Shown one piece after another: positions 1 to 32,317 of a stretch of DNA of 32,317 nt (the first letter of the stretch is position 1; the number at the start of each line of letters is the position of its first letter). The translations under genes and the position numbers were made by a program. Origin of the DNA: an uncultured Bacteroidia bacterium (GTDB taxonomy: Bacteria > Bacteroidota > Bacteroidia > Bacteroidales > UBA932). The notes below the pieces were generated by a model. It was not told where the DNA came from. It ran no database searches and was given only the letters and a program-made list of their open reading frames with translations. The stretch spans positions 1 through 32,317 of the forward strand of contig CACZXH010000022.1 of the NCBI GenBank assembly GCA_902785065.1, written 5' to 3'.

Positions 1-717
1 CTCTTCCTCGAAGGTCTTGCGCACGAACGGGGCGAGATAGAAGTCGAAGGCCGGGATGGCCTGGCCGCCGTGCATCTCGTTCTGCACCGTCTCCATGGAG
101 ATACAGGCGAGGACGGATGCCGTCTCGATGCGCTTCGCCGGACGGGACTCGCCGTGGCCGGCCTTGAGGCCGTGCTCGAGGATCAGGTCCAGGGGATGCT
201 GGATGCAGGTGAGGGACTTCGTGGGATAGTAATCCTTGTCGTGGATGTGGATGTAGTTCTTGGCGACGGCCTCGCGGACCGGGTCGGAAAGGAGGCACTC
301 GTCCACATAGCTCTTCGTGGCCTCGGAAGCGAACTTCATCATCATGCCGGCGGGCGTGTCGGCGTTCATGTTCGCATTCTCGCGGGTGATGTCGTTCACC
401 TGCGCATCGATGATGGTCTGGAAGATCTCGTTGGTCTTCGCCTTGCGGGCCATGTTCCGCTTGTTGCGGTAGCGGATGTACTCCTTCGCCACTTCCTGGC
501 GGGGGCTGTTCATCAGCTGGTTCTCCACGACGTCCTGGATCTCCTCCACGGTCATCTCCTCCTTCTCGAGGCAGGAAATGGCGTGGGCGATCTGGGCGGC
601 GAGCACGATGTCTTCACCGGCCTCGGTGACATCCATCGCCTTGAGGATGGCGGCTACGATCTTCTGGTTGTTGAATTCGACGTGTCTTCCGTCGCGTTTC
701 AGTACACGTTTTACCAT
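1..717 (-). CDS. nrdD: Anaerobic ribonucleoside-triphosphate reductase, N-terminal part (cut by window edge)
   Basis: This is the first 239 codons of a class III (glycyl-radical) ribonucleotide reductase, which makes dNTPs without oxygen; the rest lies off the left edge. Translation from the ATG at 717 begins MVKRVLKRDGRHVEFNNQKI, an ATP-cone domain (about residues 3-90) that senses ATP/dATP. After it come segments typical of the NrdD catalytic barrel: IHIHDKDYYPTKSLTCIQHP around residues 160-180 and METVQNEMHGGQAIPAFDFY near residue 210. The glycyl-radical loop and Zn-binding Cys cluster would be in the missing C-terminus. No Shine-Dalgarno precedes the ATG, as is usual in this phylum. A -7 promoter element lies at 841-848. 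The activase gene nrdG is not in the window. The frame is open through base 1, so it is partial rather than truncated. Confidence 0.93.
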   Translation of the reverse strand, partial: MVKRVLKRDGRHVEFNNQKIVAAILKAMDVTEAGEDIVLAAQIAHAISCLEKEEMTVEEIQDVVENQLMNSPRQEVAKEYIRYRNKRNMARKAKTNEIFQTIIDAQVNDITRENANMNADTPAGMMMKFASEATKSYVDECLLSDPVREAVAKNYIHIHDKDYYPTKSLTCIQHPLDLILEHGLKAGHGESRPAKRIETASVLACISMETVQNEMHGGQAIPAFDFYLAPFVRKTFEEE

Positions 718-739
718 AGCGTTATGCGTCAGTTAGGGG

Positions 740-753
740 CAGCGCCGGCGCTG
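740..753. other. 14-base perfect palindrome in the nrdD leader
   Basis: The sequence cagcgccggcgctg is its own reverse complement. It lies 22 bases upstream of the nrdD start codon and inside the predicted leader, so it could form a hairpin in the mRNA or be a dimeric operator. It does not resemble the NrdR box I know from other phyla. Confidence 0.4.
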
Positions 754-840
754 TTTTCAAGGCCGGATGCCAGTAAGGTTTATGTTTATTTTATAGTTTC
801 GTTTCAGGGGGCTCGGGTGTGGGGGCCAGAACCGCAGGGA

Positions 841-848
841 CAAAGATA
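841..848 (-). promoter_or_regulatory. Probable nrdD promoter (-7 element)
   Basis: On the minus strand this reads TATCTTTG, an exact match to the Bacteroidota sigma-ABfr -7 consensus TAnnTTTG. It predicts a leader of about 118 bases for nrdD. I see no TTG at the expected -33 distance; the nearest, at 861-863, is too close. Confidence 0.5.
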
Positions 849-1027
849 ATTCATTCCCTGCAAATAAAAATAGTTTCTCCCGGAAAAAGTTATCAACAAA
901 GGCCCGAAAACCCTGTTAATTCGTTGGTTTTCAGGTCTTTAGTGAAAAATATAATTTTGAATTCTTCTAAATTGGAACTTTCTTGTTACTTCGGCGCACA
1001 AGTTTTCAACAGGGAGCCCGGGAGGCC

Positions 1028-2221
1028 CTACCGGAGCCAGTTTTCAGGGTTCTGCGGCGTCCTTTCCTGCCAGAGTTGGAAGTGGAACTGGTCCTCGCCG
1101 GAGAGGGTGTCCACGGTGCCGAGTACCTGGCCGGTCTTCACCTTTTCACCGGCCTTGACGGAGACCGACTTCAGTTTGCAATAGAAGGTGAAATAGGAGC
1201 CGTGCTGGACCAGGACACATTGGTTGTAGCCGGGGATGACGACGACCTGCGATACAGTACCGTCAAAGACGGCCTTGGCCTGGGCGCCGCGGGCGACGGC
1301 GAGGGTGACGCCGTTGTTGAACGGGAGCTTGACGTTCTTGTATACCGGGTGGTAGTGCTGGCCGTAGGATTCGATGACGGTACCCTCGACCGGCCAGGGC
1401 AGGCGGCCCTTGTTGGAGGCGAAGTTCTTGGACAGCGTTTCGTCCACGGCGGTGGAGGTGGTCTTCCCGCCCGGGGAGGATTTGCTTCCGGCCTTGGGCT
1501 TGGCGGTGGCCTTGCGGATAATGGCGGCGATTTCCCGGTTCAGGGCCTCCACCTCGCGGTTCTTCTTACGGAGCTCGTCCTGGTACTTACGTCGGTCCTT
1601 TTCCAGGCGGGCGACGAGGCTGGCGGACTCCCCTTCCTCGCCGCGGAGGGCGTCCACATCGGCCTGGCGCTGGCCGCGCAGCACCCGGGCCTCTTCCCGG
1701 AGTCCTGCCAGGCGATCCTTCTCCAGTTCAAGAGCGGCGGCCGTTTCCTGAATGTGTTTCGCCTGCTCCGACATGTTCCGGGACAGGCCCTTCAGGTAGC
1801 CGAAGCGGCGGACGGCCTGGCCGATGTTCTCGCTGGACAGGATGTACATATACCAGAGCCGGCTGTCGCGGTTCTTATAGGCACCCCGCACGAGGCGGTT
1901 GTAGTACAGGGACAGGGTGTCGTGACGGGCCTGCAGGCGGTCGATTTCCTGCTGGCGGACCTTCATCGAATCGTCCAGGGCGCGGATCTCGCGGTCGCTC
2001 TCGGCGATGAGCTCCTGCCGGGCGGCGATCTTCCGCCGCACCAGCGAGAGGTCCGTCAATGCCCGGCTCGAAGAGCGGGCGTTGTCCTTGAGCTGGCGGT
2101 TGATGGCGGCGATTTCCTTCTCCAACTGCGCCTTGCGGGATTCCTGGCGGCGGGTATCCTGTGCGGACACCGCCGCTCCCACGAGGAGCAGTCCCAGGAC
2201 GATAGGAAGGAAACGCCTCAT
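1028..2221 (-). CDS. EnvC-like murein hydrolase activator (coiled coil plus degenerate LytM/M23 domain)
   Basis: A 397-residue secreted protein. A signal peptide (residues 1-20, ending SAQ) leads into a long charged coiled coil (about 22-250) and a C-terminal LytM/M23 domain (about 272-397). EnvC-type proteins switch on cell-wall amidases at division sites in the periplasm. The M23 zinc ligands look lost: where active enzymes have HxGxD there is NNGVT (302-306), and the HxH position reads FYC; only one His remains (HFQLW near 380). That favours an activator rather than an active endopeptidase. The ATG overlaps the stop codon of the upstream TPR gene as ATGA, which implies translational coupling. 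In many Bacteroidota the order is TPR gene, DUF4292 gene, this gene; the DUF4292 member is missing here. Confidence 0.85.
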   Translation of the reverse strand: MRRFLPIVLGLLLVGAAVSAQDTRRQESRKAQLEKEIAAINRQLKDNARSSSRALTDLSLVRRKIAARQELIAESDREIRALDDSMKVRQQEIDRLQARHDTLSLYYNRLVRGAYKNRDSRLWYMYILSSENIGQAVRRFGYLKGLSRNMSEQAKHIQETAAALELEKDRLAGLREEARVLRGQRQADVDALRGEEGESASLVARLEKDRRKYQDELRKKNREVEALNREIAAIIRKATAKPKAGSKSSPGGKTTSTAVDETLSKNFASNKGRLPWPVEGTVIESYGQHYHPVYKNVKLPFNNGVTLAVARGAQAKAVFDGTVSQVVVIPGYNQCVLVQHGSYFTFYCKLKSVSVKAGEKVKTGQVLGTVDTLSGEDQFHFQLWQERTPQNPENWLR

Positions 2222-3896
2222 TTGCCGATGGCCTTGAGGCGGGCTTCCACCCGCTGGTCCAGGTCGGGGATCTCCCCTTCCGTATTCTTGGCTTTGGCCT
2301 GGCTCCAGTACACCTGCGCCAGGTCATATTCGCCGAGGGCGTAGAGGACCTCGGCATAGTGGTCCAGCTGGACGGCGCTGTCCTTGCCGCCATACAGCAT
2401 CGCGTGCTTGAAGTGCGGCTTCGCCTCCTTGTCTTTTCCCAGCAGATGCAGGATCCAGCCATAGGTGTCCAGGTAGGTGGCGTTGTCGGGCTCGGCCTCG
2501 ACCGTCTTCCTGGACATCGACAGGGCCTTCTTGAGCTGCTTGCCTTCCTCGCTCAGGTAGTAGGCGTAGTTGTTCAGGACCGGCGCATAGGACGGGTCGA
2601 TCTTCAAAGCCTTGTCATAGGCCTTGTAGGCCGATTTCGAGTCCCCCAGCAGATGGTGCATGTCGCCGATCTGCGCCCAGCTGCTCTTGACGAGCTCCGT
2701 ATTCTTGGGTTCCCGCGCAATCAGGTACCGGCAGTTCCGGATGACGGCATCGTAGTCTTTCAGGTAATAGTTCGCCGAATTCAGGTACTCCATGAAGCCC
2801 AGCTCCTGGAAGCGGTCGAAGGCGGCGATGCAACGGTCACGCACTTCCCCCCAGCGCTCGGCCATCATCAGGATCTGGATGCAGGAGACCGTCTGGTTCA
2901 GGCTTTCGGGATACAGGTCGGCCGCTTTCGTGAAACAGTCCACGCCCTTGTCCAGCCGGCCGGTCGCATAGTAATAGCCGCCTGCGGTGGCCAGGGCCGC
3001 AGTATCGGACGGATGCCGGTCCACGAGGCGGTCCACCACTTCGTCGAAGCCGTCACGGTGCAGGTTGATGAGTTTCGGGTCCAGACTGCGGACCACATTC
3101 CCCATATACATTCCCTTGGCCTGTACGGGAACGTTCTCATTGTCGATGAATGCGTCGAGCGTGGCGAAGTACTCAGGGTACCGGCGGCCGAGGCGGTAGA
3201 CCTCGGACTTGCCCAGGATGGCGGGGACGTAGTCGCTCTGGGTACGGAGCGCCTCGTCATAGCAGGCGAGCGAGAGGGAATCCTTGCGCTCGGAGAGATA
3301 GTAGTCGCCCATCATCGACAGGATGGAAGGCGACGTGAACTGGTCGTTGAAATCCACGAGGACCTGGAGGGCGTCTGCATCACGGCCGAGCTGCCGGAGG
3401 ATGTCGTACCGGGTCTGCGCGACCTGTTCGCTGGGGCCGGCGGTCTTCTCGATGTCATCGAGGGCGCGGAGGGCCTTCTCGAACTCCTGTTTCTTGAGAT
3501 ACAGGCCCAGGAGGTCGTACAGGACTTCCGTCTTGTCGGGGAACTCCGAAAGGATGCTCTCGTCCATCTGGATGACCATGTCGTCCTCACCGGCGGCCTG
3601 ATAGAGGTCCGCCAGGCGGCGCTTGTACCAGTAGTTGTGCGGGTCCAGCTCCACCGCCTTGCGGAAATGGGCCGCCGCCGCATCGGCATTGCCCAGCATC
3701 GCCTCGTCCAGGCCCAGGTAATACCAGACGGCGTCGTTGTCGGGAGCCGCCTTGGAGAGGGTCTGGAGCAGGGTGCGGGACTGCGCAAAGTTGCGGTTAT
3801 TGTAGAGGGCCACCGCGTCCACCAGCTGGTTTTCTACGTTCTGCGCAAAGGCGAGGGAACTCAGCAGAAAGAGCAGGCCGGCCAGCCGTTGTTCAT
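2218..3896 (-). CDS. Secreted tetratricopeptide-repeat protein, start codon out of frame
   Basis: About 558 residues made of TPR helical hairpins. Examples are AVWYYLGLDEAMLGNADAAA near the N-terminus and several copies of the pattern W..LG......A...Y..AL...P towards the C-terminus. It is likely a periplasmic or envelope scaffold and is coupled (ATGA) to the EnvC-like gene. The in-frame N-terminus reads QRLAGLLFLLSSLAFAQ, a good signal peptide, but no in-frame ATG precedes it. The only suitable ATG (3896-3894) is followed by AA CAA CGG, one base short of an in-frame MKQRLAG. A one-base loss, or a sequencing error in a short A-run, explains this best. The alternative is the in-frame TTG at about 3921, but that lies upstream of the likely promoter. 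The same frame stays open to 4467, but this extension overlaps the divergent sigma gene antisense and is not believed. Confidence 0.8.
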
Positions 3897-3907
3897 AAGT
3901 CGACTTA

Positions 3908-3915
3908 CAAAAATA
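3908..3915 (-). promoter_or_regulatory. Probable promoter of the TPR/EnvC-like operon (-7 element)
   Basis: The minus strand reads TATTTTTG, an exact TAnnTTTG match, 11 bases before the ATG at 3896. A TTG lies 23 bases upstream of it, slightly farther than the usual 19-21. It supports starting the TPR gene at 3896 rather than farther upstream. Confidence 0.45.
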
Positions 3916-3934
3916 ATACAAATCACGGAAAAAA

Positions 3935-3962
3935 TTGCCAAATTTGTGTTCGCATACTTTTT
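3935..3962 (+). promoter_or_regulatory. Possible ECF sigma gene promoter
   Basis: TTG at 3935-3937 and TACTTTTT at 3955-3962, 17 bases apart, approximate the Bacteroidota -33/-7 pair, 10 bases before the sigma ATG. The last base of the -7 differs from consensus. It could also be an autoregulated ECF promoter, which I cannot recognise by eye. Confidence 0.25.
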
Positions 3963-3972
3963 TCCAGGGTGG

Positions 3973-4575
3973 ATGAAACGTTTGAGCGTCAAAATGCATC
4001 TTATTACCTGGACGACAACCGATGACCCCCCTGCGGGCGGCAGTTCCCTGGAACAACTGGTTCCGGCCTGCCGGAGCGGCGACCGGAAAGCGCAGAAGCG
4101 CCTGTTCGACGCCCTCGCCCCCAAGATGATGGCACTCTGCCTCCGCTACACCGGAGACCGGCCCACGGCCGAAGACGTGCTCCAGGACGGCTTCATCACG
4201 TTGTTTTCCAGGCTCGACAGCTATTCGGGGGCAGGGTCCTTCGAAGGCTGGGCCCGACGGATCTTTGTCAATACTGCCCTGATGCATTTGCGGAAGACGG
4301 ACGCCCTGAAACTCAGTGACGACATCGAAGAAGCACGCAAGCTTTTCACGGAGGAGGCTACGCCCGTCCAGAAGATGGGATACCGCGAACTGATGGCGCT
4401 CATCGAGCGGCTTCCCGCCGACGCCCGTACCGTCTTCAACATGTACGTGATCGAAGGATATTCCCACAAGGAAATAGCGGAAGCGCTGGGGTTCAACGAA
4501 GCGACCTCGCGTTCCAAGCTCCAGCGGGCGCGGATCAGGCTGCAGGAAATGATCAAGGAACAGGAGAAAAAATGA
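3973..4575 (+). CDS. ECF-family RNA polymerase sigma factor
   Basis: A 200-residue sigma-70 family protein with only the two core domains of ECF sigmas. Region 2 (about residues 30-110) includes YTGDRPTAEDVLQDGFITLF and FEGWARRIFVNTALMHLRK, which bind the -10 region and core polymerase. Region 4 (about 135-195) includes LPADARTVFNMYVIEGYSHK and the helix-turn-helix EIAEALGFNEATSRSKLQRA. The ATG at 3973 is chosen because it follows the possible promoter; a second ATG at 3994 would shorten it by seven residues. The stop overlaps the next ATG (ATGA at 4572-4575), so the sigma and the membrane protein are translationally coupled. This is the usual Bacteroidota pairing, in which the downstream membrane protein probably restrains the sigma. 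Confidence 0.92.
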   Translation: MKRLSVKMHLITWTTTDDPPAGGSSLEQLVPACRSGDRKAQKRLFDALAPKMMALCLRYTGDRPTAEDVLQDGFITLFSRLDSYSGAGSFEGWARRIFVNTALMHLRKTDALKLSDDIEEARKLFTEEATPVQKMGYRELMALIERLPADARTVFNMYVIEGYSHKEIAEALGFNEATSRSKLQRARIRLQEMIKEQEKK

Positions 4576-5024
4576 AAGAGAACGAGTTTGACATATATGT
4601 AAGGAACCTGATGGCGGGGGCGGAGGAATCCGTCTCGCCGGACGTGTGGAAGGGCGTGGAGGCCGGTTTGGACCGGGCCGCCCGGAAGCGTACGGTTCCC
4701 GTGTGGCTCTGGCGCGGCGTGGCCGCCGCAGCCGTCGCTGCCGCAGCAGCCGCCTTCGTGCTGCTGCGTCCTGCGCAGAACCTTTCTAACCAACCAACCA
4801 TACAACAACCCGTCGCCCAGGCGACAGACGCCCCTCTTCCGGCTGTTACCCAGCCGGAAGAGGACGACGTCAGGCCGCGTCGCCCAGGTCCTGGAAGTTC
4901 CCGTCGCCCCCGAGGCGTCGGAGGAGCTCCCCGTGGCCGTGGACGTGCCCGAAGAGCCGGCCACCCGCCGTCCGGATACGGCCATCGCCCCCGATGCGAA
5001 CGCGCAGGATGCCGTCTCTTCTGA
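4572..5024 (+). CDS. Membrane-anchor (anti-sigma-like) N-terminal part of a frameshifted gene
   Basis: This is the 5' part of a gene that appears broken in two. Residues 1-40 are a charged cytoplasmic segment (MKENEFDIYVRNLMAGAEES...), followed by one membrane helix (about 44-66, WLWRGVAAAAVAAAAAAFVL). A Pro/Gln/Ala-rich periplasmic linker then runs to residue 100 (QPEEDDV). After about base 4877 the reading turns into low-complexity Arg/Pro/Gly text, which is the sign of reading the wrong frame. The true continuation is in the frame starting at 4879. In related sigma loci one protein carries the cytoplasmic segment, the membrane helix and a C-terminal beta-barrel. The ATG overlaps the sigma stop. 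Only 4572-4877 is likely to be genuine coding sequence in this frame. Confidence 0.7.
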   Translation: MKENEFDIYVRNLMAGAEESVSPDVWKGVEAGLDRAARKRTVPVWLWRGVAAAAVAAAAAAFVLLRPAQNLSNQPTIQQPVAQATDAPLPAVTQPEEDDVRPRRPGPGSSRRPRGVGGAPRGRGRARRAGHPPSGYGHRPRCERAGCRLF

Positions 5025-5742
5025 TGACGAAGCCCTGCGCCGGCTCGCCTTCGAGGAGCACCGGACGCACCGCAAGGGTGAAATGTCCATGAGCGTCCTC
5101 GGCACGATCCAGTCCAACACCCGGCCCGAAGGGCCCGCCAACAAGGTCCGCCGGACGTCCGGTTCCTTCTTTGTGCCCGCACCCACCAAACCCGGCATCT
5201 CCCGCGAAGGCACCGAGTTCAGTTTCGGCCTGCCGGTGTCCGCCGGTATCGGCCTGCGGTACGACTTCAATCCCCGCTGGGGCATCGGTACGGGCGTCGT
5301 GTACACGAACCTGAGCCGCTCCTTCCTGGGCGATTACGGCAAGGAACTCGAGGATGGCACCATCGCCACGCTCTACGACACGGACATCACCAACCAGCAG
5401 CACTATATCGGCATTCCGGTCAACGTGTTCTTCAACATCGTGAACACCGGCAACTGGAACTTCCACGTCCGCCTGGACGGCATGGGCGAGAAACTGGTGG
5501 ACAACCACTTCCTCATCCACGACAGCGCCGGGGACCTCCACCTCCACCAGAAGACGGAAGGCCTGCAGTTCTCCGCCGGCGTGGGCGTCGGTCTCGAATT
5601 CAAGTTCTCCCCGAACGTGGGTATCTACTTCGACCCCACCCTCCGCTACTACTTCAACGGCAACCAGCCGCGCTCCATCCGGACCATCCAGCCGCTGCGG
5701 ATGGACTTCGAAGCGGGCCTGCGGTTCTCCCTCGGAAGATAA
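4879..5742 (+). CDS. Outer-membrane beta-barrel C-terminal part of the frameshifted gene
   Basis: Continuing in the +1 frame from 4879 gives 287 codons starting VAQVLEVPVAPEASEELPVA, a sensible acidic linker. A porin-like barrel follows with alternating strands such as EFSFGLPVSAGIGLRYDFNP, WGIGTGVVYTNLSRSF and a C-terminal strand ending FEAGLRFSLGR, with a terminal Arg after Gly. The first plausible independent start is the GTG at 4933, which lies mid-linker with no promoter or ribosome-binding signal, so this is not a separate gene. Removing one base between about 4872 and 4878 restores a protein of about 389 residues. The barrel shows no internal stops or decay, so the break is either recent or an assembly error. 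A strong terminator follows at 5765-5801. Confidence 0.75.
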   Translation, partial: VAQVLEVPVAPEASEELPVAVDVPEEPATRRPDTAIAPDANAQDAVSSDDEALRRLAFEEHRTHRKGEMSMSVLGTIQSNTRPEGPANKVRRTSGSFFVPAPTKPGISREGTEFSFGLPVSAGIGLRYDFNPRWGIGTGVVYTNLSRSFLGDYGKELEDGTIATLYDTDITNQQHYIGIPVNVFFNIVNTGNWNFHVRLDGMGEKLVDNHFLIHDSAGDLHLHQKTEGLQFSAGVGVGLEFKFSPNVGIYFDPTLRYYFNGNQPRSIRTIQPLRMDFEAGLRFSLGR

Positions 5743-5764
5743 GAAATACATAAAATACATACTG

Positions 5765-5801
5765 AAACAACACAAGTGACCAACCGCTTGTGTTGTTTTT
5801 C
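5765..5801 (+). terminator. Rho-independent terminator after the sigma/beta-barrel operon
   Basis: A perfect 12-bp stem (aaacaacacaag at 5765-5776 with cttgtgttgttt at 5787-5798) encloses a 10-base loop. The T-run continues to 5800. It separates the sigma operon from the lipoprotein gene. Confidence 0.85.
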
Positions 5802-5835
5802 GTTTCGGGGCGCTATCTTGGGCGAAAAAAAGGAT

Positions 5836-7035
5836 ATGCGCAACACGATTGGAATCATCGGCCTCACGCTCCTTGCGGCGGCCTGCATCCGGGAGCCTCT
5901 GTTTCCCGGCACCCCCAGAAGTTCCCACGAACCCGGCGGCGGACGCCGGAAGGACACCACCGCCACGGACACTCCCCTCTCCGGGGAGCACGTGTACCTC
6001 ACAGCCGTCCGTTTCCCGGACGGATACGCCTGGGACCTGGACACCTGTGCCGTGGACGGGGAGGTCTGGATCGACCTGTACCGGGACGGTGAAAGAATCC
6101 GGAGCCTTCCCGCGGGCGTGAGCGTGCACCCGGACATGCACCGGTACACGGGCGGGCACTTATATTCGGACTGGTCCACGGACACGGAAACCGTCGTCTC
6201 CCGGGATGGGGCGGAACTGTTCCGGTTCGAAGGACGGGAAGCCCTCCGCGGCTTCCTGGTCCGGGAGGACGGGGTCCACACCCTCGGCCAGGACCGGGAC
6301 GGGAGCGGCTTCACCTACCGGATCGACGGACGCATCCAGTACCGGAGCGAGACCGGGGCCGTCCTGGGCGGTCCGGACGCACCCGGCGCACCGGGCGGCG
6401 CCTTGACGGAATACGGGGAAGATGTCTTCTATGTCTGCCGCCTGTCTTCGGAACGGGGCAATGAGTATCACGTGATGCGGAATGCGGAACGATATCAGTC
6501 TTTTCCTACCTCGGAATGGACGCTGGACGTCCTTGTCTCGGGTGGGACAGTCTCCCGCGTGCTTTCGAAACCCCGCAGCCTGGTCCTGGAGGTGGACGGG
6601 AAGGAAACCCGGCTGTCGCTCAATGGCCGGGAATCCTGCCTCTGGAGCCGGCTCGCGGCCTGGGGGAAGGACGTCGTGGTCCTCGTCTGCACCCAGGGCG
6701 CGGGCGTGAAACGATTCTTCCTGCAGACAGCCGGCGGCAAGACGTTCACACCCTTCTCCGGAGAAACCGTCTCGGACATACTGTCCGACGGGGAAAGGAT
6801 GGGATGGACCGTGACCGACGGACGAGGCGACCTTCTCCGCATCCGCTGGAGCGACGGCGGGGTGACGGAAGGAACGGGCGGATTCCTCGTTTCCGGCCGT
6901 TGCGCCCTGCTCCGCGGCGGACATCTTTTCCTCGCCCTGACCGGCCGCGACGGCGCGCCGAACCGTTTCCAGGAGGATGGCGTGCATACGGACATTCTTT
7001 TCAACGGCTATTTCACGTCCGTTACTGTGGAATAA
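5836..7035 (+). CDS. Putative lipoprotein of unknown function
   Basis: A 399-residue protein I do not recognise. The start at 5836 gives MRNTIGIIGLTLLAAACIRE, a lipoprotein signal with the acylated Cys at 17; the frame is open farther upstream but runs through the terminator hairpin. The mature part begins with a Pro/Gly/Thr-rich linker. It then shows repeated short beta-strand units with Asp-Gly turns, such as YRDGERIRSLPAG, SRDGAELFRFEGRE, YRIDGRIQYRSETG and SDGERMGWTVTDGRGD, suggesting a beta-propeller-like fold. I see no catalytic motif. The codon and base composition match the neighbours. A weak -7-like TATCTTG lies at 5814-5820. It would be exposed at a membrane surface; the function is unknown. 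Confidence 0.7.
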   Translation: MRNTIGIIGLTLLAAACIREPLFPGTPRSSHEPGGGRRKDTTATDTPLSGEHVYLTAVRFPDGYAWDLDTCAVDGEVWIDLYRDGERIRSLPAGVSVHPDMHRYTGGHLYSDWSTDTETVVSRDGAELFRFEGREALRGFLVREDGVHTLGQDRDGSGFTYRIDGRIQYRSETGAVLGGPDAPGAPGGALTEYGEDVFYVCRLSSERGNEYHVMRNAERYQSFPTSEWTLDVLVSGGTVSRVLSKPRSLVLEVDGKETRLSLNGRESCLWSRLAAWGKDVVVLVCTQGAGVKRFFLQTAGGKTFTPFSGETVSDILSDGERMGWTVTDGRGDLLRIRWSDGGVTEGTGGFLVSGRCALLRGGHLFLALTGRDGAPNRFQEDGVHTDILFNGYFTSVTVE

Positions 7036-7040
7036 TTTGC

Positions 7041-7048
7041 TATCTTTG
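7041..7048 (+). promoter_or_regulatory. Probable ispE promoter (-7 element)
   Basis: TATCTTTG matches TAnnTTTG exactly and lies only five bases before the ispE ATG at 7054. Transcription would therefore start at or next to the start codon, giving a leaderless or nearly leaderless message. No TTG is seen at -33. Confidence 0.55.
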
Positions 7049-7053
7049 CGGGT

Positions 7054-7893
7054 ATGATCGCGTACCCGAACGTCAAGCTGAACCTGGGCCTCCATGTCCT
7101 GCGCCGCCGCCCCGACGGCTACCACGACCTGGACACCCTCTTCGTTCCTTATACCGGCCTCCACGACACGCTGGAAATCATCACCGGCGACGACTACAGC
7201 CGCACGTCGGCCCATCTCCAGGAGACGTATTCCGGCGCGCAACGGGCTCAGGGCATTTCGCCGGATGGCAAACTCATGATCACCCTCGCCCGGAAAGAAG
7301 GCGTGGACTGGGATCCCCTGAAGGACCTGACGGCCCGGGCATACGGCCTGCTGGCGGAGCAGTACAAGCTGCCGCCCATGAAGATCTTCCTCGAGAAGAC
7401 CTCGCCCGTGGGCGCCGGCCTCGGCGGGGGCAGCGCCGACGCAGCCTTCGCCCTGCGGATGATCGCAGAGCTCGCCGGCCTGGAGATCTCCGACGCGGAA
7501 CTCGCCGCGTTCGCCGCCCGCCTCGGCAGCGACTGCGCCTTCTTCGTCTACAACCGGCCGATGCTCGGCTCCGGCCGCGGGGAAATCCTGGAACCTTTCG
7601 ACATCGACCTTTCCGGTTACCGGGTGGAAGTGACCGTCCCGGAAGATATCGCCGTATCCACGGCCGACGCCTACCGGGGTATCATCCCGCAGGAACGCGA
7701 GAAACCGCTGCATGAGATCCTGTCCCGTCCCGTCGAGGAGTGGAAGGGCCTGTTGGTGAACGATTTCGAGACCACCGTCTTCGCGAAATACCCGCGCCTC
7801 GCGGAAATCAAGCAGTCCCTCTACGACGCCGGCGCCGTCTATGCGGCCATGTCCGGCAGTGGTTCGGCCCTTTTCGCCATCTATCGCAAGTAA
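7054..7893 (+). CDS. ispE: 4-diphosphocytidyl-2-C-methyl-D-erythritol kinase
   Basis: A 279-residue GHMP-family kinase that phosphorylates CDP-methylerythritol with ATP in the cytosolic MEP pathway to isoprenoid precursors. The N-terminus AYPNVKLNLGLHVLRRRPDG carries the substrate-binding NVKLNL segment with the catalytic Lys. The GHMP phosphate-binding loop is PVGAGLGGGSADAAF (residues 118-132), and the C-terminal motif AAMSGSGSALFAIY is also present. Length is normal for IspE (about 270-290). It ends in a hairpin terminator at 7922-7949, so it appears to be a single-gene transcript. The closely placed -7 element fixes the ATG at 7054. Confidence 0.95.
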   Translation: MIAYPNVKLNLGLHVLRRRPDGYHDLDTLFVPYTGLHDTLEIITGDDYSRTSAHLQETYSGAQRAQGISPDGKLMITLARKEGVDWDPLKDLTARAYGLLAEQYKLPPMKIFLEKTSPVGAGLGGGSADAAFALRMIAELAGLEISDAELAAFAARLGSDCAFFVYNRPMLGSGRGEILEPFDIDLSGYRVEVTVPEDIAVSTADAYRGIIPQEREKPLHEILSRPVEEWKGLLVNDFETTVFAKYPRLAEIKQSLYDAGAVYAAMSGSGSALFAIYRK

Positions 7894-7921
7894 CCGTCTT
7901 CCGGTATTACCTCCTCAACCA

Positions 7922-7949
7922 GCCTCCTGGTCCCCCAAGAGGCATTTTT
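7922..7949 (+). terminator. Terminator after ispE
   Basis: Stem gcctc (7922-7926) with gaggc (7939-7943), then a 1x1 mismatch and an inner tgg/cca stem, then a tttt-rich tail at 7945-7949. It lies about 30 bases after the ispE stop. Confidence 0.65.
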
Positions 7950-8047
7950 GCACTTTTCTTTGAAACAACCCGAAACATTTCGCCACATTTTTACGTTTCT
8001 TGCCCCCGTTACCGGGAGTTATCTGTAGGTTCGGGCAAAAAAGGAAT

Positions 8048-9613
8048 ATGCTGGTATATGTACACGGAGCGAAATGCGTCGGGATCGAGGCGGTCCCGGT
8101 GACGGTGGAGGTGGATATCACCCTGGGGATCGGGATCCATCTGGTGGGACTGGCCGATGCGGCCGTGAAGGAGAGCCTTTTGCGGACGGTGACGGCCCTG
8201 CAGGCGAAAGGGTTCCGCATTCCGGGAAAGAAGATCGTCATCAACCTGGCGCCGGCCGATCTGCACAAGCAAGGGAGCGGGTACGACGTGCCCATCGCCC
8301 TCGGGATCATCGCCGCCTCGGAGCAGCGGGCCCTGCCGGGACTGGAGAAGTACCTGATCATGGGCGAGCTGGGACTGGACGGGAGTATCCGCTATGTGGC
8401 CGGAACCCTGCCCATGGTGGAACTCGCCGTCCAGAAAGGGTTCAAGGGAGCCATTCTCCCGGAGCGGTCAGCCCTGGAAGCGGTGGATTTCGACGAAACG
8501 CTGGTGTTCGGCGTCCGGACGCTGTACGATGTCCTGCGGATCCTGGAAGAAAAGGAAGATTCCTCGGACCTCCTGATCTGGAACACGGAATCCTATGGCG
8601 CCGCCCTCCGGGAGGAGCAGGAGCGGCCCGTGACGGCCGACTATATGGACTTTGCCGACATTCTGGGACAGGAAAGCGCGAAACGGGGTGTGGAAATCGC
8701 AGCGGCCGGCAGCCATAATCTGATTTTCATAGGTGCGCCCGGCTCGGGCAAAAGCTCCATGGCGAAGGCCATGGCTGGCATCCTGCCGCCGATGACACGG
8801 GAAGAATCGTCCATCACCAGTAAAATCTGGTCGGTGGCAGGTAAGACAACGGGCCATTTGGGGCTCATGCGACGACGCCCTTTCCGCGCCCCACACATTT
8901 CGGCCTCGAAAGCGGCCATTCTGGGCGGAGGCAGCGGGGAGAACATCCTGCCCGGAGAAGTCTCGCTCGCCAGCGGTGGCGTGCTCTTCGCCGATGAGTT
9001 CTGCGAGGCCCCGAAATCCACGCTGGAGGCCCTCCGAGGGCCGCTGGAGGACCGCAAGGTCACCATTTCCCGGCTCAAGGCGAAGATCGTCTACCCGGCC
9101 TCCTTCATGCTCGTCGCCGCCTCCAACCCCTGCCCGTGCGGCTATTATGGCGAAGGTGAGCGTTGCACCTGCTCCGTCGGGGCACGGGCGGCCTACCTCT
9201 CGAAGCTCAGCGGTCCGATCATGGACCGCATCGACCTGCAACTCTGGATTCATCCGGTCCAGACCTCCGCCCTCATCGAGGGACGAAAGGGCGAGCCTTC
9301 CGCCGCCATCGCCGCCCGGGTGCAGCAGGCCCGCGAAGCCCAGCGGAAACGGTTCGCCGGCACCGGCATCTTCACCAACGCGGAAATGTCCTCCAAGCTC
9401 CTGGAGCGCTTCTGTCCCCTCTCCGCCGATTGCAAGGCTACCCTGGAGCGCATCATCGACCGCCTGGGGCTGTCCGCACGCGCCTACACCCGAATCATCA
9501 AAATCGCCCGCACCATCGCCGACCTCGCCGGCCTCCCCGACATCCAGCCTGGGCACCTGCTCGAAGCCGCCGGCTACCGCTTCCTGGACCGAAGGAATAT
9601 TCTGGATTTATGA
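8048..9613 (+). CDS. ComM/YifB family Mg-chelatase-like AAA+ ATPase
   Basis: A 521-residue cytosolic protein of the ComM family; ComM in Gammaproteobacteria is a branch-migration helicase that helps integrate DNA during natural transformation. Domains: N-terminal ChlI-like fold (1-165; GLADAAVKESLLRTVTALQA, PADLHKQGSGYDVPIALGI), AAA+ core with Walker A GAPGSGKS (229-236), and Walker B GGVLFADEF. Then comes the family zinc-knuckle-like segment NPCPCGYYGEGERCTCS, followed by the C-terminal Mg-chelatase domain (LSARAYTRIIKIARTIADLA). The Walker B reads LFADEF where most relatives have LFLDE. The ATG at 8048 aligns with the family N-terminus (MLVYVHGAKCVGIEA). The 154 bases upstream contain the ispE terminator and only a weak promoter (TAGGTTCG near 8026). 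Confidence 0.93.
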   Translation: MLVYVHGAKCVGIEAVPVTVEVDITLGIGIHLVGLADAAVKESLLRTVTALQAKGFRIPGKKIVINLAPADLHKQGSGYDVPIALGIIAASEQRALPGLEKYLIMGELGLDGSIRYVAGTLPMVELAVQKGFKGAILPERSALEAVDFDETLVFGVRTLYDVLRILEEKEDSSDLLIWNTESYGAALREEQERPVTADYMDFADILGQESAKRGVEIAAAGSHNLIFIGAPGSGKSSMAKAMAGILPPMTREESSITSKIWSVAGKTTGHLGLMRRRPFRAPHISASKAAILGGGSGENILPGEVSLASGGVLFADEFCEAPKSTLEALRGPLEDRKVTISRLKAKIVYPASFMLVAASNPCPCGYYGEGERCTCSVGARAAYLSKLSGPIMDRIDLQLWIHPVQTSALIEGRKGEPSAAIAARVQQAREAQRKRFAGTGIFTNAEMSSKLLERFCPLSADCKATLERIIDRLGLSARAYTRIIKIARTIADLAGLPDIQPGHLLEAAGYRFLDRRNILDL

Positions 9614-9614
9614 T

Positions 9615-9622
9615 TAACTTTG
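9615..9622 (+). promoter_or_regulatory. Probable tsaE promoter (-7 element)
   Basis: TAACTTTG is an exact TAnnTTTG match, starting two bases after the stop codon of the ComM-like gene and ending seven bases before the tsaE ATG. The transcript leader would be at most a few bases long. Confidence 0.5.
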
Positions 9623-9629
9623 CAGGGTC

Positions 9630-10055
9630 ATGATGCACGAAATCCATATCAAGGACCTGCAGGACCTGGACCGGGGCGCGGAGGAATTCCTCGCGGCCAT
9701 CGGGGACCGGAAACTGATTGCCTTTTACGCGCCGATGGCGGCCGGGAAGACGACTTTCACCACAGCTGTCTGCAAACGGCTCGGTGTCAGCGAGGATGCC
9801 GTGAGTTCCCCTACTTTCGCCATCGTGAACGAATACCGCACCGGTACGGGAGAGCCGATGTATCACTTTGATTTCTACCGGATCGAGCGGTTGGAAGAGG
9901 CGTATGACATCGGACTTTATGACTATCTGGACAGCGGGTGCCTGTGCCTGATGGAATGGCCGGAAAACATTGAGGACCTCCTCCCCGAGGAGACCCTCAA
10001 AGTCCATATCCGGGTCAATCCGGACAATTCCCGTACCCTTTCCTGGGAAGATTAA
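9630..10055 (+). CDS. tsaE: tRNA threonylcarbamoyladenosine biosynthesis ATPase TsaE
   Basis: A 141-residue P-loop ATPase of the TsaBDE complex, which makes the t6A modification at position 37 of ANN-decoding tRNAs. Walker A is APMAAGKTTF (34-43), where most family members have G(D/N)LGAGKT. Other family motifs are SSPTFAIVNEY (switch I region), HFDFYRI, and DYLDSGCLCLMEWPEN. ATG at 9630 is followed directly by a second ATG at 9633; either could be used. The gene converges on the CotH-family gene, and both stop codons share the bases TTAA at 10052-10055. tsaB and tsaD are not in the window. Confidence 0.94.
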   Translation: MMHEIHIKDLQDLDRGAEEFLAAIGDRKLIAFYAPMAAGKTTFTTAVCKRLGVSEDAVSSPTFAIVNEYRTGTGEPMYHFDFYRIERLEEAYDIGLYDYLDSGCLCLMEWPENIEDLLPEETLKVHIRVNPDNSRTLSWED

Positions 10056-11674
10056 AGATTCTTCGGGATTACCTGCAACCGCTCCTGATAGATGGACTTC
10101 AGGCGCGCGACGGCGTTGTGGAAAGACATGTTCTCGTCGCCGTTGATGATATAGCCGCCGTTCTGGGAGGCGTCCTCGGCAGGATTCCACATCGCAAAAT
10201 TCAACTTGGCGGATTCCGTCAGGAGCTTCTCACACTCGTCAATATAGGCCGGAATGGTTTCCAGTTTCGGCAGGAGTTCGTCAAACCGGGCTTTCAGCTT
10301 CGCCTGAAAGGCGGGGTCTTGCCGCAGGCGGGCGTACCAGATAGCGTTGCCGTTGATGAGCCCCGTCCGGGCCTGAGGCGACGTATTGTAGGAAAGGATG
10401 CCCCAGTCGAAGTCCCAGCAGGGGCCGGCGACGAGTTTGCCGTTCCGGTCCTTGTGCATGTACACGCTGCCGGGATTGCCCAGTTCGTGGTTCCCCATGA
10501 CTTCGAAGGCGATCCAGTAATCGATGAAGGAGTCCACGTCGATGTACTTCGCATAGCCTTCTTCAGGATCCTTGAAGTCCTTGCCGTACAGCGTGTTAGC
10601 CGTCTCGGAGATGTAGCCCTTGATGTAGGTAAGCTGCTGCGGGGTGAGGTCTTCGGGATCCGGATACTTGACGCCGAAAGGGATTCCGTCACCCCACTGG
10701 TTGTTGTGCCCATGGGGATCGGTCCATTGGACCTCGTTGTCATAATGGAAGTCCAGTTCCAGCAGGTAGCCGCCGGTGACGGCGTCGCCCACGTTATCCT
10801 CCGGGGTCATCTCGGTGACGGCCACCCGTTTTTTGTCCACCCGCACCTGCTCGATCAGCAGGTATGAGCCCATATGCTTCCCGTTCAGGACCAGTTCCAC
10901 CGGCACGCAGCCGGGGGTCCAGGCAAGGTTGGACATCATCGACGCCACCTTCATGGACACGAGGTTCCGCATGAGGGTCCGGTCCATGAAATTGGCCAGG
11001 AGGATCCAGCGCTTGTGCTTGGGCATCCCGAAGATGGACTGTTTTTCGGCCAATTTGAGAAGATACGGCTTCTTGGGCCAGTACCAGGTCGTATTGCCCC
11101 GGCCGCGGATATCACAAGTGACCTCGTCCAGGCCTTCGTACTGCTCGGTTCCCCGGATCTTCAGGGAGGCTTTCACATATTCCTCCTTGGAGGTGATAGG
11201 CCTGCTTCCCTGGGTATCGACATAGATGACCGGCAGGCCGGTCCGGACGGTCCCGGGTGGAACCGCCTCGGAGAATAACCGGATGGGAGAGGACTGGATA
11301 ACGTATTCGTTCCCTGTGGACGCATTGCGCTGAATAATGGCCAGGCGCACGTTCAAATCATAGTTATTCCCCTTTCCGGCGTCCTGGATGACGGCTTGAT
11401 ACACGCCTCTTTCCGCACCCCGGACAATCTCCCGAAGGGAGAACTCGTCCGGCTCCCGGCCGCCGTCCATCAGCAACTTCACGTCCTGGAATGATGCCTC
11501 CTTGTCCTCCACCACGAAGGGAAGGGAGACGCTCCCCCCAGGAGGGAGTTCCAATTCCGCAGCCTCCACGCGCACCGTGCGCACCACCGGACTGTTGTCG
11601 GCGGGCTCTTCTTTACCCGTACAGGCGGCACAGACCAGTGCCGCCCACAGGATTACACGAAGGCTTTTTTTCAT
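10052..11674 (-). CDS. CotH-family kinase lipoprotein at the end of a glycan-utilization locus
   Basis: A 540-residue lipoprotein (MKKSLRVILWAALVCAACTG; acylated Cys at 18). Residues 30-170 are a beta-rich extracellular domain. Then comes a CotH kinase domain: DIRGRGNTTW and KKPYLLKL (glycine-rich loop and ATP-binding Lys region), FGMPKHKRWILLANFMDRTL, VELVLNGKHMGSYLLIEQVR, and GPCWDFDWG, whose Asp residues correspond to the metal-binding/catalytic Asp of CotH kinases. In Bacillus, CotH phosphorylates Ser in spore-coat proteins; many bacterial homologues have unknown targets. Here it is the last gene of a SusC/SusD operon, 8 bases after GH3, and would sit on the cell surface or in the periplasm. 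Its target is unknown; a neighbouring glycan-binding protein or the glycan itself are open options. Confidence 0.88.
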   Translation of the reverse strand: MKKSLRVILWAALVCAACTGKEEPADNSPVVRTVRVEAAELELPPGGSVSLPFVVEDKEASFQDVKLLMDGGREPDEFSLREIVRGAERGVYQAVIQDAGKGNNYDLNVRLAIIQRNASTGNEYVIQSSPIRLFSEAVPPGTVRTGLPVIYVDTQGSRPITSKEEYVKASLKIRGTEQYEGLDEVTCDIRGRGNTTWYWPKKPYLLKLAEKQSIFGMPKHKRWILLANFMDRTLMRNLVSMKVASMMSNLAWTPGCVPVELVLNGKHMGSYLLIEQVRVDKKRVAVTEMTPEDNVGDAVTGGYLLELDFHYDNEVQWTDPHGHNNQWGDGIPFGVKYPDPEDLTPQQLTYIKGYISETANTLYGKDFKDPEEGYAKYIDVDSFIDYWIAFEVMGNHELGNPGSVYMHKDRNGKLVAGPCWDFDWGILSYNTSPQARTGLINGNAIWYARLRQDPAFQAKLKARFDELLPKLETIPAYIDECEKLLTESAKLNFAMWNPAEDASQNGGYIINGDENMSFHNAVARLKSIYQERLQVIPKNL

Positions 11675-11682
11675 CTGAACTT

Positions 11683-13926
11683 TTACTTCACTTCAAAGGA
11701 TACCGGTTTTCCGGAAGCGCTGTCTCCGGCCACCCAGAGCTGAAAATCGCCGGGCTCCACCTTCTTCACGCCATCCAAGCCCACGAAGGCCAAGTCCGCG
11801 ACCGGGATGCCGACCTTCATAGTCCGGCTCTCCCCCGGCTCCAGGGTGACACGCTCGAAATGCTTCAACTCCTTGACCGGCCGGGTGATGGAACCCACCA
11901 GATCCCGGACGTAAACCTGCACAACCTCCGTGCCAGCGCAGGTGCCGGTGTTGGCCAAGGTGAAGGAAACCTGCACGGTGTCCTCCGTCCCGTACGTCTC
12001 CCGGTCCAGAGCAATGCCGGAATAGGCGAAAGTCGTGTAGCTGAGGCCATAGCCGAAAGGGAACAGCGGATAGGCACCGTAGTCCAGGTAATAGGACGTA
12101 TTGCCCAGCGAGGTCTGGCCGGCCTCTTCCGGAATGTCGTCCAACAGGGTTTCGCCGTTGTAGGGACGCCCCGTCATGTTATGGCTGTAATAGAGCGGCG
12201 CCTGGCCCACGGTACGGAGGAAGGTAATCGGAGTCTTTCCGGAAGGATTCACGTCGCCGAACAGCAGGTTCACCAATGCGGGACCGCCCATGGTACCGGG
12301 ATGGAACGCGTACAGCATCGCGCCGCAGTTGGGGAGGTCGCGCTCAATGGTGAGCGGCCGCCCGGCCATCACGGTCGCGACGACCGGCTTGCCGGCGGCC
12401 TTCAGGGCGGCGAGCAGCTCGCTCTGGGCGCCCTTCAGGTTCAGGTCGGCCAGCGAATGGGCTTCGCCGGAGAGGATGGCTTCCTCGCCGAGGAACACCA
12501 GGATGACATCGGCACGGCGCGCGGCGGCGACCACGTCGTCGAAACGCTCTCGGCGGCTGCGGCTGTTCTTGAGTCCCTGGACATAGGTCACTTTCCCGGG
12601 GAAACGCTCCTGCAGGGCTTTCAGCGGCGTGACAGTATGGTTGGACTGTCCATCGAAAGCCCAGGTGCCCAGCTGCTCATGCGGTGCATCCGCCATCGGT
12701 CCTGTCACGAGGATATTCCGGATGGCGTCGGCCTTGAGCGGCAGCACACCGTCGTTCTTGAGCAGGATGGCCGACTCTTCCGCGGTCTTCTGCGCCGCTG
12801 CCAGGTGCTCCGGCGCATACTGGACGGCCTTACCGGCCTCCACGTCCACATACGGGTTCTCAAACAGACCCAGGAGGATCTTCACGCGCAGGATGTTGCG
12901 CACGGCCTGGTCGATGTCAGCTTCCTTGACGGCACCGCTGTGCACCAGCTCTTCCAGGTGCGACAGATAGCCGTAGGTCATCATGTCCATGTCGACCCCG
13001 GCTTCCAGGGACTTCCGGGCTACATCCTTCCGGTCCACACCGAAACCGTGGTTGATCATCTCGCCCATGGAATTCCAGTCGGTGACCACGAGGCCGTCGA
13101 AGCCCCATTCACCGCGGAGGACATCTTTTACGAGGAAGACGTTGCCCGTGGAAGGGACGCCGTCATTGTCGTTGAAGGAGGTCATCAGCGTGAGCGCGCC
13201 GGCCTTGACGGCCGCCTCGAAAGGAGGCAGGTACACATTGCGCAGCTGACGCTCGGTCAGGAACGTGCTGTTGTAGTCCCGGCCGCCTTCCGCGGCGCCG
13301 TAACCGGCGAAATGCTTGATGCAGGCCGCCATGGATGTGGCGTCCATGCTGGTGCCCTGATAGCCCCGAACCATCGCCTCGGCCATCCGGGCGTCCAGCC
13401 AGGTGTCCTCTCCGCTTCCTTCCGCGATCCGGCCCCAGCGCGGGTCCCGGGCGATGTCCAGCATGGGCGAGAAGGTCCATCGGACCCCCTGCCCGGTCGC
13501 CTCGACGGAAGCCACGCGGGCGCCCGCCTCCACGAGGGCGGGGTCGAAGGTCGACGCCAACCCCAGCGGAATGGGGAAAACCGTGTGGAACCCGTGGATG
13601 ACGTCCCGGCCCACGAGGAGCGGTATCCCGAGGCGGGACTCCTCCACGCAGATGCGCTGGAACTCATTGACCTTGACGGGGTCCACCTCGTTCAGGATGG
13701 ACCCGATCTGGCCCTTGCGAAGGGCGTCGGCATAGTTGGCCACCTCCCCGCCGGCGGAGACCTGGTTCATCTGGCCGATCTTCTCGGCCAGGGTCATCCG
13801 GGACAGGATCTGGTCCACGCGGCGCTCCACCTCGGGCGAGGCCCCCACGGTGGAGGGCTTGCGCTCGTCGCAGGAAAGGGCAGCCGCCAACAGGGACGCC
13901 ACGAAAAGGATGCGGATTGATTTCAT
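11683..13926 (-). CDS. Glycoside hydrolase family 3 beta-glucosidase, lipoprotein
   Basis: A 747-residue GH3 exo-enzyme with a lipoprotein signal (VASLLAAALSC, Cys 19). The (beta/alpha)8 domain holds the substrate-binding KHF (204-206) and the catalytic nucleophile Asp 283 in GLVVTDWNSMGE. An alpha/beta sandwich domain follows (PVVATVMAGRPLTIERDLPN near 530-550), and a fibronectin III-like C-terminus (GTCAGTEVVQVYVRDLVGSI) ends the protein. The architecture matches BglX-like beta-glucosidases. In this operon it would release glucose from beta-glucan oligosaccharides produced by the adjacent GH16, probably in the periplasm. It lies 3 bases after the GH16 stop. Whether it prefers beta-1,3, beta-1,4 or beta-1,6 linkages cannot be told from sequence alone. 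Confidence 0.94.
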   Translation of the reverse strand: MKSIRILFVASLLAAALSCDERKPSTVGASPEVERRVDQILSRMTLAEKIGQMNQVSAGGEVANYADALRKGQIGSILNEVDPVKVNEFQRICVEESRLGIPLLVGRDVIHGFHTVFPIPLGLASTFDPALVEAGARVASVEATGQGVRWTFSPMLDIARDPRWGRIAEGSGEDTWLDARMAEAMVRGYQGTSMDATSMAACIKHFAGYGAAEGGRDYNSTFLTERQLRNVYLPPFEAAVKAGALTLMTSFNDNDGVPSTGNVFLVKDVLRGEWGFDGLVVTDWNSMGEMINHGFGVDRKDVARKSLEAGVDMDMMTYGYLSHLEELVHSGAVKEADIDQAVRNILRVKILLGLFENPYVDVEAGKAVQYAPEHLAAAQKTAEESAILLKNDGVLPLKADAIRNILVTGPMADAPHEQLGTWAFDGQSNHTVTPLKALQERFPGKVTYVQGLKNSRSRRERFDDVVAAARRADVILVFLGEEAILSGEAHSLADLNLKGAQSELLAALKAAGKPVVATVMAGRPLTIERDLPNCGAMLYAFHPGTMGGPALVNLLFGDVNPSGKTPITFLRTVGQAPLYYSHNMTGRPYNGETLLDDIPEEAGQTSLGNTSYYLDYGAYPLFPFGYGLSYTTFAYSGIALDRETYGTEDTVQVSFTLANTGTCAGTEVVQVYVRDLVGSITRPVKELKHFERVTLEPGESRTMKVGIPVADLAFVGLDGVKKVEPGDFQLWVAGDSASGKPVSFEVK

Positions 13927-13929
13927 CGT

Positions 13930-15054
13930 TTATTTCTGCTTGAAAACGCGGACATAGTCCACTTCGTAGGTGGCCGGAAGGCCGTTCGGGTCCGTCGCGC
14001 CGCCCATGTTTCCGCCCCAGGCCATGTTGAACTTGAGGTAGAAAGGCGCGTCGAACGGCCAGGAATCATACCCCTTGCCTTCGTTCTTGAAGACCAGGTG
14101 CTGCTTTCCGTCCACATAGAATTTCATTTCGGAGGCCGTCCATTCCAGCGCATAGACGTGGAATTCGGTGGCCGCCTTCGCCACGGACTGGACATGGGTC
14201 TTCTGCGTCCCGGCCGGCCAGTTGTAGGCGTTGCAATGGATGCTGGAGGAACTCTTGTCCTTGCCCTGGGTGCTGATGGCGTACTCCATGATGTCGATTT
14301 CACCGTCGCCGGGCCAGGTCGTGAAGTTCTTCGGCATCATCCAGAAAGCGGGCCAGGTGCCCTTCACGTCGGACACCTTGATCCGGGCCTCGAACCAGCC
14401 GTACTTCCAGGCGCGTTGGGTGTTCATCCGGATGGAATTGACCTCGGTACCGATCCGGCGGGCCTGGATCTTCAGCGTGCCTTCGGAAATGAAGGCCAGG
14501 TCGATCCCGTCCTTGGACCCGGCCACATAGACCTGGTCCTCGTTGTTTCCCCAGCCACCGCCGCCAGTCTCGTACCACCAGTCCTCGAGCGACGGTTTCC
14601 CGTCGTCCTCGAACTCCTCGTGCCAGTCCAGCACGTAGCCTTCCGGGACCACGATCTCGCCCGGATCCGGCGGGAGGTCTTCTTCGCTGAAGCCCTGCTT
14701 CACAGGAACTTCCAGCGTCTTGGCTCCGTACCGGAAGGTGACGGTGGTTTCCCGTTCCTTGCCGGTCCGGTTGGTGGCCAGGTTGACCTTCACCTCCGAG
14801 GTGCCCTTGATGCCGCCCGAAGGGGTCACCGTGCACCAGTCCTTATCGGCGGAGGACACGCCCCAGTCGCCGGTCGCATTGACGGACAGGACCGCCGTCT
14901 GCGCCTCGTAACTGGCGTTGACACTGGAGGGGCTGACCGTCAGCGTGGCCTCGGAAGCCGACGGGACCGGCTCGGAACCGCACCCGCAGGAAAAGATGAA
15001 AAGGGTTGTCGCGCAGAGCGGCAGCAACCCTTTGATATTCAAAACCAGACGCAT
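13930..15054 (-). CDS. GH16 endo-beta-glucanase lipoprotein with BACON domain
   Basis: A 374-residue protein with a lipoprotein-like leader (FIFSCGC, Cys 23). A BACON domain covers about 35-120 (TLTVSPSSVNASYEAQTAVL, ATGDWGVSS, DWCTVTPSGG), and a GH16 catalytic domain covers 140-374. The active site is GDGEIDIMEYA (nucleophile Glu 252, assisting Asp 254, acid/base Glu 257), with the extra Met typical of laminarinase/lichenase-type GH16 rather than kappa-carrageenase/agarase forms lacking it. This implies an endo-acting enzyme on beta-1,3- or mixed-linkage glucan. The BACON domain probably acts as a spacer that holds the enzyme away from the outer membrane. The ATG overlaps the stop of the preceding gene (TAATG), so their translation is coupled. 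Confidence 0.93.
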   Translation of the reverse strand: MRLVLNIKGLLPLCATTLFIFSCGCGSEPVPSASEATLTVSPSSVNASYEAQTAVLSVNATGDWGVSSADKDWCTVTPSGGIKGTSEVKVNLATNRTGKERETTVTFRYGAKTLEVPVKQGFSEEDLPPDPGEIVVPEGYVLDWHEEFEDDGKPSLEDWWYETGGGGWGNNEDQVYVAGSKDGIDLAFISEGTLKIQARRIGTEVNSIRMNTQRAWKYGWFEARIKVSDVKGTWPAFWMMPKNFTTWPGDGEIDIMEYAISTQGKDKSSSSIHCNAYNWPAGTQKTHVQSVAKAATEFHVYALEWTASEMKFYVDGKQHLVFKNEGKGYDSWPFDAPFYLKFNMAWGGNMGGATDPNGLPATYEVDYVRVFKQK

Positions 15055-17525
15055 TACTTGACGCGCTTGAAGACGTACTGCCAGGCGATGGAACCGCCGT
15101 TGTTCCCGGTCGCCGTGTAGGTCATCAGGACCAGCTGGTCGGCCGTGCAGGACTTGACATAGAGCCAGGGCTCGTCCTCGAAGGCGTTGTTGGGGATGTA
15201 GGAGAAGAGGCCGCCGTCGGCGAGTTTGATCACGTCGAGGTCATTCTCTTCGTCGAGGGTGTAGCTCCAGGTCGTCTTCTCGTTCGTGAAGAGGAAATCG
15301 TCGCCATAGGGAGAGTCACCCTTGCGGTCGTTCAGGAAGGTCACGTCCTTGTTCATGTAGGAGTAACCGTCCACCGGGTCCAGGGTGTACTTGCCATCGG
15401 CCGTGAAGGTGATGGTGTCGTCGTACATGTGGGCGTTGTCCTTGCAATGGGCCTCACCGTTCCACCAGCCCAGGGGGTTGCCCAGGTCGGGGCCGCAGCC
15501 GAAGTGGCCGTTCTGGTCCGGATCCCAGGTCCAGGTACCGACGAGGGCTTCGTCCAGCGAACCGGGTTCGCCACCGCCGCCCTGGCCTTCCTTGGGACGG
15601 AAGATCATCTGCCAGCAGATGCCATCGAACTTGGCCACCACGACCAGCTTGTCCTGGGTGAGCTCCTTGATGTAGAGCTTCGTAGGCGTATCCAGGACGG
15701 CCTTGTTCGGAACATAGCCGAAGAAGATGCCGGCCGGGAGCTCGATGTAGTCGCCGTCGTCGTCGCTGTCCAGCGTGTAAGTCGCCTCCTGCGGATCGGC
15801 GGGAGCGTCATAGTCGCTGTTCTGGCCGCCATCCCACAGCTCGTGGTGATAGTTGGACTCCCAGTTGCAGTAGACCACGCCGTCGGCGCCGGGGTTGAAG
15901 GTGTACTTGCCGTCGGCGAAGAACGTGAGTTCGTCATCCTTCACGCCGTAGGCGTCCTTCTCGTGAGGGCCGCCGCTCCACCACTCGGTGGGGTTGCCAA
16001 GGCTGCCGCCGCAGCCCATGTAGCCTGCGGACTCGTTGTCATAGACCCACGTCTTGCTGGTGACGCCGAAGAGGGGATCCTCGGCGACGGGCGCGCCGTC
16101 GCGGGGCTTGAAGATCAGCTGCCAGCAGATGCCGTTGAACTTGGCGACGAGGACCATCTTCGCCTCCGTCAGTTCGATGACGTACAGGCGGGTGGGCTCG
16201 CTCAGGATGGCCTTGTTGGCCACATAGCTGAAGAAGATGCCGGCCGGAAGCTCGATGTAGTCGCCGTCGGCGTCGGAGCCGAGGGTGTAGGTCGAGGTCT
16301 GGACCTCGGCGGGGGCGTCATAGTCGCTGTTCTGGCCGCCGTCCCACAGTTCGTGGTGATAGTCGGACTCCCAGTTGCAGTAGACCACGCCGTCGGCGCC
16401 CGGATCGAACACGTACTTGCCGTCCTTGAAGAAGGTCAGGACATCATCGGTCACGCCGAAGGCGTCCTTCTCGTGCGGCTGGGCGCCCCACCACTCGGTG
16501 GGGTTGCCGAGGCTGCCGCCGCAGCCCATGTAGCCCGCGGACTCGTTGTCCAGGATCCAGGCCTTGCTTTCCTTGCCGAAGAGCGGGTCGTCGGCGCCGG
16601 CGATGGAGCCTTCCGGAACGAACTCGTAGTAGAAGGAGATGCCGTCCGCGTTGGTCGGAGTCGAAGCGGTCGCCATGAACTGCAGCTTCTTCTTCATCGC
16701 GCTGGTCTTGGTCTCCAGGATCTGGTAGCGCGGCTCGTCCACGAGGGACTTGTGCACGACATAGGACAGGATGCTGCCCGGGTCGAGCACGAGGAAGATC
16801 TCCTCGATGCCGGCGTCGTTCCAGTTGTTCTCGAAGGTGAACTTCGTGGTCTTCTTCTCGGCCGGGAAGAGGTAGTCGTCATCCTCGACCGCGTGTCCCG
16901 CAGGATACTCAGCGTCCTTCTTGGCATAGGCCTGGCCATCGACGGGATCGTAGGTGTAGGTACCGTCGGAGCCGAAGGTCATGAGGTCGTCATACAGGAA
17001 GCCCTTCTTGCCGTTGGGCTCGACCTGCCACCAGCCCTTCGGGTCGCCGGCGGGGCCGCAAGCGATGTGCCCGGCCTCGGTGCTGTTCCACACCCAGGTC
17101 TGGGAAGAGCCGTTGGAGATGGCCTTGACGTACGGAGCCGGATCGAACGGATCGCGGTAGGTGTTGTCCAGGGTGAAGGTCTTCACCAGGGAGCCCTGGG
17201 AGATGCCGTTGGCGTTGTAAGCCTTCACTTCCACAGTGTATTCACCCGCATCCCGGAAGCGGAGGGACACGTTGTTGTCGGTATAGGAGTACTTCTTGGA
17301 AGCCTTTCCGTCGATCTTCTGGTCACCGAAAATCCACACGGGAACGACTCCCTTGTTGTTCATCACGAAGGTGACGTAGTTGGTCTCCTGGTCCACGGTG
17401 ATGTTCACGTCCAGATCGGACGCCTGCGGCAGGCCGGCCTGGTTGGGAATCGGGTACTCAGGGGTGCAGGCGGCAGCGGAAACAGCCAGCGCCGCGATTG
17501 CGATATATTGCCAGATTGTTTTCAT
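15054..17525 (-). CDS. Surface glycan-binding lipoprotein with four tandem modules
   Basis: An 823-residue lipoprotein (SAAACTPEYP, Cys 20) in the position of SusE/SusF-type surface glycan-binding proteins. Residues 25-120 form an Ig/PKD-like domain (DAGEYTVEVKAYNANG). Four modules of about 165-170 residues follow, starting near residues 140, 320, 490 and 660. Each opens with a Trp-rich signature: W(V/I/T)W/L/Y....G(H/Y)..CG...GNP..WW, then D(D)..TF..DGKY...P..G, and closes with W(Q/)..(I/V)F(K/R). The conserved aromatic residues are what a glycan-binding face would need. Modules 2 and 3 are nearly identical and are repeated at exactly 510 bp in the DNA. It follows SusD by 12 bases and probably captures beta-glucan at the surface. 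The modules' family name is not certain to me. Confidence 0.85.
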   Translation of the reverse strand: MKTIWQYIAIAALAVSAAACTPEYPIPNQAGLPQASDLDVNITVDQETNYVTFVMNNKGVVPVWIFGDQKIDGKASKKYSYTDNNVSLRFRDAGEYTVEVKAYNANGISQGSLVKTFTLDNTYRDPFDPAPYVKAISNGSSQTWVWNSTEAGHIACGPAGDPKGWWQVEPNGKKGFLYDDLMTFGSDGTYTYDPVDGQAYAKKDAEYPAGHAVEDDDYLFPAEKKTTKFTFENNWNDAGIEEIFLVLDPGSILSYVVHKSLVDEPRYQILETKTSAMKKKLQFMATASTPTNADGISFYYEFVPEGSIAGADDPLFGKESKAWILDNESAGYMGCGGSLGNPTEWWGAQPHEKDAFGVTDDVLTFFKDGKYVFDPGADGVVYCNWESDYHHELWDGGQNSDYDAPAEVQTSTYTLGSDADGDYIELPAGIFFSYVANKAILSEPTRLYVIELTEAKMVLVAKFNGICWQLIFKPRDGAPVAEDPLFGVTSKTWVYDNESAGYMGCGGSLGNPTEWWSGGPHEKDAYGVKDDELTFFADGKYTFNPGADGVVYCNWESNYHHELWDGGQNSDYDAPADPQEATYTLDSDDDGDYIELPAGIFFGYVPNKAVLDTPTKLYIKELTQDKLVVVAKFDGICWQMIFRPKEGQGGGGEPGSLDEALVGTWTWDPDQNGHFGCGPDLGNPLGWWNGEAHCKDNAHMYDDTITFTADGKYTLDPVDGYSYMNKDVTFLNDRKGDSPYGDDFLFTNEKTTWSYTLDEENDLDVIKLADGGLFSYIPNNAFEDEPWLYVKSCTADQLVLMTYTATGNNGGSIAWQYVFKRVK
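15600..16590 (-). repeat. Two-copy 510-bp tandem duplication within the glycan-binding gene
   Basis: Module 3 (about 15600-16080) and module 2 (about 16110-16590) align without gaps at an offset of exactly 510 bases. For example, tagcctgcggactcgttgtc at 16021 matches tagcccgcggactcgttgtc at 16531, and ttggccacca at 15631 matches ttggcgacga at 16141. Modules 1 and 4 are much more divergent. The in-frame, gap-free match points to a recent unequal duplication. Confidence 0.85.
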
Positions 17526-17537
17526 GGTTGCCTGGTA

Positions 17538-19043
17538 TTAATAGTTGTTCTGCACGAGGTTCGGATCCTTGTCGATCTCGCCCTGCGGGATGGGCCAGTA
17601 CTTCTTGTTCTCGGTCCAGTCGTTCTGGCGGTACTCGTGGTTGACCGCCTTGAGAACGGTCGGCGCCAGGCCGCTGCGGACGAGGTCCCAATAGCGCTTG
17701 CCTTCGCCCACGAACTCCTTGTGGCGCTCCTGGATGATGTCCTCGCGGGACACGCCGGTGTCGTGGCAGTGGGCGCGGTCGCGGACCTGCTTGAGATAGC
17801 TGCTGCCATCCTGCCCCAGAAGGACGGAAAGCTCGGCGGCGTTCAGCAGGGTCTCGGCATAACGGTAGATACGCTCGTTGTTGCAGTAATTGACGTTGTC
17901 AGAAGCCTTGTAACCGTGGTTGCCGCCTTCGCGGGCGATGTACTTGCGGTTCCAGTAACCGGTATCCTGCCAACGCGGGGTGTATTCGGCACCGGGGTGC
18001 TCCTCCGCGTACTTTTTGAAGTTCAGGATACCGCCATCCTTGCGGATGTCGTCGTCATCATACATGTCATAGGCGCTCTTGGCAATGGTGCCGAAGCCCC
18101 AGCCTTCATGGTAATCGGGCACGTTCTTCGGGGCGGGGATGCCGGTGAGGATGGAGTTCACCTGGCCGCCGGTCGCGATGGAGTTGCCCCAGTCGCGGAT
18201 ACCGCCTTCGGAGATGTAGTTGATCTCCCAGATGGACTCGGGCCCCCACTCGCCGCTCTCTTCCCAGATGCCGGCGAAATCTTCAACGAGGGAATACTGG
18301 CCGCTGCTGATGATCTCCTTCATATAATTGAGGGCGGTCTGGTAGCGGGTCTGGTCGTTCTGGTACAGGACAGCCTCGGCGTACAGCATATAGGCCATGG
18401 CCTTGGTCACGCGGCCTTCGTCGCCGACGGTCGCCTTCATCGGAAGGACATTCATGGCGATGGCATCCTCGAGGAGCGCGATGAACTTTGCATAGACCTC
18501 GTCATGACCCAGCTGCGGGGCGATGTACGGGGCCTCCAGGAGTTCCTCCCAGTACGGGATGTTGCCCCAGAGTTTCCACAGCATGTTGTAATAGTAGGCC
18601 ATCAGGACCTTGGCTTCGGCCACATAGAGGCTCTTGGTGAGGGCGGGCACACCTTCGGCGGTTTCGACATACTTGATGAGCGTCGCCGCGCGGTTGATGC
18701 CGGAATAGTTGACCGTCCACATCTGGTTGGGAAGGTCGGTGGAGGTGGCCGTATAATAGTGCGTCTTCACGATGATCGGCTGGTCGCCTTCGTTGGAACC
18801 GCCGGCGTACACGTCGTCGCCCATCACGTCGAAGATCAGGTGGAGGTTGTCATACTGGCCGAACGCATAGTCGTACCACTCGAGGGGGTCGTAGGCGGCC
18901 ACCAGGCACTGGAACAGGCGCTCCGGCGAATTGAAGTACTCGTCCAGCGGTTCGGAACTGTTGTGCCGGGGATTGATGAAATCCTTGGAGCAGGCAGTCA
19001 GCAGGATGGCGAGGGCACTGAGTGCAAAAACTATCTTTTTCAT
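17538..19043 (-). CDS. SusD-like outer-membrane glycan-binding lipoprotein
   Basis: A 501-residue SusD/RagB family lipoprotein (ALAILLTACSKDF, Cys 18). It forms the lid over the SusC transporter and binds the glycan at the outer surface. Typical features are the TPR-like helical core (ATLIKYVETAEGVPALTKSL, VAEAKVLMAYYYNMLWKLWG, AMAYMLYAEAVLYQN) and the C-terminal ending (KEFVGEGKRYWDLVRSGLAP, WPIPQGEIDKDPNLVQNNY), which is highly characteristic of the family. It lies 12 bases after the SusC stop and 12 before the glycan-binding protein. Which glycan it binds must be inferred from the neighbouring GH16 and GH3 genes. Confidence 0.96.
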   Translation of the reverse strand: MKKIVFALSALAILLTACSKDFINPRHNSSEPLDEYFNSPERLFQCLVAAYDPLEWYDYAFGQYDNLHLIFDVMGDDVYAGGSNEGDQPIIVKTHYYTATSTDLPNQMWTVNYSGINRAATLIKYVETAEGVPALTKSLYVAEAKVLMAYYYNMLWKLWGNIPYWEELLEAPYIAPQLGHDEVYAKFIALLEDAIAMNVLPMKATVGDEGRVTKAMAYMLYAEAVLYQNDQTRYQTALNYMKEIISSGQYSLVEDFAGIWEESGEWGPESIWEINYISEGGIRDWGNSIATGGQVNSILTGIPAPKNVPDYHEGWGFGTIAKSAYDMYDDDDIRKDGGILNFKKYAEEHPGAEYTPRWQDTGYWNRKYIAREGGNHGYKASDNVNYCNNERIYRYAETLLNAAELSVLLGQDGSSYLKQVRDRAHCHDTGVSREDIIQERHKEFVGEGKRYWDLVRSGLAPTVLKAVNHEYRQNDWTENKKYWPIPQGEIDKDPNLVQNNY

Positions 19044-19055
19044 TTCCGTAGTCTG

Positions 19056-22000
19056 TTAGAAGGTTACATTGACACCGAAGGTGACGGTCCTGTTCTGGGG
19101 ATAGACGCCGCGGTCCACACCCACTTCGCGGAAGCCGCCGGATACCTCCGGATCGCAGCCGGAGTACTTGGTGAGGGTGAACGCGTTCTCCACCTGCCCA
19201 TACACTCTCAGGCGGGAGATGAAGGCGAGCTTGGTGAGGTTCTGAGGCAGGGTGTAACCCAGCTGGATGTTGCGGGCGCGCAGGAAGGAGGCGTCCTCCA
19301 TCCAGTAGTCGGAAACCCGGTAGTTCTCGTTCGCCGAATCGAAGGCGAAACGCGGGTACTTGTTGGTGGAACCTTCGCCGGTCCAGCGGTTGAGGATGGT
19401 CTTCGGAAGGTTGATGTAGTACAGGTCGGTACGGCGGGTGACGTTGAGCGTCTGGGCGCCGAGCTGGCCCTGGAGGAGCATGCTGAAGTCGAAGCCCATC
19501 CAATCCATCGTGAGCGTGAGACCGAAGGTCCAGTCCGGAATGCCCTTGCCCAGCTTCGTGCGGTCGTCATCGTTGATGACGCCGTCGTTGTTGATGTCCT
19601 TCCAGCGGAAGTCGCCGGGCTGAGCATTAGGCTGGATCTTGTTGCCTTCTGCGTTTACGTAGCTGTTGATCTCGTCCCAGTTCTGGAACACGCCGTCGGT
19701 CTTCCAACCCCAGAAGTACGGGAACACTTCACCCACTTCACCGCGGGTCAGCGTACCGATCTTGTGGCTGGAGGTGGTGATGTAAGAGGAATCGTCGGCC
19801 AGCTTGGTGAGTTTGTTGACGTTGTAGGAGGCGTTGGCCTTGATGCCGTAGTTGAAGGTGCCGATGGCGCCGCGGAAACCGAGATCCATCTCGAGGCCGT
19901 GGTTGCGCATCGTGCCCACGTTGCCGGTCGGGGCGGAGTCGCCCGCGTAGGTAGGGACCTGCATCTCCATCAGCATGCCGGAGGCGTCCTTGATGTAGTA
20001 GTCGAGGGTGGCGGTGATCCGGTTGCCCAGGAAGCCCATGTCCACACCGAAGTCGGTCTGGATGGACTGCTCCCACTTGGCGTTCGGGTTCGCGAGGCCG
20101 GAGGCCTTCACGCCGATGTTGATGCTCTCGGTGCCATTGGCGCCGGAACCGAAGACATAGTTGTTGCCGGACTGGGAATATACGGCATACAGGAAGTCGC
20201 CCAGGTTGTCCTTACCGTTGATGCCCCAGGAGGCGCGGAGCTTGGCCATGGAAACGATGGTGCTGTACTTCAGGAATTCCTCGTTCTTGATGTTCCAGCC
20301 CAGGGAAGCGGACGGGAAGGTACCCCACTTGTTGCTGGGGCCGAAGTGCGAGGAAGCGTCCCGGCGGACGGTCGCCTGCGCCATGAAGCGCTCGTCGAAG
20401 TTGTAGGAGACGCGGCCGAAGTAGGACAGGATGCTGTAAGGAATGGAATTCCAGCGGCCCCAACCGTTGCGGTCGCCGTCCTTCTGCTGGCCGAGGGTGT
20501 TGTCCACGCTGATCTTCCAGGGATCGTCGGGATAGACGAGACCCAGGGAGGAAGCGCCCACATAGGACGAGGAGGACATGTAGGCGGACTGGCCGAGCAC
20601 CACGTTCAGGGCGTGCTTGCCGAACACCTTGTCATACGTCAGGGTGTTTTCCACCTGATAGCTGTAGTAGCGGTTCATGCTCTGGGAAGCGGAGGAACCG
20701 TAGTTGATCTTCGAAACGATGGACTCCTTGCCATCCTTGTCATACACCTTGGTGTCCGTGACAGTATCCAGGCTATAGCTCTTGGAGGTCAGGAAATACT
20801 GCTTGGTGTAGCTGTGACCATAGACATAGGAGAGGTCCAGGGTGACGGCATTGCGGAACTTCAGGCCGTCGATGAGCTGGAGTTCGGTGGTCAGGCCGCC
20901 GACGATCTTGTCGGTGCTGCTGTAGCCGTGCGGGCGGTCCAGCATGGCGATCGGGTTCGCCTGCTCGTTGTAGGTACCGCCGTCGGCGATGAAGTAGGGA
21001 ACGCCTTCGCTGTTGCGGATGATATACGGATAGCCGGCCGGGTAGAGGGAGCGGTAACGGGCCTCTTCGGCTTCGTCGGCGTAGATGGGATCCAGCGGGG
21101 ACATGCCCAGGGCGGAACCCAGCGGGGAGCCGTACTCGGAGTTGGCCGAGATGCCGGCGGACTTGATGTGCGCGAAGGAAACCTGGTTGCTGACGGTGAG
21201 CTTGTTCAGCCAGTTGCGGGAGGCGGAGTGGTCGAACAGGGTGATGCCGATGTTCTCGCGCAGGGTCATTCTGTCATAATAGGACTGGTCGAAACGCCCG
21301 CCGATGGTACCCTTCGTGGAAAGGTAACCGCCGGAAACGCTGTAATTGATCCGGCTGTTGCCGCCGGAGACGTTCAGGTCGTGCTTGACGACGGGGGCGT
21401 TCTTGTCGAAGATAGCTTCCACCCAGTCAGTACCCTTTCCAAGGGAATAGGGATCATCGTAGATGGGGGCGTTGCCCGCATTGAGCTGCCCCTCGTTCAT
21501 CATGATCGCATATTCCGTGGCGTTCAGCACGGAGGGCTTGCGCCAGGGGTTCTGCATACCATAGGAGAAGTTGTAGTTGACGACGGTCTTTCCCTCCGAG
21601 CCGGACTTGGTGGTCACGAGGACCACACCGTCGGCCGCGCGGGCGCCGTAAACGGCGGCGGAAGCGGCGTCCTTGAGGACATCGATACGCTCGATGTCAT
21701 TCGGATTGATGTAATCGATGCTGCCGGCCGGCATGCCATCCACGATATATAGCGGGGACGCATGGTTGATAGAGCCGACACCGCGGACGATGACCGTGGA
21801 ACTGGCGCCCGGGGCGCCGGAGTTCTGGGTGACCTGGACACCGGAGGTCATGCCCTGGAGCATGTTGTCCACCCGGTTCTGGGACTGGACCTTCAGGTCG
21901 TCGGCGGTCACCGAGGAGATGGAGGCCGTAACCACGGATTTCTTCTGGACGCCATAGCCGATGACGACCGTCTCTTCCAGCATCTCGGCGTCCTCCGCGA

Positions 22001-22274
22001 GGACGATTTCCATAATGCGGTCGGGCGTGGCCACGGCGGTTTGGGTCACATAGCCGATGCAGGAGATTTCCAGGACGGCGCCGGGAGCCACGCGGAAGGA
22101 GAAAGCTCCGTCCACGCCCGTCACGGTACCGTTGCTGGTTCCCTGCTCGACGACAAAAGCGCCGACAATCGGCTGGCGTGCATCGTCGAGGACGACACCG
22201 CTGACGGTGGCGTTCTGCGCCCATGCTGCCAGGCTCAATCCTAATGCAAGGATCAGGGAAGCAATTTTTTTCAT
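19056..22274 (-). CDS. SusC-like TonB-dependent glycan transporter
   Basis: A 1072-residue outer-membrane transporter. It has a signal peptide (MKKIASLILALGLSLAAWAQ) and a carboxypeptidase-regulatory-like domain (ATVSGVVLDDARQPIVGAFV, about 20-100). The SusC signature then marks the TonB box and plug: EETVVIGYGVQKK, VIVRGVGSINHASPLYIVDG, and IERIDVLKDAASAAVYGARA. A 22-stranded barrel ends the protein, closing with RTVTFGVNVTF and its terminal Phe. It lacks the N-terminal STN domain, so it probably does not signal through an anti-sigma factor, consistent with control by the adjacent SusR-like regulator. The ATG at 22274 is chosen because it begins the signal peptide; an upstream in-frame ATG at 22358 lies before the -7 element and would add an implausible leader. 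Confidence 0.96.
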   Translation of the reverse strand: MKKIASLILALGLSLAAWAQNATVSGVVLDDARQPIVGAFVVEQGTSNGTVTGVDGAFSFRVAPGAVLEISCIGYVTQTAVATPDRIMEIVLAEDAEMLEETVVIGYGVQKKSVVTASISSVTADDLKVQSQNRVDNMLQGMTSGVQVTQNSGAPGASSTVIVRGVGSINHASPLYIVDGMPAGSIDYINPNDIERIDVLKDAASAAVYGARAADGVVLVTTKSGSEGKTVVNYNFSYGMQNPWRKPSVLNATEYAIMMNEGQLNAGNAPIYDDPYSLGKGTDWVEAIFDKNAPVVKHDLNVSGGNSRINYSVSGGYLSTKGTIGGRFDQSYYDRMTLRENIGITLFDHSASRNWLNKLTVSNQVSFAHIKSAGISANSEYGSPLGSALGMSPLDPIYADEAEEARYRSLYPAGYPYIIRNSEGVPYFIADGGTYNEQANPIAMLDRPHGYSSTDKIVGGLTTELQLIDGLKFRNAVTLDLSYVYGHSYTKQYFLTSKSYSLDTVTDTKVYDKDGKESIVSKINYGSSASQSMNRYYSYQVENTLTYDKVFGKHALNVVLGQSAYMSSSSYVGASSLGLVYPDDPWKISVDNTLGQQKDGDRNGWGRWNSIPYSILSYFGRVSYNFDERFMAQATVRRDASSHFGPSNKWGTFPSASLGWNIKNEEFLKYSTIVSMAKLRASWGINGKDNLGDFLYAVYSQSGNNYVFGSGANGTESINIGVKASGLANPNAKWEQSIQTDFGVDMGFLGNRITATLDYYIKDASGMLMEMQVPTYAGDSAPTGNVGTMRNHGLEMDLGFRGAIGTFNYGIKANASYNVNKLTKLADDSSYITTSSHKIGTLTRGEVGEVFPYFWGWKTDGVFQNWDEINSYVNAEGNKIQPNAQPGDFRWKDINNDGVINDDDRTKLGKGIPDWTFGLTLTMDWMGFDFSMLLQGQLGAQTLNVTRRTDLYYINLPKTILNRWTGEGSTNKYPRFAFDSANENYRVSDYWMEDASFLRARNIQLGYTLPQNLTKLAFISRLRVYGQVENAFTLTKYSGCDPEVSGGFREVGVDRGVYPQNRTVTFGVNVTF

Positions 22275-22340
22275 ACGCGATTGGTTTGGTTGTGCGTTGG
22301 TTATTGTTAAATAAAATGTGTTCTGACACAAGGTCCACCG

Positions 22341-22348
22341 CAAAATTA
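22341..22348 (-). promoter_or_regulatory. Probable promoter of the glycan-utilization operon (-7 element)
   Basis: The minus strand reads TAATTTTG, an exact TAnnTTTG match, giving a leader of about 60 bases before the SusC ATG. No TTG appears at the -33 distance, which is what one expects of a promoter that needs an activator. Confidence 0.55.
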
Positions 22349-22401
22349 CACCCGGCAAGCATACACCGCGCGCATAAGAAAATAAAAGTACCGCAAAGTA
22401 G

Positions 22402-22426
22402 TAGCTATCTTACTGTAAGATAGCTA
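22402..22426. promoter_or_regulatory. Perfect inverted repeat, candidate operator for the SusR-like regulator
   Basis: Arms tagctatctta (22402-22412) and taagatagcta (22416-22426) are perfect 11-base complements separated by ctg. The centre lies about 79 bases upstream of the predicted SusC transcription start, a normal distance for an activator site. On the minus strand no T-run follows the repeat, so it is not a good terminator. The word AAAGTAGT appears just beside it (22395) and again at 22452. Confidence 0.5.
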
Positions 22427-22444
22427 ATTAAAAGTTTTTAAAAG

Positions 22445-22486
22445 GGCAAAAAAGTAGTGGATTAAGAACGTATTTTCCGCTACTTT
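22445..22486 (-). terminator. Probable terminator of the SusR-like regulator gene
   Basis: Read on the minus strand, aaagtagcgg (22486-22477) pairs with ccactacttt (22460-22451), nine of ten positions, around a 16-base loop, followed by tttttt and gccctttt. The stem starts inside the last codons of the regulator gene. It would isolate the regulator transcript from the SusC operon. Confidence 0.55.
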
Positions 22487-24114
22487 CCAATCATTTTCAC
22501 CTGTTCCTCGAACTTGTCACGGTCCCCCAGGGCCGCATTCTTGACCGAGACCTTATAGTTATATATGGTGCTGACGGAGTAGTCCAGCATTGTCGCGATC
22601 TTCTTGGAATCGTCCACGCCGAGGCGGATCAAGGCGAAGATCCGGAGCTCCGTCGTGAGCCTTCCGGGGGCCGGGACAATGCGTGCATCCTCTTGCAGCA
22701 AGGCATTGAACTGCTCCACAAAATCCGGATACAGGGCGAGGAAAGTCTCGTCAAACTTGCGGTAGAAATCCTCCAGCGCCTTCTCCGAGCGCTCGGAAAT
22801 AGCCAGTTCGCGGAACAGCTGGTCTGACTTCCCCTGCTTCAGCAGGTTCCGGAACCGGTTGTCCTGGGAACGGATCAGGGCCACCTGCTCGGACAGGCCC
22901 TGCAGGAAGTCCATGATATAGGCGTCCTTCACCTTGTCGGCCTTGGAAATCTGCCGGTTCAGGACACTGAGTTCCTGATTCGCCGCAGCCAACTGGGCAT
23001 TGCTGTCCGCCAGCGCCTTCTGCATCCGGGTGAGCTTCCGGGAACGGACGACCAGGAAATAAGTGATCAGGGAAAGCACCAGCACCAGGACGGCCAGCAG
23101 GATGGAGGAGATGATTCGCGCCTCGCTCTGCCGGTCTTGTCGGACGGAATAGGCATTCTCCACTTCCATCAGGAAGCGGGAAATCTGCCAGGGACGCAGC
23201 TTCGCATTGTACAGCACCGCGTCCTCCTGCGCCATCCGGAGATAGCGGAACGAGCGGTCCACATCCAGGGGGAGGATGTTCTGCGCCACCATCGTCAGGG
23301 AAGCGTAGTCTTTCACCGCGTTCACGATGTCGCACTCCGCGGAGCGGATGAGCCAGGCGATCCGCTCGGACTGGTTGCCCCGCAAATTCTCGATCTCTGA
23401 CTGGAAAAAGGCGAAGATGGCATAATCCCGGTCCTCCGGCTTCACCGTCGCCAGCAGCAGCCGGTTCACGCTGTCGGCGGAGGCGAGCCTTCCCTGGTCC
23501 ATGAACTCGTCCCGCAGCACGGCGCGCCAGCGGTCGGAATCCTTGGGCAAAAGCTGGTACAGGCGGGGACGGAACGATGCGGCCGGCGGGATGGACAGCT
23601 TCTCCACCATGCCGGAGTTACCCGCCAGGTCCTTGCTGTAATCGTACAGGTCCCACATATACTCCGCCATCAAAGACTGGGAGAAGGTAGTCGTGTCCAG
23701 ACCACCATACAGGAGCTGAGAGGCTTCCAAGTAGCTGCCGGCCTTGGCATACAGGTGTCCCAGCAGGACGGAAGTCTCATTGTACAGGTCCAGGTCATCC
23801 AGCACGTCCCGGGCCAGTTCCTGGCAATGCTTCAGATAGAACTGGGTGGAATCGAAACTGAAAGCGAAGAACTCCCGGGCGATGTTCATCTCCAACTCAT
23901 ACCGCCGGAGGGGGTCCCGCGTGGAGCGGGCCAGCTTGCCCAACGCGTCCATCTGGTCCAGTTTCCGGGCCACGTACATGTTGCTGGCGCTGATGTAGCC
24001 GTCCAGTTCGAGCAGGAGCTGCTGCGTCTCCCGGTCCGGGCGCGGCACCGGCCTGCAAGCCGCCACCCCGAGGGCGGCAGCGAGCAGAATGACTATGCTG
24101 CGGACGGACTTCAT
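22480..24114 (-). CDS. SusR-like membrane-spanning transcriptional regulator (DUF6377 type)
   Basis: A 544-residue protein resembling SusR and related regulators that sit next to Sus-like loci and activate them when they sense oligosaccharide in the periplasm. It has an N-terminal signal or lipoprotein-like leader (ALGVAAC, Cys 20), a helical TPR-like sensor domain (30-330; RYELEMNIAREFFAFSFDST), and a single membrane helix (334-356, IISSILLAVLVLVLSLITYF). A coiled coil follows (358-400), and a C-terminal helix-turn-helix covers about 485-540 (LTTELRIFALIRLGVDDSKK, IATMLDYSVSTIYNYKVSV), similar to LuxR-type recognition helices. It lies directly upstream of the SusC gene with a terminator between. 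Its start is 3 bases after the stop of the M64 peptidase gene, so it may also be read from the upstream operon. Confidence 0.85.
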   Translation of the reverse strand: MKSVRSIVILLAAALGVAACRPVPRPDRETQQLLLELDGYISASNMYVARKLDQMDALGKLARSTRDPLRRYELEMNIAREFFAFSFDSTQFYLKHCQELARDVLDDLDLYNETSVLLGHLYAKAGSYLEASQLLYGGLDTTTFSQSLMAEYMWDLYDYSKDLAGNSGMVEKLSIPPAASFRPRLYQLLPKDSDRWRAVLRDEFMDQGRLASADSVNRLLLATVKPEDRDYAIFAFFQSEIENLRGNQSERIAWLIRSAECDIVNAVKDYASLTMVAQNILPLDVDRSFRYLRMAQEDAVLYNAKLRPWQISRFLMEVENAYSVRQDRQSEARIISSILLAVLVLVLSLITYFLVVRSRKLTRMQKALADSNAQLAAANQELSVLNRQISKADKVKDAYIMDFLQGLSEQVALIRSQDNRFRNLLKQGKSDQLFRELAISERSEKALEDFYRKFDETFLALYPDFVEQFNALLQEDARIVPAPGRLTTELRIFALIRLGVDDSKKIATMLDYSVSTIYNYKVSVKNAALGDRDKFEEQVKMIGK

Positions 24115-24117
24115 GGG

Positions 24118-26160
24118 CTAGAAATCTTCCTCCAAATGCTCGACAGGCGGCGGTAACATAGGCATCTCCGGAACGAGCAGCGCCTGGCTGCGCGTCTTCA
24201 GGAGTATCCGGCTGCGCTCCTCGGCGCTGGCGGTCGCGGGCACCACCGGCCGGATCGGATCCACCGTCACATCCTTGGCGATGAAATCGTCCATGTCGAA
24301 GGTTTCACCCGCCTTTTCCATAATCCGGCGGACGATGAGGATCCGTTGCCAGGTGGAGAAATAGGGGCGGTTGTCGATCATGCAACTGGTCTTCTCCGAC
24401 CGCCAGCGGTAATAGAGGGAGGTCTGAGCTCCGTGCCAGATACCGATGCGGCCATAATCCGGATTCAGGTCCGTCCATTCATCCAGATGGTCCAACAGGT
24501 CCGACTGCCAGGGGACACTGTCATAGTATCCGGAGACATTCAAGGCATATGGAACCGTATAGGAATGTCCGGGGAGGGCGCCCGGCTCCGTGTACTTGGT
24601 CGTCTCGCTCCAGTATTCGTCCGTCAACCGGCCGTATCCGTGTCCGCCGAACTCGTGGAGCAGGGTGTTCCGCCAGTTTCCGACGTGACGGCCCATCTCG
24701 TCGCGCTCCGCATCCGTCGTCAGCCGGCTTCCTTCGGAATCGTTCCGTTCGTTAACGGCCTGATACTTTGGGAAGGACCATGAGATCGAACCGCCCTCGT
24801 ACTGGTAGGGGACCTGGGCGTAGGTCCAGCCACTTCTGTATATGTGGCAAATCCCTCCGTACCGGAAGTCGTTGATCAGCAGAAGCGTCGGCACGTCCTG
24901 ATACGTCAGCTCGCCGGAAACGACTTCGGGGCAGTGCGTCTTGAGGAAGGCCACGATCTTGTCGTCGTCCGCCGTCATGTCGGAGTAGGCGCCCGTGCTC
25001 CAGCGCGAACCGAAGGCGTTGTCCACCACGGGGACGTCCCCGTTCAGGACACCCGCCCCGGACTCGTTCGAAGGCACGCGGAAGAGATAAACGGTGAAAT
25101 ACTCCTTGTAGGACTTGTACGGTTCCACGCTGAACAGATAGTCGACGCCGCTTTTGGCGAGCAGCTCGAACTTGTCCTGCTCGGCCGCCGTAAAACCGTC
25201 GGCCAGCACCGCAACGACGTTCTTCCGCTTCCCTTTCGTCTGGTGGACGTATTCGATGACGTCCGGTTTCTCCGACTTCCAGGAATCTCCCAGGCAGATG
25301 GTCCCGAGATCCACGATCCGGGAGCGTCCGAGCGTCATGGGCTTGGAAGAATGCTTGTAGAGCGTATCGCCCTGCGCATTGCAGAAGTACATGTTGAATC
25401 CAGCCGGAAGCGTCGCCGGCACCAGGGCCAGGCAATAGTCCGTCCCCGCATCGAAGGATCCGTCCAGGGCAATGGTCGAAGAGCGAGGATAGTCTTCCGC
25501 CGTCCAGTTGTGGGAAAAATCGATGGTGGGCATTCCGTTCGCCCGATAGGACGACGCCTTCCCAGCCACCGTCGTTCCTGCGTCGAACACGACGGATGTG
25601 ACGTCGGGGACGATTCCTCCGTCCAGGCGGAAACGGACGATGGAGAGCATGTTGTGGAACTTCAGGTCCGCATCGGGCTTGTCGGACCAGGCCACGGCAC
25701 GGTTCAAACCTTCCGCTAGACCACCGGGGACGGCTTGCTGCCGAGTCGGCACAGGCGTGATCATAATGAAGGAATCGTCCGCAGTATCATGGCCCCCGGC
25801 CTTGGTGAACACGGACGACGGATAGCCGCAGACGAAGTAGCGGCCGGAAAGCACCGAAGAGGACGATGAGGTGAACGTGGCTTGCGTAACGCCGTCGTCC
25901 TGTGTAGTGTAGGTCTTGCCATGCAGCTTGCCGTCCTCCAGGGAATAGGCCAGCATCTTGAACGCGTCACCCCTAGTCCAAAGGACCCGCGCCTGGGTTT
26001 CTTCAAAATCCAGCCGGGAACGGGTTTCAGGGGCTTCATCCGCGAAACCGGCCTGGATGGTGTAGACGGGGGGCGCAGGGGGCGCCACGGGGTCCGCACC
26101 CACTTTGGAGCAGGCGACGGCGACCAGCGAAAGCCAGAGGCAGAGACGGGTCCGGTTCAT
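24118..26160 (-). CDS. M64-family metallopeptidase with fimbrillin-like N-terminal region, lipoprotein
   Basis: A 680-residue lipoprotein (SLVAVACSK, Cys 17). Residues 35-290 look like a fimbrillin/Mfa1-type adhesin domain: RLDFEETQARVLWTRGDAFK, SGRYFVCGYPSS, and DLKFHNMLSIVRFRLDG are typical strand motifs of that family. Residues 310-640 match the IgA-peptidase M64 family: NVVAVLADGFTAAEQDKF, YFTVYLFRVPSNESG, and the zinc site LHEFGGHGYGRLTDEYW (501-517). The histidine spacing is HE-xxx-H (His 502, Glu 503, His 507) rather than the textbook HExxH; I believe similar spacing occurs in Bacteroidota M64 proteins but cannot verify it here. It is probably surface-exposed. It starts 2 bases after the sufD stop and ends 3 bases before the regulator. 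Confidence 0.85.
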   Translation of the reverse strand: MNRTRLCLWLSLVAVACSKVGADPVAPPAPPVYTIQAGFADEAPETRSRLDFEETQARVLWTRGDAFKMLAYSLEDGKLHGKTYTTQDDGVTQATFTSSSSSVLSGRYFVCGYPSSVFTKAGGHDTADDSFIMITPVPTRQQAVPGGLAEGLNRAVAWSDKPDADLKFHNMLSIVRFRLDGGIVPDVTSVVFDAGTTVAGKASSYRANGMPTIDFSHNWTAEDYPRSSTIALDGSFDAGTDYCLALVPATLPAGFNMYFCNAQGDTLYKHSSKPMTLGRSRIVDLGTICLGDSWKSEKPDVIEYVHQTKGKRKNVVAVLADGFTAAEQDKFELLAKSGVDYLFSVEPYKSYKEYFTVYLFRVPSNESGAGVLNGDVPVVDNAFGSRWSTGAYSDMTADDDKIVAFLKTHCPEVVSGELTYQDVPTLLLINDFRYGGICHIYRSGWTYAQVPYQYEGGSISWSFPKYQAVNERNDSEGSRLTTDAERDEMGRHVGNWRNTLLHEFGGHGYGRLTDEYWSETTKYTEPGALPGHSYTVPYALNVSGYYDSVPWQSDLLDHLDEWTDLNPDYGRIGIWHGAQTSLYYRWRSEKTSCMIDNRPYFSTWQRILIVRRIMEKAGETFDMDDFIAKDVTVDPIRPVVPATASAEERSRILLKTRSQALLVPEMPMLPPPVEHLEEDF

Positions 26161-26161
26161 C

Positions 26162-26757
26162 CTATACGAGTTGATTGACAGCGTTTTCTATTTCTTCCTT
26201 CCGGTCTTCCGGCGTGACGGCCGCAAGGAAGGAAATCATTTGCAGGACCTTCGCCTCGGTCTCCGGGACGCCGCGGGTGCGCATGTAGAACAGCGCATCC
26301 TCGTCCAGGCGGCCGGTGGTGGCCCCGTGCGAGCATTTCACGTCGTCGGCATAGATTTCCAACTGCGGGGTCGTTTCCACGCGGGCACCTTCCGACAGGA
26401 CGATGTTGTGGTTCTCCTGGTAGGCTTCCGTCTGCTGGGCGTCCGGAGCCACGATGATACGGCCGTCGAAGGTCACCCGGGAAGTGCCGCCCGCGATGCC
26501 GTTAAACAACTGGTGCGATACGCAGCCGCCAGCGCGGTGATGCATCAGGATATGGAAATTGACCCGCTCTTCGCCCCCGCACAGATACAACCCCTTCAAG
26601 GACACCTCCGCCCCTTCGCCCACCAGGTCGATGGCGACATCGATGTCGCGGGACTCCCCGGGCAGCACCACGAACGTCAGTTCGAGCTTCTCCCCCGCCC
26701 CGACAGTGTAGTCGGGCCGGCGGCCGACGAAAGGATCTATGTAATTACCGTACCCCA

Positions 26758-26758
<1 letters not shown>
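26162..26758 (-). CDS. sufD: SufD-like Fe-S cluster assembly scaffold subunit, short form
   Basis: A 198-residue protein matching the beta-helix core and C-terminal end of SufD (usually about 430-450 residues). The core is recognisable by repeated strands (GGEERVNFHILMHHRAGGCV, TFDGRIIVAPDAQQTEAYQE). The conserved C-terminal block YADDVKCSHGATTGRLDEDA includes the His used at the SufB-SufD interface, and the C-terminal helices end in EEIENAVNQLV. The N-terminal helical half is missing, and the ATG overlaps the sufC stop as TGATG, so there is no room for the lost part in front. It would pair with SufB and SufC in the cytosolic SufBCD scaffold. Either a genuine short form or a truncated lineage variant; the reading frame is intact. 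Confidence 0.85.
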
Positions 26759-27493
<735 letters not shown>

Positions 27494-27501
<8 letters not shown>

Positions 27502-28126
27502 TTTTCTTGTACAGTTTCATCCAGGAATACAGCGACCACAGGCCATTCACCAGGTACAGGCCGCAGACGATGGGCATGAACACGTTCCCCACGCTGATGT
27601 GGAGAATGATCTGGGTGATGTTCACGATGAGCCAGGCCATCCAGCAGTCCCACTTCTTGAGCGCCGACAAGAGCTGCGCCGTGAGGATCAGGACCGTCAC
27701 GCAGCAGTCCAGGTACGGGGCCGGATTGGCCGGGAAGAACGTCTTCATCACCCAGCCCCAGAGCAGGGCGATGACGAGGATCGCCGCGACGGTGAATCCC
27801 CGCTGCGGCCAGGTCAGCATGCTGACTTTCAACTTGTTCGCATCCTCGGAAGAGCGTTCCTCCTCCTTCGGATGCGTCCAGCGCCAATGGCCGAACACGT
27901 TGATCGCGAGGGAAATGGGTTGGAGCAACAGGTTCGCGTACAGGTTCCGGGACCAGAACAGGAAGAACAAGGCGGCCGTGTACAGGTAGCCCACCCAGAA
28001 ATTGTACTTCGAGTTCCGTCCGGCGAGGAAAACGCAGGTCAGGCCCAGCAGCGAACTGATGAAATCCACCAGCAGCACCGGCTTCCCGCCCAGGGTAAAA
28101 ATTACGATATCAAGCCATTCCATCAT
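27494..28126 (-). CDS. pnuC: PnuC-family vitamin/nicotinamide riboside transporter inside the suf operon
   Basis: A 210-residue inner-membrane protein with about seven hydrophobic helices. The sequence around [20 protein letters not shown] and [20 protein letters not shown] matches the PnuC family, whose members import nicotinamide riboside (PnuC), thiamine (PnuT) or riboflavin (PnuX) by facilitated diffusion. The C-terminal half carries further helices ([38 protein letters not shown]). The ATG overlaps the sufB stop by 4 bases and its 3' end overlaps sufC by 8, so it is firmly part of the suf transcript. I see no TPP or FMN riboswitch upstream to hint at thiamine or riboflavin, so the substrate is open; nicotinamide riboside is the default guess. 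The symbol names the family only. Confidence 0.85.
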
Positions 28127-29478
28127 CCGACCGATCCTTCAAGTGACACTTGCAAAAGTTTCTGCGCCTCCACCGCGAACTCCATCGGGAGGCGGGAGAG
28201 GACTTCGCGCGCATAGCCGTTGACAATCAGGCCCACCGCCTCTTCCGGGCCGATGCCGCGCTGGTTGCAGTAGAACAGCTGGTCCTCGCTGATCTTCGAG
28301 GTCGTCGCCTCATGCTCGACGATGGCCGTCGGGTTGTCGGAGCGGATGACCGGGAAGGTATGGGCCCCGCACTGGGAGCCGATCAGGAGGCTGTCGCACT
28401 GCGAATAGTTGCGGGCGTTCTTCTTCCGGCCGATATGGATCATCTTCGTGCCCGTGTCGGCCTGCTGGTAGTTGTTCGTGACCGCGACGGAATAGAATTC
28501 CGAGGCGGTGTTGTCGCCCTTCAGGATGGTGGACGGGTACTTCCAGGTGATGGCGGAGCCCGTTTCCACCTGGGTCCAGCTCAGGTGCGCCCCGTCGCCC
28601 TTGCAGATACCGCGCTTGGTGACGAGGTTCAGGATGCCGCCCTTGCCGTCCGCATCGCCGGGATACCAGTTCTGGACGGTGGAATACTTGACATCGGCAT
28701 CCTTTTCCACGATGATTTCCACCACCGCGGCGTGGAGCTGCTGCTCGTCGCGCATCGGTGCGGTGCAGCCCTCCATATAGCTTACGAAGGAGCCCTCATC
28801 GGCCACGATGAGCGTGCGTTCGAACTGGCCGGTGCCTTTCGCGTTGATCCGGAAATAACTCGACAGGTCCATCGGGCAGCGCACTCCCTTCGGGATGTAG
28901 CAGAAAGAACCATCGGAGAACACGGCGCTGTTCAGGGCCGCGAAGTAGTTGTCGCCGGCGGGGACCACCGTGGCGAGATACTTCCGCACCAGGTCCGGGT
29001 GCTCCCGCACCGCCTCGGAGAACGAGCAGAAAATGATACCCTTCTCCGCGAGCGTCTTGCGGAAGGTCGTCGTGACGGACACCGAGTCGAAGACGGCATC
29101 GACGGCGACCACGCCGGCGAGCACGTCGCGCTCCTTGAGGGGAATGCCCAGTTTCTCGAAGGTCTCGGCCAGCTTCGGGTCGATCTCCTTCGGCCGGTCC
29201 TTGTCCTTCTTGGGAGCAGCATAGTAGATGATGTCCTGGAAGTCGATTTCGGGCAGGTCCAGATGGGGCCAGCGGGGCATTTCCATCGCCTGCCATTTGC
29301 GGAACGCGTCCAGGCGGAACTCCAGGAGCCAGTCCGGCTCCTCCTTGAGCCGGGAAATGGTACGGATAATGTCCTCGTTCAGGCCCTTGGGAACGAATTC
29401 CTGTTCCACGTCGGTCACGAAGCCTTCCTTGTACTCCCCGGAGGTGAATTCCTGTATGATTCTGTCGTTTTCGGCCAT
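28123..29478 (-). CDS. sufB: Fe-S cluster assembly protein SufB
   Basis: A 451-residue SufB, the scaffold subunit on which the SufBCD complex builds [Fe-S] clusters in the cytosol. Family motifs include [80 protein letters not shown] and the C-terminal block [20 protein letters not shown]. Length is close to the usual 460-490. It is the first gene of the suf operon and is preceded by a -7 element about 30 bases upstream. SufS and a SufE/SufU sulfur carrier are not in the window, so sulfur delivery must be encoded elsewhere. Confidence 0.97.
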
Positions 29479-29506
29479 ATCAAACTGCCGTCATTGCGGT
29501 AGCTTA

Positions 29507-29514
29507 CAAAGATA
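29507..29514 (-). promoter_or_regulatory. Probable suf operon promoter (-7 element)
   Basis: The minus strand reads TATCTTTG, an exact TAnnTTTG match, giving a leader of about 24 bases before the sufB ATG. No -33 TTG is seen. It lies in the 63-base gap after the DUF5009-type gene, where no terminator is evident, so read-through from the aro operon remains possible. Confidence 0.55.
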
Positions 29515-29541
29515 ATGAATTATTTGGAATGGGGCCCGTCC

Positions 29542-30645
29542 TTACACCTTGAGGAAAACTTTGTGCCGGTACAGGAAGTACAGCAGGAGCCAGCAGACGG
29601 CGATGTAGCCCACGGCCAGCAGAACGGCGCCCCAGGCTTCCGGCAGGAGCGCGGCTGTACCGCCCAGGAAGAAGTTGGCGACTTCCCGCAAGGGGACGAT
29701 CTGCTGCAGCAGGTAGATGGTGATGGAGTTCAGGCCGATGACGCGGAAGAAGAAGGTCCATTCCGTATGGCCCTTCACCTCCACGATGTAATACACAATC
29801 GCGTACAGGGCGATGGAGATGCCGCCGACCACCAGGACGAAAGTGCTGGTCCAAAGCTTCTTGTTCAAGGGCAGCGATAGGCTCCAGAGCAGGCCGATGG
29901 CGATAAGTACGGCCGAGGCGCACAGCATCAGGAGGGTCTTCTTCCCGCCGCTGTATTTTTCTTCGGGCAGGCGGATGAATTCGCCCGTGAACATACCCAG
30001 CATCGCCGTCACCGTGGCGGGAATGACGCCCAGCAGGCCTTCCGGATCGAAGTTTCCGTAGTAAGGCTTGCCGGGCAGGAGGATCCGGTCGACCCAGCCG
30101 CTCAGGCAACCGTCCTGCGTGAGCGGGCCAGCACCGACAGGGGCGTCGGGGGCGCCGACGAAGGTAATAAGAAGGCCATAGCCGACAAGCAAAACCGTGG
30201 CGATGACGATCCGGGCCTTTGACTTACAATGGACATATAACAGCGCAGCGAACATCCACGCGAGGCCGATGCGGGCCAGTACGCTGGCGTACCGCTGCGG
30301 GAATTGCAGGTTGAAGAAACCGTTATAGACGAGGCCCAACGCAATGAGCACGAGGCAGCGGACGAAGATTTTCCGGTGAATCTCCCAGGACGTTCGTCCC
30401 TTCTCCAACTGGCTTGCATAGGAGAACGGGAAGGAAAGTCCCGCAATGAACAGGAACACCGGGAAGACCATGTCCATGATGGCCAAGCCGTTCCATTCCA
30501 CGTGGCTCATCTGCCGGGCAAGCCAGAAATCCGATCCGCCGGGAAACAAGTTGCAGAGGCTGACGATCAGGGAGGACAGGCCCATGATCAGCAGCATGTC
30601 CATCCCCCGCAGGGTGTCGATGGAAAGCAGGCGTTTCTTGTCCAT
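29542..30645 (-). CDS. DUF5009/HGSNAT-like integral membrane acyltransferase
   Basis: A 367-residue inner-membrane protein with about ten hydrophobic helices. The N-terminus RLLSIDTLRGMDMLLIMGLS carries the (S/D)xxRG motif common to DUF5009 proteins and the heparan-alpha-glucosaminide N-acetyltransferase (HGSNAT/NagX) family. These move acetyl groups from acetyl-CoA across the membrane onto sugars. A conserved-looking inner His (QMSHVEWNGL) is a plausible acyl carrier, and the C-terminus has FRVIGLNSITIYLLQQI. The ATG at 30645 is chosen because it overlaps the aroC stop as TAATG; reading farther upstream would enter aroC out of frame. Its place behind aroA-aroC gives no clear clue to its substrate. 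Confidence 0.82.
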   Translation of the reverse strand: MDKKRLLSIDTLRGMDMLLIMGLSSLIVSLCNLFPGGSDFWLARQMSHVEWNGLAIMDMVFPVFLFIAGLSFPFSYASQLEKGRTSWEIHRKIFVRCLVLIALGLVYNGFFNLQFPQRYASVLARIGLAWMFAALLYVHCKSKARIVIATVLLVGYGLLITFVGAPDAPVGAGPLTQDGCLSGWVDRILLPGKPYYGNFDPEGLLGVIPATVTAMLGMFTGEFIRLPEEKYSGGKKTLLMLCASAVLIAIGLLWSLSLPLNKKLWTSTFVLVVGGISIALYAIVYYIVEVKGHTEWTFFFRVIGLNSITIYLLQQIVPLREVANFFLGGTAALLPEAWGAVLLAVGYIAVCWLLLYFLYRHKVFLKV

Positions 30646-31841
30646 TACGCCATGCCGACAAGGTCTGCGAGAACGATGGCTGCCATGGCCTCCACAATGA
30701 CCGGCGTACGCAGGGCGAAGCAGGTGTCGTGACGGCCGGGGACCTGCAGGGACGTCATCTCGCCCTTGGCGAAATCGTACGTCTCCTGAGCCTTGGCTAT
30801 GCTGGAGGTCGGTTTGAAAGCGACGCGGAACACCAGCGGATTGCCGTTGGTGATGCCGCCGTTCACGCCGCCGGCGTGATTCGTGGCGGGCGTCACCAGA
30901 CGGTTCCGGTGGTGGCCGCAGCAGCCGCCCTCGTGGTGACCTTCGCCACCATGGCAGCATCCGCCTTCGTGGTCATGCTCTTCACCGCCGTGGCAGCAGC
31001 CCTCGCCTTCACCGTGCTCATGGCAACAGCCTTCGTGGTCGGCACCGTGCTCGTGGCAACCGCCGTGACCGTGGCCGCCGCAGCCGGCGGGAGCGTACAC
31101 GTCGTTGTGCTCGGAACCTTTCATCCGGGCGGCGGCGAAGCCGTCGCCGAACTCCACGCCGCGGACGCCGGGAATGGCGAAGAGGGCGTGCGAGAGGCGG
31201 GATTCCACGCTGTCCCAGAAGGGCTCTCCGAGCCCGGCGGGAACGCCGGAAACGACGCACTCCACGACGCCGCCCAGCGAATCTCCTTCCTTCTGTGCCT
31301 GGTCCAAAGCGGCATCCCACTGCGCCGGGTCGGCGATTCCGCCGATTTCGACGAGCTTAGCGTCACAGCGGAACTGGACGCGGCCGCGGGTGGCGCCGGC
31401 GATGGTCGCGAAGAGCAGTTTCTTCGCGATAACGCCGGCGGCGACGACCGGGAGCGTCAGGCGGCCGGAGAAATGGCCGCCGCCGCGCGGATCCTGGAAG
31501 CCGCCGTACTTGAGGTTCGCGGTATAGTCCGCATGGCCGGGGCGCGGGACGTTCAGCAGCGCCTCGTAATCCTGGCTATGGGTGTTCGTATTGTGGAAGA
31601 CGATAGCGAGCGGAGCGCCGGTCGTATAGCCTTCATAGACGCCGCTGAGGATCTGCGGCTCATCGGCCTCCACGCGCGGGGTCGTGCCCTTCGCGCCGCT
31701 CCGGCGGCGGGCGATATCCGCCGCAAAATCCGCCTCGCTGAGCGGGATGCCCGGCGCGAGGCCGTCCACGACCACGCCGATCTGCTCTCCGTGCGATTCG
31801 CCGAAGATACTTACTCTGAATATGTTACCAAAAGCGTTCAT
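30645..31841 (-). CDS. aroC: Chorismate synthase with a His/Cys-rich insertion
   Basis: A 398-residue chorismate synthase, which converts EPSP to chorismate using reduced FMN, the last shared step of aromatic amino acid, folate and quinone synthesis. Motifs seen: FGESHG with the catalytic His 17, RRRSGA (46-51), GHADYTANLKYGGFQDPRGG (102-121), HFSGRLT (123-129), GSEHND (242-247), TNHAGGVNGGITNG (320-333) and FKPTSSI (342-348). Between GSEHND and TNHAGG, where bacterial enzymes usually have only a short variable loop, residues about 250-314 are mostly Gly, His, Glu and Cys with 15 His and 10 Cys. It overlaps aroA by 4 bases (ATGA) and the DUF5009-type gene by 1. The core motifs are complete, so catalysis is expected to be retained. 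Confidence 0.95.
   Translation of the reverse strand: MNAFGNIFRVSIFGESHGEQIGVVVDGLAPGIPLSEADFAADIARRRSGAKGTTPRVEADEPQILSGVYEGYTTGAPLAIVFHNTNTHSQDYEALLNVPRPGHADYTANLKYGGFQDPRGGGHFSGRLTLPVVAAGVIAKKLLFATIAGATRGRVQFRCDAKLVEIGGIADPAQWDAALDQAQKEGDSLGGVVECVVSGVPAGLGEPFWDSVESRLSHALFAIPGVRGVEFGDGFAAARMKGSEHNDVYAPAGCGGHGHGGCHEHGADHEGCCHEHGEGEGCCHGGEEHDHEGGCCHGGEGHHEGGCCGHHRNRLVTPATNHAGGVNGGITNGNPLVFRVAFKPTSSIAKAQETYDFAKGEMTSLQVPGRHDTCFALRTPVIVEAMAAIVLADLVGMA
30905..31085 (-). repeat. Imperfect internal repeats coding for the His/Cys-rich loop in aroC
   Basis: The DNA contains several imperfect repeats of a unit coding for HEGGCCHGGEG-like peptide; words such as ccttcgtggt and ccgtggcagca recur at 30960-31060. 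The frame is kept throughout. It probably grew by slippage of a short GC-rich unit. Confidence 0.6.
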
Positions 31842-32317
31842 AGTTTGTCAAATAAGTCGTTGAAACCGGGGAAGGATTTGGCGACACAAGCCGTGTCGTC
31901 GATGTCCACGGGGCCATCCGCACCGAGTGCGGCCACCTTGAGCGCCATCACCATCCGGTGATCGGCGTGAGAAGTATACCGGCCGCCCTTCAACAGGTTG
32001 CCAGTGAGGAGACGCTGCGGGAGCGCCATGCCTTCGATGGTCATTTCGTCCTCATCGACCTGGACGGGAACGCCCATCTGCGTGAGCATGTCCACGATCG
32101 CGGCGGCACGGTCGGTCTCCTTGTGGCGGAGGCGCTCCACGCCGCGGATACGGCTCTCGCCCGGGCAGAAGGCAGCCAGCACGGCCACGATCGGGAAGAG
32201 GTCCGGGCAGTTGTTCAGGTCGGTTTCGAAGGCGCAGAGCGGCGCGCGGGCCACATGGATGGGCCCGGTCGTGGGCGTGTCGCCTTCCAGCTGGGACATG
32301 CTCGCCCCGGCGTCCAT
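31838..32317 (-). CDS. aroA: 3-phosphoshikimate 1-carboxyvinyltransferase (EPSP synthase), C-terminal part (cut by window edge)
   Basis: The last 159 codons of EPSP synthase, which joins shikimate-3-phosphate and phosphoenolpyruvate just before chorismate synthase. Visible active-site segments are DLNNCPDLFPIVAVLAAFCP, with the catalytic Asp of CPDLFP, then VERLRHKETDRA with the Lys-Glu pair and Arg, and YTSHADHRMVMALKVAALGA. The ending DTACVAKSFPGFNDLFDKL is typical. Full EPSP synthases have about 410-430 residues, so the N-terminal two-thirds lie beyond the right edge. An ATG happens to sit exactly at the window end (32317) but is an internal Met. The stop overlaps the aroC start (ATGA). 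Confidence 0.95.
   Translation of the reverse strand: MDAGASMSQLEGDTPTTGPIHVARAPLCAFETDLNNCPDLFPIVAVLAAFCPGESRIRGVERLRHKETDRAAAIVDMLTQMGVPVQVDEDEMTIEGMALPQRLLTGNLLKGGRYTSHADHRMVMALKVAALGADGPVDIDDTACVAKSFPGFNDLFDKL

Follow-up and report, generated by a model that had tools for sequence, protein, structure and literature searches.

The chorismate synthase locus

The window, by which we mean the whole stretch of 32,317 nucleotides analysed here, is contig 22 of a 2.74 Mb genome assembled in 50 contigs. It carries a complete gene for chorismate synthase (AroC) together with the following features.

30645..31841, minus strand: aroC, chorismate synthase, 398 aa, complete (open frame, translation, Pfam, NCBIfam)
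31101..31118, minus strand: GSEHND motif, left flank of the loop, residues 242-247 (alignment of 54 picked AroC)
30882..31100, minus strand: enlarged loop between GSEHND and NHAGG, residues 248-320, 73 aa
30903..31085, minus strand: His/Cys/Gly/Glu-rich tract within the loop, residues 253-313, 61 aa (composition)
30867..30881, minus strand: NHAGG motif, right flank of the loop, residues 321-325 (alignment of 54 picked AroC)
31838..32317, minus strand: aroA (EPSP synthase), C-terminal part (PF00275, 111.7 bits)
28123-29478: sufB
27494-28126: gene for a pnuC-like nicotinamide mononucleotide transporter
26758-27501: gene for a sufC-like ABC ATPase

The aroA gene lies directly upstream of aroC and overlaps its start by 4 bases. 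Downstream of aroC, an open reading frame (MDKKRLLSIDTLRG...) can start at 30645, giving a one-base overlap with the aroC stop (window:30643-30647); this frame has no Pfam match at E 0.001. Since its possible start overlaps the aroC stop, aroA, aroC and the downstream frame look like one operon. Elsewhere in the window, the pnuC-like gene sits between sufB and the sufC-like gene and overlaps both (window:26758-29478), and a frame of 198 aa next to the sufC-like gene, at 26162-26758, is putatively a short SufD.

The window AroC scores 380.3 bits against PF01264 (Pfam; cut-off 27), 356.5 against the NCBIfam equivalog PRK05382 (cut-off 321) and 335.5 against TIGR00033 (cut-off 212.2). Its score for PRK12463, 114.2, is under that model's cut-off of 799. 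It is also the single PF01264 match in its genome. The original prediction had called the enzyme complete apart from its loop, and the full-length frame and the passed PF01264 and PRK05382 models bear this out. Across an alignment of 54 picked AroC sequences, H17, R46 and D372 are invariant and H103 is nearly so; all four, which we take to be catalytic or FMN-site positions, are present in the window protein. The two motifs that flank the loop are similarly well kept: G242, S243, H245 and D247 of GSEHND and N321 and G325 of NHAGG are invariant in the same alignment, while E244, N246, A323 and G324 are nearly invariant. FMN contacts presumably lie near the NHAGG motif. An AlphaFold model based on the 54-row alignment reached a pTM of 0.83 and a mean pLDDT of 84.4, with a confident core (254 residues at a pLDDT of 90 or above), and all 28 of its PDB matches at E <= 0.001 are chorismate synthases. 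By sequence and predicted fold, the protein, loop apart, looks like an ordinary and functional chorismate synthase.

A His/Cys-rich tract in the loop

The loop between the two motifs has a median length of 11 residues (range 6-22) and an H+C content of 3% in the 145 AroC rows that we class as short-looped. At 73 aa, the window loop is therefore longer by about 62 residues. Its tract contains 15 H, 10 C, 21 G and 10 E in 61 residues, so that 25/61 are H or C (binomial P 4e-20 against the core's own H+C frequency of 3.7%). An insertion of about 60 residues with 15 His and 10 Cys had been predicted at 30905-31090; the count is exact over residues 253-313, and the coordinates were right to a few bases.

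AlphaFold assigns residues 253-312 a pLDDT below 50, i.e. no confident structure, and the modelled tract is probably a disordered, floppy loop. Searched against solved structures, the tract gave no sequence match, as a low-complexity query that is hard to match anyway.

Distribution within and beyond the genus

Our genus sample comprised 200 genomes, with an AroC match in 185 and none in 15. The loop was read in 130 of the 185, the other 55 falling outside the reading, and is His/Cys-rich in 23 of these 130, a count that includes the window and one genome with an in-frame stop. For comparisons between sequences, 210 loci were reduced to 174 rows with distinct cores. At ten loci the motif filter yielded no AroC (L014, whose tract contains a stop, and nine short-loop loci), five were dropped that had no recognisable motif pair and no long insert, L002, the window's second copy, was excluded, and 20 identical-core rows were merged. 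The 174 rows divide into 24 with a His/Cys-rich loop, 145 with a short loop and five whose loop is long but not enriched in His/Cys. The His/Cys-rich class was defined by at least 25 residues and at least 25% H+C; no long loop falls between 5% and 33%. The original prediction had described this loop as short in bacterial chorismate synthases, which is true of most relatives read but not of the five rows with loops of 43-67 residues that are not His-rich.

Throughout the 24 His/Cys-rich tracts, which span 29-93 residues, H+C stays at 33-45%, at least one CC pair is kept and His is more numerous than Cys. The order of residues, on the other hand, differs between species. Among the relatives read, loop length runs from nearly none to 93 residues. 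In L090, L101 and L127 the loop is all but absent, with HxGG following GSEQ or GSEN within a few residues. L014 (genome G179) has an in-frame TAG within its His/Cys tract in an otherwise readable AroC; the gene may be broken, or the stop a sequencing error.

Among the His/Cys-rich rows are the named records L133 and L135. The best named matches are the metagenome-assembled Bacteroidales RUG253, RUG193 and RGIG6537, the last from sheep reticulum. More distant matches include a Candidatus Cryptobacteroides record. Going by these named matches, the tract-bearing genus would be Cryptobacteroides-like gut Bacteroidales.

At wider taxonomic range, a window-type tract was found in 3/299 genomes of the family, and the window-type tract with its flanks in 1/395 genomes of the phylum at E 1e-15, namely the window's own. 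The tract type of L010 was found in 15/200 genus genomes at E 1e-3, every match lying inside aroC, and in 0/393 genomes of the order at E 1e-4, a search without a positive control that missed the window's own genome too. As the L010 query recovered 15 genus genomes and the reading 23, tract queries miss about a third within the genus, and the negatives at order and phylum level are only indicative for this reason. As far as sampled, the tract appears lineage-specific.

Evolutionary history and possible growth of the tract

A careful tree of 44 AroC rows was calculated with the loop left out. The distribution of tract bearers on this tree needs three changes, and the well-supported forks force at least two. 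The window clade (five rows) is nested, with starred support, among the short-loop sequences L019, L134, L131 and L062. The other 19 bearers fall, together with the short-loop L038, L044, L048 and L120, into a second group, whose support of 89/83 is not starred. Two histories fit these sequences, namely at least two gains of the tract, or a single gain with several losses, inside one genus. Because short-loop species adjoin tract bearers, the tract is dispensable over evolution. The original prediction had proposed searching AroC families for the insertion and mapping it on a tree; the outcome is an insertion that is lineage-specific as sampled and that changed state at least twice within the genus.

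Two relatives carry tandem in-frame copies inside their tracts, with a 36 bp unit (98% match) in L010 and a 60 bp unit (93% match) in L011. From these copies we infer that short codon units, duplicated locally, would have built up the tract. In the window tract, an 18-bp unit gives a weak tandem signal (2.7 copies, 70% match). A GHEG stretch in the nearest short loops resembles the units of the window tract and could possibly have been its seed.

The same loop has received DNA of other kinds. Compared with its near relative L045, which has a short loop, L039 carries one clean 126-base insertion. The repeat in this insert has 33 matches, counting the one in aroC, in L039's own genome, G188, and 30 in G042, the genome of L045. 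Overall, this dispersed repeat of about 120 bp gave 21-33 matches each in G188, G071, G017, G042 and G049, five of the six genomes searched, and none in the sixth, the window genome. It is read in frame in the L039 loop, and the loops of L013 and L017 are similar in look. A second repeat of 26 bases, counted with up to two mismatches, occurs in 9/10 genomes, with three copies in the window genome and up to 97 elsewhere. It lies in frame inside the tracts of L008, L009, L016, L021 and L026, where it is translated as CHSERSEES or CHSEQSEES.

Dispersed repeats in the loop of other species indicate that the site tolerates insertions. Since it accepts foreign in-frame DNA, length alone proves no function, and the five other long loops without His/Cys enrichment likewise imply that a metal role is not required for a loop to be long. 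The window tract was considered as a dispersed repeat and rejected, as only aroC matches clearly in its genome; two further matches are weak (E 0.12 and 0.18), and both are interrupted by a stop. A second AroC loop, near residue 50 in the N-terminal third, has Ala/Gly-rich inserts in L129, L130 and L106. The His/Cys loop may therefore not be the only one in AroC that tolerates insertions.

Selection on the tract

Among close relatives (L001, L003, L004 and L135, giving six pairs; the aroC of L132 is identical to that of L003), residues 250-313 show 12-20 synonymous differences per pair against 1-3 amino-acid changes. In five of the six pairs, whole-loop pN/pS is 0.012-0.059, versus 0.013-0.062 for the core. 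When the window tract was mutated neutrally with the observed fourfold spectrum, 17 mutations yielded a mean of 11.0 amino-acid changes and a minimum of 4 in 5000 runs. Twelve pairs at greater distance have a loop pN/pS of 0.06 to 0.35, which lies above that of the core in 7/12. The tract shows strong purifying selection among close relatives, which form one small clade, with weaker evidence beyond it, and is probably not junk.

In nine pairs, H and C were kept at 137/153 aligned interior sites versus 127/170 for other residues (Fisher P 0.0008; flat scoring with no bonus for H and C, sites not strictly independent). Shuffled tracts gave 0.56 for H/C and 0.47 for other residues, so part of this excess reflects composition. 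The comparison suggests, on weaker evidence than the purifying selection, a preferential retention of His and Cys. Purifying selection on a tract whose His and Cys are kept among close relatives fits a metal-binding role. The original prediction, of a loop that could bind Zn, Ni, Cu or Fe and store it, sense it or tune the enzyme, is partly supported.

A putative metal-binding loop

With a probability of roughly 0.6, we read the tract as a selected, disordered, surface-exposed metal-binding loop on an enzyme that, this loop apart, looks like a working chorismate synthase. It is the simplest reading of the predicted disorder, the selectively kept His and Cys, the CC pairs and the HxH clusters taken together, and the SlyD tail and Helicobacter HspA would be its precedents in mode of action. 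His clusters and CC pairs would bind several metal ions of the soft or borderline class, most likely Zn, possibly Cu(I) and less likely Ni. Among 42 genus genomes, 23 of them tract-bearing and 19 tract-free, none had a match to the [NiFe]-hydrogenase large subunit (PF00374) or to urease alpha (PF00449), in searches whose controls were positive in 5 and 4 of 14, respectively. This makes nickel less likely and disfavours a link to either nickel enzyme. Zinc is our best guess, by elimination and from general ligand chemistry. The benefit might be metal buffering, or a metal-dependent stabilisation or gating of AroC near the FMN site. Long-term selection would act on composition and anchored ends, not on a fixed residue order. 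The tract's dispensability across species, the stop in L014 and the relaxed distant pairs all count against a metal loop. Selection to retain the putative metal ligands was found in a few close relatives and, more weakly (nine pairs), over longer distances.

The tract could also be explained by a redox or disulfide switch. Oxygen stress would then cause CC pairs near the FMN site to become disulfide-bonded or to give up metal, reversibly lowering the activity of the reduced-FMN enzyme, and the tract would be selected for redox sensing and not for metal storage. CC pairs in all 24 tracts and the position of the loop between family-conserved motifs agree with such a switch. So do passages of PMC7144000, which describe the enzymes of E. 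coli and plants as inactive unless conditions are anaerobic and the flavin is reduced, and of PMC7840056, whose authors ascribe multimers of purified H. pylori SlyD to disulfides of its His/Cys tail. A pure thiol switch, however, leaves the excess of His over Cys in every tract unexplained, and we consider it a doubtful alternative. An acidic, His-rich disordered loop that serves solubility, tetramer spacing or partner contact, with metal binding incidental, would suit the Glu/Gly-rich composition, the predicted disorder and the residue order that is not conserved between species. Yet no residues are kept as well as H and C, and many paired cysteines are unusual for a solubility linker, which makes this role unlikely.

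Nearly neutral growth of a low-complexity sequence, by slippage or repeat insertion into a tolerant loop, could have left a harmless His/Cys-rich stretch. This would account for the five of 174 rows that are long without His/Cys enrichment, for the dispersed repeat that separates L039 from L045 by 126 bases, for the translated repeat in five His/Cys tracts and for the relaxed loop pN/pS of several distant pairs. It is at odds with the strong purifying selection among close relatives, which already disfavours it, with the better retention of H and C, and with an H+C content held at 33-45% over lengths of 29-93 residues; we judge it improbable. Repetitive GC-rich DNA is prone to misassembly, and the stop inside the L014 tract might hint at an assembly or frameshift artefact. 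The original prediction had named loop-less close relatives, with reads exposing an artefact, as grounds for abandoning the insertion; L019, L134 and L131 do lack it, yet many separate assemblies have it. The frame is open in 24 distinct-core rows, and the tracts of close relatives differ almost only synonymously, which is not expected of misassembly. Separately assembled tract-bearing genomes and these synonymous differences rule the artefact out.

Going beyond metal binding as such, the AroC of this clade might have become metal-responsive via a disordered His/Cys loop, repeatedly evolved at an insertion-tolerant position close to the FMN pocket, coupling the last shikimate step to Zn/Cu or redox. 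We regard this as speculative and rather unlikely. If true, aromatic amino acids, folate and menaquinone would be tied to the redox state or to free metal (zinc or copper). More generally, the case suggests selection on composition, not order, in a loop that is filled by dispersed repeats elsewhere. Selection at the level of composition in a repeat-accepting loop would amount to a natural experiment on the origin of binding segments inside a central enzyme. As tract-bearing and tract-free sister species both exist, the function of the loop is directly testable.

Comparison with known systems

The window AroC shares with the chorismate synthase family (AroC, PF01264, PRK05382) its core, conserved motifs, predicted fold and place beside aroA. 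It differs by the additional His/Cys-rich loop residues (about 62), which lie outside the family models. Metal-storing or metal-sensing appendages rich in His and Cys are known on chaperones and metallochaperones, but we know of no precedent on chorismate synthase. In the open-access full text searched, we found no His/Cys-rich appendage described on this enzyme and no paper on the position of this loop relative to FMN.

The in-frame dispersed repeats of the L039 loop and of part of five tracts are reminiscent of the Rickettsia palindromic elements, which are described in a passage of PMC10969869 as inserted in frame in genes. The window tract differs in having no other clear copy in its genome, and we claim no homology.

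In composition, the tract resembles the C-terminal tail of SlyD, a prolyl isomerase. In E. coli this tail has 13 His and 6 Cys and binds up to 7 Ni, according to an excerpt of PMC7840056. Both segments are rich in His, Cys and acidic residues and vary in length between species. Whereas the SlyD segment is a C-terminal tail, the AroC tract is internal and belongs to a metabolic enzyme, and homology is again not claimed. FKBP-family genes gave four matches in the window genome.

The His/Cys-rich extension of Helicobacter HspA (GroES), a nickel sequestration domain described in parts of PMC7840056 and PMC4671568 as absent from other bacteria, is likewise a lineage-specific appendage on a housekeeping protein. 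According to the same sources, the HspA extension sits at the C-terminus and has a role in sequestering nickel and in maturing hydrogenase, whereas the 42 genomes of the AroC genus have no [NiFe]-hydrogenase or urease match. The dense His and Cys in a flexible segment that characterise SlyD and HspA are present in the AroC tract as well (25/61 residues, pLDDT below 50). The tract is real, constrained and undescribed in the open-access full text searched, and it places a known type of appendage on a host enzyme for which we know of no precedent.
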